Made by a program: the position numbers and the translations under genes. Below, piece after piece: positions 1-64,000 of a DNA stretch of 64,000 nt. This DNA comes from a virus: positions 1 through 64,000 of the IMG/VR virus record IMGVR_UViG_3300032285_002244; one strand, 5' to 3'. How positions within the stretch are numbered: the first letter of the stretch is position 1; each line of letters opens with the position of its first letter. The notes under the pieces were generated by a model, which did no database searches, was not told the origin of the DNA, and saw nothing but the letters and a program-made list of their open reading frames with translations.

Positions 1-60
1 AGTACCATTAGTACCATTAGTACCATTAGTACCATTAGTACCATTAGTACCATTAGTACC
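1..60. repeat. 9-bp tandem repeat inside the fibre gene
   Basis: The unit agtaccatt is repeated six times in perfect tandem and continues in degenerate form to about position 115. On the coding strand it reads as Gly-Thr-Asn triplets. Repeat-length change by slippage would lengthen or shorten the collagen stalk in frame. Confidence 0.9.
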
Positions 61-3051
61 TTGAGTACCGTTAGTACCTGTAGTACCTTGAGTACCGTTA
101 GTACCGTTAGACCCAGCAGTACCTTGAATACCTGTTCCAGTTAATCCTTGAAGTCCCTGTGTGCCTTGTAAACCTGTTAGGCCTTGTGCACCATCAGCTC
201 CATTACTTCCATTAGAACCTGCGGTACCTTGAATACCATTAGACCCAGAAGTTCCTTGAGTACCAAGAGTACCTTGTGTACCCTGAGTTCCAAGAGTTCC
301 TTGAACACCTTGTGTACCGAGAGTACCTTGTGTTCCTTCAGTACCTTGGGCACCTTCAATACCTTGGGTTCCTTCGTAACCTTGAAGACCGTCTGTACCC
401 TGTAACCCAATATCACCTTGTAGCCCTTGAATACCTTGAGAACCAGTAGTTCCTTGTAATCCATTGCCACCAGTTAAACCTTGTGTACCAGTTGTGCCTT
501 GGGCGCCATCGTGTCCTTCAAGACCCTGAAGTCCTTGTTCACCAGTTTCGCCTTGAACACCTTGCAAGCCTTGTGTTCCTTGCAAACCAAGTAGACCTTG
601 TAATCCTTGAATACCTTGTAGTCCCGTTGTACCTTGAGTACCAATTGGGCCTTGTGTTCCAGTAACGCCTTGAATACCAGAGGAAAAAGTAATTAAGTCA
701 ATAGCATCATTATTAGAAAAACCAGTAGTACCAATACCACCAGATGTAACAAACGTAATTGGGAATTTAATGTAACTGTTAGAAACAACAATAACGTTTC
801 CAGTTAGTTTAAACGTTTGGTAATTATTAGAGTCTGCTTTTGATTGAATGATTATTGTATCGTCTTGTTTAACAAGAGCTAATAGAACATCAACGTCTAC
901 ACCCACATCAGTAATGTGATTTACATAAATGTAAGTTGCAGAAGTTTGAGTAGCATTATCCCACTTTAATTTACCAGTTGCTGGTTGAGAATCTGTTTGG
1001 TCAGTGGTGTTGGTTTTGTAGTTGTAGTAACTAGAGGAGCTACCACTAGCACCAGTATTACCTTGAATACCTTGAGAACCAGTGTTCCCTTGAACACCTT
1101 GAACTCCCTGTGTTCCTTGTGTACCCTGCATACCTTGTAAACCTTGAGTACCTTGGGTTCCATCGTTTCCTTGGATACCTTGAATACCTTGGATACCTTG
1201 AGTTCCGTCATGTCCTTGCAGACCAGTTAGACCTTGTGCACCAGTAGTTCCTAAAGTACCTTGGATACCTTGGGAACCTGTTGTACCCTGTAAGCCTGTT
1301 TCACCAATGCTTCCCTGCAAACCTTGGATGCCAGTAAATCCTTGAATACCTTGTGTACCTTGGATTCCCTGGGTGCCTTGTGTACCAGTAGCTCCTTGAG
1401 TACCAGTAGCTCCTTGTAAACCTTCAGTACCTTGTGGTCCTTGAATTCCCTGTAACCCTTGAGTACCTGTAGTACCTTGAGTACCGTTAGTACCTTGGAT
1501 TCCTTGGGTACCCTGCACACCCTGTACTCCTTGAGTACCTTGAGTACCTTGGGCTCCTTGAATGCCTTGAGTACCCTGTGTGCCCTGTGTGCCCTGAACA
1601 CCCTGCGTTCCTTGAGCACCAGTGGTTCCTTGGACTCCTTGAGTACCAACAGCACCTTGAATACCAGTGGTTCCTTGGTTCCCTTGGATTCCCTGTGTGC
1701 CCTGAGCTCCTTGCAAACCTTGAGTACCTTGAATGCCTTGAGTACCCTGTGCTCCTGTAGTTCCTTGAGTTCCAAAGTAACCGCTAGCAGATAGTTCTAC
1801 CCAGGTGTAGTTATTCCCATCATAAATGTATGTGTACTCTGAACCAGAGTTTGAATCAACCCAACGGTCTCCTAAATCAGGAGTGCTTGGTGGTACGGTG
1901 TCATAAGTAACTCTTGGATGAGGTCCTTGTAATCCTTGCAAACCTTGAGTACCTTGGGTGCCTTGTACTCCTTGTACACCTTGAGAACCAGTAGTTCCTT
2001 GTACGCCTTGTACGCCTTGAACTCCTTGAATTCCTTGAGTGCCTTGAACTCCCTGTATACCTTGGGTTCCTTGTACTCCTTGAGTGCCTTGAACTCCCTG
2101 TACTCCTTGAGTGCCTTGAATACCAAAATTTCCTTGAATACCTTGAACACCCTGTGTACCTTGAACTCCTTGAATTCCTTGAACTCCTTGGGTTCCTTGA
2201 ATTCCTTGGGGACCTTGAACACCTTGTGTACCTTGAGCACCTGTATCGCCAATATCTCCATTACGAGCAAAAGTAATGTTAGAAAGAGTTAAGTCAGAAA
2301 AACTGCTTACACTTCCAGAAACAAATGCAACTGGAACTTCATAGTATGAATCATGAAAATAATGATTACCTATAATGCTAAAGTAAACATAATTGTTTAC
2401 GTTGTTTGCGTCGTAAAGTTTAAACGTACCTTTTATAGAAGATGTAGAGTCATCAATTGTCGCTAGAAAAGCAGAGACGTCAGTAGACAAGTTATCTACA
2501 AAACTTATGTATAGCTCAGTTGCAGAAGCAAACCCTGAATTAAACTTTAACTTTCCGTTACCAGGATTACTATCAACTGTGTTTGTTAGGTACACATACT
2601 CAAAGGTTTCTCCGCCAAAATTACCTGTTGGTCCTTGAGTACCTTTTGCACCTTGTACACCTAATACACCCTGAGTTCCTTGTCTACCTTGGACTCCTTG
2701 AGGTCCTTGAATACCTTGGAGTCCTTGAAGTCCCTGAGTTCCTTGTCTACCTTGGACTCCTTGAATACCTTGGGTTCCTTGTACTCCTTGTACTCCTTGA
2801 GTGCCTTGAATACCAAAATTTCCTTGAATACCTTGGGTACCTTGTACTCCCTGGGGACCTTGAATACCTTGAGTACCTTGAATGCCTAAATCACCTTGAA
2901 TACCAGTTGTTCCTTGCAATCCCTGAACACCACGAGCTCCACCTTGACCAGCACCTACAGTTATATTTGTAGGAGTAGTAGCTTGTACAGTGATTGTTTG
3001 GATACTACACGTACAGTTGTATGAAACGTTTCCGCAATTACAACTGGTCAC
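1..3051 (-). CDS. Collagen-like tail fibre / virion protein (C-terminus beyond window)
   Basis: An open frame of 1017 codons runs from a GTG at 3051 to the window edge without a stop. The GTG overlaps the TGA of the upstream gene and has an AGGTGA Shine-Dalgarno. A Cys-rich N-terminus (about residues 1-35) is followed by four Gly-X-Y collagen-like stretches (about 36-141, 268-373, 423-668 and 790-1017), mostly G-(T/I/V)-Q and G-T-N triplets. Between them lie two related globular domains (about 143-268 and 669-790), both carrying a TGKLKW/NGKLKF-type motif followed by S-A-T, and a short GDRWVDS..YTYIYDG..W linker (about 374-423). Collagen triplets in phages form trimeric stalks of fibres or head appendages. 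Its place next to the connector and capsid genes suggests a virion appendage. The exact location on the virion is inference. Confidence 0.9.
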
Positions 3052-4097
3052 ATTGTCACCTCACGAGTGACATAAACTACGCCTCTCATGTAAGTCTTTT
3101 GGTATGTTGGGTCTGAATCAGATGTAGCTTGAATATCCCAGTAACAACGTTCTGGTAGAGCTTCAGTTTGAACTGTTGTTAGAGAAAGAGTTAACTTGGT
3201 GTTATCACCCTCTACTGGTGTTGTAGTAAACGTAGCCAAAAGTGTTGGGCTTGCTTGTTGCATTCTGATTTCTGACTTGAATGTATAACCAGATATGTCG
3301 AATGGGAAGTCCAGTTCAACAGAAAACGAGTCGCCTTGGTACATAGTCAAATCGTATGTAGGAACATCAGATGCTGAAATAGCGCTTCCGTAACTTGGCA
3401 TAGAAAGCTCTGCACGACGTGGCATTGATAGGTCGTCTACTTCCATTGGAAGGTAAACTGGAACATAACGATTTGTAGTCTTGGATATTCTCCGCAACGA
3501 AAAAACATCAATTTTGTAAAGACCAATACCAAGCATTGAACAAAGCTCTTTATATTGTTCTTTTCTAGTTTGAATCATTTCCATCAATTGGCGATAACGT
3601 TCAGAGCGAGGAATAACCACTCCGTCTGGAGCTGTAATATCAATATCAAATGAGGAATCAGTGGCTAGCGTATAAAGCGCCAATGTAGATGCGTAAATAA
3701 CTACTGGGTATTCTTCAATACCAGGCAAAGTCATAAGTGTGTAACCGCGACCATGAGCGTCTGCGTGGTTAGCAATGTGTTGCCCAAAAGCTGTATCAAT
3801 AAACTGGCATATTTCACTATCAATAAAGTATCTGTAATAGGTGCCAGAAAAAGTTAGAGTAACTCCAGCGGTAGGAACGCTATCAGTTGTTACATACCCA
3901 GTTAATTCTTCTACGGTAACAGCAGAAGAGATGTCTGTATCCTCAGCTAGTACCATAAGGGTAGAGCCATTTACTGGGGAATAGGGAAGTAAAAAACGGT
4001 TTGTGGTACCGTCAACTACGACTCGATGGACGAAGGATTTTCCTGTATCGCCAAGTTCAAACCGTAATCTGTCTGCAAGACTGTTGAGTGTTGCCAC
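3048..4097 (-). CDS. Virion protein, connector-like with C-terminal beta domain
   Basis: 349 residues with a GTG start preceded by GGAGG. The gene lies between the capsid/small connector genes and the fibre gene, whose GTG overlaps this stop codon. The first 200 residues are mixed alpha/beta and resemble head-tail connector proteins of phages in general shape. The last 100 residues (from about [17 protein letters not shown]) look like the all-beta modules seen at the N-termini of baseplate and receptor-binding proteins, with QGDSF, a two-strand repeat and a [11 protein letters not shown] ending. A neck or head-tail joining role, possibly anchoring the fibre, is inferred from gene order and not from a specific family match. 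Confidence 0.6.
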
Positions 4098-4141
4098 AAA
4101 ACCTCCAGGAATCTTTAGAGATGATTATCTCTCGTTATTGC

Positions 4142-4199
4142 AAAATAAAAAGGTCCAACCCCAACTGGGAGGAGGGCGGGAACCAGTTGAGGTTGGACT
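4142..4199 (-). terminator. Rho-independent terminator
   Basis: A 17-bp inverted repeat (4152-4168 with 4183-4199) with two mismatches is followed on the minus strand by CCTTTTTATTTT. It lies downstream of 4212-4583 and upstream of 3048-4097, so it would end or attenuate capsid-operon transcripts before the connector and fibre genes. Confidence 0.85.
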
Positions 4200-4211
4200 A
4201 CTGTAGACGCC

Positions 4212-4583
4212 TTAGTTAGGACGCCAAATGTATCCAAGTTGTTCTAGGTAATTAGCAAGACCTAGTGGAACACGGTACTTAACGCCTGCTTTAAAGGTGT
4301 AGTGGTTACCGACTCCGTAAGTCATGTCTTCGATATCTGTGATTGTGCGAATGATTACTGCATCATTTGCAACACTAACACCTACATCTTCAATTTCGTC
4401 TAAAACAAGTGGAGCGTCTGGACGCTTCGGGTCGAAGACATCGTTTTCCAGACTCTCTGCCTCAATTTGCGCAGCGATAGAGATTTCATCTTTACGCTTG
4501 CGTAGTTCTTCTTTATTCTTTTTTGTTGCTTGTTCCGCTGCACGGCCTGTTGCGTCTAGCGGACTTACTGGTGTATTTGCCAC
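4212..4583 (-). CDS. Small virion protein after major capsid, probable head-tail connector
   Basis: 123 residues with a GTG start and an AGGAGA site upstream. The N-terminal 55 residues are charged and helical (KKNKEELRKRKDEI). The C-terminal half is a compact beta domain ending KYRVPLGLANYLEQLGYIWRPN, with YTFKAGVKYRVP typical of small phage head-completion or adaptor proteins. It sits directly downstream of the major capsid gene and upstream of the connector-like gene. I do not recognise a named family; the role is inferred from position. Confidence 0.6.
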   Translation of the reverse strand: MANTPVSPLDATGRAAEQATKKNKEELRKRKDEISIAAQIEAESLENDVFDPKRPDAPLVLDEIEDVGVSVANDAVIIRTITDIEDMTYGVGNHYTFKAGVKYRVPLGLANYLEQLGYIWRPN

Positions 4584-4625
4584 GGTGTTTATTCTCCTAA
4601 AATAGTTTTGTTTATTAGTGATGAC

Positions 4626-4654
4626 TGTGGGCCCAGGAAGGAGTAGGGCCCACA
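4626..4654 (-). terminator. GC-rich hairpin after major capsid gene
   Basis: A perfect 9-bp stem, tgtgggccc (4626-4634) with gggcccaca (4646-4654), separated by 11 bases, lies 14 bp downstream of the capsid stop codon. No T-tract follows on the minus strand, so it may be an RNA-processing or 3'-end protecting hairpin rather than a full terminator. Confidence 0.55.
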
Positions 4655-4667
4655 GACATCGGTAGTC

Positions 4668-5795
4668 TTAGTTTGTGTAAACCTTGACGATTGCTTGGTC
4701 GGTGATAACACCTAGACCCCAGATTGCGTACCATGCAAGAGCGTGTTCACGACCGAAGTCTAGAACGCCACCATCGCGTAGTTCAACTGGAAGCGAGATT
4801 GCGTGACCAAATGCGTTGTCACCAATCATGATTGATTCGTAAACTTCAGCACCGTTACCAGTTGCGTTGTTTAAGTAACCTGCTTCTGCTGTGTAATCTG
4901 CAGATACTGGGTTTCCACCATTACCTGGGCTAGTGTTAGACTTAACAGGAACAACTCCCTGGTCTGCTGGAGCACCAACAAGAGATGTAGTTGTGTAGCC
5001 TGCGTTAACAGCCAACTTCTTAACCTGTGTTGTTTCGATGAATACAACGTCGTATAGACGACCGATTTCACCTAGCATGAAGTTACCTGGAGCTGCGTAC
5101 TTTGTGACTTCGATAAACTCTGGGTTTGAACGAATATCACGAGATTGCTTAGGGTGTACGAATTGTACGTAGGTCTCGCCTAAACGAGGAATGTTCTTAC
5201 CAGCAAGGGTAAGAGCAGCATCCTTAACAGCACCTGTTGACAACTTGAAGTTACCATCTAGTTCTGAGATTGCTGTTGCAGCTGTACCTTCGTTGTACCA
5301 GTCATTGATACCTTGTACACCTGTACGGTCATAACCAAATACTGCTGATGTTGCAGCAGAAAGTGTATTACGTGCCTGCACGTCTAGGTACTGTGCCATG
5401 TGGCGACCTAGAAGACGTGAAGCAGATGCCATAACGTCATCGAATGATGCGTTAAGTAGTAGTTCAGAAACTGCTACTGCGTAGCCGTGTTCTGCAACTG
5501 TGATTGCAATTTGCTCTGCTGTTAGAGCGTTTGTTGTCATACGTACACCTTCTGTAAGAGGTGATGGGTCGACAGCAAAGTTCTTGTAACGAAGGAAGTT
5601 CACACGAAGACCAGGAGCAACTCCTAGTTCAGTCTTCTTAACTGCAAATTGTTCGAAACGAAGAATTGGCATTGCTTGGAACAAGATTTCCTTGCTCCAG
5701 ATTGTTTGAATTGCTTGGTTCAGGCTGCTGTTTGCGCCTGAGTACGCTGTTGGGGCTCCCGCTAGTTGCGAGGTACCTGTAATTGCACTTGCCAT
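4668..5795 (-). CDS. Major capsid protein, N4-gp56-like (HK97 fold)
   Basis: 375 residues from the ATG at 5795 (MASAITG). An in-frame TTG nine bases upstream sits almost on top of the AAAGGA Shine-Dalgarno, so the ATG is preferred. The pattern RVNFLRYKNFAVDP, LTEGVRMTTN, then ITVAEHGYAVAVSELLLNAS and a conserved VKKLAVNAGYTT/GDNAFGHAISLP region is typical of the N4-gp56 family of HK97-fold capsid proteins, which form the hexamers and pentamers of the head. It follows the scaffold gene and precedes connector-like genes, the usual order portal, scaffold, capsid, connectors. Codon use is the most regular in the window, as expected for a highly expressed gene. Confidence 0.9.
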   Translation of the reverse strand: MASAITGTSQLAGAPTAYSGANSSLNQAIQTIWSKEILFQAMPILRFEQFAVKKTELGVAPGLRVNFLRYKNFAVDPSPLTEGVRMTTNALTAEQIAITVAEHGYAVAVSELLLNASFDDVMASASRLLGRHMAQYLDVQARNTLSAATSAVFGYDRTGVQGINDWYNEGTAATAISELDGNFKLSTGAVKDAALTLAGKNIPRLGETYVQFVHPKQSRDIRSNPEFIEVTKYAAPGNFMLGEIGRLYDVVFIETTQVKKLAVNAGYTTTSLVGAPADQGVVPVKSNTSPGNGGNPVSADYTAEAGYLNNATGNGAEVYESIMIGDNAFGHAISLPVELRDGGVLDFGREHALAWYAIWGLGVITDQAIVKVYTN

Positions 5796-5832
5796 GTAGG
5801 TCAAGTCCTTTCTTAGTTGTTAGTAAGGGGGA

Positions 5833-6597
5833 TTAATTACCGAACAGTCCCTGACCACGATTGGATGCATTAGGTAAAACTTTATTTCTTATTTTCGCAT
5901 ATTCCGACATAGGCATGTCTTTGATGCCTTCAGGAGAGTACATGTTTTGCGCCGAGTCGTTATCGAGAGGTCCTGATGCAGGTGCGGTTACTCGTGCACC
6001 TACCATTTGCTGCTTAGCTGATTGCATTGCTGCTTGTGCAGATTGCAAAATGCTTGCAGATTTTTCTTTGAGCATTGCAATGCTTTGCTCAACTTCATCT
6101 TGAGAATTACCATTAATTAAATCAATTAGTTCAGGAACAATTGAATCACGTTCTTGTTCTAATCGAGATTGACGATAGTTCATCAATTCTTGGTACTGAC
6201 GTTCTCTTTCAAGGAGGGCAAAAGCCTTTTCTCTCTCAAGACGTTCATTCTCAAGTTGAGCCTGAAATTCTTGCTCCTTCTTAGCGAGGAGGTCCTTAAG
6301 AGAAAGTTGTTCTTCTTCTTCTTGCTTTTTCTTTGCTTCACGTTCTGCTTCTTTGGCAGCACGTTTAGCGTCTTTTTCTGCTTCTTTAGCGGCTTGTTCT
6401 TCACGAGCCTTTTTCAAAGATGCAAGTTCTTCTTTCATTTTTTCCATCTGTGGGTACAGCTTTGCTTTCTCTTGCTCACGAGCTTTTGCAAGGTCATCAG
6501 CGCTATAAGAAGTCACTTCTTCAATACCCATTTCTGTTGCTGAAGGTTGTTCAACGTTTCCGTTAACTACTTCAGTTACTTCTGTTTGGTCTGCCAT
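5833..6597 (-). CDS. Capsid scaffolding protein
   Basis: 254 residues with an AGGTGA site before the ATG. The middle (about residues 35-150) is a long, highly charged coiled coil rich in Glu, Lys and Ala (AAKEAEKDAKRAAKEAERE), and the ends are low in structure. No enzyme motif is visible. Charge pattern, length and position between portal and major capsid genes are those of phage scaffolds, which template procapsid assembly and leave before or during packaging. A fused protease domain is not seen. Confidence 0.85.
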   Translation of the reverse strand: MADQTEVTEVVNGNVEQPSATEMGIEEVTSYSADDLAKAREQEKAKLYPQMEKMKEELASLKKAREEQAAKEAEKDAKRAAKEAEREAKKKQEEEEQLSLKDLLAKKEQEFQAQLENERLEREKAFALLERERQYQELMNYRQSRLEQERDSIVPELIDLINGNSQDEVEQSIAMLKEKSASILQSAQAAMQSAKQQMVGARVTAPASGPLDNDSAQNMYSPEGIKDMPMSEYAKIRNKVLPNASNRGQGLFGN

Positions 6598-6660
6598 TAT
6601 TGGTCACCTATATTTCTTGTCTCATTGTCCGAATGCCCTAGGGCGTGCCACTTGGTTGTT

Positions 6661-6724
6661 ACGAGATAATTGCATTACATTTTAATGCTTTTGTCTCGTT
6701 ATATCCTGATAAATCTTTTATCAG
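6661..6724. other. Nested inverted repeats in scaffold-portal gap
   Basis: Within the 131-bp gap, ACGAGA (6661) pairs with TCTCGT and encloses a second stem GCATTA/TAATGC; next to it CTGATAAA (6706-6713) pairs with TTTATCAG (6717-6724). No clear T-tract follows. These could be transcript-processing hairpins at the portal 3' end. Confidence 0.4.
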
Positions 6725-6728
6725 AAAA

Positions 6729-8468
6729 TTAGTTGTCTTTGTCTACCGTTCTCCTCTGAGGCATCTTTGTTCCGTATGCCTTGGTTACTAAAGATTCACG
6801 CATTGAAGCTTCGGCTTGTTTTTCCATATTAGCCATTTGCTCTTGTGCTGGGTCCTTAACGTTTTCGTCAGTTTGAGGACCTTCAATTCCATCTCCCATT
6901 ACATCGCCATCACCTAGCTCAGTTGGCTGCATTGGGATAGCAGAGTTGCCATCTGGTCCTGGCATCATGCCAGTCATATCCATAATAGCTTTTTGAATTT
7001 GAATCTTAACAAGTTGTAGAGCGCCGTCTGCAGTTGCATCAGCGATAAGCTCTTGACGAATTTCGTCTAGCTTTTCTTCTGGGAATTCCTCGCCCAGCGT
7101 ACGCAGGGCTCCTTCCTTGGACTCTAGGCCCATACCCAATTTTGTTTGGATTTCATTAAGAACAATAAGTTTGTCTAATGGAAGAGGAGGTGGGAACTGT
7201 ACATAATTTTGGTATGTGATTGGGTCGTTAGGGTCTAAACGGTCTAACTGACCATCTTTAATAGGACCATCTACATCTGGATTGTAAATAAAGGTTTCGG
7301 GTTCTTTTACTGCAAGAGTACGAATTGCAATCTCGTTTATCTTCTCTAAACCTTTACCGTATTGCGCTACCTTTTGTGAATAGCGATTCATTAATGGTTG
7401 ATACTGAATAGAGAGTGCAACACCTGAAGTGTTAGAAATAGGTTGAACTTGTCCCAGTGCGGTTTCTGGAATGTTCATGATTTCATGCATTGAGCGCTTT
7501 AGTAGTTCTAGGTACTTCAGGGCTCCGTCAATACCTGATGCACCACCTTCAAGGTTGAAGACTTGAGCATCTTTTGGAAGACCGCCCCAAACCTTCTTAG
7601 CGCCTTTTTCTAGGTTAGAGGCTTTAGCACCCACGATTACCGTTACTGGTGATGCGTGGTAATTAATGATGTCAGCAACATCAGTGCTAATTTCGTTATA
7701 TGCGCGGTTGATAGTGATGATGTCGTGTGCGTCTGCGAGACCCCACGGTGAACCTGAAACAGGAACGTTAGGAATATGAACTACAGGAACAATACCCAAT
7801 GGATTAGGGCGTGAGTCAATTAGCTCATCATTGATATACTCTTCAATCATGTCGTCAGTAAGGATTTCAGTGTAAGTAAACACTTGGCGTGTTCCTTCTA
7901 ATGAAGTTCCCCAGAAACGATACTTTTGTTTAAAACGTAATAAACGTGTGCGGTCATGTGGGTGGAATTCAGGAAAACAGAATGATGAGTTAAGAGGAAG
8001 AATACGAACACGACCTGGGTGTGTTAATCCAGTGGTATCTGTCCAAGCTTCTTCATAAGCAATCTTTACAAATACGTCGCCAGTAATTCCGCCTTGTTGT
8101 CCCATTTCAAGAAGGACACGCATCTTGTCGTTGTCAATTTCCCAAATGCGCTCTAAACGGTCAGGGATAATAGCTTCAGTTGCTTTTGGAGAACGGAAGT
8201 GAACTCCACGACCAAATGTAAAACGTGAAAGATAATCGTTAAATGCGCGGTAGTAGTTAACCGCAATTTGCATTTCGCCTTGTTCACGGCGATAACCCCA
8301 GTGATGACCAAGGTACATTGCCCAGTTTAATGAATAACGGTTTAGGCGAGGACCGTGTACTTCAAATTCTTCATCTGCAAGTTCTACTAATCCCAATGGG
8401 GAAATAGAAATAGTTAAGTCAGATGATGCCGCTCTATATGACGGCGGACTAAAGTCCAGAAATGACAT
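6729..8468 (-). CDS. Portal protein
   Basis: 579 residues. The first 100 residues contain NWAMYLGHHWGYRREQGE and YYRAFNDYLSRFTFGRG, and the centre has GVALSIQYQPLMNRYSQKVAQYGKGLEKINE followed by IRTLAV, the helical stem region typical of portals. The portal is a dodecamer at one capsid vertex through which DNA passes and to which terminase docks. The C-terminal 100 residues are acidic and Met-rich and probably lie inside the capsid. Its start overlaps the TAA of the upstream gene (TAATG), so translation is probably coupled. It precedes scaffold and capsid genes in the usual order. Confidence 0.9.
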   Translation of the reverse strand: MSFLDFSPPSYRAASSDLTISISPLGLVELADEEFEVHGPRLNRYSLNWAMYLGHHWGYRREQGEMQIAVNYYRAFNDYLSRFTFGRGVHFRSPKATEAIIPDRLERIWEIDNDKMRVLLEMGQQGGITGDVFVKIAYEEAWTDTTGLTHPGRVRILPLNSSFCFPEFHPHDRTRLLRFKQKYRFWGTSLEGTRQVFTYTEILTDDMIEEYINDELIDSRPNPLGIVPVVHIPNVPVSGSPWGLADAHDIITINRAYNEISTDVADIINYHASPVTVIVGAKASNLEKGAKKVWGGLPKDAQVFNLEGGASGIDGALKYLELLKRSMHEIMNIPETALGQVQPISNTSGVALSIQYQPLMNRYSQKVAQYGKGLEKINEIAIRTLAVKEPETFIYNPDVDGPIKDGQLDRLDPNDPITYQNYVQFPPPLPLDKLIVLNEIQTKLGMGLESKEGALRTLGEEFPEEKLDEIRQELIADATADGALQLVKIQIQKAIMDMTGMMPGPDGNSAIPMQPTELGDGDVMGDGIEGPQTDENVKDPAQEQMANMEKQAEASMRESLVTKAYGTKMPQRRTVDKDN

Positions 8469-8731
8469 TACTTCTTGCCTTTATCCTTTTTGGAAGATTT
8501 TGTATCTTCCTTCTTTTCTTCTATATGTTTTTTCTTTTTAGCTTCAAATTTCTTTTTTTCAATTCCTCGTTTGCGGTCTACTTCAGTAGTTTCAATAAAC
8601 TTTCCACCGCTCTCTACATAACGCTTATGCACCCAGTGACTAGCACCTGGGTTTGGGTAAGTAGAATATTTGGCTTTAGCCTGTGCAACAATCATGTTGT
8701 ACAACTTAATATTAGCTGGCTTACTTGCCAT
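8468..8731 (-). CDS. Small lysine-rich protein upstream of portal
   Basis: 87 residues from the ATG at 8731, chosen because GGAGGAG lies seven bases upstream; the frame is open 13 codons further but without a ribosome site. A globular N-terminus (MASKPANIKLYNMIVAQAK, then YPNPGASHWVHKRYVESGGKF) leads into a tail that is about half Lys. The motif of Trp-Val-x-Lys-x-Tyr followed by Gly-Gly-x-Phe recurs in small phage proteins of unknown role. The basic tail suggests DNA or RNA contact. Function unknown. Confidence 0.7.
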   Translation of the reverse strand: MASKPANIKLYNMIVAQAKAKYSTYPNPGASHWVHKRYVESGGKFIETTEVDRKRGIEKKKFEAKKKKHIEEKKEDTKSSKKDKGKK

Positions 8732-8754
8732 GTTTATCTCCTCCGAAATATAAG

Positions 8755-8789
8755 CCGATAGCCCCCACACTAATGTGAGGGCGTATCGG
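8755..8789 (-). terminator. Hairpin between 8803-9198 and 8468-8731
   Basis: CCGATAGCCCCCACA (8755-8769) pairs with TGTGAGGGCGTATCGG (8774-8789), about 14 pairs with one bulge and a four-base loop. It lies directly downstream of the 8803-9198 stop. The minus strand then reads CTTATATTTC, a weak U-tract, so partial termination or processing is likely. Confidence 0.55.
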
Positions 8790-8802
8790 TGTCTGTACTA
8801 AC

Positions 8803-9198
8803 TTAGTCGTTTACTACAGTTGCAGATTGACGTTGTGTACGTCCACCTGAACGAGCGACTGTCTCAATCTTTGCTGCTGAGTTATCGCCGTATGTTCCGT
8901 GAGCGAATTCGCCTAGGAATGTTGGGGCTTCTACCCATGCTGCTGAACCAACGTGAGCACGCTCTGAGAGAGTTTCCTCTGCAGGCTTTTGCCACACTGG
9001 TGCATTACGATTTGGACGACCAGGTGCAGTTGCTGCTCCTGACATCATTCCTTTTTGGAAATCGTTTGGCACGTCTGTGTCAGTTGCGATTCCTTCTTCA
9101 AAGCGAAGTGGACCACGGCGTGTTACGTTGTCAGCGCCTTTGCGCTCGTAAACTTGTGGTGCACGCTCTGGGAATTGAGGTGCTGGTGAGATTGTCAT
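8803..9198 (-). CDS. Hypothetical structural-region protein
   Basis: 131 residues with a strong AAGGAG site. Rich in Pro, Arg, Thr and Ala with little hydrophobic core (RAPQVYERKGADNVTRRGP near the start). No motif recognised. It sits between terminase and portal genes and is flanked by hairpins on both sides, so it is likely a separately stabilised late transcript. A virion-internal or decoration protein is possible but unproven. Confidence 0.65.
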   Translation of the reverse strand: MTISPAPQFPERAPQVYERKGADNVTRRGPLRFEEGIATDTDVPNDFQKGMMSGAATAPGRPNRNAPVWQKPAEETLSERAHVGSAAWVEAPTFLGEFAHGTYGDNSAAKIETVARSGGRTQRQSATVVND

Positions 9199-9211
9199 TC
9201 TTACTCCTTAA

Positions 9212-9266
9212 GGATGTATTGGAAGGCCATTCCAGGTAATAGTTTCCTACCTTTTGGCCTTCTTGT
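9212..9266 (-). other. Inverted repeat between terminase and 8803-9198
   Basis: The arm gaaggcca near 9212 pairs with tggccttc near 9259 around an AT-rich loop. It spans the 77-bp gap downstream of the terminase stop. It is one of several junction hairpins in this late region. Confidence 0.4.
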
Positions 9267-9275
9267 GTTGTTCAA

Positions 9276-10859
9276 CTAGAAAAAAGGATTACTGGAAGCT
9301 ACTACTTCTGGCATGACCAAATCCTGGGTTAAAGAACAAGCTATAGACAAGGAGTCCACAAAGTCGTCATGAGCATAGGTTTCATCAGGGGCAGCTACTA
9401 AAAAGTTAGGTCCTTTGAAGGTAACTTCGGCATCCACCATTTGTTGAAAAAACCTTTTCCAAGTACGCAATCTGCGTGTTTTTGCATGTGCAGGCCAAGA
9501 AATCATTTCTCTTTGTATCAGCGCTTGTAGATGTTTCCATCTCTTTGACTGTTCACTTGGGCTAGAAGTTAATGGCATAACCTCTGCTCTAGGTAATAGA
9601 AGTTTTAATCTTTGGGCGACAGCATCACCAACACCATTAGCATCAACGCCCACAGCAAGTACATCATAGTTCTCCAAAAAGTTTACTATTTGAAAGTACT
9701 GTTCTTCCCAGTCATCGCCTTGCATCTCTAACCAGTTTAATACACGGTGGTCAAAATAACCGAACTCGTCTGGCCTATCCCAGTCAACCCATACAACCGT
9801 AACAACAGTTGAGTCAGTTTTTCGTGCTGGGTCAATACCCACTACTACTGGTGTCTTATGCCAAGACTTAACCATCTCTTGAGATGTATCTCCAAGTTTT
9901 TCCATTACAGAAGAAGTAACAAACATTCCGCGCTCAAGTAACCATTTGCAGTTGTATGACATTTGGAATTCGTCAGAATCTTCACCAATACGAAGCATTT
10001 CTTTTCGTACGAACTTTTCGTAGTTAGAATTAAACTTAGATACTTCTTTCCAATCCCATTGGAAATGGTTTTGTCTATTACCTTTAGTAGTTTGTTTACG
10101 TCTGTTTAACTGAATTGCACGATAGAAGTTGTTCTTACTAGTTGTAGGAGTTCCAGTCTTAACCATTGTTCCTGCGTAGTATGCAAGCATAGGAGCAATA
10201 GATTTTGATACAACAAAGTCATCTGCTTCTTGACATTCATCGATAACAATCAAATGGAAAGACTTAGATTCAATCTTTGCGCGAGGGTTTGCTGTCATCA
10301 TCGTAATAGTAGAACCAGAGTTCTTTAATTTAATTTGGCGTGTAACTCCACCAACACGTGCAGTAACATCATCAATTTCTGGGTCTCCCATAATCTCAAG
10401 AGCACGTTCTGAAGTTAAGCGGGTTACAGCACGACCAAATAGTGTTTCTGCCTGTCCCTCTGTAGGAGCAAACAACCCAACCCATAAGCCATCTTTAAAT
10501 TTTCCAAGCAAATCTGGGTACAGCTTTGCAAGGCGTGGAAGCAAAACCATTAAGGTAGCTACTGTATCTGCAACTGTTTCTGACTTGCCTGACTGACGAG
10601 AAGCAAGAGCTGTAATTTCTTCACCATCGTTGATGATTACAGATTCAATTATTCTTCTCGCTAAAGGTTTTTGGTATGGGTGCAAATCATGACCAACAAG
10701 AACTTTTAGAAAATCCATTATCTTGTCGATTAGTTTGTTTACAAACTCCTGAGATAGTTCATCTAGTTGCTCGTCAACCTGTTCTTCTACAGGTTGTTCT
10801 TCCTGAAGATAAAATTCAGGACTTATCTCTTCAAATTTGTCTTCGTTAAAGTTTTCCAT
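9276..10859 (-). CDS. terL: Terminase large subunit
   Basis: 527 residues, the full length for the family. The ATPase half has an adenine-binding HPYQKPLARRI, Walker A ASRQSGKSET (about 86-95), Walker B LIVIDECQE (about 203-211) with the catalytic Glu, and a coupling motif KTGTPTT (about 234-240). The nuclease half has the RNase H-like acidic residues in VVVGIDPARKTDS (Asp about 343), LAVGVDANGVGD (about 405-416) and HDDFVDSLSIA near the C-terminus. TerL binds the portal, pumps DNA into the procapsid with ATP and cuts concatemers. A small terminase subunit is not recognised nearby; the overlapping small genes just upstream are candidates by position only. Confidence 0.96.
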   Translation of the reverse strand: MENFNEDKFEEISPEFYLQEEQPVEEQVDEQLDELSQEFVNKLIDKIMDFLKVLVGHDLHPYQKPLARRIIESVIINDGEEITALASRQSGKSETVADTVATLMVLLPRLAKLYPDLLGKFKDGLWVGLFAPTEGQAETLFGRAVTRLTSERALEIMGDPEIDDVTARVGGVTRQIKLKNSGSTITMMTANPRAKIESKSFHLIVIDECQEADDFVVSKSIAPMLAYYAGTMVKTGTPTTSKNNFYRAIQLNRRKQTTKGNRQNHFQWDWKEVSKFNSNYEKFVRKEMLRIGEDSDEFQMSYNCKWLLERGMFVTSSVMEKLGDTSQEMVKSWHKTPVVVGIDPARKTDSTVVTVVWVDWDRPDEFGYFDHRVLNWLEMQGDDWEEQYFQIVNFLENYDVLAVGVDANGVGDAVAQRLKLLLPRAEVMPLTSSPSEQSKRWKHLQALIQREMISWPAHAKTRRLRTWKRFFQQMVDAEVTFKGPNFLVAAPDETYAHDDFVDSLSIACSLTQDLVMPEVVASSNPFF

Positions 10860-10879
10860 AATTACCTAACAATAGCGAA

Positions 10880-10900
10880 GACCCACCTAATTGGTGGGTC
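10880..10900 (-). terminator. Hairpin upstream of terminase
   Basis: A perfect 8-bp stem, gacccacc with ggtgggtc, and a five-base loop lie 20 bp before the terminase ATG and 35 bp after the stop of the preceding gene. There is no T-tract. It may attenuate or process the transcript entering the terminase gene. Confidence 0.45.
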
Positions 10901-10934
10901 AACGCCAGACCTGTAGAGAGGTGAAGCATAAAAA

Positions 10935-11177
10935 TCATATCACAGACGATGAACGTTTTTTTAACTCTTTTGCAATTGCAAAAAAAGCTTCAGAACCTAA
11001 CAAAACCTCTTCTAAATCTGCATCACTCTGAAGTTTTTGCCATGCTGTCAGATGTTTGCCAATCGTGTACATCGATTGCTCCATCCATGAAATTAAATCT
11101 GGAGTAGAGATTGTTGCTACTCGCTTCTCTATTCGAGTCTGAGGCTGGTGTCCAACCTGCTTCTTCCGTAAAATCAT
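10935..11177 (-). CDS. Small helical protein overlapping 11023-11418
   Basis: 80 residues if read from the ATG at 11177, but this overlaps the upstream gene by 155 bp in another frame and has no clear ribosome site. An internal ATG at 11084 would give 49 residues (MEQSMYTIGKHLTAWQKLQ) and still leave a 62-bp overlap. The C-terminal 48 residues form two probable helices and end in KRSSSVI. Position next to terL makes a small terminase subunit or a regulatory peptide possible. Neither is supported by a motif. Confidence 0.55.
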   Translation of the reverse strand: MILRKKQVGHQPQTRIEKRVATISTPDLISWMEQSMYTIGKHLTAWQKLQSDADLEEVLLGSEAFFAIAKELKKRSSSVI

Positions 11178-11418
11178 CGTATGTTACTTCCCGTGTCTCT
11201 AGTGCGCCTTGTAATGCTTCTTCTTCTTGTCTTAATCCAGTCCATCGACCAAATACTAACGCTTTAAATTTTGGCAATCGTACTATAAAAGGATTAGAGG
11301 TTCTAAATGGTTCTTCTATTTCTTGCGTCCAACCACGGACAATAAACTTTTTTTCCCAGTTATAAGGAAATTTAGTTACTTGTACGAATACTGGTCCGAT
11401 GTTATGCACCTTGGGCAT
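11023..11418 (-). CDS. Hypothetical protein upstream of terminase
   Basis: 131 residues with GAGGTAG before the ATG. The N-terminus (VHNIGPVFVQVTKFPYNW, then FRTSNPFIVRLPKFKALVFGRW) looks like a compact beta domain. The C-terminal 45 residues overlap the next gene in another frame and look less constrained (DSNREASSNN). No family recognised. It sits three bases from the stop of the KTSC gene upstream. Confidence 0.65.
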   Translation of the reverse strand: MPKVHNIGPVFVQVTKFPYNWEKKFIVRGWTQEIEEPFRTSNPFIVRLPKFKALVFGRWTGLRQEEEALQGALETREVTYDDFTEEAGWTPASDSNREASSNNLYSRFNFMDGAIDVHDWQTSDSMAKTSE

Positions 11419-11421
11419 TTA

Positions 11422-12138
11422 CTACCTCTTTTTTTGTTTGTTGTTTTGTCCCATAGTTTTGTATTTAGTACTTGTTTGACCTTTTTCTTTTCCACCACGG
11501 TGAATTTGAGCGCTACGACTAAACATGTAGTATGCCTTTCTAGCAGCTTTAGAAGCGCTAGTGTCATTAGCAGGTCCACGAGGCTTGAAGTCAAGCATCC
11601 GATAAATAATAGCACCTTTAGAACGGTTTGCTTTAAACGCTTTCCATTCATTTTCACTTACTTCGTAATAGTTATAGAAAGTTCCATCACGGAATACTAC
11701 GGTTAGTTTTTCTTCTTCAGCATCGTAACCTGCAGCTACCGTACGGGGACGAGCAGGATTAGTTGTAGATGTTGGAATTAAAGTTAGTTCTGCTGGAGAT
11801 GTGTCTTCATCACTTTGAGGACCAACCATTCCAGGAATAGTAGCTTTTGCTATTCCTTCTGTTACATCTTCAAATTGACGCGTGTAAGATGATGCAGGGT
11901 CTTGACCAGCTCTGTTTTCATAGTCATAACCAGATTCGTCAAAAAGAAAATAATCTAAAGATTGGCTTTTATCAGACATGATGTCTGTAATGGCATTGTA
12001 TTCTGCCTTAGAAGAAGCAACAGGTGCTCCTGTAAAACCTTTACCAAAAGTACTTGTTCCCAGAATGTTCATCAACTCCTGAGAAGACGGCAAAACCGCC
12101 CGTTTACTACGGGCGGTTCCACCTGTTGGTCTTACCAT
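11422..12138 (-). CDS. KTSC-domain protein
   Basis: 238 residues. A KTSC domain is visible at about residues 133-188: AAGYDAEEEKLTVVFRDG, then YNYYEVSENEWKAF and RSKGAIIYRML, ending DFKPRG. KTSC domains are small beta-rich modules often found in phage proteins and next to lysyl-tRNA synthetase; some bind nucleic acid. The C-terminus is strongly basic (GQTSTKYKTMGQNNKQKKR). The first 20 codons contain a 9-bp GC-rich hairpin followed by TTTT on the coding strand (12094-12118), an unusual place for a terminator-like element. Confidence 0.75.
   Translation of the reverse strand: MVRPTGGTARSKRAVLPSSQELMNILGTSTFGKGFTGAPVASSKAEYNAITDIMSDKSQSLDYFLFDESGYDYENRAGQDPASSYTRQFEDVTEGIAKATIPGMVGPQSDEDTSPAELTLIPTSTTNPARPRTVAAGYDAEEEKLTVVFRDGTFYNYYEVSENEWKAFKANRSKGAIIYRMLDFKPRGPANDTSASKAARKAYYMFSRSAQIHRGGKEKGQTSTKYKTMGQNNKQKKR
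12094..12118 (-). promoter_or_regulatory. Terminator-like hairpin inside the 5' coding region
   Basis: aaccgcccg (12094-12102) pairs perfectly with cgggcggtt (12110-12118) with a seven-base loop. On the minus strand the stem is followed by TTTT. It lies about 20 bases inside the KTSC gene. It could attenuate transcription or limit translation of that gene. Confidence 0.5.
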
Positions 12139-12145
12139 TTCTTAA

Positions 12146-12844
12146 TTAGTCTCCGAAGTAACGGACGTGGACTCCTGTGTATTCATCCACAATCATTCCT
12201 GGTGAGTAATTGTCACGCTGCATTGTGATTACGTTTACAAGGTTATTACCTGCGTACACTGTTCCATCTGCTGATGTGTTGAAATCAAGTGCTGGGTCAA
12301 ATGCTTCAGAAACCTTAATTTCAAACCAACTAGCGCTTCCGTCGTTGTTGATTGCTGTGACCTTAGAGTTGTTAGGAAGTGAAAGAGGGTCTCCATCGTA
12401 GTTAACAGAGAGGTTCACTTCATCACCTTCACGAAGACCGATAAGGCCTGCGTTTGAGTAGCCTCCACCCCAGTTGTTGAACTGTGTGTCGTAAGCATAA
12501 ACACGAACAGTTGTACCTGTTGATTCAATGTGTTGGATGCTTAGGTTGTGAGCAACTGAGAACAAGTCAAGATTTACTGCGTCAACTGCAGCGCTTGCTT
12601 GTGCAAGTGTCTTACGTACAAGGTTAGGAATTACTGCTTCAAGTCCTGAGTCTTCATCGCCCCAGTAGTTAGGGATAAATCCTGGGAAGTTAGAGTATCC
12701 AGTTGTAGCAATGATATGGTTATCAAGTGCTGGGTCAAGTGTTGCGCTTTGGCCTTCGCCACCGCGGTCGTCATCTGGTTGCATCGGTAGGTTTCCCCAC
12801 ACGAAGTCAACAACAACGTTTCCGCTATCGTCACGATGTGTCAT
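12146..12844 (-). CDS. Virion-region protein with WGNxPMQP signature (paralogue 1)
   Basis: 232 residues. Residues 11-24 read VVDFVWGNLPMQPD and a DDDRG follows, the same signature as in the genes at 12896 and 13807. A common ALDNHIIATTGYSNFPGF segment follows. A degenerate PASTA-like unit (IPNLVRKTLAQASAAVDAV) is visible at about 71-105. The rest is an all-beta region with REGDEVNLSVNYDGDP. The three paralogues lie in tandem and are probably virion surface or decoration proteins. PASTA units bind peptidoglycan or sugars in other proteins; that role here is inference. Confidence 0.75.
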   Translation of the reverse strand: MTHRDDSGNVVVDFVWGNLPMQPDDDRGGEGQSATLDPALDNHIIATTGYSNFPGFIPNYWGDEDSGLEAVIPNLVRKTLAQASAAVDAVNLDLFSVAHNLSIQHIESTGTTVRVYAYDTQFNNWGGGYSNAGLIGLREGDEVNLSVNYDGDPLSLPNNSKVTAINNDGSASWFEIKVSEAFDPALDFNTSADGTVYAGNNLVNVITMQRDNYSPGMIVDEYTGVHVRYFGD

Positions 12845-12874
12845 TTTTTCTACTTTCTATAGATAGTTTGTACA

Positions 12875-12892
12875 TCCCTTACGTCTAAGGGA
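12875..12892 (-). terminator. Hairpin between paralogues 2 and 1
   Basis: tccctta (12875-12881) pairs with taaggga (12886-12892) across a four-base loop, immediately after the stop of the 12896-13642 gene. No T-tract follows, so a processing hairpin is as likely as a terminator. Confidence 0.45.
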
Positions 12893-12895
12893 ATA

Positions 12896-13642
12896 TTAGT
12901 TCTTTGTCCAAGTTCCGCCTGTAGCAGTAGTGCTACCGCCAAATGAGCCAGAAACAAGGGTTAACTTAACAGAGGTTCCACCCGTGTTATAAGAGTTGTT
13001 ATCTCCAACAGCGGCTACAACCCAAGGTACGTTAAATGCTGTAACGCCTGTTCCTGCAAGAGTAATTGTGTCTCCAACAGTTGGCTTAACTGTGCGACCT
13101 ATTACATACATGACTACTTGGTTACCATTTAAAGTGCCGCCGAGTTCGGCTTGCGCAGTTCTGTTAATTCCAGCAATAGGGCCTGTTGTTGCTGGAGCAG
13201 GGGCTACGTAAGCATACTTAACAAGTGCTACAGAGGCGCCTGTGTTAACAACTGTTCCTGCTGCAGGAGTTTGAGTTTTAACTTTGCCATCATTAAGTGC
13301 AGTTGCACCAGCAGCATTGTTAGCGGTTGTAACCGCTCCCTTAACAAGACCTGCGTTTGTCAAAGCAGTCGTTGCAGCACTTTCAGTAAGAGCAACTACG
13401 TTTGGTACTACAGCGTTAGCAACAGTGTCGTCGTAAGGAGCGCCCTGAATAAATGATGGGAATCCTTCATAAGAAGTTGTTGCAATAATGTGGCTATCTA
13501 GAGCAGAGTCAAGAGTTGCTTCACCACGGTCATCATCAGGCTGCATCGGGATATTGCCCCAAGCAAAGTCAACACGGACCTGTTGGTCTATGTAAGAGTC
13601 TGTGAACGCATCGTAGCGTCCTGTGTCACGTGGATTGCTCAT
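12896..13642 (-). CDS. PASTA-containing virion-region protein (paralogue 2)
   Basis: 248 residues from the ATG at 13642, which overlaps the TAA of the upstream microprotein (TAATG) and has GGAGAAG upstream. An in-frame TTG farther back lacks this spacing. Signature VRVDFAWGNIPMQPDDDRG at about residues 21-39. A clear PASTA domain follows: VVPNVVALTESAATTALTN, then AGLV, KVKTQTPAAGTVVNTGASV at about 83-165. The C-terminus is Gly/Thr-rich beta structure. PASTA domains bind cell-wall muropeptides in Ser/Thr kinases and PBPs, so attachment of the virion to the actinobacterial envelope is a reasonable inference. Confidence 0.8.
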   Translation of the reverse strand: MSNPRDTGRYDAFTDSYIDQQVRVDFAWGNIPMQPDDDRGEATLDSALDSHIIATTSYEGFPSFIQGAPYDDTVANAVVPNVVALTESAATTALTNAGLVKGAVTTANNAAGATALNDGKVKTQTPAAGTVVNTGASVALVKYAYVAPAPATTGPIAGINRTAQAELGGTLNGNQVVMYVIGRTVKPTVGDTITLAGTGVTAFNVPWVVAAVGDNNSYNTGGTSVKLTLVSGSFGGSTTATGGTWTKN

Positions 13643-13794
13643 TACTTCTTCTCCCAAGATGCTGCTGCTTGAGTGCGAGAAAGGTTAAATACCTTTATTT
13701 GTTTTTTGCACACATCGCATGAGTCAGGGATGTCTTTCCAGACATCAGTTGGTGATGGACGGTCTCCGCAATCACATGAAAGTTGTAGTGCCAT
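13642..13794 (-). CDS. 50-residue zinc-ribbon microprotein
   Basis: A 50-codon frame starting ATG at 13794 reads MALQLSCDCGDRPSPTDVW, then IPDSCDVCKKQIKVF and ends with TAA overlapping the next ATG. The C-x-C and C-x2-C pairs can hold one zinc. It is tightly coupled to the PASTA gene downstream. Its upstream region GAGGATAATC gives a Shine-Dalgarno. Function unknown. Confidence 0.75.
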   Translation of the reverse strand: MALQLSCDCGDRPSPTDVWKDIPDSCDVCKKQIKVFNLSRTQAAASWEKK

Positions 13795-13806
13795 GATTAT
13801 CCTCTC

Positions 13807-14571
13807 TTAATTCCACCACTGGAATGAATCTTTAGTTGGGTCTGTTGTATTAATTACTACAAATGAGTGCCAATAAGAAAAATAATTTGGCTCATATTCA
13901 CCAACAGGAACTGCTTCTGATGGGTAAAAGTCTGTATCTAAAACCATTCCTTCTGACTCTTTTGCAAGCCAAGGACGACCATCCCAGTGTGTACCAATTT
14001 CATCGTTTGGTTCGTAGTAACGATAAAAGATTACTCCTGGGTTATCTGCACCTGGAGCATTGATTGGGTCGTAGTAAGTATCTGTTCCAGAGTCATAGCC
14101 AATGTACTTAAACTCATCTGGTGCATCAAACTCCATAGGTACAAGAAGTGCTGGGTTTACACCGCACTCTTTAAGTTGTTTAATTGCTTCTGCTTCAGAA
14201 ACACCGACAATGTTTGGGTATTGATAAGCAGGAACAACATCCCACCAATCAACAGTTAATGCATATCCTAAATCACCATCAGTACTAGCCTCTGGGTAAT
14301 GCTTCCAATGACGCATTGCAATTACGTGGCTATCAAGTGCTTGAAGTTGATTTGAAATTCCTGGGATATTAGGACCCATAGTTGGAACGCCGTTAATGCT
14401 GCGAGCATAGGACGCATCCGCACCTACGTAATACTCCGCCATTCCATCGCCTGGGTATGGTGACATGCTCCAACGAGCATAGTCGCCTGCTCCATCGCCA
14501 TGGTTTGGTTGCATTGGCATATTGCCCCATGCAAAATCAATACGGGCGTTACCGTTATCGTCAACTGCCAT
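13807..14571 (-). CDS. Virion-region protein with WGNxPMQP signature (paralogue 3)
   Basis: 254 residues, GAGGAAGAG before the ATG. It shares ARIDFAWGNMPMQP (about 9-22) with the two genes downstream, then a specific insert (YARWSMSPYPGDGMAEYYV) and the common ALDSHVIAMRHWKHYPE segment. A PASTA-like unit starts YPNIVGVSEAEAIKQLKE at about 117. The C-terminus holds aromatic repeats (FYRYYEPNDEIG; YFSYWHSFVVIN). It is the first of the tandem series in transcription order. Role as for its paralogues: probable virion decoration. Confidence 0.75.
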   Translation of the reverse strand: MAVDDNGNARIDFAWGNMPMQPNHGDGAGDYARWSMSPYPGDGMAEYYVGADASYARSINGVPTMGPNIPGISNQLQALDSHVIAMRHWKHYPEASTDGDLGYALTVDWWDVVPAYQYPNIVGVSEAEAIKQLKECGVNPALLVPMEFDAPDEFKYIGYDSGTDTYYDPINAPGADNPGVIFYRYYEPNDEIGTHWDGRPWLAKESEGMVLDTDFYPSEAVPVGEYEPNYFSYWHSFVVINTTDPTKDSFQWWN

Positions 14572-14805
14572 TTACTCTTCCTCACATTCGTGGGTGTCTA
14601 GTTCGTTCTCTAATAAAACTTCTTCGCAGTCTTTACATTTAAAGAAGCGAACATCATCTAGTCCCACGTGTAAGGAGTCCGAATGGTATTCATCAACAGT
14701 CATTTCTGGCTGTGCCAAAACTTCTGGAGGAAAAGGTCCTCTAGGGCTATGTACTACAGATGGTACAGCATGACCCTGTACTGCGAACTTGCGAATTAGA
14801 GGCAT
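14572..14805 (-). CDS. Small protein with C-terminal zinc finger
   Basis: 77 residues. The first 50 residues are Pro/Val-rich and unstructured in appearance. The end reads FFKCKDCEEVLLENELDTH-x-C, a C-x2-C...H-x-C zinc-binding pattern. TAA directly abuts the ATG of 13807-14571 (TAAATG), so the genes are coupled. Function unknown. Confidence 0.7.
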   Translation of the reverse strand: MPLIRKFAVQGHAVPSVVHSPRGPFPPEVLAQPEMTVDEYHSDSLHVGLDDVRFFKCKDCEEVLLENELDTHECEEE

Positions 14806-14807
14806 TT

Positions 14808-15098
14808 TTATTTAGCCGTCTTTTTAGTTGTTTTCTTCTTTACAGGCTTAGGGGCTATCTCTTGGACTTCTAGCTCTTCTGTAATTTCTGGTTCTTCTGC
14901 TACTTCAGGCACGTTAGAAAGTGCGCTTAGAGCAGACGCTTGGTCAATAGCATATTGTTCTGTGCGCTTTAATAACCCAGCGCGTTTTCTTTCTTCTAGA
15001 AAACGTGGTAAATGTTTACCACAATAAAGTACAGACGTTTTCTGTGTGATTTCATACACATATGATGCTTCGTTAGTACAGTTTGAACAAGTACTCAT
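14808..15098 (-). CDS. Zinc-finger protein with charged tail
   Basis: 96 residues. The N-terminus CSNCTNEASYVYEI, then VLYCGKHLPRFLEER gives C-x2-C...C-x2-H, the same layout as DUF7455-type proteins of actinobacteria and their phages (compare 18949-19149). The tail alternates acidic (EVAEEPEITEELEVQE) and basic (KPVKKKTTKKTAK) blocks. Function unknown; the family is small, soluble and probably zinc-binding. Confidence 0.7.
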   Translation of the reverse strand: MSTCSNCTNEASYVYEITQKTSVLYCGKHLPRFLEERKRAGLLKRTEQYAIDQASALSALSNVPEVAEEPEITEELEVQEIAPKPVKKKTTKKTAK

Positions 15099-15108
15099 TT
15101 ATGCCCCA

Positions 15109-15603
15109 TTACTTTTTCTTTTTAGAAGAAGCTTTCTTTTTTGGTGTTAGAGGAACTTGTGGTGTGTCATGATATCCAGTTATTGTTCCTCGCTCATTGC
15201 GGTGTGCATACTTTTTAGGTTTTTCAGTAGGAACTACAGGAGCTACAGGAACAGGTTGTTGTTTTTCTTTAGGTTTTTCCTTTGTGTATGAAGCACTAAC
15301 GCCATTTCCAAGGCTAACTTGAATTGGTGTTCCAGCTTCTGCCGAACCATGAAATGTTTTGTGAAGTTCAAGTGCTCTACCGTGACCAGCGTTAGCTGCT
15401 TCTTCTGAACGAGAGTGTGCACTCTCTGCTGCGATTTCTCCAAGCTCGTGCTGACGTTCTAAGTGACGCATTACGCCTTCATGATGTAGTTGGTTAAGAA
15501 CCATAGCGTGGCGTAGGTGCATACCTCCAGCGCTGACTTTGCCTAGAGCATTAGATGCAGCAGCAAATGGATTGCCTGAAGTATTGTATTGGTCAAAACT
15601 CAT
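15109..15603 (-). CDS. Hypothetical protein with helical core and lysine tail
   Basis: 164 residues from ATG at 15603 (MSFDQYNTSG); an upstream ATG at 15621 overlaps the previous gene and has no ribosome site, whereas GAGGG precedes the chosen one. A His-rich helical region (LHHEGVMRHLERQHELGE) at about 40-80 leads into a Pro-rich linker and a C-terminal KKKASSKKKK. No known family. Its position before the virion paralogues suggests a minor virion or assembly protein. Confidence 0.6.
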   Translation of the reverse strand: MSFDQYNTSGNPFAAASNALGKVSAGGMHLRHAMVLNQLHHEGVMRHLERQHELGEIAAESAHSRSEEAANAGHGRALELHKTFHGSAEAGTPIQVSLGNGVSASYTKEKPKEKQQPVPVAPVVPTEKPKKYAHRNERGTITGYHDTPQVPLTPKKKASSKKKK

Positions 15604-15610
15604 AGGTACA

Positions 15611-15973
15611 TCATCCCTCATTTTCTAAAGTTTGAGGGTCTTTAGTTAAACAATTTTCTATGGAAATTAAACGTTCTCCCATTTCTACAAAAGCTTCCAT
15701 AAGGATTCCTTGGTTCTTGTAGAGTTTGTCTACCTTATCTTTGGTAGTGCTTCCACCGTTGTTGCTAAGCTCCCCGTCTAGCTTATTAAGTCTCTCCATA
15801 ACACCAGGAACACGGTCACGACCTGGTTCTTCCTCTTCGCCTTCCCAATCACGCATAAAGCGTTCCATCCAACTTGCCCAACGTTTTACCTTCTTTCTAA
15901 GAGGGTTTAGTAAAACTCCAAGGCTTATGAGAGCACCAGCGACAACGCCGATAGTTGTAAATAACATAGTCAC
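15611..15973 (-). CDS. Single-pass membrane protein, DUF2746-like
   Basis: 120 residues. One N-terminal transmembrane segment (FTTIGVVAGALISLGVLL) is followed by a basic stretch, a linker with GEEEEPGRDRVPGV and a segment NNGGSTTKDKVDKLYKNQG. The N-G-G-S-x-x-D-x-V-D-x-L pattern with a single N-terminal helix is typical of the DUF2746-like phage membrane proteins found near lysis genes of actinophages. A holin-associated or spanin-like role in lysis is inferred from location next to a holin-like gene. Confidence 0.7.
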   Translation of the reverse strand: MTMLFTTIGVVAGALISLGVLLNPLRKKVKRWASWMERFMRDWEGEEEEPGRDRVPGVMERLNKLDGELSNNGGSTTKDKVDKLYKNQGILMEAFVEMGERLISIENCLTKDPQTLENEG

Positions 15974-15990
15974 TGGTGCTACTCCTTATT

Positions 15991-16182
15991 TTACTTCTTG
16001 CCGAAACCGTATGATGGGTCTTTTGGATTTACGAACTTTGCTGCTGGGCCGATAAGACCTGCAATAAAAGCATTAAGCAGAGTCTTTGGGTCTGTGATAC
16101 CGCTCATGTACATAGCGGCAACGGCAGCAGCCGAAGCGCGTAGCCATGTGGCTCCTGCAGACTTAAGTGTATTGATATCCAT
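15991..16182 (-). CDS. Holin-like small membrane protein
   Basis: 63 residues. A first helix (WLRASAAAVAAMYMSG) and a second (LLNAFIAGLIGPAAKFV) are joined by a short DPKT turn, followed by NPKDPSYGFGKK. The sequence LLNA..AGLIGP..KFVNPKD..YG is a common pattern in holin-like proteins of actinobacteriophages. Holins open the cell membrane at the time of lysis. AGGAG lies upstream of the ATG. Confidence 0.75.
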   Translation of the reverse strand: MDINTLKSAGATWLRASAAAVAAMYMSGITDPKTLLNAFIAGLIGPAAKFVNPKDPSYGFGKK

Positions 16183-16220
16183 ATTTCTCCTAACTAGTCG
16201 CCCTCAGAACTAATTGTTTA

Positions 16221-16400
16221 TTATTCTTTTGGGTTGCGCAGTCTAAGCGTAATAATCCACACAATAAAGGACGCTAAAGTTACTTTTCCAATAACGGTTT
16301 TAGCACTTCCTGTTAAGACTAACCATGCGGAAAAAAGACCAACAAAGGTCCAAATTTCGCTAAAGAAGTCTGCTGAGATATCTTTAAAGAATTGTTTCAT
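16221..16400 (-). CDS. 59-residue two-helix membrane protein
   Basis: The frame [15 protein letters not shown]...ends RLRNPKE and has two hydrophobic segments (WTFVGLFSAWLVLTG and VTLASFIVWIITL). The ATG at 16400 overlaps the TAA of the upstream secreted-protein gene (TAATG). Size and topology suit a second holin or an antiholin. It belongs to the same cassette as the two membrane proteins downstream. Confidence 0.75.
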   Translation of the reverse strand: MKQFFKDISADFFSEIWTFVGLFSAWLVLTGSAKTVIGKVTLASFIVWIITLRLRNPKE

Positions 16401-18193
16401 TATTCTCCAAATTTCCTTCTAAACAAAACGCCTCCAACAATTGTTGCTACCAAGATTTTCTTTGCTTTCTGCCTTGTGATAGGGGACATGTCATTACCGA
16501 TATTTTGCAAATCGTTGAATGCAGCTCCAAGTGCTTGGATTGCTACATCTGCGCCAGGTATTGCGTCGAGTGCTGCTGGTAGAAATGTGCATTGTTCTAT
16601 TGGGTGTTGATTCCCGTCCAAATCAACATGCACATCATTACCGTTATCGTCTTTTACCGTTTTACAAACATAAGTCATCGCTACAGGCACGGCAATATCT
16701 GGAGCGTTAAAAGTTGTACCACCTGGTTGTCCAATAAAGGTTTCGGTTGTTGTAATCGCGCCTTCAGGAATTGGTAATCCAGAACCTGGAGGAGGTGGAG
16801 GAGGAGTAAGGTTACCGTCTTCACCTACAACTTGAGGTTGTGATTTAGTTCCAAAGAATTCAATGCCGCCATTTTCAACACCAGCTTTATCTTCTTGAAC
16901 ATGTGGAACAAGAACTTCTTCTGGTGCTTCTTTTGGAATATCAGTTGGAAGTTGGTCTGGGTTGTTTGGTTCTAACCCATCTACAACAGGCTCTGGCTCT
17001 GGAGCTGGTTCAGGAGCAATCTCTGGTTCTGGTGCTAGAGCTGGTGCAGGCTCAGGTTCTGCAATAGGTTCAGGTGCAGGTTCTGGAGCAGGTTCAATAA
17101 CGGGTTCTGGTTCTGGCGCTGGTTCTGGCGCTGGTTCAACAACAGGTTCTGGAGCTGGTTCTGGAACTACGACAGGTTCAGGTGCAGGGTCTGGTATCAC
17201 AATTGGTGTGTCAATAATAACTGGAGGTGTAGGAGGTTGTGGTGGTGGTGTTGGGTCTGGGTGTGTTACAGGACCGCACACGGGTGGACAAACTTGTGGT
17301 ACTAATATTGGGTCTGGTATTACAACTGGTGGTGTAGGTGATGGAATTGGAGTTGGTTCTATTGTTGGTAGCGGTGTTGGTTCTGGCGTTGGTTCTACTG
17401 TTGGTGTCGGTGTCGGTGTTGGAGTTGGTTCGGGTGTTGGCTCTACTGTCGGTGTTGGAGTTGGAGTTGGTTCAGGAGTCGGTTCCACAGTGGGTGTTGG
17501 ACTCGGAGTTGGCTCAACAGGTATCACTGTACCGCCTGCATCAGGAGCTAATGTTGGAGGAGTCTCTACTTGAACAACACCGTACTGCTCTAGAGTAACA
17601 ATTGAACCATCATTTAATCTAACGCCTGTTCTTGTTTGTCCTTCATAAGTAGGACCAGTAACTGAATAAGCGATAGCTACAGTTCCATCCGTGTTAATTG
17701 CGGCAGTAATAGTCACATTTGTTGGGTCAGTTACGTTGTAGTTTCCATAAGGACGAGCAGATAAGTCTACTTGAAAGCCACCATCACTTGAGTTGATAAT
17801 TAAATGTTCATCTGGATGTCTACCAGGAATAATTAACCAATCCATTGAGTATAAAGAAATAGAAGGTGTTCTTGGGTAATCCCAATAAGTGCCATCAGCA
17901 GTTCCAAAAGTAATTACAGAGTTTGTAGTTGCAAAGACACTACTGTAAACAACACCATCAAATAAAACGGTAGTTGTAATTGGGATTTGATAACCAATGT
18001 CATCTCCACCACATGTTTCTAACGTGGTAACTGTTGGTGTTTCACCTGCAGGTGTAGGAGCAGCAGCCGCAGCTGTGGCTGCAGCTTGGGTTTGGTTTAC
18101 GCAAGATGCGTATGCATTGTCTGTAAATAATGTAGGAAATAAAGCGCTGTATAGTAAAACGGATAGTGCTGCGGTTAATCGCAGTTTATTCAA
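16400..18193 (-). CDS. Secreted proline-rich surface protein
   Basis: 597 residues. A clear Sec signal peptide (basic MNKLR, hydrophobic core, cleavage after AYA at about residue 29) is followed by a globular domain of about 190 residues with [31 protein letters not shown] and AYSVTGP, resembling NIDO-like or adhesion-type beta domains. Then come [11 protein letters not shown] repeats (about 230-290), a short Cys segment (CPPVCGP), PAPEPE repeats (about 330-420) and a final domain with [19 protein letters not shown] and a C-terminal hydrophobic-basic end ([18 protein letters not shown]) that may anchor it. Such architecture is that of cell-surface proteins. Superinfection exclusion or a host-acquired adhesin are possible; it is unlikely to be an internal virion protein. 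Confidence 0.8.
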
Positions 18194-18233
18194 GTATTCC
18201 CCTCGGAATTCTTAATGCCCCTCAGAAATTAAA

Positions 18234-18449
18234 TTATAACGGCTTTCGTCTTTTATTTATAATAAACTTATCAGCAGTATTTTGAGAGTTGTAACTTTCT
18301 CCTTCAACACCTTTACCTGGTGAACGCCATGTAACTACAGACGGCTGTGCATCTGATTTGTAACCAAGAACAGGATTAAAACCAAATTCTTGTTTTACAC
18401 TTGTTCTGTTATTTATTTTTAAAGGTTTACGATTTAGTTGTTTACTCAT
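18234..18449 (-). CDS. Small basic hypothetical protein
   Basis: 71 residues, rich in Lys, Asn and Ser (LNRKPLKINNRTSVKQEF; FIINKRRKPL at the end). No motif. It overlaps the upstream gene by four bases (ATGA). Part of a string of four small coupled genes upstream of the secreted protein gene. Confidence 0.6.
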   Translation of the reverse strand: MSKQLNRKPLKINNRTSVKQEFGFNPVLGYKSDAQPSVVTWRSPGKGVEGESYNSQNTADKFIINKRRKPL

Positions 18450-18763
18450 GACCCAAGACCTCCTACATAACCAGCAGCTGTTCCACCAAAGCTTGAACCG
18501 TCTGTAGCAGAAGCAGACTCTCCCATGTTTTCAGAAAGATTACCGTGTTGTTCTGCAGCTTCTTGTTCTGGTGTTTCCCCTTTTTCGTGTTGGGCAGTTT
18601 CGTCTTTACCGCCTGTTCCCATAGCACCGTACATATAAGGGTAGTTTGAATACCAGTAACCGTTGCCTACGTAACCGCTCTCGTGTTTACGTTTAAAGCG
18701 ACGACGTTGTTGCGCCTCAATATCAAACGCTTCATCAAATTGTGCTGAGTTTAAATTACTCAC
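18446..18763 (-). CDS. Hypothetical protein, Tyr/Gly-rich
   Basis: 105 residues. The first third is basic (QRRRFKRKHESG), the middle is aromatic (YVGNGYWYSNYPYMYG) and the end is Gly/Ser-rich. Low complexity suggests an extended or virion-associated protein. It overlaps the upstream gene by eight bases. Function unknown. Confidence 0.6.
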   Translation of the reverse strand: MSNLNSAQFDEAFDIEAQQRRRFKRKHESGYVGNGYWYSNYPYMYGAMGTGGKDETAQHEKGETPEQEAAEQHGNLSENMGESASATDGSSFGGTAAGYVGGLGS

Positions 18764-18956
18764 CTGTTTGCCTCTGTCTTGGTCTCTTCATATCAAGTGG
18801 TTTTACGTTAGGCCCATATGAATAACGACCATAGGTTCCACTAGGTCCACCAAACATTCCATGACCTATTTGATAAAACGATTGTTCGTTAAATCTATTG
18901 TCAGGATGACTGTTACCAAAGTAGTACTGAACGGTTGTTAGTGGAGGATTAAGCAT
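18756..18956 (-). CDS. Hypothetical protein, aromatic and glycine-rich
   Basis: 66 residues with several Tyr-Gly motifs (GGPSGTYGRYSYGPN) and a basic end (MKRPRQRQTGE). It overlaps its neighbours by eight bases on both sides. No known family; composition matches the downstream neighbour, so they may act together. Confidence 0.6.
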   Translation of the reverse strand: MLNPPLTTVQYYFGNSHPDNRFNEQSFYQIGHGMFGGPSGTYGRYSYGPNVKPLDMKRPRQRQTGE

Positions 18957-19149
18957 CGTAAACTAATCCTTCTGGGTCATACATTGTCACAGCTTTTTCT
19001 TTTAACATAGGGATACTTTCACGCAGATGATGTCCGCAGAAAAGAAGTTCTCCATTTAAAAAAGTCGCTCTTGCCTTAGCTGCAGCTCCACAACGGTCAC
19101 AACGGTCAGCTAACGTAATCGGAGTGTCAGATGCCATCAAGGTCATCAT
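18949..19149 (-). CDS. DUF7455-like zinc-binding protein
   Basis: 66 residues. ITLADRCDRCGAAAKARATF, then GELLFCGHHLRES gives the pattern C-x2-C-G-A-x-A...G-E-L-x-F-C-x-H-H that marks DUF7455 proteins of actinobacteria and their phages. Two Cys pairs plus His hold zinc. The biochemical role is unknown. Its ATG overlaps the upstream TGA (ATGA). Confidence 0.8.
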   Translation of the reverse strand: MMTLMASDTPITLADRCDRCGAAAKARATFLNGELLFCGHHLRESIPMLKEKAVTMYDPEGLVYDA

Positions 19150-19313
19150 GAGTCAAAGCCTGGTTTTGGAAGTGGTGTGTGAGCATTTGCTGAAAACTTA
19201 TTCTGAGAACCAGAAACTTCTAATCCTCCTGGACCATCAAATTTACTTGTTTCAGGCATAGCTTGCTTACTTACTGTCATTGCCTGGGAACCAAACTCCG
19301 TTTGTGAAATCAT
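19146..19313 (-). CDS. Hypothetical small protein at a divergent promoter
   Basis: 55 residues from the ATG at 19313 (MISQTEFGSQAMTVSKQ). An upstream in-frame start gives a 17-residue extension whose composition (VLCPYTNQERGQNR) differs from the rest. It is the first gene of a minus-strand group that diverges from the plus-strand HNH gene at 19484, so a promoter should lie in 19314-19483. No function seen. Confidence 0.55.
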   Translation of the reverse strand: MISQTEFGSQAMTVSKQAMPETSKFDGPGGLEVSGSQNKFSANAHTPLPKPGFDS

Positions 19314-19483
19314 GACTCTATTTTGCCCTCTTTCTTGGTTTGTGTACGGGCATAATACTTGCATTAACGCCTACGACCAAACGTTCTTTTGTTCCTTTTG
19401 TGGAACCCAATTTGTAGTTGCCTCATTAGCAAGGTATTGTGAGGAAAAGCATAGGGTTACCTACGCGGAGCGAAAGGCACAGG

Positions 19484-19960
19484 ATGAAGACTTGCAATAG
19501 ATGTGGCGTGGAAAAACCGTTAATAGAGTTTAATAAAAAACGTGAGAGTGGACCTCAGCCTTACTGCAAACCTTGTCAAAGTGATTACCAAAAAGATTTC
19601 TACGAAGGTAATCGTATAACTAACTTAGAAGGTATTTACAAAAGCCGTAAAAAACGTAAGGTAGATGTTAGACGATTTTTAGCCGAATTCTATGAAACTC
19701 ACCCATGTGTAGATTGTGGGGAAACTGACATTCTGGTGTTAGAGTTTGACCATGTTACTGGTAAAGAATTTGGAATTAATCAAGCAATTAGAGATGTTAT
19801 TCCTATACATCGTATTATAGAAGAACTTAAAAGGGGAGAAGTAAGGTGTGCTAATTGCCACCGCAGATTAACAGCAGAAAATGGCAACAGTTGGAGATGG
19901 CGTTATAAGAATGGCATCGACTTAGGAGAAGAGCGGGAGTACGAAGATGGAACTAATTAA
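19484..19960 (+). CDS. HNH endonuclease with N-terminal zinc ribbon
   Basis: 158 residues from the ATG at 19484 (MKTCNRCGVEKPL), with AAAGG upstream; 15 more in-frame codons lack conservation. An N-terminal C-x2-C...C-x2-C ribbon is followed by HPCVDCGETDILVLEFDH (HNH His within EFDH), and RCANCHRRLTAENGNSWRW carries the second Cys pair and the final His. It is a paralogue of 37466-38107, which shares HPC-x-DCGET..L.LEFDH. Such free-standing HNH genes in phages are often homing nucleases. It is the first gene of a plus-strand island set into a minus-strand region, which supports insertion. Confidence 0.85.
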   Translation: MKTCNRCGVEKPLIEFNKKRESGPQPYCKPCQSDYQKDFYEGNRITNLEGIYKSRKKRKVDVRRFLAEFYETHPCVDCGETDILVLEFDHVTGKEFGINQAIRDVIPIHRIIEELKRGEVRCANCHRRLTAENGNSWRWRYKNGIDLGEEREYEDGTN

Positions 19961-20477
19961 ACTAAATGAGGAACAAATGATTCGAGCTTTTACCGCTGGA
20001 ATTAAACGTCAGTCTAGACACCGTGACCCAATTACTGGAGAACGTGGTTCTACACACAGATTCGTACCGCATGACCCTGCCTTTATTGGAGATATCTACG
20101 GATGCCTTATTGAGATGGCAGTATCCATTTATTTTGGCACTACTTGGAACAGCGAAGATTGGGATTTGAAAGAACACAGCCAACATAAAGCTACTTCAGA
20201 TGTAGAACCTCATTTTGAAGTAAGACGTGCTAGAAGCATTAAGGGTGAACTAACAATTCGCAATACAGATGCTGACCACAAAGTAGCAGTATTGGGTACG
20301 CTAGGAACTGAAATTGTAAGCGGTAAAGAGTTCCCAAGAGAAAATTTAGTTATTCTTCTAGGAGCTATAACTGTTGCAGAAGCTCGTCAAAAGTTTACGC
20401 CAAGTGAAAATGGCAATTTGTATGTTCCAGTATCCGCTCTTTATCCAGTAAAGGATTTTGTTTTAACAAATGCCTAA
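19947..20477 (+). CDS. Hypothetical protein, possible PD-(D/E)XK-like fold
   Basis: 176 residues starting 14 bases inside the HNH gene. DPAFIGDIYGCLIEMAVSIYFG holds an acidic helix and SDVEPHFEVRRARSIKG gives an E-x-R pattern where nucleases of the PD-(D/E)XK type have E-x-K. The rest (KVAVLGTLGTEIVSG; PRENLVILLGAITVAEAR) looks like a beta core. Association with an HNH gene makes a nucleic-acid role plausible, but the catalytic set is not complete enough to assign. Confidence 0.6.
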   Translation: MELIKLNEEQMIRAFTAGIKRQSRHRDPITGERGSTHRFVPHDPAFIGDIYGCLIEMAVSIYFGTTWNSEDWDLKEHSQHKATSDVEPHFEVRRARSIKGELTIRNTDADHKVAVLGTLGTEIVSGKEFPRENLVILLGAITVAEARQKFTPSENGNLYVPVSALYPVKDFVLTNA

Positions 20478-20646
20478 TTACGAATACGCTTGTATCCAGT
20501 GCGACATTGATTACGAAAAAGAGCGTAGCATCCATGAAGCAGAACCTGAATATTTCTGCGACAAGTGTGGCTACGCTCTTCAACGAGTGTTCTCACCCTT
20601 TGGCCTTCAATTTAAAGGCTCAGGGTTTTATTCAACTGGTAATTAG
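20470..20646 (+). CDS. FmdB-family zinc-ribbon protein
   Basis: A 58-residue frame MPNYEYACIQCDIDYEKE, then EPEYFCDKCGYALQRVFSP and FGLQFKGSGFYSTGN. The start MPxYEYxCxxC, the second CDKCG pair and the ending LQFKGSGFYST are diagnostic of the FmdB/CxxC_CxxC_SSSS zinc-ribbon family. These are small putative regulators of unknown partner. The gene overlaps 19947-20477 by eight bases and is convergent with the minus-strand gene at 20643. Confidence 0.88.
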   Translation: MPNYEYACIQCDIDYEKERSIHEAEPEYFCDKCGYALQRVFSPFGLQFKGSGFYSTGN

Positions 20647-20972
20647 TTGTAGTCTGGGTCGTCTGTTTTAGCTGGAGCTGTCTTTGCAGCTGCATCTGCT
20701 GCTTGACGCTCTTCAACTTTTACATCTGCGACTGTCTTTGCACCCTTATCAACTGTAGCAAATGCTGCGTTGATTTCATCAAGGGTAAGCTTTCCATCGT
20801 CCATAAACGCACGGGCTAGCTTTTCAATTACGGCTGCTACTGCTGTAAGTCCAGCAACAAGCATTGCTTTAGCGACTGAGATACCAGCAACTGCACCAGC
20901 ACCAATTACGCCAAGACCGCTTGCTGCAAACACTGCAACAATACGCATTAATACGTTATTTAAACTCTTCAT
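20643..20972 (-). CDS. Two-helix membrane protein, holin-like
   Basis: 109 residues from the ATG at 20972; GAGGA five bases upstream favours it over the ATG at 20984. Two hydrophobic segments (IVAVFAASGLGVIGAGAVAG and AKAMLVAGLTAVAAVI) are followed by ARAFMDDGKLTLDEINAAF, an EF-hand-like D-x-G-K-L-T-x-x-E-I sequence, and an Ala/Lys-rich tail. This arrangement is common in actinophage holin-like proteins. A role in lysis with the endolysin at 22695 is inferred. Confidence 0.7.
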   Translation of the reverse strand: MKSLNNVLMRIVAVFAASGLGVIGAGAVAGISVAKAMLVAGLTAVAAVIEKLARAFMDDGKLTLDEINAAFATVDKGAKTVADVKVEERQAADAAAKTAPAKTDDPDYN

Positions 20973-21013
20973 TAGATTCCTCATTGATGTCCTTTGCGGT
21001 CTTATGCACGATG

Positions 21014-21475
21014 TCAGTTAACTTTTTTTGCGTCTATTCCCTCACTACGGAACATTCTAACATTCTTCTTCTTATCATCATAGGCTTTCTTGATATCAAA
21101 GTTAGGTAAAACCTCATTTTTTAAAAGGTCTTTCTTAACGACCTTATCTTTACGGTCGTCATCTATTGGGCGCATAAATAGGCTGTCGTAGGGTATTCCG
21201 TGTTCATGTAACCAAGTCTTGGTGTCTTTGCGGTAATGAGCAGAACGGGCAGTAAGGATTACTACATCTCGTCCTTTTGATTTTGCTTTACGAACTTTTT
21301 CCACCATTTTTGGGACAGCGTCAGCGCCAGCAGCATGACTACGAAAGCCTTCATGATTCTTTTTATGATTTGCATTTGGGTCATTTGTATCCGCCAAGGT
21401 TCCATCTAAATCAAAAAGTACAGCTTTGTTACTTCTTTTGTTTTTGCCAGTCTCAAAGGTGTTGTTCTTACTCAT
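21014..21475 (-). CDS. HAD phosphatase, polynucleotide 3'-phosphatase-like
   Basis: 153 residues. HAD motif I AVLFDLDGTLAD (about 18-29) with both Asp, motif II VVILTARSAH, a conserved Lys region (DKVVKKDLL) and motif IV YDDKKKNVRMFRSEGI. The arrangement resembles the phosphatase domain of T4 polynucleotide kinase (Pnkp/PseT), which removes 3' phosphates from nucleic acid ends, but no kinase domain is present. The ATG overlaps the stop of the ParB-like gene upstream (ATGA). Confidence 0.85.
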   Translation of the reverse strand: MSKNNTFETGKNKRSNKAVLFDLDGTLADTNDPNANHKKNHEGFRSHAAGADAVPKMVEKVRKAKSKGRDVVILTARSAHYRKDTKTWLHEHGIPYDSLFMRPIDDDRKDKVVKKDLLKNEVLPNFDIKKAYDDKKKNVRMFRSEGIDAKKVN

Positions 21476-21795
21476 TCCTCAATTATGACGTTATTTTCAG
21501 GATTCGTCTCTAGAACCGATGGGTCAACTCCACGGACTATAAGAGTTGTTAACGGAGTGTTAGATTGGACAACAGCATTAAGACGGTGCTGACCGTTAAG
21601 AAGACGACCATTGGAATCAAATATGAGTGCTTTTCCGTTGAGTTTCCATTTGCCATCTTGCATCTCCTTTATGTACTCGTCTACTTTCTTTTGCTTTACC
21701 TTACGGTGCATAGCATTGTTCTTAAGATATGCCTCTGCTTCTGAGGGATTAACTACCTCAATTGATACTTCTAAACCAAACTCATTTGGATTCAT
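21472..21795 (-). CDS. ParB-like nuclease-domain protein
   Basis: 107 residues. KQKKVDEYIKEMQDGKWKL, then ALIFDSNGRLLNGQHRLNA shows the N-G-Q-H-R-L box of ParB/sulfiredoxin-like domains, preceded by the helix that in ParB proteins holds the parS-independent CTP-site region. Phage proteins of this length consist of this domain alone. They are annotated as ParB-like nucleases, though the chemistry is rarely tested. It is flanked by overlapping genes. Confidence 0.85.
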   Translation of the reverse strand: MNPNEFGLEVSIEVVNPSEAEAYLKNNAMHRKVKQKKVDEYIKEMQDGKWKLNGKALIFDSNGRLLNGQHRLNAVVQSNTPLTTLIVRGVDPSVLETNPENNVIIEE

Positions 21796-22054
21796 TTACT
21801 TTTTCCATTCGTTTTAAATACTCGTCTTTTTTGCTCATTAAGAACTCTTCAATATCTTTTTGGCGGTCTTTCATAGACTGCTGTAATTGCGCCCAATGTT
21901 CAGTCTTCTCAAGTTCTTCTTGATGTTCTTCTATCTCAGCAACGGCTATATCAAGCATCTGTTGCATAAGAGCAGCTTTCATCTGTGCTTCATTCCAAAG
22001 CGTCTCTGCGTGCTCAGTAATTCGTTCTTGTTTCTTATCCTGTGTCTTACTCAT
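21782..22054 (-). CDS. Coiled-coil protein
   Basis: 90 residues, nearly all helical and highly charged (EIEEHQEELEKTEHWAQL; MKDRQKDIEEFLMSKKDEYL). Heptad spacing of Leu and Met suggests a coiled coil. It overlaps the ParB-like gene by 14 bases. Unknown role; may be a partner of one of the adjacent enzymes. Confidence 0.65.
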   Translation of the reverse strand: MSKTQDKKQERITEHAETLWNEAQMKAALMQQMLDIAVAEIEEHQEELEKTEHWAQLQQSMKDRQKDIEEFLMSKKDEYLKRMEKVNESK

Positions 22055-22070
22055 GCCCCCACCTTATCAG

Positions 22071-22619
22071 TTACTTATATTGCTCCATAATCAGGATTGG
22101 CCCTGAACTATTAACATCTACTTTACATGCATGTTCTACAGCTTCTTCTGGGGTAGCTCCTGCAAGTAACGCCCCCATAGCGTAGGGAGAACCAGAGCCT
22201 ACCCCATAAATTCCAAGTTCAGAACGACAAACTGACAAATCGTCAGCAACGTCAAAGAGTTCGCCACCTACTGCAATAAGGAAATTAAATCTAGTGTCAT
22301 CTGCTTTTCCATCGCCCTTACCTTCGTTAAAGTCATAACCATTATCAGTTAAACATTTACGCAGAGAAGCCATAACTTTAACAATCATAAACTTATAAAG
22401 GTCTGCTCTATCTTTTGCAGTTAACTTTGGTGGTTGCCAAATCTGTTGCACAACATCACATGGTTGTACTTCGCCACTTCCTGCAATTAAAAACTCACCA
22501 CGTTCTGCAATCTTTTTCATGTCGGGATGGTTGTAACGGCGTCCGCTATCACCAGTTACCTGATTGTCAGCAGCTATTACACACTTATCCTCGTATTGAA
22601 CCCCAACGATTGTAGTCAT
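22071..22619 (-). CDS. Proteasome/HslV-like Ntn hydrolase
   Basis: 182 residues, close to HslV length. MTTIVGVQYEDKCVIAADNQVTG aligns with the N-terminus of HslV and proteasome beta subunits: Thr2 would be the nucleophile after Met removal, Asp18 corresponds to catalytic Asp17, and KK at 35-36 to Lys33. Later GVGSGSPYAMGALLAG and EEAVEHACKVDVNSSGPI match the S-G/G-S-G-x-x-A and final helix-strand motifs. No unfoldase such as HslU or ARC is seen in the window, so it might use a host partner or act alone. Neighbours are endolysin and HAD phosphatase. Family assignment is strong; substrate unknown. Confidence 0.88.
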   Translation of the reverse strand: MTTIVGVQYEDKCVIAADNQVTGDSGRRYNHPDMKKIAERGEFLIAGSGEVQPCDVVQQIWQPPKLTAKDRADLYKFMIVKVMASLRKCLTDNGYDFNEGKGDGKADDTRFNFLIAVGGELFDVADDLSVCRSELGIYGVGSGSPYAMGALLAGATPEEAVEHACKVDVNSSGPILIMEQYK

Positions 22620-22638
22620 GTCTCTCCTTCCAAAGAAG

Positions 22639-22676
22639 AACCCCCCTAGAATACCAGATGGTTTCCTAGAGGGGTT
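22639..22676 (-). terminator. Terminator after endolysin
   Basis: AACCCCCCTAG (22639-22649) pairs with CTAGAGGGGTT (22666-22676), eleven positions with one mismatch. On the minus strand it is followed by CTTCTTTGG. It lies 19 bp after the endolysin stop and before the Ntn hydrolase gene. Confidence 0.7.
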
Positions 22677-22694
22677 GGGGTCAAGGCGTCCTTA

Positions 22695-23441
22695 TTATAG
22701 GAGTTTGACCAGCTCCGCCCAAGTCTTAGGCCCAATGATTCCATTGGAGTCTACGATATCGTGGTTATCTTGGAAAGCAATTACTGCCTTCTTTGTAGCT
22801 GGACCATAGTCCCCATCTTCAACTAGGGTTAAAGCGTGCTGTACGAGCTTTACAGCCTCTCCCTGGTCTCCTGGTGTAATTCGACCTGGGAACTCTGGTG
22901 TGGAGCTTACAGGGACGTCTGACTCGACTTCATTGCCTTTGTAATTAGGGCGTCCAAAGCCTTCGATGAATACTGGAATACCCTTTGGGTTCTTCTTGTA
23001 CGCACGAATCTTCTTAACGCATTCTCCACCATTGGCTTGTGAACCTGACTTTTTCTTATCTCCTGCAGTATTACCTTCTACAGTAGTTACTGTACCATCG
23101 CCATTATCTTTGATAACAATACCAACGTGCTCAATTGGAGCGCCACCTGCCATAAAGTCAAAGTAAACAATGTCTCCTGGTTCTGGCTTTGCCTTAGCAG
23201 CATCTGTCCATGTGCCCATCTTCTTAAATGAAGCAGCACCTGCCATAGTTGCAACGGTGTTAGGAATCTTAACTCCTGCTTCATTTGCTACCCACATGCA
23301 GAAAGAACCGCACCATGGAAGGAAATTAGCCTTAGTAAATTTACCGTACTTGGTTTCGTTGTCCTTTGGACCCTCTACATAACCAACTTCTGCGAGAGCA
23401 ACTTCTACCATCTTTGCTGCTGTACCTTTTGCTGCTGCCAT
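22695..23441 (-). CDS. Endolysin: CHAP amidase/peptidase with peptidoglycan-binding domain
   Basis: 248 residues. The CHAP domain (about 8-170) has NFLPWCGSFCMWVANEAG with catalytic Cys44, PIEHVGIVI with His105 and TVEGNT with the third residue (Glu122). A linker (VESDVPVSSTPEFPGRI) leads to a PG_binding_1 domain (about 187-248; LVQHALTLVEDGDYGPATKK, GIIGPKTWAELVKLL). CHAP enzymes cut peptide or amide bonds of peptidoglycan at lysis. The start overlaps the upstream TAA. Membrane proteins of the lysis set lie 2-7 kb away. Confidence 0.93.
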   Translation of the reverse strand: MAAAKGTAAKMVEVALAEVGYVEGPKDNETKYGKFTKANFLPWCGSFCMWVANEAGVKIPNTVATMAGAASFKKMGTWTDAAKAKPEPGDIVYFDFMAGGAPIEHVGIVIKDNGDGTVTTVEGNTAGDKKKSGSQANGGECVKKIRAYKKNPKGIPVFIEGFGRPNYKGNEVESDVPVSSTPEFPGRITPGDQGEAVKLVQHALTLVEDGDYGPATKKAVIAFQDNHDIVDSNGIIGPKTWAELVKLL

Positions 23442-23629
23442 TACTTAACCTTCTTTTCTGGTCTCTTTGCAATACGAACTGTGGCGTTACGTTGTGCATC
23501 TTCTTTTTCTAACTTGTCTTTGTTAAAAGCACGTGTTTCTCTAGCAATCTTGTTTTTCTTGTCTCTACGGGCTTCAGGATTTCCAAGCAGTCTTGGTTTT
23601 TGCGGTCCTATTTTACTGCTTTTAGCCAT
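23441..23629 (-). CDS. Small basic protein
   Basis: 62 residues, over a third Lys or Arg (KPRLLGNPEARRDKKNKIAR). No hydrophobic core. It joins its neighbours by TAATG overlaps. Likely nucleic-acid or virion-internal, but no family is recognised. Confidence 0.6.
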   Translation of the reverse strand: MAKSSKIGPQKPRLLGNPEARRDKKNKIARETRAFNKDKLEKEDAQRNATVRIAKRPEKKVK

Positions 23630-23925
23630 TATTTTTTCTTCTTTCTATGTTGGTTACCTTTACCAATATTTTTTGAAGCATCCATAACTTGTAAGTTCTT
23701 AGAGCTTTCATTCTTTTTGTTATTGTCTTTATGGTCAACGTGTTTGCTTTTTGGCAACTTATGACCTAATTCTTTTTCTTTCTTATTACGAGCTGCGTTT
23801 TGGCTGCCCATCTTTCCTGTTTCAGAGTTATAGACAACTACAGTCTTACGTCCACCATTTTGTTTAGACCCCTTGTAAGGGCCATAAACTTTGGTACCAG
23901 AGACTTTCTCATTTTTCTTAGTCAT
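23629..23925 (-). CDS. Small HNH-type protein
   Basis: 98 residues from the ATG at 23925, which overlaps the TAA upstream; an in-frame TTG upstream is less likely. LPKSKHVDHKDNNKKNESSKNLQVM fits the H-x-D-H...N...N-L-x-x-L/M core of HNH nucleases (read here in two blocks: LPKSKHVDHKDNNK and ESSKNLQVMDASKN). The N-terminus (VYGPYKGSKQNGGRKTV) resembles the DNA-contact region of such proteins. Very basic. Could be a small homing-type nuclease. Confidence 0.75.
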   Translation of the reverse strand: MTKKNEKVSGTKVYGPYKGSKQNGGRKTVVVYNSETGKMGSQNAARNKKEKELGHKLPKSKHVDHKDNNKKNESSKNLQVMDASKNIGKGNQHRKKKK

Positions 23926-24521
23926 TAGTGTTGTTGCCAATCTATAGCCATGAACTGCTTAGGGTTAATGTTTCTCATTGCTGCCAAACGGTGGTGTCCT
24001 TCGTACACGTTCATACTACGAAGAGTTACTGGACGATTATTGGTTCCAAGTTTATAAAGAGCTGCTGTACTTTCAAGAAGTGGAAATGAACCTTTAAATC
24101 CTTCTTTTGAAATGTTCTCGTGTAAAGAGGGTAGAGATGAACTGCGTACTTCTTCTCCGTTATGTATTGCCCAACCAGATTGGTGTTCTTTACGAGTATG
24201 ACTGTTTCTAAGTGTTCCAGTCTTACTTTCTTTTAACTTTCTTGCCATAACGTACTTTTCTTTGTTTACTTGGCTCTGTGGTTTCTCATCGCCTATGTAA
24301 TTTTGATTGTACATTCCAGCATCAGCTAAATTTGCGTGTTTAACTACCTCACCTGCAGTCATAAACATAGGACGATTGCCCTCTACTAACTCTTGTTTAA
24401 GACCCTTTTTCTTTGCAGGCTTTTCTTTTGCAACCTCTGTTTCAGGTTTAGCGGGTTTTTGTCTTAATTTCTTAACACTAGCGCTACTAAAGCCAGGAAG
24501 TGAGGGTTGAATAGCTCCCAT
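23925..24521 (-). CDS. ParB-like protein of the MFMT family (paralogue A)
   Basis: 198 residues. An MFMTAGEVVKHA segment at about 52-63 is shared with 25617-25988 and 44431-44883. It is followed by a KLKESKTGTLRNS box and, at the end, MNVYEGHHRLAAMRNINPK, the ParB-like G-H-H-R-x-A motif. The N-terminal 45 residues are Lys/Pro-rich. ParB-like domains use CTP or act as nucleases in other systems; here the His-His-Arg variant suggests a specialised group. The role is unknown. Confidence 0.75.
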   Translation of the reverse strand: MGAIQPSLPGFSSASVKKLRQKPAKPETEVAKEKPAKKKGLKQELVEGNRPMFMTAGEVVKHANLADAGMYNQNYIGDEKPQSQVNKEKYVMARKLKESKTGTLRNSHTRKEHQSGWAIHNGEEVRSSSLPSLHENISKEGFKGSFPLLESTAALYKLGTNNRPVTLRSMNVYEGHHRLAAMRNINPKQFMAIDWQQH

Positions 24522-24604
24522 TACGCCTCACAGATGCATTTGCAGGTGTCAACATTGCAAATACCATGGTCTAGCTCATGGTCGCAGAGTTTACACTTAG
24601 TCAT
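24521..24604 (-). CDS. 27-residue cysteine-rich microprotein
   Basis: ATG at 24604 reads MTKCKLCDHELDHGICNVDTCKCICEA, six Cys in 27 residues with C-x2-C and C-x-C-x-C, ending in a TAA that overlaps the next ATG (TAATG). No good ribosome site; an ATG two codons upstream is an alternative start. The metal-binding pattern and coupled junction support a real gene, though the small size keeps confidence moderate. Confidence 0.5.
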   Translation of the reverse strand: MTKCKLCDHELDHGICNVDTCKCICEA

Positions 24605-24641
24605 TCGCATATTGTGACAGTTATGCGGTTAAATTACGACC

Positions 24642-24860
24642 CTAACTATTCCAAAGTCTCTCTTCTTCGGCGAGAAGTTTTTCAATATCAACTTGTTTGT
24701 TCTTTGTGAGGTCGTTTTTCATACCCTTGAAGGGCAACTCATCTTGCTTCCAATACTTTGAGCCATATCTCTCAGGATTTTTATGAGACATCTCGTCATT
24801 GGACGTCTTAGCTTTCTTGTTACGTGCTGGCGCTTCACCCGAATTTTTTAATTTGTACAC
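24642..24860 (-). CDS. Small protein ending in EERLWNS
   Basis: 72 residues with a GTG start preceded by AGGGG. Lys-rich and hydrophilic (APARNKKAKTSNDEMSHK; GMKNDLTKNKQVDIEK), then the helix LLAEEERLWNS at the very C-terminus. The last seven residues match the ends of unrelated proteins at 46703-47086 and 36916-37143. The function is unknown; the tail may be a docking signal. Confidence 0.65.
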   Translation of the reverse strand: MYKLKNSGEAPARNKKAKTSNDEMSHKNPERYGSKYWKQDELPFKGMKNDLTKNKQVDIEKLLAEEERLWNS

Positions 24861-24869
24861 GCAAAACCC

Positions 24870-24989
24870 CTATTTTTCTTCTAGTTCCCAGAAATAGTCA
24901 CCAACTACGTGGTCATCGCAAGCGAATGTCTCATCTAGCACGATGCAATAGTAGAGGGCCTGCTTGTCGCAGGAGCTGCACTTCACCAT
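24870..24989 (-). CDS. 39-residue zinc-finger microprotein
   Basis: ATG at 24989 with an AGGA site seven bases upstream. The product MVKCSSCDKQALYYCIVLDE, then FACDDHVVGDYFWELEEK has C-x2-C...C-x2-H as in the DUF7455-like proteins at 14808 and 18949, but much shorter. Probably one zinc per monomer. Function unknown. Confidence 0.7.
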   Translation of the reverse strand: MVKCSSCDKQALYYCIVLDETFACDDHVVGDYFWELEEK

Positions 24990-25075
24990 TTTCTTTCCTC
25001 TCAGTAACGGCTCACTTCATCAGAAGGCTACTGCCTGGAGGGGGAAATGCAAAATCTTATCTGCTAGGGGAGGTA

Positions 25076-25465
25076 TTACTTAAAAGGTCGAGGTTTGTTT
25101 GTAATTGGGTCACGATGCTTGCGAGCACCTAGGTCAGGGTTTAGCACAGAGGCTACTTGGCCCTTTACTACAAAGCCCTTCTTAGATACAACGGTATTCT
25201 TATCACCTAGCAATTCAGGATTATCTGATTGCACCGCATCTGCAGGAAGTGGTTCTACTTCATAGATGTTACCGTGATGAGGGTGTTGTCCTGTTGAGCT
25301 AAAACCTAATCCGCTGGAGATTCTATCTGTGGTGTGCTTCTGAGCATAGTCGAAGCTCTTAGTTGCCCAGACATTCTTACCCTCTTCAAGTGGCTTAATT
25401 ACCGCCCCTGGCTTTAGGGTTTCAATAGTCCCGTGGAATAATTGATGCGATAGTGGAGAGCTCAT
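25076..25465 (-). CDS. Possible ADP-ribosyltransferase-like protein
   Basis: 129 residues. HQLFHGTIETLKPGAVIKP, then NVWATKSFDYAQKHT and GNIYEVEPLPADAV. The F-H-G-T...L-x-P-G-x-x-I-x-P and V-W-A-T-x-x-x-x-x-A patterns are those of Arr-type and PARP-like ADP-ribosyltransferases, with a Tyr-x-V-x-P strand behind. It is slightly shorter than rifampin ADP-ribosyltransferase. Phages use such enzymes to modify host proteins, or carry them as toxins. Family assignment is by motif only and catalytic residues are not all certain. Confidence 0.55.
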   Translation of the reverse strand: MSSPLSHQLFHGTIETLKPGAVIKPLEEGKNVWATKSFDYAQKHTTDRISSGLGFSSTGQHPHHGNIYEVEPLPADAVQSDNPELLGDKNTVVSKKGFVVKGQVASVLNPDLGARKHRDPITNKPRPFK

Positions 25466-25617
25466 GCTTTGCTACCACTTGCTGTTGTGTTGAAGTCAGC
25501 TATCCCTGTCTTTTCGACATCGGAACGTTCTTTAGCCATCTGCTCTGTGAACTGAGTGCTAGATGCGTATGGGCTTATACCGTATAGAGTCCAACCGAAT
25601 TGGTCTTGTTTGCTCAT
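25462..25617 (-). CDS. 51-residue hypothetical protein
   Basis: MSKQDQFGWTLYGISPYA, then SSTQFTEQMAKERSDVEK and TGIADFNTTASGSKA. ATG at 25617 overlaps the upstream TAA (TAATG) and the TGA overlaps the downstream ATG (ATGA), so it fits exactly between two genes. No family recognised. Confidence 0.7.
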   Translation of the reverse strand: MSKQDQFGWTLYGISPYASSTQFTEQMAKERSDVEKTGIADFNTTASGSKA

Positions 25618-25988
25618 TAGTAATCACTGTGTTCTACTGGGATTAGCATTTTTGGGTCAATGTCGTAAGCTGCTGCCACTCTATGGTGACCCTCTGATAG
25701 AGAGTAACCTTTTTTACTAAATTTTGTATTTTTGGTATTACGTTGTAACTCTACAGGTTTCTGTACGCCCTTTTCTTTTACTGATTCATAAAGAGAATTG
25801 CCTTTGCGCTTGCGAGTAGGAACGTATCTAGCGTTACGTACTGCTCCAGTTTTTGACTCATAAAGTTTTTGATGCCATAGGCCTTCCATATCATGCCCAC
25901 CTGGGTCAGCAGAAGAGTTAACTTTGCTCTTTATCTCTTCAGCGGTCATGAACATAGCTAATTGCTCATGTGATAGTGGATTACTCAT
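25617..25988 (-). CDS. ParB-like protein of the MFMT family (paralogue B)
   Basis: 123 residues: LAMFMTAEEIKSKVN near the start, KLYESKTGAVRNARYVP in the middle, SLYESVKEKGVQKPVEL and the ParB-like YSLSEGHHRVAAAYDIDP at the end. Same order of blocks as 23925-24521 and 44431-44883 but without their extensions. ATGA overlap with the GNAT gene upstream. Role unknown. Confidence 0.75.
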   Translation of the reverse strand: MSNPLSHEQLAMFMTAEEIKSKVNSSADPGGHDMEGLWHQKLYESKTGAVRNARYVPTRKRKGNSLYESVKEKGVQKPVELQRNTKNTKFSKKGYSLSEGHHRVAAAYDIDPKMLIPVEHSDY

Positions 25989-26518
25989 TGGTTCTTAAAG
26001 TCAATCATGCCGCGCATCTGGCGAGCAGATAGGAATCTGCTTACTGGTGGAACTTCACCGCCGACTTTCTTAGCCCAAGAATCTCCTGCGCGGGTGCGAG
26101 AGGTTGAGTGTACTGGTGCTGGTACTGCTGGATAATCTTGTGCGTGTTGCTGTGCTTCAGTCCACAACTTAGTTGCTAATCCTTGGCGGCGATGCTGTGG
26201 GTGTGTCTCAACTGCATCAACTCTGCCTTCTCTATTGAGCACCATGTTAGAGAGATACTTACCTGATTGCTTATCACTGAGAATGTAGAGATGTGGGTGA
26301 GCAGGTGTGAGGTTTGGATGATACTCAACCCTATGTTCACCAGATTCCCACGCCGCAGGTGGTGAACTATCTGGGTGCGCTGAACGAATATGTGCAGCAT
26401 GACGTTCATCAGAGAAGAAAGATGCAGGACAAGCGTGACATCCTAAAGCAGGATACTTAGTTGTACTACCCTCTTCACGAGGTAGGTCTCCACCGTACTT
26501 ATCTGTTGGGGCGCTCAT
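25985..26518 (-). CDS. C2H2 zinc finger fused to GNAT acetyltransferase
   Basis: 177 residues. ALGCHACPASFFSDERHAAH, followed by IRSAH, is a C2H2-like finger (about 25-50). A GNAT core follows (about 75-140) with the acetyl-CoA loop VETHPQHRRQGLATKLW. The C-terminus (GGEVPPVSRFLSARQMRGMI) closes the fold. GNAT enzymes move acetyl groups to amines of proteins or small molecules; the finger might guide it to DNA or to a host protein. It is the first gene of the minus-strand arm and diverges from the HNH gene at 26592. Confidence 0.75.
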   Translation of the reverse strand: MSAPTDKYGGDLPREEGSTTKYPALGCHACPASFFSDERHAAHIRSAHPDSSPPAAWESGEHRVEYHPNLTPAHPHLYILSDKQSGKYLSNMVLNREGRVDAVETHPQHRRQGLATKLWTEAQQHAQDYPAVPAPVHSTSRTRAGDSWAKKVGGEVPPVSRFLSARQMRGMIDFKNQ

Positions 26519-26591
26519 AGATAAATAATAAAGCTACTGCCTAGCTTTTACTGGATAAAAAAATATTTCATAGGGGTGGTAGGCTCTTTAT
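26519..26591. promoter_or_regulatory. Divergent intergenic region
   Basis: A 73-bp AT-rich gap separates the minus-strand GNAT gene from the plus-strand HNH gene. It holds an aagct/agctt inverted repeat (about 26532-26548) and TA-rich stretches suited to -10 boxes in both directions. Promoters are inferred from gene direction only. Confidence 0.4.
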
Positions 26592-27239
26592 ATGGGAATC
26601 GAGAGGTCTATAGAAGCTGGCAAAAAGAACTTTGCTGAAGCCAATGCTAGAAGAAGAGCAGCGAGTGCTCCTAGACGTGCTGCTGAAGCATTAACTAAAG
26701 AAGAGCGTCAACGTCGCATACTTATCAAAAGACTTATGAAAGCTATAAAGCGTTATGCCAAAGCTAGGGAGAGAGAACTACTCAATAACCAACACGGCGT
26801 TATCGTAGGAGATTACAGTCGTTGTAAGAGGAATAACGGAACTGCATGTGAGCCTTGCAAGGCTATCGCTGCTAAATATGTGAGTGATAAGTGGGCAACT
26901 GACCCTAAGTACAAAGCCAGGGAAAAAGAGTGGTACAAGAATAACCCCCATAAGCGTCCACCCAAAAGTAGAGACCGTGCCCGTAGAACGGGAGCAAAGC
27001 GTAGTTATTACACCCGTCAACAGGTATTTGACCGTGATGGCTATGATTGTTATATCTGCCATACGACAGTTGATTTAACTGCAACACATATCCAAGGGCA
27101 ACCTGGTTGGGAAACCTACCCGCATATTGAGCATGTAATCCCCCTGTCTCTAGGTGGGGACGATACCCTCGAAAACGTCAAAATAGCTCACGCCAAGTGC
27201 AACATCGATAAAGGCACCAATCTTCTGGCTACTGCCTAA
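26592..27239 (+). CDS. HNH endonuclease
   Basis: 215 residues. A basic helical N-terminus (RQRRILIKRLMKAIKRYAK) is followed by a GDYSRCKRNNGTACEPCKA segment related to a Cys-rich module common in actinophage proteins (also inserted in the integrase at 38226). The nuclease core is YDCYICHTTVDLTATH, YPHIEHVIPLSLGGDDTLEN and KIAHAKCNIDKGT with the H-x-x-H-x-x-P and N-x-x-x-A-H-x-x-C-N elements. It marks the left border of the plus-strand block, as expected for a mobile nuclease gene. Confidence 0.9.
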   Translation: MGIERSIEAGKKNFAEANARRRAASAPRRAAEALTKEERQRRILIKRLMKAIKRYAKARERELLNNQHGVIVGDYSRCKRNNGTACEPCKAIAAKYVSDKWATDPKYKAREKEWYKNNPHKRPPKSRDRARRTGAKRSYYTRQQVFDRDGYDCYICHTTVDLTATHIQGQPGWETYPHIEHVIPLSLGGDDTLENVKIAHAKCNIDKGTNLLATA

Positions 27240-27712
27240 CCTCCACACCCTCAACCATGTCTCCAACCTGGACGTACTGTGGGGAAATTTGACCTAACTA
27301 TGGGTGGGTGTCGTAACTTCTTTATCAATTACATTTACTACTTGTTTATTTAACTTGTATTTATTGTTCTATTTACGCACGAATAGTTACACAATTAAAT
27401 AGTTTGATAGCGGAATTGATAGCGAGATTAAATTACTTTCGGCTACTGCTATTTAATTGTTATTTAATGCTGCGAATAACACCAGCCTTACAGCCACCTT
27501 GCCTTGTTGTTATCAACTATTACACACGCATATAACTATTGTTATTCACTTACTATTTACAATATGAAACACATATCATTTACTAAGTATTGTTAAGTAG
27601 TTATGTATCAATAGTTATATGTATTCATATTCAATAACCACAACACATAGTTATCTCTTATCTATTCTCTCTCTCTCTTTAGTTATTAGTAATCATTATT
27701 TATTTATATCTA

Positions 27713-27729
27713 AGGGGGCTACGCCCCCT
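27713..27729. terminator. Seven-pair GC hairpin
   Basis: agggggc, loop tac, gccccct. It lies about 480 bp after the HNH stop codon and could end its transcript, though no T-run follows on the plus strand. Confidence 0.5.
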
Positions 27730-27801
27730 ATAACCCCCGACCTTCTTTACTATTAGTTTTATACGCTAACTATTTAATTATGTAAATCAGATGCTATTAA
27801 C

Positions 27802-27861
27802 AATAACTATTTAACTAAATAAGTTATGTAACTTCTTTTACTACATAACTAAATAGTTATT
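27802..27861. repeat. Long AT-rich inverted repeat
   Basis: aataactattta (27802-27813) pairs with taaatagttatt (27850-27861), and inside it agttatgta (27822-27830) pairs with tacataact (27842-27850). The same aactattta word recurs nearby (about 27768), so this may be a protein-binding cluster or an origin-type element. Confidence 0.65.
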
Positions 27862-28093
27862 ACAAACTACTTATCTTCTTATTACTTATATATAAATATC
27901 ATTACTGAATAAAATAAATGCGCAATTAAATTCTTTTGGCTCTTTTGTCGGTGGCGGTGGCTAGGGTCTATCTATGGTCAAAATTTGCCCCTGCTCACGC
28001 TCAAAACACGCACACTTTTGCCTACTTGCGTATCGGGTAGGAGTTCGACTACAATTTCGCTATCGGTTAGCCCTTCGGTCTTTGAACAGGTTA

Positions 28094-28128
28094 ATGAATA
28101 AAAAACAAAAATTGTTTTTGGTATTCAT
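28094..28128. repeat. AT-rich hairpin
   Basis: atgaata (28094-28100) and aaaaacaa (28101-28108) pair with ttgttttt (28112-28119) and tattcat (28122-28128), leaving a three-base loop and a GG bulge. It is 320 bp before the first gene of the operon. Confidence 0.6.
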
Positions 28129-28343
28129 ATAAATTATTTTTGTAATTGTTAATCGCGCACTTGCGCTAAATAAATGATTAACGATTATATAAAAATAAAT
28201 ATCTAACGCTTTTATTAAGGTAACAAGTTACTTAGGACTAACCGAATTGGGCAGACAAACTTCTGCTAGTAAATAACTTCCGCGAAACCAACGCAATTAG
28301 TTATTACTACTACTACGGATTAACAATTAAATACTTTCTATCG

Positions 28344-28386
28344 CTCACTTGTTGTTACTTGTTATGAGCAAGTAATGACAAGTGAG
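28344..28386. promoter_or_regulatory. 18-bp inverted repeat upstream of the plus-strand operon
   Basis: ctcacttgttgttacttg (28344-28361) and caagtaatgacaagtgag (28369-28386) are complementary except at two positions, with a seven-base loop. It lies about 60 bp before the first ATG. Size and place suit an operator or a leader-RNA hairpin controlling the operon. Confidence 0.6.
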
Positions 28387-28446
28387 TGGTGGTGAGTAGT
28401 TAAACTTCTTTAACACTCAACAACAACTAATGAAACGGAGTAACAA

Positions 28447-28734
28447 ATGACAACAACAACAACACGCAACACAGAAAATATCGTTACACGCAATCGCCGT
28501 TATCAAAACGCAAAAGAACGCGCAGACAAAGTAAATAAATCACTTGCGTATTTCTCAGAAGTAGTTGGTGTTCAACTTACTGATGAACAAGTTGAAAAAA
28601 TTGTCAATCACAGTAGCAGTTTCGCGTTACTAACACAGTTCGCTGATAGTTCTTATGCGTTGTATTCAGACTTTTGCGAACAACACAATTACAAAGAAAA
28701 AGATATTACTTACCTTTATCCATACATACACTAA
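28447..28734 (+). CDS. Small helical protein, first gene of plus-strand operon
   Basis: 95 residues with ACGGAGTAACAA before the ATG, the leader motif shared by several genes in this operon. Helical and hydrophilic (YQNAKERADKVNKSLAYF; LTDEQVEKIVNHSSSF). No known family. Being first in a long AT-rich operon it may be an early protein, perhaps regulatory. Confidence 0.75.
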   Translation: MTTTTTRNTENIVTRNRRYQNAKERADKVNKSLAYFSEVVGVQLTDEQVEKIVNHSSSFALLTQFADSSYALYSDFCEQHNYKEKDITYLYPYIH

Positions 28735-28744
28735 GGAGTAACAA

Positions 28745-28921
28745 ATGACTAACAAAATTAAATTAACAAATCGTGGCAAGTGGGTTGTTGGAATAACAAT
28801 CGCAATCATTACTTATTTAATCTTTAGTTGGTTGTATGAAATAACAACTCCCGATACTTGTAAAGTGCCGATAGATGAAATGTCGCACTTTTGTATTGAC
28901 CTTCTTTATCCGCACTCATAA
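28745..28921 (+). CDS. 58-residue single-pass membrane protein
   Basis: MTNKIKLTNRGKWVVGITIA leads into the transmembrane helix VVGITIAIITYLIFSWLY, followed by a short outer segment with two Cys (CKVPIDEMSHFCIDLLYPHS). GGAGTAACAA precedes the ATG. It could be an inner-membrane early protein such as a superinfection-exclusion factor; this is only a suggestion from topology. Confidence 0.75.
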   Translation: MTNKIKLTNRGKWVVGITIAIITYLIFSWLYEITTPDTCKVPIDEMSHFCIDLLYPHS

Positions 28922-28945
28922 CAACAAATAGAAACGGAGTAACAA

Positions 28946-29053
28946 ATGACAATCGCAACAATAGATGAACAAGGCATAACACTTCTCGTAGATGATGATG
29001 TAACTAATTACTCGCAACTCGTATCTTTACTGAATAAAAAGGAGAATAAATAA
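28946..29053 (+). CDS. 35-residue acidic microprotein
   Basis: MTIATIDEQGITLLVDDDVT, then NYSQLVSLLNKKENK. CGGAGTAACAA lies upstream and the TAA overlaps the next ATG (TAATG). The leader and coupling support a real gene. Function unknown. Confidence 0.65.
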   Translation: MTIATIDEQGITLLVDDDVTNYSQLVSLLNKKENK

Positions 29054-29319
29054 TGAAGGTTAAATTGCGTAAAAAAAACAAGTTAGATATACAAAACAAT
29101 CTCGCAGTAACTATCGAGATTAAAAACGCATTGGAGTTTATTCACCCTGAATTAACTCCTGATGAAGTAAAAGATAAGTTGGTCTTTCTCCTAGCGACTA
29201 TCGCTGACCCAACACTTCTTAAATACCTAAACAATCAATACCTAGAAAAAGCAAATACAAAAGTTGATGAAGTTACGGAACTTTATTCAACCTTTTTTAG
29301 CGATACCGAAAACAACTAA
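29053..29319 (+). CDS. Hypothetical helical protein
   Basis: 88 residues; AAAGGAG upstream. Basic N-terminus (VKLRKKNKLDIQNN) and a helical remainder (FIHPELTPDEVKDKLVFL; NQYLEKANTKVDEVTELY). Translationally coupled to the preceding microprotein. No family recognised. It lies just before the AAA+ gene and may belong to that system. Confidence 0.7.
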   Translation: MKVKLRKKNKLDIQNNLAVTIEIKNALEFIHPELTPDEVKDKLVFLLATIADPTLLKYLNNQYLEKANTKVDEVTELYSTFFSDTENN

Positions 29320-29346
29320 CAACAACTAACAGAAACGGAAAACAAA

Positions 29347-30663
29347 ATGTCTTACTCAATACTAATTAGCGCAACAACAAACAACGCAGATGTAATACAG
29401 CAACACTTGTTAATCGAACACAATGGTAAGAAAACTATTTGGTCAAGGGAAACCAATGGTGGTCGTGGTGAAGTTAATGCGTGGTCATTACAGGATTACG
29501 CAGATATAACAACACGCAATAGTGCGAACTTTATTATCGGTGAAGTTCTTTCCTCTCCACTAACCGAAGTTGATATTGACGCAGTAGAAAATAATTACAA
29601 GCCAAATGTTTTGATACAAAAACTTTCAAAACAATATGGACTACGCCATAAAGAAGTTAGCACTCAAACACTAGGAGAAGTAATGACAGAAGTTACGGCA
29701 CTAATTGATAGCGACTCACAACAACTAGAGAAGTATCGGTCAGACGGCAGAAGCGACAAACAAGCCACCACCCCGAAAAAATCTGACCCACAAGTTGTTG
29801 AACCAATTATAGAAATCGTAAGACAACAACCAATAACAACTTCACAAGAAGTTATTGGTAATTATGTAATTCATATTCCAACAAAAGATGAAGTTGGAAA
29901 TTATATTCCGCGAGTATTTGACGGAATAACAGAAAAGAAGTTTTGGGATTACGCAATCAATCACAAAGCCAATGTTCTTTTAGAAGGCGGTGCTGGCACA
30001 GGTAAAACTTCTAGCCCGTTACACGATAGTTATTTGCGACAACAAGGTTGTGTGTTAGTCGGTTGTTCAGTAGGACTTGAAGTAAGTCATCTACTTGGCA
30101 AAGTTGTTATTGACCCAACAAGTGGAAAACCAACTTGGGTTGATGGCGTATTAACACAAGCGATGAAAAATGGAGACAGAATTATTTTTGATGAAGTGGA
30201 TTTTGCGCACCCTAAAGTGTTACAACGAATTCAAGATGTAGCACAAAATCGCAAACTAACACTTATTGAAAATGGTGGTGAAGTTGTTGTAGCACACCCA
30301 CACTTCTCTTTAGTCGCTACTTACAATAACGGCTATCGTCATAGCAACAAATTAAACGAAGCGTTCTTAGATAGATTTACAAAGGTTCGCTTTGATTACG
30401 ACAACGATATTGAAAAGCAGATTATTAAATCAACAACACTTCTACAACTCGCAAACCAAATGAGAGCAGACAGTATTAGTGGTTTATATTCGACACCAAT
30501 ATCACTTCGTATTCTCAATCGCTTTCAACAACAAGCACAAGAACTTAACTTCGAGTTCGCTTCAACTTCTTTTGTAATGAACTTTACAGATGAGGAACGC
30601 TCAAGTGTGAAACTTCTTTTGGAAGCACACCGCACACAACTTGAACAAGAACTATCAAACTAA
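29347..30663 (+). CDS. MoxR/CobS-like AAA+ ATPase
   Basis: 438 residues. The N-terminal 110 residues form a separate small domain with ETNGGRGEVNAWSLQDYADI, unlike CobS or MoxR. After a linker the AAA+ core starts: Walker A LLEGGAGTGKTS (about 211-222), Walker B DRIIFDEVDFA (277-287), sensor-1 LVATYNN and arginine-finger region NEAFLDRFTKVRF. This is the AAA_5/MoxR group, which includes CobS (cobaltochelatase) and GvpN, and works with VWA proteins. The gene next downstream encodes a VWA protein, as in CobS-CobT and MoxR-VWA pairs. Chelatase, chaperone or peptidase-loading roles all remain possible. Confidence 0.88.
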   Translation: MSYSILISATTNNADVIQQHLLIEHNGKKTIWSRETNGGRGEVNAWSLQDYADITTRNSANFIIGEVLSSPLTEVDIDAVENNYKPNVLIQKLSKQYGLRHKEVSTQTLGEVMTEVTALIDSDSQQLEKYRSDGRSDKQATTPKKSDPQVVEPIIEIVRQQPITTSQEVIGNYVIHIPTKDEVGNYIPRVFDGITEKKFWDYAINHKANVLLEGGAGTGKTSSPLHDSYLRQQGCVLVGCSVGLEVSHLLGKVVIDPTSGKPTWVDGVLTQAMKNGDRIIFDEVDFAHPKVLQRIQDVAQNRKLTLIENGGEVVVAHPHFSLVATYNNGYRHSNKLNEAFLDRFTKVRFDYDNDIEKQIIKSTTLLQLANQMRADSISGLYSTPISLRILNRFQQQAQELNFEFASTSFVMNFTDEERSSVKLLLEAHRTQLEQELSN

Positions 30664-30698
30664 GGCTCAACACGAAAAACTAACAGAAGGGAAATAAA

Positions 30699-32618
30699 AT
30701 GTTTTTACAAGAGCAAACAGATGAACGACAAAAAGCACTAGCAATTAAACACAATCGCGTAACAAAGTTAGCAAGCATATTTGCGAGAGCAAATAGTGTG
30801 CTGACAGGAAAACGAATTGCGGTTAATGTTGTAAATCAAGAACACCAAAAATCTCCTGCTTGGTCAAGCACAAATGAACTCTGGTTGAACCTTGCGGAGA
30901 TTAAAGATGATTTAACTGCTCAAAGTATTTTGTCTTATCAAGGCTTAAATTTCCACGAACTTAGTCATATCAAGTTTTCACCCCGTAATGGAAGCGAACT
31001 TGTTAAGTGGGTTAAGGAAAACAATTTATGGCAAGCGTTTAATTGTTTAGAGGACAACCGAATTGAAAACCTTATGGTTGCCTATCTACCAACAGTTTCA
31101 AATTGGCTGACCGCAACAATTACTGATTACTTGATGTGTAATGATGAAGCAATTAAAACTGCTTATCCACTTGTTACAGGTCGCAGATACTTACCAATCG
31201 AAATGCGCAATCTAGCAAAAGATAATTATGCTAGACCGCAAGATGTTGATGAGTTGTATTCAATCGTTGATGAATATATAGGTTTAATTTTTGAAGGCAA
31301 TCCTTCTGCTACCGAACAAGCAAAACCACTTCTTACACGCTTTAACGAATTGTTAGAGCAACTTCCACCAATACCAAATCCAAATGGTGGAGAAGGTGGA
31401 GAAGGTGGCACAACAGTTATCTATCGTGTTCATAATCCTAATGGTCATAATCACCGACCAACAGAAGGATACGAAAGCAGTAGCAATCGCCCTGCTGGTA
31501 AATCTCAACAAGAACAATTTAGAGATAAGTCAAAAGCGAAAGATACTTCTAAAGAAAAAGTAATTGTTATAGATGTTCGTAACGATACAAAAGAAGGTAG
31601 CGATACTTCTGCTGGCGAGTCAAAAGAACAATCACTAAATCAATCAAGTGGAAATGATTTTAGTGATTTTAATTTTGATGAGCAATCTCCTAGTGATTTA
31701 GAAGGTGGAGAGTCTGCTGGTAATCAAGAAGGAACAACAGGAGATAATCAACAAGTAACCGAAACTCTTGACGGCATTATGAAAGATATTGTTAAAGAAC
31801 TTTCAAAAGACATTAACCAAATTGCGAAGCAACTAGGAATTAGTGTTGATTTAGAAGGTGGCAATATCGAAACACCTACTCGCGCACACTACAAAGATGT
31901 AACCGCTAATCCTGAATTGGTGCTTATATCTAAAGCGTTTGGAAAAGAGTTAGAGCGTTTGCGTTCTAACTACGAACCTTATTGGGAAACAGAAGTGGAT
32001 AATGGTCGCTTAAATGTTACTCGGTATCTTGACGGCAACGACTTCGATACAGTTTTTGATGAGTGGCAAGAAGGCAAAGATGATGTTACTTCTATTGAAG
32101 CAGTTATTCTTTTAGATAAAAGTGGCTCAATGAGTGGAGAAAATTCTGACAATGCTTACAAGTCAATGTGGGCTATCAAGAAGGCACTTGAACAAGTAGA
32201 AGCACGAACAACAGTTTGTTTGTTCGATAGCAGAACAACACTTCTTTATAGTGCTGATGAAAGAGCAGGAAGCACTATTAGAGATAGTGGTGCTAGTGGT
32301 GGCACTAATCCTTGCGACAGTTTGTTATACGCAAAGAAGGTCTTAGCAGATACAGATAAGAAAATTCGTATCTTGTTTATGATTACTGACGGCGCGTGGG
32401 AAACAGAAGCAGGAGAAAAAGCCATTACTGAAATGCGCAACGCTGGTGTTCTTACTTGCCAAGCGTATTTAGATAGTGGAGAAGCAAGGAAAGAATACCT
32501 AGAGAAATTGCGCCATAGTTTTGAGTTACTAACTCATATCAAATCCGCAAAAGATATTGCGATACTTGGTAAAGAGTTAGTTCGGTTAGCAATCGCTCGC
32601 AATCTAATCAATCACTAA
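30699..32618 (+). CDS. HExxH metallopeptidase-like protein with C-terminal VWA domain
   Basis: 639 residues. QGLNFHELSHIKFSPR (about 81-96) has HExxH, and NCLEDNRIENLM (about 115-126) could give the third zinc ligand. A low-complexity acidic middle (about 200-360; PNPNGGEGGEGGTTV, SDLEGGESAGNQEG) follows. The VWA domain has an intact MIDAS: DKSGSMSGE (about 473), SGGTNP and ITDGAW. N-terminal metallopeptidase plus VWA resembles DUF2201-type proteins, and CobT also has an acidic linker before its VWA domain. It must be judged with the AAA+ partner upstream. Activity as peptidase, chelatase subunit or remodelling adaptor is undecided. Confidence 0.85.
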   Translation: MFLQEQTDERQKALAIKHNRVTKLASIFARANSVLTGKRIAVNVVNQEHQKSPAWSSTNELWLNLAEIKDDLTAQSILSYQGLNFHELSHIKFSPRNGSELVKWVKENNLWQAFNCLEDNRIENLMVAYLPTVSNWLTATITDYLMCNDEAIKTAYPLVTGRRYLPIEMRNLAKDNYARPQDVDELYSIVDEYIGLIFEGNPSATEQAKPLLTRFNELLEQLPPIPNPNGGEGGEGGTTVIYRVHNPNGHNHRPTEGYESSSNRPAGKSQQEQFRDKSKAKDTSKEKVIVIDVRNDTKEGSDTSAGESKEQSLNQSSGNDFSDFNFDEQSPSDLEGGESAGNQEGTTGDNQQVTETLDGIMKDIVKELSKDINQIAKQLGISVDLEGGNIETPTRAHYKDVTANPELVLISKAFGKELERLRSNYEPYWETEVDNGRLNVTRYLDGNDFDTVFDEWQEGKDDVTSIEAVILLDKSGSMSGENSDNAYKSMWAIKKALEQVEARTTVCLFDSRTTLLYSADERAGSTIRDSGASGGTNPCDSLLYAKKVLADTDKKIRILFMITDGAWETEAGEKAITEMRNAGVLTCQAYLDSGEARKEYLEKLRHSFELLTHIKSAKDIAILGKELVRLAIARNLINH

Positions 32619-32696
32619 AGAAGTTATGAGGGCAGATAAATAAATCTGCCCTCAACACGAAAAACTTACAATCAACTAATAGAAACGGAAAACAAA

Positions 32697-33284
32697 ATGA
32701 AGCATAGTGAATTAAATGTTGGTGTTGAATACGCAGTAATTCCTAGTTGGACTTACTCGTCAAAGAGTGCTATGGATATAGACAAAGTTAGAGAAAATGA
32801 TGTTGTAAAAGCAGTTCTACTTTCTGCTGATAAGTATGAGTATGAAGCAAGTCAAAGAAGTTCTGACCCAACTTCTTTTAAGAAAGCAGAAGCAGGTAAT
32901 AGAAGTGTTGGTGTTCTTGTAAAGGCAACAGATAAAAATGGTAGTGATGTTTATTGGACTTCACGCCTTACTCATATTGTTGCGCCTTACGCAGTATTAG
33001 AACCTAAGTGGCAAAAAGCAAAGCAAGATGAGGAAGCAAAAGAACGCGAACAAAACGAGATACGAAACAGGGTTAAGGAACACCAGGCGCGTGTGAGTGC
33101 GGAAGTTGAACGCTCTCGTAATTCAGTAATCAATACTGCTAAAGAACTCTTAGGGGCAACAAGTGATGTAGAAGTTGATACTAGGGGTTACGAATTGGAA
33201 TATCGCGGTGTTGTAAATTTATCAATCTCCGAGTTTGAGTTACTTGTCGAACTCGCTTATCAAGGAAAGAGTGCGGTGGCTTAA
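32697..33284 (+). CDS. Hypothetical protein downstream of VWA gene
   Basis: 195 residues, leader GGAAAACAAAATG. The first 110 residues look like a beta-rich domain (LNVGVEYAVIPSWTYSSK; GVLVKATDKNGSDVYWT), then a charged coiled coil (KQDEEAKEREQNEIRNRV) and a small C-terminal domain. No family recognised. It has the same 5' leader as the AAA+ and VWA genes and may work with them. Confidence 0.7.
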   Translation: MKHSELNVGVEYAVIPSWTYSSKSAMDIDKVRENDVVKAVLLSADKYEYEASQRSSDPTSFKKAEAGNRSVGVLVKATDKNGSDVYWTSRLTHIVAPYAVLEPKWQKAKQDEEAKEREQNEIRNRVKEHQARVSAEVERSRNSVINTAKELLGATSDVEVDTRGYELEYRGVVNLSISEFELLVELAYQGKSAVA

Positions 33285-33440
33285 ATGATTATCGAACTAT
33301 CAAATGACCAACTCGCATTACTTCTAAAGGTGCTTGGTAAAGAAAAGGCTTATCTAAATGCTGGTGGGTTCTACGCAAGTGCGCACTTAGTTAGTGCGTT
33401 ACAAGAACACTTAAAGAACAATGCTAAAGAAGGTGTGTAA
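33285..33440 (+). CDS. 51-residue hypothetical protein
   Basis: MIIELSNDQLALLLKVLGKE, KAYLNAGGFYASAHLVSAL and a charged end. Starts directly after the upstream TAA and its TAA overlaps the next ATG. Mostly helical. Function unknown. Confidence 0.65.
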   Translation: MIIELSNDQLALLLKVLGKEKAYLNAGGFYASAHLVSALQEHLKNNAKEGV

Positions 33441-33541
33441 TGAACTTATGGAATTGGTTTATGGAAACACCCGAAAAAGTATTGATACTAATAATCGTAA
33501 TACCAATAGCGGTTTATGTAATCGCAGATAGGAATAAATGA
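33440..33541 (+). CDS. 33-residue membrane microprotein
   Basis: MNLWNWFMETPEKV is followed by a transmembrane helix LILIIVIPIAVYVIA and the basic end DRNK. Fits exactly between TAATG and ATGA overlaps. A tiny phage membrane protein of unknown role. Confidence 0.6.
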   Translation: MNLWNWFMETPEKVLILIIVIPIAVYVIADRNK

Positions 33542-33921
33542 TGTTAATAGATGAAGCACTAACAACCCGTTATGAGAAAAAACCTAGAGTTTATTATTTC
33601 GTAGAAGCAAGTAATGGGGGCAGGTTAATTCGCGGTTCTTGGCGTGATATGTATTCACACGCGGTTATCGCTTGCCCTAAAGAACTTAACTATGAAAACG
33701 AAATATCTTATGGTTCTTTCCATAGCAGTAAGCAGTTAGCAGAACGCTCTAAGAAGTCTTGGGAAAACTATCAAAAGAAGGCTGGTAGTAATTACGAAGG
33801 TATGACTTGGGAAGTAGTGGAAGTAAAAAAGATTACTGCTAAAGAAGCAAGACAATTAAAGAACGCAGATAGAAAAGCATTAAAGGCTTGGAGAGAAAAA
33901 CAGGTGCTAGTAAATAACTAG
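33538..33921 (+). CDS. Hypothetical protein
   Basis: 127 residues. RVYYFVEASNGGRLIRGSWR and MYSHAVIACPKELNYEN suggest a small alpha/beta domain, followed by a basic helical end (TAKEARQLKNADRKALKAW). No family assigned. ATGA overlap with the membrane microprotein upstream. Confidence 0.65.
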   Translation: MMLIDEALTTRYEKKPRVYYFVEASNGGRLIRGSWRDMYSHAVIACPKELNYENEISYGSFHSSKQLAERSKKSWENYQKKAGSNYEGMTWEVVEVKKITAKEARQLKNADRKALKAWREKQVLVNN

Positions 33922-33952
33922 CCTTCAACACGAAAAAGAAATGGAAAACAAA

Positions 33953-34663
33953 ATGACTACAAATACAAAACGCAGAACTGGTGGTGCGAAAGGTGCTAAT
34001 GGTTATGGCGAATACAAAGTTAGATACGCAAGTGAAAGACAGACCTATTTCATAAAGAAGTTACTGGCTCAAAAGAAGCACAACTACGGAGAGTTAGATT
34101 TAACAACTCTTAATGTTCAAGGTGCTGGAGATGTAATCAATGAACTATTAAAGTGTCCTGATAAAGAAGGTTATGTAGAAGCACCAACAGAAAAACAACT
34201 TTCTTTTGCCCAATCTTTAATTACCAATAAAGAAGGTGGCACAGAACTTCTTAATAAGTTACTTAGTTCTCACAACGCAACTTCTTTAGACCAACTTAGT
34301 AAGCAAGTAGTGTCTGGGATTATCAACACGCTAAAACTAGCAAAAGAAGTTCCACTATCAATAACCGAAGTAGGCGCGTATTTGAAAGACGCAACTATTT
34401 ACTCAATTCGCAAAAGTAAAGAAAGCACAGTATTTCAAGTGTGGTCTTACAACAAAGATATGAATAAGTATCTTAGAGAACCAAACAACAATAAAGAAAA
34501 AGAGTTACTAAAGACATTACAACCAACAGACAGACTTACTTTAGAACTCGCAATTAGATACTCGGCTCAAACAGGAATATGTGTCCATTGTGGGCGCACT
34601 CTTACGCTATTAAAGAGTGTGGCTGGCGGTATGGGTGCGGTATGCGCTAAGAGGTATCGCTAA
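33953..34663 (+). CDS. Protein with C-terminal DUF6011-like zinc motif
   Basis: 236 residues from the ATG at 33953 (leader GGAAAACAAAATG); an upstream in-frame ATG lies within the ribosome site. Repeated SERQTYFIKKLLAQKK and TEKQLSFAQSLITNKEG helices look like two copies of a DNA-protein-type motif. The end AQTGICVHCGRTLTLLKSVA, followed by GGMGAVCAKRY, matches DUF6011 (C-x2-C-G-R-x-L...S-V-x-x-G-x-G-x-x-C-A). Such proteins are common in actinophages and are thought to bind nucleic acid. Confidence 0.8.
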   Translation: MTTNTKRRTGGAKGANGYGEYKVRYASERQTYFIKKLLAQKKHNYGELDLTTLNVQGAGDVINELLKCPDKEGYVEAPTEKQLSFAQSLITNKEGGTELLNKLLSSHNATSLDQLSKQVVSGIINTLKLAKEVPLSITEVGAYLKDATIYSIRKSKESTVFQVWSYNKDMNKYLREPNNNKEKELLKTLQPTDRLTLELAIRYSAQTGICVHCGRTLTLLKSVAGGMGAVCAKRYR

Positions 34664-34989
34664 TGTTAATTACTGCTAAAGAACTTAAAGCGTATATTGA
34701 TAAGTGGTATGGACACGATTTAGACCAACCATTGTTCTTTATATGTATGGATAAAGGCGAATTACATAACTATCAATTTGAACAACTATCGCAATACCAA
34801 ACTGCTAATGACTTACCAATAGATTTAGTGGAAAAAGTATTTGACCAAATTAGTGAATACGATAGTTTTTGGGATACCTTAAAAGACACTATCGAATACG
34901 AAGTTGATAATTGGGTAGTTAAACAAGACACAACCGAAATAGAAAACTTAGATAAAGAACTATGGGGAGATACAAATGAAAGTAAGTGA
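34663..34989 (+). CDS. Acidic protein with ELWGD near C-terminus
   Basis: 108 residues, strongly acidic. LITAKELKAYIDKWYGHDLD and PLFFICMDKGELHNY at the start. The end LDKELWGDTNESK carries the recurrent acidic-x-x-Leu-Trp motif. The codons of ELWGD also contain GGGGAG, the ribosome site of the next gene, which starts in the overlap. Function unknown. Confidence 0.7.
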   Translation: MLITAKELKAYIDKWYGHDLDQPLFFICMDKGELHNYQFEQLSQYQTANDLPIDLVEKVFDQISEYDSFWDTLKDTIEYEVDNWVVKQDTTEIENLDKELWGDTNESK

Positions 34990-35308
34990 GTTACAAGAAC
35001 TGCTAAAGAAGTATGAACCTGATACGCAAGTAATTGTTGCGATATGGGATAAAGAGTGCTTCAAGGCTATGGACACAGAGGAAAGATTAGTTACGGATAA
35101 AGAGTGGGATTATGTAGCAGAAAAGTTTAATGTTGGACTACACGATTTAACTCTTGGTGCTTCAATCCGTAATGTATTAGAAAACGAAATAGAAATACAA
35201 AATAAAAAAACAGACGAGTTTATATCTGACTATATGGCTAGTTATCTAGCAGGAGTAACAGATGAACAACTATGGGATAGCCCCACAACGAAAAAAGGAG
35301 AACAGTAA
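34976..35308 (+). CDS. Acidic protein with DEQLWDS near C-terminus
   Basis: 110 residues. MKVSELQELLKKYEPDTQVI is a frequent start of small phage proteins that regulate or modulate through a short alpha/beta domain. The end GVTDEQLWDSPTTKKGEQ has the Leu-Trp motif again. Overlaps the upstream gene by 14 bases and the next by one (TAATG). Role unknown. Confidence 0.7.
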   Translation: MKVSELQELLKKYEPDTQVIVAIWDKECFKAMDTEERLVTDKEWDYVAEKFNVGLHDLTLGASIRNVLENEIEIQNKKTDEFISDYMASYLAGVTDEQLWDSPTTKKGEQ

Positions 35309-35895
35309 TGGCAACACAGAAAGTCGTAGTAGGCAATAAGCAAAAGAAATCTCACTTAACACTTCCAAAAGAAACTGCGGAAATCCTAAAGAACTTAGCC
35401 TTCAAAGAACGCAAAGCGTATGCTGAAGCGTTATGTAACAAAGGCTGGACTTATCAAAGTATCGCTGATGTATTGGGTCTTAGCAGACAAGCAATAGAGC
35501 AATATGTTAAATCCAATTCGGTAAAGAGTGGAGAAGTAAGAGCGCAGATTATTGACTTGCCTATTCCTGAATTACCTACTACACCAATCTATAAGTCGCA
35601 GATAGTAGAAGCAGACCCACAAGTAATCGCAGAACTAAAAGAACTTCACTCCAAAGCAAAATTAGTTAGGGGTAAAGGTAAGGCTTATCGAAAGGAAGCA
35701 GAGTTATTTACTAAGTTGGCTTGGGAACAATGCCAAAATGGTATAACTATTTATTCTTTAGCAAAGTCTTTAGGTATAACCAATGGCGCATTAACTTTTA
35801 GATTTGTGCGTTATGGATATATGAAATCAAATGGAAAAGCAAAGGTCTTTAGACAACTAACAAATAGGGAGAGTTTAGATGAGCGCAGTAATTGA
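35308..35895 (+). CDS. Protein with two helix-turn-helix motifs
   Basis: 195 residues, GGAG before the ATG. HTH 1 at about 38-70: ALCNKGWTYQSIADVLGLSR, then QAIEQYVK. HTH 2 at about 150-180: NGITIYSLAKSLGITNGALT. The two are joined by a charged linker. The architecture suggests a DNA-binding regulator of this operon or of lysogeny, but the protein does not match a known repressor family by eye. Its start overlaps the upstream stop. Confidence 0.75.
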   Translation: MATQKVVVGNKQKKSHLTLPKETAEILKNLAFKERKAYAEALCNKGWTYQSIADVLGLSRQAIEQYVKSNSVKSGEVRAQIIDLPIPELPTTPIYKSQIVEADPQVIAELKELHSKAKLVRGKGKAYRKEAELFTKLAWEQCQNGITIYSLAKSLGITNGALTFRFVRYGYMKSNGKAKVFRQLTNRESLDERSN

Positions 35896-36322
35896 AAGAA
35901 CAGAGTCAAAAGTTGATAACTACCACCAATTAGAGTGTCAAGTAACGCTTTCTGACTTAGAACAAATCGTAATCAAAGCACCTAAATACGCAGGATATAA
36001 ACTTGTAAATGGAAGTTGGGTTGCCAATCAACCCGAACTTCGTAAGTATCGTGTTACAAGACTTTTTTATTCTTTAACAGAGGATAAAGATAATCCAAAT
36101 GGTGTTATCAAAATACATAGGATAGACGGCAATTACTTCAACAAAGGAAGCAATCGTATTGGTGTTAGAACCACTTGGTTAAATCCTACAAAAGAAGTTA
36201 TAGAACAGTTGCCAGACTCAATTCACGATAGGGCTAGAGCCAACTTTCAAAATGTAGTAACACCATTACTACAAAGCGTGTTAGAAAAAGGGCTAGTAAT
36301 AGGAGAATATACAAATGCCTAA
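35879..36322 (+). CDS. Hypothetical protein
   Basis: 147 residues. LECQVTLSDLEQIVIKAPKY and KYRVTRLFYSLTEDKDNPNG suggest an alpha/beta fold; IRVGRTTW-like segments (IGVRTTWLNPTKEV) follow. No family recognised. Overlaps both neighbours. Confidence 0.65.
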   Translation: MSAVIERTESKVDNYHQLECQVTLSDLEQIVIKAPKYAGYKLVNGSWVANQPELRKYRVTRLFYSLTEDKDNPNGVIKIHRIDGNYFNKGSNRIGVRTTWLNPTKEVIEQLPDSIHDRARANFQNVVTPLLQSVLEKGLVIGEYTNA

Positions 36323-36965
36323 TTGGACAAGTAATTATTTAACAGTTAGCGGAAATCCAAAACAGTTAAATAAGTTTCTTAAAGAAGTTGAACGGACTTC
36401 AACAGAAGCAGACAACCATTACTCACAAAGCAAATTGGCTTTCAATCGCATTATTCCAATGCCTGATGAACTTCTTGTAGGAGAGGCTTGGTATGGTTGG
36501 CGTAATGCGAACTGGAATACGAAGTGGGAAGCCCGTATTGATTACGAAACAACAGACCAATGGGAAAGTGGAGAAGTCTTTTTTGAGTTCTCAACCGCTT
36601 GGTCTGCGCCAATTCCTATTATTGAAAAGTTAATTACAAGTTATCCGCAATTAACTTTTAACTTTAAGTGTTGGGAAGAAAGTTACGAATTTTGGGGAGA
36701 TTTTACAGGCTCTAAAGGAGAGTTAATTTGTAACTATTACGGCGAGTTTCGTAATTGTGATGATTACAACCAATTTCAACTAATTCACCACTCTTGCCAA
36801 GTATGTAACAATAGTGTTGAGTGTGATGAAGCAAATAGCACAGAGCAAGAAGTAACTTGTAATGAGTGTGATAAAGAAGTTAGCCAACACGAAAAAGAAC
36901 TATGGGGGGATACAAATGAAGTTAAAGAAGCACCCGACTCAGAAACAATGTTACTTAACTCTTGA
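36315..36965 (+). CDS. YubB/DUF1281-like protein with C-terminal zinc ribbon
   Basis: 216 residues. MPNWTSNYLTVSGNPKQL, FNRIIPMPDELL, WRNANWNTKWEARIDY, FEFSTAWSAPIPIIEKL and YEFWGDF follow the DUF1281 (YubB ferredoxin-like) pattern seen in plasmids and phages. A ribbon CQVCNNSVECDEANS..CNECDKE follows at about 158-185, then EKELWGDTNEVKE with the Leu-Trp motif. The DUF1281 function is unknown. The next gene begins inside the C-terminus. Confidence 0.82.
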   Translation: MPNWTSNYLTVSGNPKQLNKFLKEVERTSTEADNHYSQSKLAFNRIIPMPDELLVGEAWYGWRNANWNTKWEARIDYETTDQWESGEVFFEFSTAWSAPIPIIEKLITSYPQLTFNFKCWEESYEFWGDFTGSKGELICNYYGEFRNCDDYNQFQLIHHSCQVCNNSVECDEANSTEQEVTCNECDKEVSQHEKELWGDTNEVKEAPDSETMLLNS

Positions 36966-37143
36966 CGATAGGTTCAAGATAGTTAAGACAGATGAAAACA
37001 AGTGGGCGTGGTTTGAACTAGACGGCAAAGGAAACTACCACCGATACGATACAAAAGAATATAGGACAAGAAGTTGGTGTGAAATGGAAATCATAAATGC
37101 CAACGCTCAAGTAGAAACAGAGGAAGCACTATGGAACGACTAA
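36916..37143 (+). CDS. Small protein ending in EEALWND
   Basis: 75 residues from the ATG at 36916, which follows GGGGGGATACAA; 18 upstream in-frame codons lie in another gene. DRFKIVKTDENKWAWFELDG and YHRYDTKEYRTRSWCE suggest a small beta domain. The end VETEEALWND has the recurrent tail. Function unknown. Confidence 0.7.
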   Translation: MKLKKHPTQKQCYLTLDDRFKIVKTDENKWAWFELDGKGNYHRYDTKEYRTRSWCEMEIINANAQVETEEALWND

Positions 37144-37256
37144 ACGAACTGATTAACGGGTTGTGCGGTATTGAAGCAAAACCCAAAGATGTTGAAGCAA
37201 TAAATAAAGTAATTGATTTTTTAACAACTTTACGAGAAAGAGAGAACAATAAATGA
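37131..37256 (+). CDS. 41-residue helical microprotein
   Basis: MERLNELINGLCGIEAKPKD, then VEAINKVIDFLTTLRERENNK. Its ATG lies within the Leu-Trp codons (ctATGg) of the upstream gene and its TGA overlaps the next ATG. Real by tight packing; unknown function. Confidence 0.6.
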   Translation: MERLNELINGLCGIEAKPKDVEAINKVIDFLTTLRERENNK

Positions 37257-37321
37257 CTATGAGTAGTTACTTGTATGAGTTAATAGAACTAGAAAAGGAA
37301 CAAAAACTATGGGATATGTAG
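37253..37321 (+). CDS. 22-residue microprotein ending in QKLWDM
   Basis: MTMSSYLYELIELEKEQKLW-DM. It is a single acidic helix with the Leu-Trp motif at the end, and its stop is overlapped by the next gene, whose ATG again lies within the CTATGG codons. It may be only the motif in its simplest form. Confidence 0.5.
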   Translation: MTMSSYLYELIELEKEQKLWDM

Positions 37322-37482
37322 AGATAGAACCTATTGGTAATCGCAAGTTAGATGTATGCGATAACTGCCAACAACAAGGTGTCTACGAAAATGGCAAGGA
37401 AATCAAAGACAGTTACGAACAAGTCGTAATGTGGTTCTGCGTTAATTGCGCTAGACGGGTTCTTAGTGGCAACAAGAACTAA
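37309..37482 (+). CDS. 57-residue zinc-ribbon protein
   Basis: MGYVEIEPIGNRKLDVCDNC, QQQGVYENGKEIKDSYEQVV and MWFCVNCARRVLSGNKN: two C-x2-C pairs able to bind one zinc. Overlaps both neighbours. Similar small ribbons are common in phage early regions; role unknown. Confidence 0.7.
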   Translation: MGYVEIEPIGNRKLDVCDNCQQQGVYENGKEIKDSYEQVVMWFCVNCARRVLSGNKN

Positions 37483-38107
37483 AGTATGTATTGGGTGCTT
37501 TTACCCATTACCCCTATCAAAATTTAATAAATACGATATGGGTAAATATGGAGTAAGAGCAAGATGTAAAAAGTGTTTTGCGATACACCGCAAGGGAAGC
37601 GCAAAGCGCGTAGCAAAGCGCAAAAAATTAGAGGCTAAAGGCTTACGACCTTGCGCTGGTTGTGGCAAAGCAAAACCCTTCTCACAATTTCAAGAAAAGA
37701 CACAGGCAAATGGTAAAGAAGGTTGGGAAGGGAAATGTAAGCCTTGTGTTTCTATTCGGCAAAGACATAGCAACTTGAATAGGAATAAAGAAGCAAGACA
37801 CTATGTTTTTGAGTTCTTAAAGAAGCACCCTTGTATTGATTGTGGCGAAACAAATGTATTAGCACTTGAATTCGACCACACTCATAGCAAGAAGTTTGAT
37901 ATTGGTAACGCGCTAAATAGTAATGTTCATATCACGCTCTTAAAGAAAGAAATGAAAAAGTGTGTGATTAGATGTTCAAGTTGCCACAGAGTTAAAACGC
38001 ATATCGAGAGAGATACTTGGAGATACCGACTCTCTTTACAAGACAAAGCAACTAATCGTAAGACTAGAAATACAAAGCAATTCAAAGCCTTAAAGAAGGT
38101 TAGTTAA
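37466..38107 (+). CDS. HNH endonuclease, paralogue of 19484-19960
   Basis: 213 residues from a GTG inside the upstream gene. Two N-terminal ribbons (KVCIGCFYPLPLSKF..CKKCF and RPCAGCGKAKPFSQF..CKPC) precede the core HPCIDCGETNVLALEFDH, KKCVIRCSSCHRVKTH and DTWRY. It shares HPC-[IV]-DCGET and the EFDH motif with 19484-19960, indicating a duplicated family in one genome. It closes the AT-rich operon just before a strong terminator. Confidence 0.87.
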   Translation: MATRTKVCIGCFYPLPLSKFNKYDMGKYGVRARCKKCFAIHRKGSAKRVAKRKKLEAKGLRPCAGCGKAKPFSQFQEKTQANGKEGWEGKCKPCVSIRQRHSNLNRNKEARHYVFEFLKKHPCIDCGETNVLALEFDHTHSKKFDIGNALNSNVHITLLKKEMKKCVIRCSSCHRVKTHIERDTWRYRLSLQDKATNRKTRNTKQFKALKKVS

Positions 38108-38120
38108 ACTTCTTTATCAT

Positions 38121-38160
38121 AGGGGCAGGTAGCCAATCGGCTATCTGCCCCTTTTTTTAT
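38121..38160 (+). terminator. Strong rho-independent terminator
   Basis: aggggcaggtagcc (38121-38134), loop aatc, ggctatctgcccct (38139-38152), a perfect 14-bp stem, then ctttttttat. It ends the plus-strand operon upstream of the integrase gene. Confidence 0.95.
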
Positions 38161-38225
38161 GCCTTTTTTGTAAGTTACTCGCCAGTAGGGTATTGTGTGG
38201 TCTAGTTCACACAGGGGGGTCTGAT

Positions 38226-39539
38226 ATGGCGTATGTAATTAAGCGTGGAAATCGCTACACAGGCTATTACCGAGCAGAGGGCAAAGCCAAATCGGTAGGC
38301 ACTTTCGATAGCAGGTCTAAAGCCTTGTCTGCGGGTCTTATGGCAGAGGAAGGCGTATTCAATGCCCTGCCCGAACAACAGGACACCCTTGCCACATATA
38401 CCCAAAACTTAATACTTAGAACAGATGTTCGACTAAGCACAAAGCGACATTATTTAATCCTCTTAAAGAAGTATGCCCTACCCAAATTAGGTAACAAAAA
38501 GTTATCAACCATAAAGAAGCAAGATATACGGCAGTTACTAGCCGAACTCCAAAGCGAAGGCGCAAGCCTATCCACTCTCTCACACCTCAAAACGGCATTA
38601 GGTTATCTATTTAGACAAGCCGTAGATGATGAGGTAATCCCAACCAACCCAACTCACAATATCAAGACCAAAGTTCCTAAGCCAGACCCCACTTACACCC
38701 TTGACCCTAAAGACTTTCATAAAGTCTTAAAGAAGTTACCCACAGACGGGGCTAAATTGTTTGCCAGATTTCTTATAGGTTCGGGTTGTCGCTATGGCGA
38801 AGCAACAGAACTACGCGTTAAAGACATTAACTTTAACTCTAAAGAAGTTTATATTGTAAGAACAGTAAGTGATGTTGGTAGAAAGTTAAACAATGGAGAA
38901 AGATTCCAAGTAGTATCCGCCACAAAAAATGGACACAAGCGCACAGTAGTCCTATCGGCGGCACTCATAGCAGAGCTTCGAGCTTTTGTAACAGCAAAAG
39001 CCTTATCAAAAGAAGAGTTAATCTTCTCTAAGCACTTAGTCTTAGAAGAAGATAAACTAGGAAGCCCTAGTGAAAGCCAAAAGCCATACACGAAGGGAAG
39101 CAAGACCTTTAGCCACGCTACGGCATATTCGTATAATGTAGGTGGTTGTAGGTGTAGCCAATGTAAGGAAGCGGTAAAGGATTACCGCAATCAATACAGA
39201 AAGGACAAAGCGAAGGCAAAAGTAGAAAGCCATAGCAGAAGCCATAGCAGAAGCCTTACCAAAAGCCAAAGCCATAGCAAAAGCAATGATTATCTACCCC
39301 GTGACAGGTGGCGAGCCACTTGGAACAAAGCCATAGAACAGTCAGGTATTGGTTGGTATCCAAAAACGCACGACCTTAGACACGCCAATGCGACTCTACT
39401 TCTAACAAAGGGAGTTGATGTGAATGAGGTTAAAGAGCGATTAGGACATCAGTCAATCACAACGACGGAGAGGTATTTACACCGAATCCGTCACCAGCAA
39501 TCAAAGGCTGCCGAGGTAGCCAATGATTATTTGGAGTAG
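38226..39539 (+). CDS. int: Tyrosine recombinase (integrase) with inserted Cys-rich segment
   Basis: 437 residues from the ATG at 38226 (GGGGGG upstream). An arm-binding N-terminus (YVIKRGNRYTGYYRAEGKAK), a SAM-like core-binding domain (about 60-145; LSTKRHYLILLKKYALPKLG) and a catalytic domain with Arg in GSGCRYGEATEL (about 190), Lys in SATKNGHKRTVVLS, HDLRHANATLLL and GHQSITTTERYLH with the Tyr nucleophile. Between the Lys and HxxR parts is an insert (about 280-360): ATAYSYNVGGCRCSQCKEA and a Ser/His/Arg/Lys repeat. It would integrate the phage at an attB site; no attP could be found by eye. Confidence 0.92.
   Translation: MAYVIKRGNRYTGYYRAEGKAKSVGTFDSRSKALSAGLMAEEGVFNALPEQQDTLATYTQNLILRTDVRLSTKRHYLILLKKYALPKLGNKKLSTIKKQDIRQLLAELQSEGASLSTLSHLKTALGYLFRQAVDDEVIPTNPTHNIKTKVPKPDPTYTLDPKDFHKVLKKLPTDGAKLFARFLIGSGCRYGEATELRVKDINFNSKEVYIVRTVSDVGRKLNNGERFQVVSATKNGHKRTVVLSAALIAELRAFVTAKALSKEELIFSKHLVLEEDKLGSPSESQKPYTKGSKTFSHATAYSYNVGGCRCSQCKEAVKDYRNQYRKDKAKAKVESHSRSHSRSLTKSQSHSKSNDYLPRDRWRATWNKAIEQSGIGWYPKTHDLRHANATLLLTKGVDVNEVKERLGHQSITTTERYLHRIRHQQSKAAEVANDYLE
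39226..39290 (+). repeat. Hexamer/12-mer repeat in integrase gene
   Basis: Degenerate tandem repeats of agccatagcaga encode Ser-His-Ser-Arg. Related agcaaa/aagcaa repeats appear in the C-terminus of the next gene in another reading frame (about 40090-40160, Lys-Ala). Confidence 0.75.
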
Positions 39540-39547
39540 TGAAAGAT

Positions 39548-40165
39548 ATGAAACTAACAAAAAGAGGAAAAGTAGTCTTTGGAACGTTATTTTTGGTAGC
39601 GTTTTTGGCAAGCGAGTTGGTTTTAGGAATTCCAAAAGCCTTCTCTCCTACCAAAGCCGAAGCACTAGTAATCCACAAACAAGCAATAATGCACACGCTA
39701 GATAAGTATAAAAACGCAGACCAACTCAACGACAGCCAGTTGATTGAGTTACTAGGCGCAGTTGGCTTCAAAGGCAAAGCCTTAGAAGAAGCGTGGGCAA
39801 TATCAAAGAAAGAATCACATGGTAGCCCTCTAGCCCATAATGGGAACCGAAAGACAGGAGATAACTCTTATGGGTTATTTCAAGTCAATATGTTGGACTC
39901 CCTAGGCGTAGACAGAAGGGAACAATTCGGTTTAGCGTCTAACGCTGAACTGCTAAACCCTGTGGTCAATGCCCAAATCGCTTATTACATGAGCGAAGGT
40001 GGCAAAGATTGGAGTGCGTGGAAAGGAGCACACCAAGCAGTAGTAAAGGCTTGGTTAAAGAAGTATCCTCACAAAACGACAACCACAAAGGCGCACAAAG
40101 CAAAGGTGAAAGCCAAAGCAAAAGCAAAAGCCGTAGCAAAAGCAAAGCCTACGCAGAAGCAATAG
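39548..40165 (+). CDS. Secreted lytic transglycosylase-like protein
   Basis: 205 residues from ATG at 39548; a GTG at 39539 is an alternative. A signal/anchor segment (KVVFGTLFLVAFLASELVLG) is followed by an SLT-type lysozyme-like domain (about 65-170) with AWAISKKESHGSPLAHN (catalytic Glu of KKESHG), DNSYGLFQVN and NAQIAYYMSEGG..WSAW. The C-terminus is Lys/Ala repeats (KAKVKAKAKAKAVAKAK), likely to bind anionic envelope. It differs from the CHAP endolysin in strand and location; wall remodelling or exclusion of other phages are alternatives to lysis. Confidence 0.82.
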   Translation: MKLTKRGKVVFGTLFLVAFLASELVLGIPKAFSPTKAEALVIHKQAIMHTLDKYKNADQLNDSQLIELLGAVGFKGKALEEAWAISKKESHGSPLAHNGNRKTGDNSYGLFQVNMLDSLGVDRREQFGLASNAELLNPVVNAQIAYYMSEGGKDWSAWKGAHQAVVKAWLKKYPHKTTTTKAHKAKVKAKAKAKAVAKAKPTQKQ

Positions 40166-40178
40166 CAGAAGCGATAGC

Positions 40179-40215
40179 AAAAGACCCCCTAGCCATTTTG
40201 GTTAGGGGGTCTTTT
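40179..40215. terminator. Bidirectional terminator
   Basis: aaaagaccccct, then agccattttggtt, then agggggtctttt. A symmetric stem with A/T tracts separates the convergent transglycosylase (plus) and ribonucleotide reductase (minus) genes. Confidence 0.92.
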
Positions 40216-40230
40216 ATTGTTCTTTATAAG

Positions 40231-42246
40231 TTATTGGTTATCTTTAATGAGCTTTACTTCACAAGCATCGGTGGTGCAGTAAGCCTCACCAATAGCGTCT
40301 GAGGCCATACCAGCATAAACACCACTAAAGTCTATTGGGAAGAGTTGCATTGTGTAACCCTCATATTCTTCAGCAGTAATCTGAGTGTAAGGCATTTGAG
40401 GATAAACTTGGTTACCCATAGGTAAGAAACTAATCGTCTTTAACTGACCGTCATACATGTGTAAGACTGATTCAATATCGTCTGCTTCCTTCTCAGCATC
40501 AAAAGTAACAGTTACTGATACAGAGTTATCTGACCAGTATCTCTGAGCAGCAGCCGCTAGTGCTACCTTCTCATAGATAGTTACTTCCTTCTCTGCTCTT
40601 TTAGCATTAGTCTCTACAGGGAAAAATACAACACTCGTAGTTTCGGGCGATTCTGCTGCAGGTTCGATTCTATATTGCGCCATTTGAAATAGCGGAAGCA
40701 TTGGGTCGTTGTTAGCAAAACGGATAGCACGAAGAAAGTGTTTACCACCAGAAGCCCAGTGAACTCCAGGAGATTCACCAGCAAGGATTGAAACAGTTCC
40801 TGATGGCTTCACAGTTGTAGTCTTTATAGACTCACGGATACCAAGCCATTCTGAGTAGTTGATGTCGTGGGCTTTAATGACTTTGTAACCTTCATCCATC
40901 CAAGTGCGAAGTTCAGACCAACCGTTATTGTCAGCAAAGTTAGCAACACCAGAGATTGAAGTTCCAATACGGCGATTGCGTTGCATGATTGCGTTGGTCT
41001 CTTGCCAATGAGTTGGAATAAGAGTTACGGTCTTTGCGTAAAGGTAAGCAAATTTCAAAGTGCGTTTGAAGTCATCTATGTTGTCATGGCGATTCAAGTA
41101 AGTCTCTACCAGTGTGCAACATTCGTATGATTCCAAAGATTGTTCTGCACAAGGGTTGTACCCAGCAATACGCCAATCTTTGTTATTGATTGGGTCAGCA
41201 AGACGACCATATTGACGAGACACATCCATCCAAATAACTCCAGGCTCACCGTTGCGGGCAATACCATCGATGATTGGTGACAGGTCTTGTCCGACAGATA
41301 CCTCAACAGAGTTGTTAGACATCCAACCATGTGCCATACGTTCAGGATACTTCTCATAGTTCTTTAGGTTTAGAAAGTCTTCGTCATCCAAACGACCCAT
41401 AAGTAGTTCTGCTGAACGACGAACGTTTCCTGATACAACACAGACACCAATCATGTTTCCAATGTCAGCAATATCTCTGCGGGTCAGCTTCTTACCAGCA
41501 CGACCAGCAAACATCTGACAGAGGTATTGGTGTAACTTCTCTAACGGCTCATGTCCTGCTGCGGTTCCACCAAAGGTTTTAATTGGCGTACCTGCTGGGC
41601 GGATTTCTTTGTAATCAAATACTGGAGCCTTGCAATCTGGCTTGAGGAAGGCATTGATGAGGGTCGCTGTTGATTCGACCCACCCTTCGCGGGTGTCGGG
41701 GATGACATAGGTTTCTCCTTGTTGTGGTTCGTAAATAGTGAAGTCTTTATCGGCACCCTTATCGTCAAAGCCAACGCCTACCCCAAGCATTGAGGCTTCC
41801 ATTAGAAAAGCGAATGGTTTGGCAGGGTCTGTCTTGTTCATAGAGCCCGTTGATACAAAGGCACAGTTCTGCAATGCTGCGGAATTACGTTGTTCGTTTA
41901 CTAGTGGAGTTCCCATAACCCATAGGCCTCTTCCAGGTGGAGTCCACTTCAAGTTAAAAAGACGGTCAAAAGCTTCTTTAGCAGAAGCGGCGGCTTTAGC
42001 ATCTGACCATGGAAGACGGTTTAATTTTGCGTGGTCTTTCTGCAATGAGTACATACCGTTGATGACTCGTTGGCAAACGTCTACCCAAGTTTCTTTAGTA
42101 CCATCTGCCTTCAACCGAGAATAGGTTCTTAAAAAAGTAATTTCACCAACAGAGTTACCTGCGGCATCTTGATAACCAAATGGGGCCTTCTTCCCCTTGT
42201 AAGAGTCCACAAACTCAGTTGCTAATTCGAATGAAAACAATCCCAT
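40231..42246 (-). CDS. Adenosylcobalamin-dependent (class II) ribonucleoside-triphosphate reductase
   Basis: 671 residues; GGTGAG before ATG. It matches the monomeric L. leichmannii-type reductase (739 residues): Cys128 in SAALQNCAFVST (C119 of that enzyme), NPCAEQSLESYECC with the radical Cys366, Glu368 and Cys377 (C408, E410, C419), KPSGTVSILAGESPGVHW for the substrate-binding loop and a C-terminal Cys657-x4-Cys662 swing-arm pair in YCTTDACEVK. It reduces NTPs to dNTPs using B12 and a thiol reductant, and so feeds the phage polymerase. It needs host thioredoxin and adenosylcobalamin. Confidence 0.95.
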   Translation of the reverse strand: MGLFSFELATEFVDSYKGKKAPFGYQDAAGNSVGEITFLRTYSRLKADGTKETWVDVCQRVINGMYSLQKDHAKLNRLPWSDAKAAASAKEAFDRLFNLKWTPPGRGLWVMGTPLVNEQRNSAALQNCAFVSTGSMNKTDPAKPFAFLMEASMLGVGVGFDDKGADKDFTIYEPQQGETYVIPDTREGWVESTATLINAFLKPDCKAPVFDYKEIRPAGTPIKTFGGTAAGHEPLEKLHQYLCQMFAGRAGKKLTRRDIADIGNMIGVCVVSGNVRRSAELLMGRLDDEDFLNLKNYEKYPERMAHGWMSNNSVEVSVGQDLSPIIDGIARNGEPGVIWMDVSRQYGRLADPINNKDWRIAGYNPCAEQSLESYECCTLVETYLNRHDNIDDFKRTLKFAYLYAKTVTLIPTHWQETNAIMQRNRRIGTSISGVANFADNNGWSELRTWMDEGYKVIKAHDINYSEWLGIRESIKTTTVKPSGTVSILAGESPGVHWASGGKHFLRAIRFANNDPMLPLFQMAQYRIEPAAESPETTSVVFFPVETNAKRAEKEVTIYEKVALAAAAQRYWSDNSVSVTVTFDAEKEADDIESVLHMYDGQLKTISFLPMGNQVYPQMPYTQITAEEYEGYTMQLFPIDFSGVYAGMASDAIGEAYCTTDACEVKLIKDNQ

Positions 42247-42429
42247 TTATACTCACCATTTCTATGTTTAATTAAATACCCCTCAATAGGAGGACCTATT
42301 GTGATGGGCGGAAACCTATCATGCACTTGTTAACTTTGTTTACTTAGAAGTCATGGTAAGACAGGCTAAACTACACTCCACCTTCTACCACCTTGTTCCA
42401 CTCCCCTCCCTTTGATGTTATCAGATAAC
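42247..42429 (-). promoter_or_regulatory. Leader region of the reductase gene
   Basis: A 183-bp gap between reductase and the gene upstream. It contains a caatagg-agga-cctattg hairpin (about 42284-42301) and purine-rich stretches. No cobalamin riboswitch core could be recognised. It is long for this phage and probably holds a promoter. Confidence 0.4.
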
Positions 42430-43935
42430 TTATTCCTCTATAGAGGATTGAATAATCTTAGTAACCGTATCTTCTTTTAGGGTTTCAGGAAGTTCTTTCA
42501 AAGCTTGAGCTCTGTCTCCAAAGATAGCAGAAAGGACTCCACCTGAAGATTGCCTCTGAGCTGTAATCTGAATGAACTCTTTGTCTGAGTTCATATCGTT
42601 AACTTCTTTAACCATTTTGATAAGGCGGTCAACTTCTTGAGACACGTTAGGGTCTGCATAACCACCATTCATTTCTTCAGCAAAACGCATAAAAGCAACT
42701 CTTTGGCCCTGCATTTCAATCATTGAAACCATAAGAGCCTTCAGTTGGTCTTTAGTTTTTACTTCAATTGGAAGATTAAAAGCACACGTATTTTGAGGTT
42801 TGAATGCGGGACAGTTCGCAGCTACAAAGCATGTATCACATTGTCTTAAAGAAGATTGTTGGGTGTGAACAACGGGTACATCTTTGAGTACGTCCTTTCC
42901 GTTGTCATCTGTATCTACTATGGTCTTCATCTTGTAACCAAAAACAGGTAAGTTTTGTACCTCTGAAGGGTCTCTTTGGACTAGTTCAGTGGGCTCATTT
43001 TTCCGTATCTCGACCTCACTGTTATCAGAAAGGTACCCCCCTAATTCCCCTAAACCTGATAGTAATGGGGTATCGCTGTTATCAGATACTTTGGGTTCTT
43101 TACCACCGTTGATGATGTGAAAGTTAGGGCTTTTCTTGTCCATAGATTCCTCTAATCGCTTGTATGACCAGACCGCTACCCTAGTTGCTTCTAGGGTACT
43201 ATCTTGGCTAAACGCCAAATAGTCTAGTCCTGCTTTTTCCACTACGGACTTGTAGCGGGGTCTTGCTTGGTCTTTCATTCTCTTAGGGTAACGCTTTATT
43301 TGCGACCCATCCCAAACGATTGTCTCTCCTCTACGCATAGGGGATAACCACGACAATGTGCTTGCAGTGGCAAATGGTATCTGTCTAAGGTTGTCAGGCT
43401 TGGCACATCCAAGAGCGTGGTAACGGGTTCCGTATTGTCTCTCATAGGCTCTTGTAAGGGCTGAGAGGTTGGTTAGAGCCTCTATCTCGGCGTTGGGTAT
43501 AACGACGTTCTGATGGGCTTCAGACATGGCTTTGAGGGCGGGTAACCCGTACTCTTGATGCCAGACTACCCACAGTTTAGGGTCGTTACTGAAAAAAGGT
43601 CTTTGTTCTTTTATCCAGTCTTCGCCCAAAATTTGAGAGTCAAACTCTAGAAAGGCTGAAGCTCGTTCAGCGTTGTCTACAAGAAACTCTTGGTAATCAG
43701 CGGCTAAAGAAGTTAACTCTTCTTTAGACAGTCCAGCCTTGTCTGCCTGCTGTGCTCCAGACTCTATGACGACTAAAGTGTCTGAGTCAAAATGGTCAGA
43801 GATTAGCCACTTCTTTGTTTTGGGCAATCCACGTTTACGGAGGCCCCAATAATTGAGTCCCATTGACTCAACTTTCATGCCTTCTAGAAGGGTGCGGTTA
43901 GACCCTACTTCAACACCGCTAAATATGATGCGCAT
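42430..43935 (-). CDS. TGT/DpdA-like TIM-barrel protein with C-terminal cysteine cluster
   Basis: 501 residues. The N-terminal 250 residues have a TIM-barrel pattern: VVIESGAQQ, AFLEFDSQILG, LWVVWHQEYGLPALKAM, VVIPNAEIE, RYHALGCAKPDNLRQIPF and ATASTLSWLSPMRRG, an order seen in phage queuine-transglycosylase-like (DpdA-type) proteins. A linker (about 285-350) leads to QCDTCFVAANCPAFKPQNTC, a four-Cys cluster, and helices with QGQRVAFMRFAEEMNGGY. DpdA inserts 7-deazaguanine in DNA; no preQ pathway genes are in the window, so DNA modification is a hypothesis. N- and C-terminal parts may be separate modules. Confidence 0.6.
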   Translation of the reverse strand: MRIIFSGVEVGSNRTLLEGMKVESMGLNYWGLRKRGLPKTKKWLISDHFDSDTLVVIESGAQQADKAGLSKEELTSLAADYQEFLVDNAERASAFLEFDSQILGEDWIKEQRPFFSNDPKLWVVWHQEYGLPALKAMSEAHQNVVIPNAEIEALTNLSALTRAYERQYGTRYHALGCAKPDNLRQIPFATASTLSWLSPMRRGETIVWDGSQIKRYPKRMKDQARPRYKSVVEKAGLDYLAFSQDSTLEATRVAVWSYKRLEESMDKKSPNFHIINGGKEPKVSDNSDTPLLSGLGELGGYLSDNSEVEIRKNEPTELVQRDPSEVQNLPVFGYKMKTIVDTDDNGKDVLKDVPVVHTQQSSLRQCDTCFVAANCPAFKPQNTCAFNLPIEVKTKDQLKALMVSMIEMQGQRVAFMRFAEEMNGGYADPNVSQEVDRLIKMVKEVNDMNSDKEFIQITAQRQSSGGVLSAIFGDRAQALKELPETLKEDTVTKIIQSSIEE

Positions 43936-44420
43936 TAGTCAGACCAAAACTCTAATTCATCTGACCCGTATGCCTTTGATTTGGCTATGTTTACTCTTGT
44001 AACGGCTTCTTCAATCTCAGACCATGCTCTAATCTTCTTTGGGGCATCTGGACGATTTTCTACCCGTGCATAAGAAGGATGGGTAAACAATAAAGAAGGT
44101 ACGTTTTGTATTTCGAATGCCCAACTAACCATAGCTGGGTCTGCATCTACATACAGCTCAATTGGGGCCCTGGAACGAGATACAACAAATTGTCTCTTCT
44201 TTAAGTCCTCACCTTCAAGGGCAAAAGAAGAATCAATAAGGTCATCATAGTTAATAATGCCATGGGACTGAAGCCAATGTTCTGCATCCGCTTTATCTCT
44301 GGATGTAGCAATGGCTACTCTGTTGTTGATGTTTAGCGCGTAATAAATGGCTACGCCTGCTCGGATTGGTTCTCCTGAGTCCGAACTGAGTACGCCGTCT
44401 AATGTTAGTAGTATGTTCAA
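43935..44420 (-). CDS. HAD-like protein lacking the nucleophile Asp
   Basis: 161 residues. NILLTLDGVLSSDSG aligns with HAD motif I, but the nucleophile Asp is Thr6 while the second Asp (Asp8) is kept. VAIATSRDKADAEHWL is motif II and LYVDADPAMVSWAF is motif IV. This suggests a binding or regulatory pseudo-phosphatase, or a different mechanism. The C-terminus ends YGSDELEFWSD, related to the recurrent Leu-Trp tail. Overlaps the TGT-like gene by one base. Confidence 0.7.
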   Translation of the reverse strand: MNILLTLDGVLSSDSGEPIRAGVAIYYALNINNRVAIATSRDKADAEHWLQSHGIINYDDLIDSSFALEGEDLKKRQFVVSRSRAPIELYVDADPAMVSWAFEIQNVPSLLFTHPSYARVENRPDAPKKIRAWSEIEEAVTRVNIAKSKAYGSDELEFWSD

Positions 44421-44430
44421 GTATTATTCC

Positions 44431-44883
44431 TTAATAATGGTCTTTTAGTTGATGCCTTGCTTCGTGTATGTTGTCGTAATGTACTATTGGAAAAAGATGG
44501 TTAGGGTGTTCTTCTGCTCCAACTGCAACTCTGTGATGACCACCTAAAACTTCTTTAGATTCAAAATTTACAGGTATACGTGGTGCTTTAAACCCTTCAT
44601 GGGCAATGTCTTCAGCTAAATTGCTGTACTTATCATCGTGAATAGCTCCATCGTCTTCATGGTGAGTAATTGACTCATTGTATTTCCTAGACCACATTTC
44701 TTTGTCAGTTTCTGGACGTCGTTTTTTTCCTCCCCATTCTTCTGGGTCAGGTTCATTTGTACTGACTCTTTGACGGTCGTTATCAAAGGGTTTTAAATGT
44801 GCCTGTATTTCTTTACCTGTCATAAACATAGGTATTTGACCAGCAGCAATGTGCTGAGATAGAGACATGTTGCGTGCGCTCAT
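44431..44883 (-). CDS. ParB-like protein of the MFMT family (paralogue C)
   Basis: 150 residues. IPMFMTGKEIQAHL near residue 18 is followed by KMWSRKYNESITHHEDDG-type sequence (a KYNES block), LAEDIAHEGFKAPRIPVNF and the ParB-like VLGGHHRVAVGAEEHPNHLF. Same block order as 23925 and 25617 genes though 20 kb away. ATGA overlap with the nucleotidyltransferase gene upstream. Confidence 0.75.
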   Translation of the reverse strand: MSARNMSLSQHIAAGQIPMFMTGKEIQAHLKPFDNDRQRVSTNEPDPEEWGGKKRRPETDKEMWSRKYNESITHHEDDGAIHDDKYSNLAEDIAHEGFKAPRIPVNFESKEVLGGHHRVAVGAEEHPNHLFPIVHYDNIHEARHQLKDHY

Positions 44884-45812
44884 CCCTTGCTCCTGTATGT
44901 TGCTGCTCTGCGAATTAGGGTCTGAGTATCTGGCAGTTCAATGCCATAAGTTTCGTCTGCTTGTTGTGCTTTGTATGCTGACCAGTACTCAGACATCTTT
45001 CGCAATGCAGGTACTGTTCCGTACTTTTTCCCTGCTTGCCAACGGTAGTTGAAGTAGTCTGCGTATCCCTTGCCAGTTGTACTGAACGCGAGCTTTCTTC
45101 CGTAATGAATATCCTCAAATAGCGCAGAACCCTGCATTAGTGCAGATTGCATAGCAAACTCTGCATTACGACGAGCAGCGTCATTAGTTGCGCTTTGTAA
45201 CTTAGTTATGGCTTGTGTGTAACGAGAAACAATGTCTGTTGCTTTTGTTAAATCAATTTTTGCTAGCTCATCCCAGACGTTCATATGTGGTGCACCTTCT
45301 TTAGAGGGAACTACAGTCCACTCATTGTGAGTAAGGTCATAGGCTGCATAAGGATTGATTGTCTTTATGTCTGTGGCACCAGGATTAACGTAGAATGTAA
45401 CTTCAAATCCATTCCAGTTCTCTGTGTCAGGCTGTAAGTGTTCACGAAAATCTTCGTTTAACATTTTACTAATTTCAACATCAGACAAACCTGAATACTC
45501 TGGGTGTGCTCTGCGGAATTGAATGTAATCAACTCCAATAAGTACGTCTAAATCACCTGGTTCACGTGCTGCTTCCCATTGATAGGAAACTGCTGAACCA
45601 GCAATCCATACATGGGCCCACAAATCAGGGTGGCGGTAGGTTTCATTCAAAAACCCAAACAACAACTGCTGGATACCATTACGAACCCAACCTTTTAAGT
45701 TCAACCCATCAAATAGTGTTGGGTCTAACTCTTGTGAGGGTGGTGAAAAATAGGACGTAGACCCACCCTGAATGTTTACAGGTTGAGCGTTTATTCCTAG
45801 GTTCCTAAACAT
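44880..45812 (-). CDS. Nucleotidyltransferase-like protein (pol beta fold)
   Basis: 310 residues. VWIAGSAVSYQWEAAREPGD, followed by LDVLIGVDY, gives the G-S...D-x-D active-site motif of the pol beta superfamily; FEVTFYVNP supplies the next strand. The rest is helical (about 170-310). Such enzymes transfer nucleotides to proteins, tRNA or antibiotics, or act as toxin partners. Substrate unknown. No clear ribosome site before the ATG at 45812, so the start is less sure. Confidence 0.72.
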   Translation of the reverse strand: MFRNLGINAQPVNIQGGSTSYFSPPSQELDPTLFDGLNLKGWVRNGIQQLLFGFLNETYRHPDLWAHVWIAGSAVSYQWEAAREPGDLDVLIGVDYIQFRRAHPEYSGLSDVEISKMLNEDFREHLQPDTENWNGFEVTFYVNPGATDIKTINPYAAYDLTHNEWTVVPSKEGAPHMNVWDELAKIDLTKATDIVSRYTQAITKLQSATNDAARRNAEFAMQSALMQGSALFEDIHYGRKLAFSTTGKGYADYFNYRWQAGKKYGTVPALRKMSEYWSAYKAQQADETYGIELPDTQTLIRRAATYRSKG

Positions 45813-45831
45813 GGTATTAGTTTAGGGGTTA

Positions 45832-46116
45832 TTAGTCTTTAGAGGTGTCTATGCCTCGGTCAGAAAGTGCATCAATTATCTTTGCTTTGATATCTGCAGC
45901 ATTGTCTTTTGGCTGCAATTGAGAAACCACTGCTTGCGCTACGCGGTCAGCCAGTATTCTGCTCTCAATGTCAGAGGTTAGTTCTCTGCTTGTTTGATAG
46001 ATGTCAAAAGTGTTTGCTTGACGTTCTACTAACTCTCCTGCCTCTTTCGAAACAGTAGATATGGAACCATCCATATGGATAAAGACGGTATACGATGCTT
46101 GGACTTTGTCGCTCAT
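45832..46116 (-). CDS. Hypothetical helical protein
   Basis: 94 residues. SYTVFIHMDGSISTVSKEAG at the start, then helices with ILADRVAQAVVSQLQPKD. No motif. One-base TAATG-type overlap with the gene upstream. Confidence 0.6.
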   Translation of the reverse strand: MSDKVQASYTVFIHMDGSISTVSKEAGELVERQANTFDIYQTSRELTSDIESRILADRVAQAVVSQLQPKDNAADIKAKIIDALSDRGIDTSKD

Positions 46117-46667
46117 TATTTCATTCCTAACAGTTTTTGTTTACGTTGGGCTACTCCGATTGCTACTGGACAGAAATCACATAGGTATGTTTTTGGGCCA
46201 GCTTCATCTTGATAACGTGCCATACCTTCTGCTTTACGTTCTTTTACAGTCTTAGGGATTAACAACTTGGTCTTATCGTGCCAATCAGCACAACCGTCTT
46301 TAGGCTTGTTATGACGACCATAACATTCCATTGCACCTTCCATAAATGTGGAACGTGAGTCATAAAATGAGTCATCAATTTCTGCTAAACCAGCAGAACC
46401 TCCGCCTTTAATTTGACGAATAATTTCTTTCTTTGATTCAGGCTTTGCCCATGCTCTCAGGGGAAGGGAGAACAGTTTGCCTTTGTGTGGTTCACCTGAT
46501 GGGAAAACGTGTGGTTCACACGCAATTTCTAATAAGGTGTCTAACTTTGGGTCACCATCATATGGCGGTAACTCTTCTAAGGTTTGGCAGACAAGACAAT
46601 ACAACAACCGAAACATAGGTTCATTTGATGGCGACTCTTTTTGTCCAAGTAAAGGTATGTTACTCAT
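46116..46667 (-). CDS. Cys-rich metal-binding hypothetical protein
   Basis: 183 residues. Cys pairs in LLYCLVCQTLEELP, CYGRHNKPKDGCADWHD and TYLCDFCPVAIGVAQRKQ suggest one or two metal sites. The order C-x2-C...C...C...C-x2-C is seen in several phage proteins without known function. GTGCTCC-like weak ribosome site before the ATG. Confidence 0.65.
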   Translation of the reverse strand: MSNIPLLGQKESPSNEPMFRLLYCLVCQTLEELPPYDGDPKLDTLLEIACEPHVFPSGEPHKGKLFSLPLRAWAKPESKKEIIRQIKGGGSAGLAEIDDSFYDSRSTFMEGAMECYGRHNKPKDGCADWHDKTKLLIPKTVKERKAEGMARYQDEAGPKTYLCDFCPVAIGVAQRKQKLLGMK

Positions 46668-46702
46668 TGTGCTCCTTATAGTAGTCCGATTATCTTAACA
46701 GA

Positions 46703-47086
46703 TTATGAATTCCAGAGTGCCTGTTCTTTTGCTGTAGTTTGTTTTGCTGCACGCTTGGCTGCTCGTGCTTCCATCTTTTTGTCTCTTTCGCTTTTTACAC
46801 CAATTGCTTGACGAACGATTGACTGATGACGACCAGTGGATGGGCTATGTGAAACATCTGGGTAAATCCATCCACCCTCATGGTGAACGGCAATAGGGGT
46901 GTTGTATGATTTAACGTGGTAGTCAGTTGTGTTTGCTACTTCTTCAAGTTGCTTTGAAAATTGAGTACCAGACAACCAACCGTGTGATGATGGTGCGCCC
47001 TTGACGCCTTCCATGTTTGAACCTTTGAATTCTTCTCGTCCTTGAATTAAAGGTGTTGCCTTTGTGTTTGATGTGCGTTTAGCCAT
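46703..47086 (-). CDS. DUF8033-like protein ending in EQALWNS
   Basis: 127 residues. DYHVKSYNTPIAVHHEGGW, then IYPDVSHSPSTGRHQSIV resembles the actinophage DUF8033 pattern (Y-x-V-x-S-Y-x-T-P-I-A...Y/H-S-x-x-T-x-R-H-Q). The rest is basic (KKMEARAAKRAAKQTT). The last seven residues EQALWNS match the tail of 24642-24860 exactly in LWNS with different codons, which supports selection at the protein level. Confidence 0.75.
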   Translation of the reverse strand: MAKRTSNTKATPLIQGREEFKGSNMEGVKGAPSSHGWLSGTQFSKQLEEVANTTDYHVKSYNTPIAVHHEGGWIYPDVSHSPSTGRHQSIVRQAIGVKSERDKKMEARAAKRAAKQTTAKEQALWNS

Positions 47087-47331
47087 TAGAATCTGTCCTT
47101 ACCTTTTGCTTGATGTAGACGAGTTCCTCCAGGTACATCTGGATATTTTATAGCCATTTTGTCGTTCCAATCTGAGTATTGTTTACGAGTCATAGGCTTT
47201 TGACTGCCCGCTTTAAATTTACGTTTTGGGTCATCTCCACGGTCTGGAACACCTTTTCCAGAGTAACGTGGGTTTTGGTAACGAGAAGTTGGGTCTCCTT
47301 CTTCACCTGACGCAGTTACAGCATTAGCCAT
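47086..47331 (-). CDS. Small basic hypothetical protein
   Basis: 81 residues, hydrophilic, Pro/Gly/Lys-rich (YSGKGVPDRGDDPKRKFKAG). Joined to 47334-47492 by a TAATCATG junction without a ribosome site. Function unknown. Confidence 0.6.
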   Translation of the reverse strand: MANAVTASGEEGDPTSRYQNPRYSGKGVPDRGDDPKRKFKAGSQKPMTRKQYSDWNDKMAIKYPDVPGGTRLHQAKGKDRF

Positions 47332-47333
47332 GA

Positions 47334-47492
47334 TTATTTACCCATCGCTTTCTTATGCGCTTTACGTGCACATTTTCCGCAAACTGTTCCAGAAAAATAA
47401 CCAAGTGCATCTTCGTGACCACACTTAGCAACCATGCTTGGTGACTCAGGAGTTAAATTACGACCGTCTTTACGGTCTGGAACATCTGCCAT
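47334..47492 (-). CDS. 52-residue zinc-ribbon microprotein
   Basis: MADVPDRKDGRNLTPESPSM, VAKCGHEDALGYFSGTVCGK and CARKAHKKAMGK. The C-G-H...C-x2-C pattern with a basic end is a frequent actinophage microprotein. Linked on both sides by TAATCATG junctions. Confidence 0.78.
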   Translation of the reverse strand: MADVPDRKDGRNLTPESPSMVAKCGHEDALGYFSGTVCGKCARKAHKKAMGK

Positions 47493-47494
47493 GA

Positions 47495-47659
47495 TTACTT
47501 ACCTGAATCTTCTTTATGTAATTTCATTGCTGCTTTTTTGGAGTAACCCATGTATTGTTTAGATTTTAGTATTCCATCTTCAAAATGAGAAATTCGGTAT
47601 GCGCCTGATGGTTTTACTTTTTCTACTGACATATCAGAGTATTTAACTTTTTTAGCCAT
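47495..47659 (-). CDS. 54-residue basic microprotein
   Basis: MAKKVKYSDMSVEKVKPSGA, YRISHFEDGILKSKQYMGY and SKKAAMKLHKEDSGK. Alpha/beta-like with high Lys content. Same TAATCATG junctions as its neighbours. Function unknown. Confidence 0.72.
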   Translation of the reverse strand: MAKKVKYSDMSVEKVKPSGAYRISHFEDGILKSKQYMGYSKKAAMKLHKEDSGK

Positions 47660-47661
47660 GA

Positions 47662-47871
47662 TTATTTGTAATTCCGTCCTTTAACACGACGTTTTCCTCT
47701 TGGAGCAAACGCCATGTTCTTAACATTGTCAGCGTGTAACTTTACGGCTTTTTCTGCTGAATCAGTTTGGTAATAGGCCCCACCAACGTCATTTCGGTCG
47801 TTGGTTGCTTCAACATGAATGCCTTTTTCAGTTTTTCTAGTAACAAATTTACGACGGTCGTTAAATTCCAT
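47662..47871 (-). CDS. Small basic protein
   Basis: 69 residues: FNDRRKFVTRKTEKGIHVEA, GGAYYQTDSAEKAVKLHA and a basic end (KRRVKGRNYK). Similar in size and style to its downstream neighbour (alpha/beta, Lys-rich), which may be a distant paralogue. TAATCATG junctions. Confidence 0.65.
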   Translation of the reverse strand: MEFNDRRKFVTRKTEKGIHVEATNDRNDVGGAYYQTDSAEKAVKLHADNVKNMAFAPRGKRRVKGRNYK

Positions 47872-47873
47872 GA

Positions 47874-48080
47874 TTACTTACTTGGGTTTACCTTAGATGG
47901 GTATTCAGAGGTTAGAAAACCATAACCCCAAAATGGGTTTAGTGATTGACGGTTGTCTACAGTTGCTTCGTCACCTAGACCAGGAATAACTTCTGTATCT
48001 GGACGAGCCTTGCGGTACTTACCATCGGTTGCACCATTGTTTAGTGATGCGTTCATTGAACGTGAAGAGTTAACTGCCAT
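47874..48080 (-). CDS. Small hypothetical protein
   Basis: 68 residues. RKARPDTEVIPGLGDEATV and NPFWGYGFLTSEYPS. Extended, aromatic-rich end like some minor virion proteins in this genome. TAATCATG junctions. Confidence 0.6.
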   Translation of the reverse strand: MAVNSSRSMNASLNNGATDGKYRKARPDTEVIPGLGDEATVDNRQSLNPFWGYGFLTSEYPSKVNPSK

Positions 48081-48082
48081 GA

Positions 48083-48400
48083 TTATTTACCTTTTTTCTT
48101 TTTGTTTTTTGGAACATCAATAGAGATTTCTGTCTCTCCTGTGGATGCTGCGTGACGATTCCAAGCTTTTAATTCTCCAGGTTGGTTTTCATAGTAGTCT
48201 TGTGTATCTGCGCCACGACGATACGCTTCTTTTCTCCCCATAAAATTCCAACGGGTTAAATTACGATTAATGTCTTCTGTAGCAAATCTCTTAACATTTT
48301 GACGGCTTTTAGTATCTGGTTTGTAACCTTTAGGAGCAAGACTTGGACCAGTAGCAGCCTTGAGTGCACGCTTATCTGCGCGACGGTCGTTGAACAACAT
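48083..48400 (-). CDS. Basic hypothetical protein
   Basis: 105 residues starting MLFNDRRADKRALKAATG; RNLTRWNFMGRKEAYRRG in the middle; ends VPKNKKKKGK. Positively charged; no family. The ATG overlaps the stop of the long basic protein gene upstream. Confidence 0.6.
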   Translation of the reverse strand: MLFNDRRADKRALKAATGPSLAPKGYKPDTKSRQNVKRFATEDINRNLTRWNFMGRKEAYRRGADTQDYYENQPGELKAWNRHAASTGETEISIDVPKNKKKKGK

Positions 48401-49383
48401 TAGTTACCTTCTCTCTCAGAACGAATTCTTGCCATACGTTCATCTCGTGCTTTTTTCTGGCTTGCTGTTCTGCCCGAAGCAGCGTCCATACCAAGCTTAA
48501 TTCTGTCACCTGAAGCTTGTTTTGCCATGGTTAATGCCTTAGCAGAATCTGGATGGTGTGGGTTTAGTACTGCGTGGTGCGCAATACCCAAAATAGTTCC
48601 TAGGCTGTGGTCGTAGGCAGCTATTTTTGCATGTACTTCGTTGAAATTTGTGTGGTGTGTATTGAAATCTTCAGTGCCATGAGTTCTTACCATACGTCCT
48701 AGATGACCCCATGCTTCATTAACATGGCTCTTTAATCTTGCATGGTCTTCTGAGTTGGCTGTAGAAAATCCTTGTAGTGCATCTCTTCCAGTTGGAAGTT
48801 CATACCTTGGGCGTTCTTTTTCAGGTCCTACTGTTGGTAGAACTGTAGTTACCTTCTCTTTAATAGCTTGGTCTACGTTGCTGGAATCAACCTTGGCTAA
48901 CTTTCCACCTATTTTTGCAATTTGGCCAATTTTAGGTTTGCTAATTTGTCCTTCTGCGTTTAACTTTTTACCAGTTCTAGTCGTTTTCTTTGCTACTCTT
49001 TTTTTCTTTACTGGCTTGTCTAAGGTAACAGCCATTACTCCGCGCTTTATTTCACGTGTTGTTGCAGGACGCATACCTCGTTGGCGTAACTTCTTTCCAG
49101 GAGTTACTAACGGCCCTTTTATTTTTGGCTTAGGTGCAGCAGAAGGTCCTTTTTCTTCTCCTGCTAAACGAATTTCTCCAACTCCTGCTATATCAACTTT
49201 TGGAAAACTTGTTTCTTCTTTTTTATCGGCTTCTCTTTTTTCCTGTACACGTCGTTGTAAGTCTTTGTTGTATTCTCGACTAGGAACACGACGTTTAATT
49301 GGGCTGTCACCAACGCCACCCATTTCACGAATCTTTTTTAATTCTTCTGGTGTTTTTATTTTATCGTTTTTCTTTTTAGCCAT
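48400..49383 (-). CDS. Long basic protein with C-terminal helical domain
   Basis: 327 residues. Residues 1-190 are Lys/Arg/Pro-rich and disordered in look (RGMRPATTREIKRGVM; KPVKKKRVAKKTTRTGKK), like histone-tail or virion-internal DNA-binding proteins. Residues 200-310 form a His-rich helical domain (HVNEAWGHLGRMVRTHG; HHTNFNEVHAKIAAYDH; GIAHHAVLNPHHPDS). It may be packaged with DNA or act on the nucleoid. Inference from composition only. Confidence 0.62.
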   Translation of the reverse strand: MAKKKNDKIKTPEELKKIREMGGVGDSPIKRRVPSREYNKDLQRRVQEKREADKKEETSFPKVDIAGVGEIRLAGEEKGPSAAPKPKIKGPLVTPGKKLRQRGMRPATTREIKRGVMAVTLDKPVKKKRVAKKTTRTGKKLNAEGQISKPKIGQIAKIGGKLAKVDSSNVDQAIKEKVTTVLPTVGPEKERPRYELPTGRDALQGFSTANSEDHARLKSHVNEAWGHLGRMVRTHGTEDFNTHHTNFNEVHAKIAAYDHSLGTILGIAHHAVLNPHHPDSAKALTMAKQASGDRIKLGMDAASGRTASQKKARDERMARIRSEREGN

Positions 49384-49592
49384 TAGCGCACCATATTATT
49401 CTTTGCTAATTTAGCTTTCATTTGGGTAACGCAAGACAGACAATGTCCTTTACTAGCCATAAATTCAATTGGGTTCATAATTACACCGCATGTTGGGCAA
49501 GGTGCAGAACCGTTGTATTTCATTGCATTTTCTGCAATTTGCTTGGCTTGCCATTCCATTGGCTCATTGCCATCACCATAATTACCTGACAT
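49383..49592 (-). CDS. Zinc-ribbon protein
   Basis: 69 residues. SAPCPTCGVIMNPIEFMASK, then GHCLSCVTQMKAKLA gives C-x2-C...C-x2-C. Acidic-neutral N-terminus, basic end. Its ATG overlaps the next TAA (TAATG). Function unknown. Confidence 0.7.
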   Translation of the reverse strand: MSGNYGDGNEPMEWQAKQIAENAMKYNGSAPCPTCGVIMNPIEFMASKGHCLSCVTQMKAKLAKNNMVR

Positions 49593-49750
49593 TAGTTACC
49601 ACCGCTTTTTGTTTTGTGTTCCATCGCTAATGCGCGGTTTGGAACTGGCTTAGATAAAGGTGCTTGAGCATGTTGTTTTTGGCTTAACATAAACGCACGG
49701 ATAGGTGCTCGTAAGTAACTTCTCTGTATGGTGCTTAATGCTTTTATCAT
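49592..49750 (-). CDS. 52-residue basic microprotein
   Basis: MIKALSTIQRSYLRAPIRAF, MLSQKQHAQAPLSKPVPNRA and LAMEHKTKSGGN. Amphipathic basic first helix. It fits exactly between TAATG overlaps on both sides, supporting a gene. Function unknown. Confidence 0.65.
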   Translation of the reverse strand: MIKALSTIQRSYLRAPIRAFMLSQKQHAQAPLSKPVPNRALAMEHKTKSGGN

Positions 49751-50112
49751 TAAATACCTCCTAAAGAGTTAGTTGATGATGCGCCATAACCAGCAACTCC
49801 ACCAGAGAACCAGGATACACGTGGTTCGTGGTAGTTACGGTCAATAGTTACAACATCTTCAATACCAGGTTGTGGTCGTTCACCAAACCCAAAACGGTCT
49901 GGAAACAAACGAATCTGAGGAAGTGGTGGTCTAACCATTGCTTGAATGTCTTTACCAGGAATATTCATAACCATTAGTGCTTGTGATGTTAGGCGCTCCA
50001 TGTTTGTTGCCCATGGGCCGTTATATTGCCAACGCTTTGCTACTTGGTCTGGCTGTATTGGTGCACGCCACGGCTTAGTGTGGTCGTACACTCCGTCAAC
50101 TGGTTGTGTCAT
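49750..50112 (-). CDS. Hypothetical protein, Pro/Trp-rich
   Basis: 120 residues from the ATG at 50112 (MTQPVDGVYDHTKPWRAP), which overlaps the upstream stop. MNIPGKDIQAMVRPPLPQIR and RNYHEPRVSWFSGGVAGYG. Extended structure with many Pro and aromatic residues suggests a minor virion protein. No family. Confidence 0.62.
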   Translation of the reverse strand: MTQPVDGVYDHTKPWRAPIQPDQVAKRWQYNGPWATNMERLTSQALMVMNIPGKDIQAMVRPPLPQIRLFPDRFGFGERPQPGIEDVVTIDRNYHEPRVSWFSGGVAGYGASSTNSLGGI

Positions 50113-50645
50113 TATTTCCACGCTGGTTTCAAATAAGCCATCATTGATTGACGGCGTGCGTTAATTTCACCTGGTTGGTCTGCACGCATATTAGACTTTC
50201 CATCGTTTACTAAGTGTGGAGCAGGAGTTAATTGCATTTGAGGAGCACTGCGCTCTGATATGTAAACGTTAACTCCGTTAACATTCTGCAAAGTAGCTTT
50301 CATTTGTCGTTCAATACCAGTCATATCTGTCATACCCATAGGCCAGAAATACATAGATGGCTCAATGCGTTCACCTTTGTGAACACCGCGTTGGTATGCT
50401 TTTTGATTTACGCGGTTCTTTACTGAATCTAATAAACGGTCATCACGACGTGACCGAATAGTTCCTAAATAACCATCAGGATATTCTGCAGAGGGAACAC
50501 GACCAACACCAATACGGCTGGCATCCATCTCATCACGAGCAATTGATGTTCCTGAGCCACCTTGGTTGTTATAACCAGCAAACCCACCGCCACCCAGAGA
50601 CTGCCAGTTCTGGGATGGAGACATGTTGTTTACTCCACCTGCCAT
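50112..50645 (-). CDS. Hypothetical protein, possible minor virion component
   Basis: 177 residues. Gly/Asn-rich N-terminus (WQSLGGGGFAGYNNQGGSG), then a basic helix (RRDDRLLDSVKNRVNQKA) and MKATLQNVNGVNVYISE. The composition fits a structural protein, but no motif is diagnostic. TAATG coupling on both sides. Confidence 0.6.
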   Translation of the reverse strand: MAGGVNNMSPSQNWQSLGGGGFAGYNNQGGSGTSIARDEMDASRIGVGRVPSAEYPDGYLGTIRSRRDDRLLDSVKNRVNQKAYQRGVHKGERIEPSMYFWPMGMTDMTGIERQMKATLQNVNGVNVYISERSAPQMQLTPAPHLVNDGKSNMRADQPGEINARRQSMMAYLKPAWK

Positions 50646-51199
50646 TAGTTTTCCTTTGGAGGACGAGGTTCAGTTATGCCGTGACGCTTACGTGCTGCTT
50701 CATTGCGGATGTTACGCATGTTGTGCATATTCCAAACAGCATCTTCGTTACGACTAATCATTTTCTTTTCTGCAGTTCTTTGATACTTATGTCCAGTAGA
50801 CAAATCAATTTGAACGCCTTTTTCTTTTGCTTTAGAGTCAACCCAGCTACCCATCATTGCTTTAGGGTCCGATGTCTGTCCCTTTAACCGAACAAAGTGA
50901 GATGCAAATTGTTTTGCGGAAATTCTAGGATTGCTTTCTCCAACACTTTCGTAGTGTGTTGGAACGGGGTAACCGCTGCGTTGTGACGGTTCTTTACCTA
51001 CTAAAAATAGTTTGTCCCCAGGTTTTGCTACTTTACCCTCAGAAAGGCTCATAGATGCACCACCAAAATTATTGGTGCTATTGATAAACTCTTGGGCGCC
51101 CTTTGGGTTGCTGGCTAGTGTACGTACTTCGTCTTTAGTGTAATCTGGACGACCACTCTCCGCTATTGCGGATACAATTTCTTTAGGTGTCTTAGCCAT
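50645..51199 (-). CDS. Hypothetical protein
   Basis: 184 residues. KEIVSAIAESGRPDYTKDEV, FLVGKEPSQRSGYPVPTHY and FASHFVRLKGQTSDPKAMM. The end is basic (RNIRNEAARKRHG). Possibly an alpha/beta nucleic-acid protein; family not recognised. First gene of its minus-strand group, facing the lone plus-strand gene at 51250. Confidence 0.62.
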   Translation of the reverse strand: MAKTPKEIVSAIAESGRPDYTKDEVRTLASNPKGAQEFINSTNNFGGASMSLSEGKVAKPGDKLFLVGKEPSQRSGYPVPTHYESVGESNPRISAKQFASHFVRLKGQTSDPKAMMGSWVDSKAKEKGVQIDLSTGHKYQRTAEKKMISRNEDAVWNMHNMRNIRNEAARKRHGITEPRPPKEN

Positions 51200-51249
51200 G
51201 TTACTATTTTCCTTCTTAGAACCTTAATTGTCTGTATAAAGGAGCCAAA

Positions 51250-51411
51250 ATGTCAGTCGATGTTGTTGCTGTAGGGCTAAACCCAATTGCTTGGGCAGTT
51301 TATTGCGAACTATGCATTGCTTATATTGGCGAACCAACACAGGACGAAGATTTTATTGACCAGATGTATGAAGAACATTGCCTTAGTCATGGGTTAACCC
51401 CAGAAAACTAA
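51250..51411 (+). CDS. 53-residue protein on the opposite strand
   Basis: AAAGGAGCCAAAATG start. MSVDVVAVGLNPIAWAVYCE, LCIAYIGEPTQDEDFIDQMY and EEHCLSHGLTPEN. C-x2-C and H-C-x2-H could hold a metal. It is the only plus-strand gene between 40 and 64 kb; it diverges from 50645-51199 and converges on 51408-51644, where the ends overlap by four bases. Confidence 0.7.
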   Translation: MSVDVVAVGLNPIAWAVYCELCIAYIGEPTQDEDFIDQMYEEHCLSHGLTPEN

Positions 51412-51644
51412 TCTCTTCCAACACCCTTATCTGCCGATGGCAAAGATGGTTTTGAATCATCGTCCCAGTTTAAGGTTGTTCCACGAGTTCTCGAAGAGTA
51501 CGCCGTTGGACGTGAGCCTTCGTTACTACGCCAAGATGTGCGTTGTGCAATAGAACCAGTGGTTGATTTACCCAACGATAAAGGTGCAGACACATCGTGT
51601 TGTGCAGCACTTAGTGCTCCACCGTAGCTTGGTATATCAGCCAT
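51408..51644 (-). CDS. Hypothetical protein, Ser/Thr-rich
   Basis: 78 residues of low-complexity character (GKSTTGSIAQRTSWRSNEG; AYSSRTRGTTLNWDDD). Might be a disordered virion-associated protein. One base separates it from the gene upstream. Confidence 0.58.
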   Translation of the reverse strand: MADIPSYGGALSAAQHDVSAPLSLGKSTTGSIAQRTSWRSNEGSRPTAYSSRTRGTTLNWDDDSKPSLPSADKGVGRD

Positions 51645-51645
51645 T

Positions 51646-52101
51646 TTAGTAAGAAGAGCTCATTCCATCACCAAAGTTTGGTGAGTTCTTTCCTGAAACA
51701 GAACGAACTGTGCGTGCGTTGCCCATTGTTGCGCCAAGTTCTGATTGGTGAACTGCTGGGAATGTTGCACCTATTACATAACGTGCACCCATACGCTCAG
51801 ACTGAACTGCATTTCCTGCAGAAACATTTTTGCGATTTGCTTTGTTAGCAATTGTTGGGTCTCCTGCTTGTGTATTCTTCTTTGCAACAAGTGTTCCTTT
51901 TAATGGAGAACCGCTTGTGTTTGCAACGCCTAGAACTTGACCAACGTATTTACGTGGGCTGTTAGCGTGTTCTGCAGAAGCAATAACTTCTTCTGGTGTT
52001 AAATTTGTACGTGCCATTGATTTGCCTGCCGCTTCTAGATGGGATGAAGGTGCACCCATGCGACGACGCATTGCGTGACCTAATGATGTCCAAGATGCCA
52101 T
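51646..52101 (-). CDS. Hypothetical protein
   Basis: 151 residues. Basic N-terminus (LGHAMRRRMGAPSSHLEAAG), a helix with LTPEEVIASAEHANSPRK, and a Gly/Ala-rich end (HQSELGATMGNARTVRS). Its Ala/Ser-rich style is like nearby 51408 and 50112 genes. AGGAGTCATC lies before the ATG. Confidence 0.6.
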   Translation of the reverse strand: MASWTSLGHAMRRRMGAPSSHLEAAGKSMARTNLTPEEVIASAEHANSPRKYVGQVLGVANTSGSPLKGTLVAKKNTQAGDPTIANKANRKNVSAGNAVQSERMGARYVIGATFPAVHQSELGATMGNARTVRSVSGKNSPNFGDGMSSSY

Positions 52102-52138
52102 GATGACTCCTTACTCTGTGTCTAAGGATAGAACTTAT

Positions 52139-52429
52139 TTAGAAGGTATTAATGCTAAAAACAATTGCTGAGATTTCTCCATCACGGCTTTCAATGGTGG
52201 TAAATCCAGGAATAAAGTAGAGACGCATACCTCTTGGGGCAACATATCCACTTGCTATAGCCATTGCTTTTACCGCTTGGTTTACCGCTCCAGCACCTAC
52301 AGCGCGTAGTTTTACTTCGCTTCTGTCGTAAATTGCATGTGCGATTGCAGACGCAACGCTTTGAGGGTTAGAACCTGCGCTAACTCGTAAAAACGGTTCT
52401 TCAGCAGGTAGTTCTGGGGTTGTAGTCAA
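52139..52429 (-). CDS. SpoVS-like protein (Alba-type fold)
   Basis: 96 residues, the normal length of the family. LRVSAGSNPQSVASAIAHAI, then VKLRAVGAGAVNQAVKAMAI and ASGYVAPRGMRLYFIPGF line up with Bacillus SpoVS (S-x-x-S-P-x-S-V-A...A-I-G-A-G-A-L-N-Q-A-V-K-A...A-R-G-F-V-A-P-S-G...I-P-A-F). SpoVS affects septation and sporulation and has an Alba-like fold able to bind nucleic acids. Here it could alter host division or DNA/RNA handling. That role is inference; the family match is strong. Confidence 0.9.
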   Translation of the reverse strand: MTTTPELPAEEPFLRVSAGSNPQSVASAIAHAIYDRSEVKLRAVGAGAVNQAVKAMAIASGYVAPRGMRLYFIPGFTTIESRDGEISAIVFSINTF

Positions 52430-52482
52430 TTTTTAGTCCTTTGGTTCGAGTTGGTGTGCCACTCCAGACCTAAAGGGTAGGG

Positions 52483-53067
52483 CTAAATCCGTGGTTGGTC
52501 TCGGTATTTAGCATCTTTCATTTGTTCCACAATAGCTTTTTCTATGGCATCAGAATGAATACCTGCAACTAATCGAGCTAATCCGTAAGAATCTGCAGCA
52601 TTGTCATCGTTAAACTCAACGCCCCATCTTTTGTACATCTGTAACAACATCTCTTGTTTTTTGGCATTTCCCTTACCTGATGCGTATTTCTTCAGTGTCA
52701 TTGGCGGAATTTTTAATGGGAATCTACGGTCATCGCCATCTTCAAAAAAATCAAATATTGTTAAACGAACCGTTGCTGAAAGTTCTCCTAAAACCAATGC
52801 AGCATGGCTAGCAAGAACTGTTCCTTCCATTGCAATGTCTTGTATGGTCCAAAATTCTTCGCAATAATTTAAGGTGTCAGTTAACCACTGACGAATATCA
52901 GCTAATCGTTCTATGCCAAAATAAATAGATTTGTATACCCAAGTAATTGATTGCAATGGGTCTTTTACATTTAACACAGTAAATGCAAATCCAGTTAACG
53001 ATTGGTCTATACCAATTGCTACTACGGAATCTTTATCAATAGTTCCGTCTATTAGTTTAGTTGGCAT
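52483..53067 (-). CDS. RuvC-like Holliday junction resolvase
   Basis: 194 residues from the ATG at 53067; a TTG upstream is less likely. VVAIGIDQSLTGFAFTVL holds the first catalytic Asp, QDIAMEGT the Glu of the second motif, PPMTLKKYASGKGNAKKQEM the K-x-x-x-x-G-x-G-x-A-x-K block, and DDNAADSYGLARLVAG the final acidic pair. RuvC-type enzymes cut four-way junctions before packaging. The overlap with the kinase gene and proximity to RecA support a recombination role. Confidence 0.9.
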   Translation of the reverse strand: MPTKLIDGTIDKDSVVAIGIDQSLTGFAFTVLNVKDPLQSITWVYKSIYFGIERLADIRQWLTDTLNYCEEFWTIQDIAMEGTVLASHAALVLGELSATVRLTIFDFFEDGDDRRFPLKIPPMTLKKYASGKGNAKKQEMLLQMYKRWGVEFNDDNAADSYGLARLVAGIHSDAIEKAIVEQMKDAKYRDQPRI

Positions 53068-53596
53068 TGAGGGCAAGCTCCATACGATTGCGGACCTTTG
53101 TTGTTAAGTCCTCTAAAGTACCCTCATTACTTAGTATCTGGTCAAATTTGTATCCATCTAAATCTTTTTCTGATATATGTGAATTAACAGCTTCTACACC
53201 AGGGCGTTTAACTCTCCATAAATGTCCATTTATATCTCTAATAGCATTAGCTTCATTTTCAAATCTAACATCTGTAAAAACGTAATTACCTTCTTTGTTA
53301 GTTTGCATTAGTGCTTCTTTAATCCAAAACTCATCTCCAAATAGTTGACGAACCCCAAGACCTGTGTTTTGCAGTAATACCCTTACGGCAGGAACCTTCT
53401 TAATCTCATCCCAACCACGATGGTTTACAGCATGTTTAATATCGCTAGCCAATTCATTTACTACTGGGTTTACTTCGTACAATAAATTACGAACAGCATC
53501 AGCAAACGCAACACGAGTAAACTCGTATTCATTTACAAGAATCTTTGCTATCTCGTCTTTACCAGACCCTGCATATCCAGAAAGTCCAATAATCAT
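53057..53596 (-). CDS. Deoxynucleoside monophosphate kinase-like
   Basis: 179 residues. P-loop GLSGYAGSGKDEIAKIL at about 4-20; VAFADAVRNLLYEVNP and FTDVRFENEANAIRDINGHL are typical of phage dNMP kinases (T4 gp1-like), with LWRVKRPGVE as the lid. It phosphorylates dNMPs from host DNA breakdown to dNDPs and complements the reductase. Coupled by overlap to neighbours on both sides. Confidence 0.87.
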   Translation of the reverse strand: MIIGLSGYAGSGKDEIAKILVNEYEFTRVAFADAVRNLLYEVNPVVNELASDIKHAVNHRGWDEIKKVPAVRVLLQNTGLGVRQLFGDEFWIKEALMQTNKEGNYVFTDVRFENEANAIRDINGHLWRVKRPGVEAVNSHISEKDLDGYKFDQILSNEGTLEDLTTKVRNRMELALNAN

Positions 53597-54081
53597 ATTG
53601 AGTATTTGTCCTTTCGGTTTGAACGGAAGTCACTAGTACGTCTCGTAATTTCACGAGAAACTAAAGAAACATCACGTTCAAAATTGTTGGCTACAACTTC
53701 CAACATCTTTCTGTATGCATAGGTTGCCATTAACTTTTCTTCTAAGTCCATAATCATTGGGTCAGAGGCAACTTGAGCTTTTATTAGTGTTACTCGTTCT
53801 CCTTTTATCTTGCTTGTATCTTTTGCAAGAAAGAGTTGGGCTTCTGAACTTGCTAACTTCTTCTCTAAAAATTTCTCATCTACTTGGGCTGCTGCATATT
53901 GGCCTGCAATAAAGTTAGACCATGCAGTTAATTTAGTAAACAACTCGCTGAGTTCTTCGCTATCTAATACTGATATGTCTTTTGGCATAACTGGTTGTTG
54001 AGATTGTTCAGGCCACATATTGATGTTTTGGTCTTTCATCATCTTTACTGCGCCTGCAGATGCTGGTCCTAAATTTAACAT
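53593..54081 (-). CDS. Coiled-coil protein of the recombination cluster
   Basis: 162 residues, helical. LSELFTKLTAWSNFIAGQYA, DEKFLEKKLASSEAQLFL and ERDVSLVSREITRRTSDF. The end RSNRKDKYSI is basic. Proteins of this shape lie between Cas4-like exonuclease and RecA genes in many actinophages; a recombination-mediator role analogous to UvsY is possible but not shown. Confidence 0.65.
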   Translation of the reverse strand: MLNLGPASAGAVKMMKDQNINMWPEQSQQPVMPKDISVLDSEELSELFTKLTAWSNFIAGQYAAAQVDEKFLEKKLASSEAQLFLAKDTSKIKGERVTLIKAQVASDPMIMDLEEKLMATYAYRKMLEVVANNFERDVSLVSREITRRTSDFRSNRKDKYSI

Positions 54082-54920
54082 TATGCTCCAATCGTTTTAC
54101 ATGACTTGCAACCACTTGGGTCAACATTACACTCAGGCATAACTCCAACTTCAATAGCTTTTAATACCTTTTCTACAGAAAAGAAAACTCTATCTACGAT
54201 TTCGTAATCTGCTTTTACTGTGAATTCTTTATAATCTTGGTCTGCTTTTAACTCATACAAGAAAACAATTTCTTTTGGCGCTTCATCTCCAAACATACGG
54301 TGAGCCAATTCTAAATACATTTGACCCTGCAACAAGTGGCTACGAAATGGACGGCGAATCTTCTTCCAAGCTTTAGTTAAGTCTCCATCAGCATCGTAAA
54401 GAAGTTCAGGAGCTTCAAAACGAAGTGTTCCTGCTCCAATAGACTTGATTTCAATTAAACAATCTTCTTTTATGCCTTTTATCCATCCGTCAGTGTGACC
54501 TGCAATACGAAGTCTTTCGTCTACAAGAGTGACTTCTTTATACTCCATAACATCAACACGTCCGCATTTTTCGCAAACAGGAGATATGCCTGTAGTAGAT
54601 ACTAAACAAGATGTACACTCAAAACGACCGTAAAGAACTCCCATTTCTTGAAAACGCTTTTGCCATTTAGCATGAATAGCGTGTCCTTCATCAAAAATGT
54701 TTTGCAATCTAAGATTAGGCTTATCCTTTTTAGGAGTACCACCAGTCATTAGGTAGTAAGAGTAACGATGGCAGAAGTCTGGTTTGATTATTTCAGACGG
54801 GTGGAACACTGTAGTAGAACGGTCGTCTAAAGGACGGCGCATTAAATGCCGCTCAACATCGCCTATTAAACGAGTCTCTGTTTTCTTAGCGTCTAAGAAC
54901 TTCTGTAAATCGTTTCCCAT
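54081..54920 (-). CDS. Cas4-like exonuclease (PD-(D/E)XK)
   Basis: 279 residues. IAGHTDGWIKG gives the Asp, CLIEIKSIG the E-x-K, LLQGQMYLELA the motif with Gln, and the C-terminal PSGCKSC a Cys pair as in Fe-S Cas4/AddB enzymes. A zinc ribbon (CTSCLVSTTGISPVCEKCG) is inserted in the first half, and a further Cys lies in PDFCHRYSYYL. Cas4 enzymes resect DNA ends to give 3' overhangs for RecA-driven recombination. CRISPR genes are not present, so a phage recombination role is likelier. Confidence 0.87.
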   Translation of the reverse strand: MGNDLQKFLDAKKTETRLIGDVERHLMRRPLDDRSTTVFHPSEIIKPDFCHRYSYYLMTGGTPKKDKPNLRLQNIFDEGHAIHAKWQKRFQEMGVLYGRFECTSCLVSTTGISPVCEKCGRVDVMEYKEVTLVDERLRIAGHTDGWIKGIKEDCLIEIKSIGAGTLRFEAPELLYDADGDLTKAWKKIRRPFRSHLLQGQMYLELAHRMFGDEAPKEIVFLYELKADQDYKEFTVKADYEIVDRVFFSVEKVLKAIEVGVMPECNVDPSGCKSCKTIGA

Positions 54921-54922
54921 TT

Positions 54923-55237
54923 TTATTCCTTCGTTAGGATGAACTCTTCTAAAGTCATCTTCTTTTTATACGACTTATTCCACTTGCGGACTAATGCATT
55001 GCGTTCTCTGTGGCTTAAACCACCCCAAATGCCATGCGGTTCATCTCTCTTGACTGCATCCCATAAGCATTCTTTTTGAACTGGGCAAACACTTTTCTTG
55101 TTTTCCCCATAGCAAAAAGCTTTCGCTTGTTCTGCAATGATTCGGTATTGCTCTTTGTCACGTGGTGGGTAAAACAAATCAGTGTCTTCTCCTCGACACC
55201 TTGCTTCATACCGCCAAGCGTACTCTGGTTCATCCAT
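54923..55237 (-). CDS. WhiB-family iron-sulfur regulator
   Basis: 104 residues. Cys14, Cys42, Cys51 and Cys57 (in EARCRGEDTDLFYPP, AFCYGENKKSVCPVQKEC) and the GIWGG turn at 69-73 followed by a basic segment (SHRERNALVRKWNKSYKKK) define the WhiB/Wbl family, which is restricted to actinobacteria and their phages. Wbl proteins bind the principal sigma factor and regulate transcription. It fixes the host phylum. It lies in the recombination operon, between exonuclease and PD-(D/E)XK genes. Confidence 0.95.
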   Translation of the reverse strand: MDEPEYAWRYEARCRGEDTDLFYPPRDKEQYRIIAEQAKAFCYGENKKSVCPVQKECLWDAVKRDEPHGIWGGLSHRERNALVRKWNKSYKKKMTLEEFILTKE

Positions 55238-55240
55238 ATG

Positions 55241-55558
55241 TTATTCATCCTTGAGTTTGTCTCGCAGTTCTAGGAAATCGTCCTCAAGCAGAATTACATA
55301 ATTCTCTCCATCTAAATGGATACCAAGTACTGGCATTCTTCCATCCATAATGGCCTCTCCAGTTATCTTCTTTAATACATCGGACTTGATAGTTGTTTGT
55401 TTCTTGCCCGTGTATTTATGTTCTATCAGCAGGTCGTCTGAACGAACATCGCCTTTTCTAGACCAAAACGCTCCAGATGCAGCAGTACGAGAACCGTTAA
55501 CTTTTTTTGCTAAACGGTCCTCGTGTTTTCTAGATTGCTTTTGTCCTTCAGTCTTCAT
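55241..55558 (-). CDS. Small PD-(D/E)XK nuclease, resolvase-like
   Basis: 105 residues. KHEDRLAKKVNGSRTAASGA, FWSRKGDVRSDDLLIEHKYT contains Asp plus E-x-K (the D...E-H-K triad), followed by IKSDVLKKI and MPVLGIHLDG. The early Glu in KHED and the compact size resemble archaeal Hjc-type Holliday resolvases. A second resolvase besides the RuvC-like one would be notable. Overlaps the RecA gene by 11 bases. Confidence 0.75.
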   Translation of the reverse strand: MKTEGQKQSRKHEDRLAKKVNGSRTAASGAFWSRKGDVRSDDLLIEHKYTGKKQTTIKSDVLKKITGEAIMDGRMPVLGIHLDGENYVILLEDDFLELRDKLKDE

Positions 55559-56591
55559 CAGCCGCTAACGGAAGTTCGTGTGATTCGAACACGGCTTTCT
55601 GAAGTTCTTCTTTTAGTTCTATCTCCTCACGGATACTAGCAATAACAGATTCAATACCCTGCCATTTGCGTTCGTTGTGATAGAACCAACCACCTTTTCT
55701 TTCTATGATTCCCATAACTACAGCAAGTGATGCAACTTCTTTTGCAAAGTCAAACTCACCTGGGGCGCAGTTACCTCCTTCTGCAAAATAAAAATCAAAA
55801 TAAGCAACACGTTGTGGTGGTGCAGTTTTGTTTTTCAAAGTTCTTACCTTTATGCGTTGTCCTACTCGAACCTTGTTTGTTCCAGTACCAACTTCAATCC
55901 ATTCGTCGCGTTTTACTTCACAACGGGTAAAGAATGCATAATTCTTTCCTTCTCCTCCTGGAGTAGTTCTAGGGTCTCCATGCATTACGCCAATTTTCAT
56001 ACGGTATTGGTTAATAATTAAACCCAAAACAGGGCGCTCATCTTCTACAAGCGAACGCTTCATGGCTGTACCAACTACACGGAAGAACTTGTTAGTCAAT
56101 AACGCACCACGACCAACAGTTGCTTCGCTCATATCCTTCTCCATTTCAGGAGCAGGAGATAATGCTGGCAAAGAGTCAATAACAATCGCATCAACGGCTT
56201 TAGATTCAGCAAATTGAATAACGGCTTGGTATGCCTCTTCCATAATAGATGTTTCAATAACTATAATTCTGCTGGTATCTACTCCACACATTTCTGCGTA
56301 CTCAGGAACCCATTGTTCTGCTGCAACCCACACTGTTGTGTGCTCTGGGTTTGTTAATTGGTTTGCTGCAATAGTTTTTAACGCTAACGCTGTCTTACCG
56401 TGTGAAGGTTCTCCAATTAACTCGTTCCATTGGTTTCCTGGAAATCCTCCTCCAAGGACGTAATCCAATGTAGTAGAGCCAGAGGTAATACGAGGAATAA
56501 GGTCGCTCCTAATGTCAGAAGCAAGGACAACCACATTATCGCCGAACCTCTTGTTGAGCTGGGCCATAACTTTACGCGCTTCATCATTCAC
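55548..56591 (-). CDS. RecA-like recombinase
   Basis: 347 residues. Walker A ELIGEPSHGKTALALK (about 57-72), Walker B AIVIDSLPAL, L1 region around the EKDMSEATVG stretch and L2-like GVMHGDPRTTPGGEGKNY. The gene has RecA length and core order but a short divergent N-terminus. It catalyses strand exchange with ssDNA and ATP. It overlaps the small nuclease gene and follows the zinc-ribbon protein of the polymerase operon. Confidence 0.92.
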   Translation of the reverse strand: MNDEARKVMAQLNKRFGDNVVVLASDIRSDLIPRITSGSTTLDYVLGGGFPGNQWNELIGEPSHGKTALALKTIAANQLTNPEHTTVWVAAEQWVPEYAEMCGVDTSRIIVIETSIMEEAYQAVIQFAESKAVDAIVIDSLPALSPAPEMEKDMSEATVGRGALLTNKFFRVVGTAMKRSLVEDERPVLGLIINQYRMKIGVMHGDPRTTPGGEGKNYAFFTRCEVKRDEWIEVGTGTNKVRVGQRIKVRTLKNKTAPPQRVAYFDFYFAEGGNCAPGEFDFAKEVASLAVVMGIIERKGGWFYHNERKWQGIESVIASIREEIELKEELQKAVFESHELPLAADED

Positions 56592-56966
56592 TTAATTTAC
56601 CCTTCCAATAATTCCTTGCGGATTCCAATTGCTTGCTGTGTCATTTCCCATTGCGCCTTTTGCACTTCCTTCAACTTTAGCTCCAGTTAAAGAACCATAA
56701 CGAGAACCTGCTTGATTTATTGGATAGCCACAGTCATAACAACGTGGTGCTGCATTTTGAATTGCCATGTAATTGTTGCTTCCGCATTCAGGACAAGATT
56801 GTGTTTGTGCTGCACTTTGTGCTTTAGAAACTGGCTGTTGCGGTTGTGGCGGTGCGTACTGAGTCATAGGTTGTTGCGATGGAGCAACTGGCATGTTTTG
56901 TTCACGCGGTTGTTGCACAGGTGCTTGCCCACCTAGTTGTTTTGCCCACCAATCTGCATTACTCAC
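56592..56966 (-). CDS. Gln/Pro-rich protein with zinc ribbon
   Basis: 124 residues from a GTG at 56966 (reading MSNADWWAKQLGG); GGGGAG lies six bases upstream and GTGA overlaps the polymerase stop. Farther upstream in-frame ATG would place the start inside that gene. A disordered Q/P-rich region (PQPQQPVSKAQSAAQTQ) precedes CPECGSNNYMAIQNAAPRC and YDCGYP. Ribbon sequence is typical of small actinophage proteins next to recA or polA. It could recruit partners to the replication fork. Confidence 0.78.
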   Translation of the reverse strand: MSNADWWAKQLGGQAPVQQPREQNMPVAPSQQPMTQYAPPQPQQPVSKAQSAAQTQSCPECGSNNYMAIQNAAPRCYDCGYPINQAGSRYGSLTGAKVEGSAKGAMGNDTASNWNPQGIIGRVN

Positions 56967-58960
56967 TTTGCTTCTCCCCACTTGTTTACAATTTTTACAT
57001 CAGCAATAAGAGGAACAGTAATCTCTGGCAATGTAATTCCTTCCATTGATATCCGAATTGCTTCGGCTGCTTCTTCAGCTAAATCTTCACGTGCAACTGT
57101 AACAAGTTCATCGTGCACAGTCAAAACGACATTTACATCAGGTTCGTCAATGAAACAAGAATGTGCCCTAACAATGGCTAATTTCATAATATCTGCAGCA
57201 GAACCTTGAATTACGGTGTTAAATGCTTGTCTTTCTGCTCTTGATTTAAGGCCCATTTCTCTGCTTTTTAAATCAGGTATGTATCTACGACGACCAAATA
57301 TGGTCTCTACATATGGGACAGGACTTTGACCAGCACCTTGACGAACTACTTTTGCTTTGTACTTAGAAATGTCGTGGAATTGTTGCGTAAAGTTATTTAA
57401 TAGTTCTTTTGCTTCAGTAACTGTGCAACCAATTTGTTGTGCAATCTTGTCTGGACCTACACCATAAGCAATGGAAAGAACAAGAACTTTTCCAGCTTTT
57501 CGGTCAACCCCCATTGTATCGCCGATTGTCGTATAGATGTCTTTACCTTGTAGGTAGTTATCGACCATAATAGGGTCGCCTGAAAGTGCTGCAATTACTC
57601 GTGGCTCAATCTGTGAATAGTCAGCAACCACTAACTTGTAGCCTTCAGGCGCTATAAACAAATTACGAATTAACTTTCCGTATTGTCCACTACTAGGGAT
57701 GTTCTGTAAGTTTGGGTCACTACTGGAAAAACGTCCTGTTTCTGCTCCATGCGCTTTAAAGTTTGTGTGAACCTTGCCGTTAATTAACAAACTCTTTTTG
57801 TCAACAATACGTGATTTGCCTGAAGTAGTTCGTGTTATCTCTCCACCTAAGTAAGGCATTACATATGTTGTCATAAGTTTATTTAAATCTTGGTAATCTA
57901 AAATAGCATTTACTAACTCATCCTTTTTGCGGTAAAACTCTAATGCTTCAGAAGATACTGAAAAGTGGCTTATGTTTAACTCTCCACCAGCAGCAGCAAT
58001 ATCTTGACCCTTAGATGTTAGAGCAATCTTTATCCGAACATTTGGTCGGATTCCCCGTCCTTCAGGTTTTGGTGAAAATAACAACTCTTGTTTTTCTTTT
58101 ATTGAGTTCATAGAAAAAGCTTTACCTGCAAGTTTCCATGCTCTAGCTTTTGTTTCGTCAATGTCTATTTCTAATTGTTTCTTAAGTTTTGTTAACTCTA
58201 CTACATCAATATTTGCGCCAGTTAATTCCATATCGCACAAAGATGCAATGACGTCCATCTCTAATGCCCACACTCGCTTTAAACGACCATCCATCTTGTC
58301 TTTAAAGAAGTGGTACAACTGCCAAGTAGCATCAGCATCTAAACCTGAATAGTGTGCAACCTCTGAAAACGAATGCACTTCTACCTTTGCTCCAACACCT
58401 TTTTTAACCTCTAACTTTAAAAAACGTGCTGAACAGTCTTTTAACCCAAGTTGATTACGATTTCTATTGTCAGTAATAAATGCTGCCATCATTGTGTCAA
58501 AGAAAGGTTTAGAAGGAACAACTCCTCGGTAATACTTAGCAATTGATTTAAGGTCAAACTTAATGTTGTGACCAACCTTTAACTGGTCACTAAAGAACAA
58601 AGGCTTTAATGCTTTAAACACATCTCCTGGAAGCAATTGTGCTGGTGGAGCATCAAACACTGGAGTCCACTTTGTTTCATTCTTTGAAAAATCTGTGTCT
58701 TTTAATTCTTTACCAGCAGCAAGTTTGCGTTGTCCGCTAAGTAACATCTCCTTGTCCCAATGAAGAAACTCACCATTTGGATGACCCATTGGTATGACGT
58801 CAACACGTCCATCTGTTGCTAATGAAATCCAAAGCACATCATTGACTACGGGTTGGATTCTGTTTTCTCCAACAGTTTCTACGTCAAATGCAAATCCATC
58901 TACCTTGGAGTAAAACTTCACAAGGTCTTCTAGCTGTTCTTTTGTTGTAATTATGTTCAT
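56963..58960 (-). CDS. polA: DNA polymerase A (family A with 3'-5' exonuclease)
   Basis: 665 residues. Exonuclease motifs: GFAFDVETVGEN (D-x-E), VGHNIKFDLKSIAKY and YSGLDADATWQLY. Polymerase motifs: A VVADYSQIEPRVIAAL, B RKAGKVLVLSIAYGVG, C VVLTVHDELVTVA. In motif B the residue equal to Phe762 of E. coli Pol I is Leu495. In viral PolA this position tracks replication style, with Leu more common in slower or temperate phages. It is the replicative polymerase, together with the SSB-like, primase and helicase genes upstream. No 5'-3' exonuclease domain. Confidence 0.95.
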   Translation of the reverse strand: MNIITTKEQLEDLVKFYSKVDGFAFDVETVGENRIQPVVNDVLWISLATDGRVDVIPMGHPNGEFLHWDKEMLLSGQRKLAAGKELKDTDFSKNETKWTPVFDAPPAQLLPGDVFKALKPLFFSDQLKVGHNIKFDLKSIAKYYRGVVPSKPFFDTMMAAFITDNRNRNQLGLKDCSARFLKLEVKKGVGAKVEVHSFSEVAHYSGLDADATWQLYHFFKDKMDGRLKRVWALEMDVIASLCDMELTGANIDVVELTKLKKQLEIDIDETKARAWKLAGKAFSMNSIKEKQELLFSPKPEGRGIRPNVRIKIALTSKGQDIAAAGGELNISHFSVSSEALEFYRKKDELVNAILDYQDLNKLMTTYVMPYLGGEITRTTSGKSRIVDKKSLLINGKVHTNFKAHGAETGRFSSSDPNLQNIPSSGQYGKLIRNLFIAPEGYKLVVADYSQIEPRVIAALSGDPIMVDNYLQGKDIYTTIGDTMGVDRKAGKVLVLSIAYGVGPDKIAQQIGCTVTEAKELLNNFTQQFHDISKYKAKVVRQGAGQSPVPYVETIFGRRRYIPDLKSREMGLKSRAERQAFNTVIQGSAADIMKLAIVRAHSCFIDEPDVNVVLTVHDELVTVAREDLAEEAAEAIRISMEGITLPEITVPLIADVKIVNKWGEAK

Positions 58961-58987
58961 TCTAATCCCCTCAGATTGTTAGTGTAA

Positions 58988-59019
58988 GAGGGCCTGGAAA
59001 CGGAAATAAACAGGCCCTC
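58988..59019 (-). terminator. Hairpin after the SSB-like gene
   Basis: gagggcctg (58988-58996) pairs perfectly with caggccctc (59011-59019), loop of 14. It lies 16 bases after the SSB-like stop and before the polymerase gene. No T-tract; a processing or stabilising hairpin is as likely as termination. Confidence 0.55.
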
Positions 59020-59034
59020 CTACGGTGGAAGTTA

Positions 59035-59685
59035 CTACGCTAGAGAGCGAGCAATTTCTAGTAGTTCAGAGCGAGGGGTCTCACGGACTACTTCATCTGC
59101 AGTGAAGGGAACGGCAGTTGCTTCTAACCCTTTAACGGTTTCTAAATCTAACTTCCATTCCTCACCAAGGTCACGACCGCGAACAAAATTCAGTGTGTAC
59201 TGAGTTGTTGGTCCTGTACCTAGACGAGAAAGCTCCCAGTACTCGCGGTCAATAGGTCCCTTACGTTCATCGTCATGGGCCTTCTTGATTTGGCGAGCAA
59301 GTGATGGTGGTGCAGTTAGTACTTGTACTGATTGGTCATCGCCAGTCAAAACAAGAATGTTGAAAGCAAATTTTCCGCGAGGCTTGTCTCCAAGAATTTC
59401 GCAGAGTGGGCATCCATCGCCTTGGCAAACAAAAGATTTCTTACCCTTTGGGCGTTCAATCCAGTGTTGCTCGTAAGTGGCAAATGGCTTGTCTTGAAGA
59501 AACTTAACTAGAACAGGTTCTTCAGAAAAACGGAAGTCTGTTGGAAACTCAGTTGACTTTGAATCAAGCATTGCTTCAACTGCGCCCCAACCTTCTTGTA
59601 CGGTTGTTCCAACTTTTGGTTGGATATCGGCACTATCTTCTTCAAGATAGTCTTCTGCTTCTACTGCTGGTTTGGTAATCGGCAT
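59035..59685 (-). CDS. Single-stranded DNA-binding-like protein
   Basis: 216 residues from the ATG at 59685, with AAAGGAAAG upstream (a longer frame exists but overlaps the previous gene). FVCQGDGCPLCEILGDKPRG holds a C-x4-C-x2-C zinc-type motif in an OB-like region (VLVKFLQDKPFATYEQHWI; FAFNILVLTGDDQSVQVL), as in phage SSB proteins of the T4 gp32-like sort. The C-terminus is acidic (TADEVVRETPRSELLEIA). Binds ssDNA at the fork, by inference. It precedes polA in the operon. Confidence 0.7.
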   Translation of the reverse strand: MPITKPAVEAEDYLEEDSADIQPKVGTTVQEGWGAVEAMLDSKSTEFPTDFRFSEEPVLVKFLQDKPFATYEQHWIERPKGKKSFVCQGDGCPLCEILGDKPRGKFAFNILVLTGDDQSVQVLTAPPSLARQIKKAHDDERKGPIDREYWELSRLGTGPTTQYTLNFVRGRDLGEEWKLDLETVKGLEATAVPFTADEVVRETPRSELLEIARSLA

Positions 59686-59708
59686 TTCTTTCCTTTTGGT
59701 AATGAGGC

Positions 59709-60185
59709 CTATTGGCTCTCTGTGGATGTGATGTCCTTCCAACGCTTTACTAAAGCAGTTGTCAGGTCTTCATGTTGGCTCCACTCTACACGAGCGGAAC
59801 CTAGCAGCCCACGATTGGAAAACTCATCAATCGTTGCTTCTATGAGCGGTCTGGTGTACACCCGATTTCCCCCAGTCTTTTGACCCTTTAAGGTCTTAGC
59901 CCGAAGTCGGTATGGTGCACGTGGTATGTACCCTTTACGCTCCCATAAGCGTACAGTAACAATTTGTTTTTCCAAAGCTTGCGCAAGAGCACCAATGGTA
60001 AAAACTTCTGTTTCCTTTCCGCCTAATGTTTTAATGATTGGATTTTCATCCCAACCATTTGTTTCTCCCACCTTACGGCGGGAAACCTTTGGGTCTGGTT
60101 CACGGCGTTTACGTTTTGAGCCAGGGATGTATTCCAAATCAGCAAATGCTTTTTCGATTTCATCATCCCCACGCAAACCAGGCAT
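59709..60185 (-). CDS. MerR-type DNA-binding protein
   Basis: 158 residues. FTIGALAQALEKQIVTVRLW, then ERKGYIPRAPYRLR is a MerR-like winged HTH at about 62-95, with RVYTRPLIEATIDEF behind. The first 50 residues are basic (SKRKRREPDPKVSRRKVG). It probably binds DNA; a regulator or replication-initiator-like protein of the replication operon. Confidence 0.75.
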   Translation of the reverse strand: MPGLRGDDEIEKAFADLEYIPGSKRKRREPDPKVSRRKVGETNGWDENPIIKTLGGKETEVFTIGALAQALEKQIVTVRLWERKGYIPRAPYRLRAKTLKGQKTGGNRVYTRPLIEATIDEFSNRGLLGSARVEWSQHEDLTTALVKRWKDITSTESQ

Positions 60186-60191
60186 TTTGTA

Positions 60192-60632
60192 TTACCTCTT
60201 GTTCATTACTAGTGCCCACGTAATGGTTTGTGGGTACATTTTTTCAACTTCTTCTTCAGTAAGTGCATCGCTGTACAAAGCAGCCATTAAAGCGTCTTCA
60301 TCAATAACACGAATTGTTTTGTATAAACTTTCTTCTAAACCTTTTTCTAAGATTATTTCTTCAGCAGCGGTTTCATCAACTTTACGTGTTACACGTCGTT
60401 GTTTTGTAATAGCAACAAAACCATCAACTTCTTCAGGTAGTTCTATTACAAGGTTACCTTTTGAATCGGCTTCACCGTCTGTATCAAGAACTTCAAACAA
60501 ATCTGCACGTAGTGCTTTTTGTTCTTTTTCTAAGTAATCAAGTTGTGATTTTAAGAAAGCATATTTCTTTGCTCTTGCAATCAAGTCTGTTTCGTCTGAA
60601 TTGCGTAACTCTGCTGGTGCTACTTTTGCCAT
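60192..60632 (-). CDS. Hypothetical coiled-coil protein of replication cluster
   Basis: 146 residues. A helical N-terminus (LIARAKKYAFLKSQLDYLEK) leads to an acidic beta region (NLVIELPEEVDGFVAITKQ) and ALTEEEVEKMYPQTITWALV. Present between helicase and MerR-type genes. Similar proteins occur in other actinophage replication blocks; function unknown. Confidence 0.65.
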   Translation of the reverse strand: MAKVAPAELRNSDETDLIARAKKYAFLKSQLDYLEKEQKALRADLFEVLDTDGEADSKGNLVIELPEEVDGFVAITKQRRVTRKVDETAAEEIILEKGLEESLYKTIRVIDEDALMAALYSDALTEEEVEKMYPQTITWALVMNKR

Positions 60633-60642
60633 AGTTTCCCTC

Positions 60643-62214
60643 CTATGCTTTATTCTCTTGGATAAATCCCAAAAGACTTCCTACTGTTAAATCTACACCA
60701 CCTCTGGTGTTTATGCCTTCACCATCAATTACTGCATCTGCTACAGCGTTTTTTTGGTTAAGCATTTGGTGCTGTCTTTCTTCGATAGAGCCTAGCACAA
60801 GAAAGTCCTGAATCATAACGTGGGACCAAGTACTAGAAGCGCGTCTAATACGAGAGTTTCTCTGTACTGCAGTACCTGATGACCAAGGAAGGTCATAGTT
60901 AACCAGCAGGTTTGCTTGGGGCAAATCTACGCCGTAGCCGCCAGCATCGCTGGATATCAATACCCTAACTTCTTTAGAAGTTTGAAACTCAGTCTTAGCA
61001 ATTTCTTTTTGGTTGGCATTCATTTGTCCTGAATAAACTCTGCTTTCAAACTTCTTTTGAGCTAAAGCTTCCTGTATTAAAGGCAACATTCCTAGGTAAC
61101 ACGTGAATATAACTACCTTGGCATTTTCATCAATCTCAAGGTGGTCTGTTACATATTCAATAACCATGTCTAACTTAGTTGATTTGGTAAGACCATCTAA
61201 CAGACCCTCAGAAACAAGCTGAGCCGCGTATACAGACCCCTGACCTTCTTCTAAGGCAAACTTATCAGAACTGTTCTGTAAAAGCTGTGGGTGGTCGCAC
61301 AGCATTCTTAGGGCAGTTATCTTGGACATTATGGAACCACGTAAAGCGTCTGCTGGTCCTCCTTGTTGGTATCCCTGTCCATAATGCGCTTCTAAAGAAA
61401 AAGAAGAACCCAATAGTTGTTGCGCCTCTAATAATTCGTTTAATAGGTCTGTAGAAACACGTTTATAAAGGGCGGAAGATTTCTTATCCATTTGAACAAG
61501 TATTGGGTCGTAGTGAATTGTTTCAGGGAGATATGGAGCAACGTCTGGGTCTTTTTGTGTTTTACGAACAGATGAGTCTTTCATACGTTCGTGAAAAATA
61601 GGTAAATTACGGTATCTCTGAACTCCACCAAAATGATTTCGTACAATAAAGGTTTGGTCAAACAAATCAAATCTTCCCAATACTTTTGGGTCTACAAATT
61701 GCATAATGCTATAAAGCTCTTCAGGTCTACCGTTCTCTATTGGAGTTCCTGTTAATGCAAAACGAATTGGTACATCTGCTGACAGCTTCTTAACTGCCTT
61801 AGAGCGTTTTGATTTAAACGATTTAATTGCAGTTGCTTCATCACAGATAATGGCTCCCCAATCAGTGTCTTTTATTAAATCCCAATCGTTTACAACAGAT
61901 TCGTAATTACAAATTACGTAGTCGCCACCTTTGTCCCACATAAGTGTTCTTGTAGATTTAGAACCGTCAACAACTACGGTGCTTGAGTTAGAGAACTTTT
62001 GTATTTCCTTTTCCCATTGGTACTTTAAACTGGATAACGCAATAACTAGTACGGGTTTAGTTAAAGTACCTTCATCTTTAAGGTTTTCTATTGCAGCAAT
62101 TGTCATGCAAGTTTTACCTAATCCCATTTCGTATGCAACCAACATCTTTTTACGAACAACCATTCGGTCAACTGCTTCAGGTTGGTATGGAAATAGCGTT
62201 CCTTTAAAGCTCAT
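60643..62214 (-). CDS. SNF2-family helicase
   Basis: 523 residues from ATG at 62214. Walker A VAYEMGLGKTCMTIAAI (motif I), motif II WGAIICDEATAIKS (DEAT), motif III RFALTGTPIENG, and the second RecA fold with VVIFTCYLGMLPLIQEAL, RVYSGQMNANQKEIAK, SSDAGGYGVDLPQANLLVN and SGTAVQRNSRIRR (motifs V and VI). SNF2 proteins translocate on duplex DNA and displace bound proteins. In phages they accompany primase and polymerase. The start overlaps the small zinc-ribbon gene. Confidence 0.93.
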   Translation of the reverse strand: MSFKGTLFPYQPEAVDRMVVRKKMLVAYEMGLGKTCMTIAAIENLKDEGTLTKPVLVIALSSLKYQWEKEIQKFSNSSTVVVDGSKSTRTLMWDKGGDYVICNYESVVNDWDLIKDTDWGAIICDEATAIKSFKSKRSKAVKKLSADVPIRFALTGTPIENGRPEELYSIMQFVDPKVLGRFDLFDQTFIVRNHFGGVQRYRNLPIFHERMKDSSVRKTQKDPDVAPYLPETIHYDPILVQMDKKSSALYKRVSTDLLNELLEAQQLLGSSFSLEAHYGQGYQQGGPADALRGSIMSKITALRMLCDHPQLLQNSSDKFALEEGQGSVYAAQLVSEGLLDGLTKSTKLDMVIEYVTDHLEIDENAKVVIFTCYLGMLPLIQEALAQKKFESRVYSGQMNANQKEIAKTEFQTSKEVRVLISSDAGGYGVDLPQANLLVNYDLPWSSGTAVQRNSRIRRASSTWSHVMIQDFLVLGSIEERQHQMLNQKNAVADAVIDGEGINTRGGVDLTVGSLLGFIQENKA

Positions 62215-62392
62215 TAAACTCAACCCCATCTACAGGAGTAGGAACAGTTAATAAAGTTCCACAATCGTCACATTCGCCATCGGTAAACCAAAGGCTAATA
62301 TTGCTATCTTCAAACATTGCTTTTATTTTAAAAACCAAATGTCCGCAAGCTGGACAAGCGTGAGTAGGAACTCCACGAGCATCTAAGACCAT
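62204..62392 (-). CDS. Zinc-ribbon protein between primase and helicase
   Basis: 62 residues. HACPACGHLVFKIKAMFEDS and GECDDCGTLLTVPTP contain two C-x2-C pairs. Overlaps genes on both sides by about 10 bases. Function unknown; may assist the primase or helicase. Confidence 0.72.
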   Translation of the reverse strand: MVLDARGVPTHACPACGHLVFKIKAMFEDSNISLWFTDGECDDCGTLLTVPTPVDGVEFNEL

Positions 62393-63321
62393 GTAAAAGC
62401 TTCTTTTCCCTGAACCATGTGACGAGCAGTTTCAATGCCACGATGAATCTCTGCCTCTGTCATATCTCCTGGGTCTTTTACATCAATCCCTGTGTAATTA
62501 AAATACGATAAATCTAAACCGTACTTTCGAGCATAACCTCGCATTTGTTCGTTAGCTACTTTTCCTGCATCGTCTTTGTCTAAGGCAGCAATGACTCTCT
62601 TTGCTCTACGCATAATCTTTGCTTGTTCTTCACTAATGATTGCTCCGTATGTTGATATAGCACCGTCAACACCTGCAGCAGTTAGTCTGACAACATCAAG
62701 TGGAGATTCAACAACCACTAAGACATCGTCGCTCATTGTCTCTACACCAAAGACTGTTCTTGACTTTTTGACTCCTTGCGGTTGGTTACGAAAGAAACGA
62801 CCTGTTGCCCCTTTTTCTTGCCATCCCCAGAGACTGTAATCGTTAGGGTCGCGGATTGGGAGAATCCAGGCCTTGTTGTTGTTATCCCATAAGACACCGT
62901 GATGCTTTGCTGATTCTCCATTTATAAACCTCTTTCGTAGTTCGTTAGCTGGTGGTTCTGTAAATATTGCAAGTCGTGCTTCAGACATCCCAATTGGTTC
63001 TTCTGCTGAAATGTATTGAGGAAGTTCCTTAATGCGTTTCATTAAAGAATCTAATGGGAATTCTTCGTTGCTGTTTATCCAGTCTTTGGCATCGTAGTAA
63101 TCCATGCCTTTTACATCTGCAACTAGCGTGTAAACATTCCCCTTGTAACCACAAGAAAAACATATGTGTGCACCAGTCTCAGAGTTAATCCACCAAGATG
63201 GATTGTGGTCTTCTTTTCCTGTGCGCTTTTTGTGCATTGGGCATAAGCCCTGAACTTCTACACCGCGTTGTGCAACAAGTGGAATATCTAAAGAAAGTAA
63301 AACTTTCTCTACATCAATCAT
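62383..63321 (-). CDS. DNA primase (CHC2 zinc finger and TOPRIM)
   Basis: 312 residues. The zinc domain has GLCPMHKKRTGKEDHNPSWW and HICFSCGYKGNVYTLV (C-x2-H...C-x2-C). The TOPRIM region has VLVVVESPLDVVRLTAAG (Glu), STYGAII and KRVIAALDKDDAGKVAN (D-x-D). Compact size is like T7-type primases without the helicase part; the helicase is the next gene upstream (ATGA overlap). Synthesises RNA primers on the lagging strand. Confidence 0.92.
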   Translation of the reverse strand: MIDVEKVLLSLDIPLVAQRGVEVQGLCPMHKKRTGKEDHNPSWWINSETGAHICFSCGYKGNVYTLVADVKGMDYYDAKDWINSNEEFPLDSLMKRIKELPQYISAEEPIGMSEARLAIFTEPPANELRKRFINGESAKHHGVLWDNNNKAWILPIRDPNDYSLWGWQEKGATGRFFRNQPQGVKKSRTVFGVETMSDDVLVVVESPLDVVRLTAAGVDGAISTYGAIISEEQAKIMRRAKRVIAALDKDDAGKVANEQMRGYARKYGLDLSYFNYTGIDVKDPGDMTEAEIHRGIETARHMVQGKEAFTWS

Positions 63322-64000
63322 CTACTGACCCATGAGGAACAGTAGGTGCACTTCATTGCTAGTGACTCATCGTGGAAACAACCCGTATCCCATCGCCATG
63401 TTAAAGCTGTCTCTGCAGGACCACAGTTACGAGACGCAACAACCTTTAGTAGACGCATGTTCTCGTCTTCCTCTAACGGCTCTAAACCTAAAATAACATC
63501 TGAATCTTGGAAGAAAGAAGATGAGTAACCAATTGAATCGGCAGTTACTTTTCCTGCTCTCATTTTCCAAAGCAAAGTCTGAGTAGTAATAATTATTGGT
63601 TTGTCTATCTTTTGTGCTAAACGTTTCATTGCACGAGTAACGTTGGTAATAGATTGTGGAGTGTTCATTTCTCCAGTTACTTCATCCATCATCAAATAAA
63701 CACCGTCTACAAACACGATGTCTGGTTTTGTTTGTTCAATTTTTGCAGCAAGAGCAGAGACCGTAATACCGTTTACGGCATCGATAAGGTGAAAAGATTG
63801 CTCCTTTTCCATATCGTTTAGCGTATCGATATAACGGCTCTCCTCCGCTGGTAACAACTTTCCACGACGTAGTCGACCGTGGTCAATGTGAGCACGCATC
63901 GCATCGTGGCGTTGTTGTTGCTCGTGGTTGTTCATTTCGAACGACTGGAACATCGGCATATAACCCTGACGATGAATGTTGATTGCAACTTGTAATGCAA
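63318..64000 (-). CDS. DnaB-type replicative helicase (N-terminus beyond window)
   Basis: The frame is open to 64000 with no start in the window; the first visible codons read ALQVAINIHRQGYMPMFQSF, followed by EMNNHEQQQR, the H1a region of DnaB helicases. Then KPDIVFVDGVYLM is Walker B/H2, KPIIITTQTLLWK is H3 with a Gln, and FFQDSDVILGL the H4 region. The C-terminus MKCTYCSSWVSR has an odd Cys pair. The Walker A should lie past 64000. RecA-fold helicase unwinding the fork together with the primase. Confidence 0.9.
   Translation of the reverse strand, partial: ALQVAINIHRQGYMPMFQSFEMNNHEQQQRHDAMRAHIDHGRLRRGKLLPAEESRYIDTLNDMEKEQSFHLIDAVNGITVSALAAKIEQTKPDIVFVDGVYLMMDEVTGEMNTPQSITNVTRAMKRLAQKIDKPIIITTQTLLWKMRAGKVTADSIGYSSSFFQDSDVILGLEPLEEDENMRLLKVVASRNCGPAETALTWRWDTGCFHDESLAMKCTYCSSWVSR

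Follow-up and report, generated by a model that had tools for sequence, protein, structure and literature searches.

The window analyzed here comprises 64,000 nucleotides, positions 1 to 64,000 of an IMG/VR virus record (IMGVR_UViG_3300032285_002244) whose source assembly of 70,776 bases (70.8 kb) is viral and not a bacterial genome. On the minus strand of this window, positions 22071-22619 encode a 182-amino acid proteasome-like threonine peptidase that begins with an ATG (first residues MTTIVGVQYEDK) and is preceded by a Shine-Dalgarno-like GGAAGGAG. A profile search matched residues 1-178 of this protein to PHROG 1040, "peptidase HslV family" (E=1.1e-29), and it scored 26.2 bits against the Pfam Proteasome family (PF00227), for which the cut-off is 22.4. 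We found at least 405 relatives of the peptidase in IMG/VR, and dN/dS ranged from 0.03 to 0.09 in nine usable pairwise comparisons, in several of which dS was near-saturated. A further pair (L044/L057, dN/dS of 0.46) was excluded because a length difference had caused it to be misaligned, and another yielded no dS. The low ratios indicate that the protein is maintained and, as judged from these sequence comparisons, the reading frame is a genuine gene under strong purifying selection. Since the record encodes a WhiB-like gene and a major capsid protein that is 60-63% identical to those of Streptomyces phages such as BRock, LuckySocke, and GiJojo, the host of this phage is probably a freshwater actinobacterium.

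The original prediction was that Thr2, Asp18, and a pair of lysines at residues 35 and 36 correspond to catalytic positions in HslV and in the beta subunits of the proteasome. Thr2, Asp18, Lys36, Gly47, and Ser142 were invariant in an alignment of 31 diverse relatives. In a larger alignment of 93 homologues, which also includes sequences from other phages, bacterial proteins encoded on plasmids, and HslV of E. coli, Thr2 was present in 92 sequences, with the single exception being a gap that arises from the annotated start, and Asp18 was present in all 93, so both of these assignments were borne out. Gly141 and Gly143 were also found in 93/93 homologues and Ser142 in 87/93. In contrast, only half of the lysine pair held up: while Lys36 was nearly universal (92/93), Lys35 was present in 72/93 homologues and in merely 4 of the 19 proteins outside the clade to which the window peptidase belongs. 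Because Lys35 varies, Lys36 alone is the equivalent of the catalytic Lys33. Thr2, Asp18, and Lys36 thus occupy the positions of Thr1, Asp17, and Lys33 in proteasome-like Ntn hydrolases. Gly47 lies in an "IAG" motif resembling that of the proteasome oxyanion glycine; the motif holds within the clade, but its column shifts in distant homologues. No propeptide is present in the reading frame, with Thr2 directly following Met1. A methionine in this position before threonine is normally removed by methionine aminopeptidase, which exposes the threonine.

An AlphaFold2 model of the peptidase, generated with the 31-sequence alignment, had a mean pLDDT of 91.4 and a pTM of 0.88 and was poor only around residues 101-110. 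When this model was compared to the PDB, the top match was BPH (Z 18.6, rmsd 2.8, 164 residues), followed by HslV (Z 17.2) and then proteasome beta subunits (Z about 17), and a Foldseek comparison agreed with this ranking. The predicted fold is accordingly proteasome beta-like. BPH was also the best solved relative by sequence profile (E=3.8e-8), and 41 predicted viral proteins matched the model at E<=0.001, some of which are named HslV-like or proteasome beta. Upon superposition, Thr2 of the model falls on Thr1 of BPH and HslV. Since the PDB matches listed were all BPH, HslV, or proteasome, there was no sign that the protein is a different Ntn hydrolase, such as an amidase. The helices required for ring formation, H1 through H4, were all predicted (H1 and H2 at residues 51-60 and 74-92), as was a pore loop of ~18 residues that carries on average 4.7 acidic and 3.0 basic residues over 73 members. 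Taken together, the matches to PHROG 1040 and PF00227, the predicted fold, and the intact Thr-Asp-Lys site uphold the identification of a phage-encoded proteasome/HslV-like peptidase. The protein nevertheless falls outside of both curated families, scoring 20.6 bits against the HslV model TIGR03692 (cut-off 157.75) and 17.2 bits against the bacterial 20S beta (PrcB) model TIGR03690 (cut-off 191.9).

The gene directly upstream of the peptidase (22695-23441, minus strand) encodes an endolysin with a CHAP/NlpC-like domain and a peptidoglycan-binding domain, and a terminator-like RNA hairpin with a 13-bp outer stem lies between the two genes (22639-22676, minus strand). This hairpin recurs in about two dozen relatives, in which the sequence of the stem varies while its pairing is apparently kept. 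On the other side, 16 nt past the peptidase stop codon, starts a gene that we call g90 (21782-22054, minus strand), which encodes a charged, 90-amino acid protein with a predicted helical hairpin structure and no family match in profile searches. The end of g90 is overlapped by the gene for a PHROG 5931 protein of unknown function (21472-21795, minus strand), which is followed by a conserved neighbor encoding a polynucleotide kinase-type HAD phosphatase (21014-21475, minus strand) and by a gene for a small hydrophobic protein (20643-20984, minus strand) that is holin-like by appearance only, its family, PHROG 26427, being labelled "nuclease". Most related contigs have the order endolysin, peptidase, and g90, often followed by PNKP-like HAD, holin-like, and zinc-ribbon proteins.

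Whereas a single-sequence search gave 4 g90 loci, the profile search that was used instead led to 80 loci being kept. The peptidase gene was found upstream of g90, at distances of up to about 3 kb, in 78 of these, and the two remaining contigs end 630 bases upstream of g90, so that the genes are linked at 78/78 testable loci. The spacing in most relatives is similar to the 16 nt in the window. All 12 clade records tested carry g90, and it was not found in DSL-LC01, BRock, D'Alembert, or OX376640. In three relatives (L050, L058, and L061), the peptidase and g90 genes are about 1.2 kb apart, with an Hsp20-like gene located between them in L061 (10641-11141; PHROG 432, E=4.9e-39) and L050 (2845-3342). 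Because all of the g90-bearing phages form one clade, however, these neighboring genes may be linked by shared descent alone.

Several other features of the window were recorded. A long reading frame that runs off the start of the window (1-3060, minus strand) contains collagen-like G-x-y repeats and probably encodes a tail-fibre protein, and a 597-amino acid protein (16400-18193, minus strand) has a signal peptide-like start and long repeats rich in proline, threonine, and glutamate; homologues of the latter are present in several relatives, and it has no family match. Three diverged paralogues that are 25-27% identical (23925-24521, 25617-25988, and 44431-44883, minus strand) share "MFMT" and ParB-like GHHR motifs, while a queuine tRNA-ribosyltransferase-like protein (42430-43935, minus strand; PHROG 887) is possibly a DNA 7-deazaguanine transglycosylase.

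The peptidase was originally described as having no visible unfoldase, which is correct with respect to HslU- or ClpX-type proteins in the record. No match to PF00004 was found in the peptidase's own record, and no match to PF07724 (AAA_2) exceeded the cut-off in 12 clade records (its own and 11 relatives, which are possibly incomplete). Among 13 other peptidase-bearing phages, a true AAA_2 protein was found in Salicola phage SCTP-2 alone. By eye, the 6.8 kb of the record beyond the window contain a DnaC-like loader and replication and tail genes. What the description overlooked is a MoxR/CobS-type AAA+ ATPase (29347-30663, plus strand), a candidate chaperone partner, which is encoded next to its vWA partner protein (30699-32618, plus strand), the N-terminus of which contains an HExxH motif (HELSH at residue 86). 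These two genes are 7-10 kb from the peptidase gene and on the opposite strand.

In a maximum-likelihood tree, the window peptidase fell within a 16-row freshwater clade (support 95/98) that stands beside OX376640, L072, and L074 (joint support 82/92). Within a separate 9-row group (100/98), the homologues from rhizobial and Streptomyces plasmids fell together with proteins of Moorella and Psychrobacter phages, and the proteins of phAPEC8 and of Klebsiella and Aeromonas phages were placed in another group. Since many of the branches are long, the deep order of the tree is uncertain; on sequence grounds, the window clade may be placed in group I of the proteasome-like proteins, with AAH, CPH, or an undescribed branch all being candidates. 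Proteasome-like proteins are common in phages, with 119 public phage records matching the peptidase. Across 84,980 species genomes, single-sequence and profile scans, which are sensitive to close relatives only, gave no relative, and a bacterial origin was rejected on this basis. The plasmid homologues are distant, at 25-30% identity. On the symbiotic plasmid of Sinorhizobium fredii, a related proteasome-like gene (L212, 3001-3546) is situated between nifQ and iron-sulfur/nifS genes.

The gene context of the peptidase differs between lineages. In the window, the gene is beside the endolysin gene, with the capsid genes about 14 kb away, while in many other carriers it is found among nucleotide-metabolism genes. 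In L070, L071, L072, L074, and OX376640, whose portal proteins are about 80-85% identical, it immediately follows the portal gene and precedes small genes and then, where the contig reaches, genes for very large proteins. In this second actinophage lineage, the portal and peptidase genes span 2582-4929 in L070 and 5698-8036 in L210. The OX376640 genome is 39 kb long and encodes an N4-gp56-type capsid protein. Although the portals of L070 and OX376640 are about 80% identical, the peptidases of these two phages are only 41% identical, and the L070 peptidase groups with that of the endolysin-type L065 (94/99). Since the portals are alike and the peptidases have diverged, these sequences suggest that the peptidase gene has been replaced between phage lineages. 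The endolysin and portal contexts may correspond to two different roles.

We propose, with a probability of about 0.5, that the peptidase acts late in infection, probably as a ring, and that it trims or clears proteins of virion assembly or misfolded proteins. Host methionine aminopeptidase would remove Met1 to expose Thr2 as the nucleophile, which Lys36 and Asp18 would activate. The subunits would assemble into a closed double ring, and the long pore loop would admit unfolded proteins or flexible protein ends without HslU. With less certainty, the enzyme would work late in infection and could process scaffold, internal proteins, and aggregates, with g90 serving as an assembly factor, gate, or adaptor and Hsp20 as a holdase in some phages. 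Support for a late role comes from the late-type context with the endolysin and, in the sister lineage, with the portal, and the portal-adjacent relatives favor a role in assembly. Support for the ring comes from the presence of H1 through H4, and the pore loop, at ~18 residues, is elongated as in BPH, which has no known unfoldase. A more specific version, in which the peptidase and g90 form a two-component proteolytic machine for quality control of assembly proteins, with g90 replacing the ATPase as adaptor or gate and Hsp20 delivering clients in some phages, strikes us as rather doubtful; if true, this machine would act in abundant freshwater actinophages.

A dedicated prohead maturation protease, which would cut specific sites in the scaffold, portal, or major capsid protein, would fit the portal-adjacent slot, since this is the usual place for maturation proteases, and the head genes scanned in OX376640 include no other recognized protease. 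We nonetheless regard this explanation as unlikely because the gene has no constant place in a head module, being portal-adjacent only in the other lineage, far from the capsid genes in the window clade, and among nucleotide-metabolism genes in many other carriers. Moreover, Streptomyces phage BRock has a homologous major capsid protein, scaffold, portal, and terminase without a peptidase gene. The peptidase is therefore not needed for that capsid type, and head maturation as a requirement in the window clade was rejected. Late trimming or clearance is preferred over a required capsid protease for the same reason. The peptidase could alternatively be one half of an ATP-dependent protease in which the MoxR/CobS-type ATPase and the vWA protein unfold substrates and feed them into it. 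The MoxR gene is present in 9/9 clade records that are 53 kb or longer and in two further peptidase carriers, the actinophages DSL-LC01 and Pumpernickel, and BRock lacks both MoxR and the peptidase. The MoxR-vWA pair is a candidate partner. However, the vWA protein carries its own HExxH motif, as do the MoxR/metallopeptidase-vWA pairs of jumbo phages that have been proposed to act in virion assembly (PMC7824862), and the MoxR and peptidase genes are 7 kb apart on opposite strands in the window. MoxR matched 560 records versus 119 for the peptidase, largely from different hosts and with the genes mostly apart, and most other peptidase carriers had a weak MoxR match or none. The MoxR gene is constant in the clade, which shared descent explains equally well, but a partnership is unsupported outside of the clade, so it was not adopted, and we consider it distinctly improbable.

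The patchy distribution of the peptidase across many unrelated phages could point to a protease for host take-over or anti-defence, perhaps one that works through the host proteasome or against it, and patchy phage peptidases have been argued to possibly target host proteins (PMC7824862). The strong purifying selection, as opposed to arms-race change, and the stable late-type neighborhood with the endolysin make this role improbable, and no evidence for anti-defence was found, which is why late trimming or clearance is preferred. Nor did we find support for the earlier suggestion that the protein joins or replaces the host's own proteasome, since it is not PrcB-like: its similarity to PrcB is at the superfamily level only (17 bits versus a cut-off of 191.9 for 20S beta), and its nearest solved relative, BPH, forms its own homo-oligomer. 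Finally, the protein could be proteasome-like without being proteolytic, namely a connectase-like ligase or another Ntn amide hydrolase. A survey of proteasome-like proteins in 2021 cautioned that "proteasome-like" need not imply proteolytic, connectase being a ligase (PMC8665760), and BPH is inert on standard peptides and casein, its active site having been demonstrated through epoxomicin binding (PMC5777263), such that proteolysis by the phage peptidase cannot be assumed. Connectase, however, lacks both H1 and H2 (PMC8665760), which are predicted here, and the PDB matches listed were all to proteasome, HslV, or BPH; we therefore judge a non-proteolytic enzyme to be highly improbable. The late, probably ring-forming peptidase of the trimming or clearance type remains our preferred explanation.

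Peptidases of this kind, including those without an unfoldase and those in actinophages, are already on record. The 2021 survey found AAH to be common in phages and identified no AAA+ partner or informative gene context (PMC8665760), HslV-like ORFs without HslU were reported in 2020 for the Salmonella jumbo phage pSal-SNUABM-04 (PMC7823757), and an HslV-like gene is annotated in the sequence record of actinophage DSL-LC01 from Dishui Lake; the main text of the corresponding paper never uses the words protease, HslV, or proteasome (PMC10611076). In the literature searched, no substrate, partner, or tested role was found for phage proteasome-like proteins. The linkage to g90, the Hsp20 neighbor in a subclade, and the divergent portal-adjacent relatives appear to be unreported, and they provide handles on the role of proteasome relatives that have no unfoldase. 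The window branch would also place an AAH-related peptidase in actinophages, where the 2021 survey found that no Actinobacteria-specific phage carries AAH (PMC8665760).

Among known systems, the named members of PHROG 1040 (from Escherichia phage phAPEC8, Caulobacter phage CcrBL9, and Moorella phage MTATph1, among others) share a full-length profile match and the same active-site residues with the window peptidase, although most are just 24-31% identical to it, and the phAPEC8-type proteins differ in having C-terminal extensions and no segment between H1 and the S5-S9 sheet. AAH and PPH resemble the window peptidase in belonging to group I of the proteasome-like proteins, being found in phages, having Thr1 without a propeptide, and having no known AAA+ partner (PMC8665760). 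Membership in PPH, which Fuchs, Alva, and Lupas described in 2021 as "the first true viral member" (PMC8665760), was rejected because PPH is about 140 amino acids long and lacks helix H2, whereas the window protein has 182 amino acids and H2. The plasmid homologues from rhizobia and Streptomyces, whose taxonomy fits AAH and none of which carries that label, belong to a clade separate from the window peptidase. The pSal-SNUABM-04 ORFs, which we compare by description, likewise have no HslU but come from a phage of another type and host. HslV and PrcB share the fold and active site of the window peptidase, whose scores are far under their curated cut-offs. Of the relatives with a solved structure, the best by both fold and profile is BPH (5OVS, 5OVT, and 5OVU), which assembles its own homo-oligomeric double ring, has no known unfoldase (PMC5777263), and has a similarly elongated pore loop; it differs in being about 23-26% identical, chromosomal rather than viral, and equipped with a highly acidic pore loop, in contrast with the mildly acidic loop of the phage peptidase.
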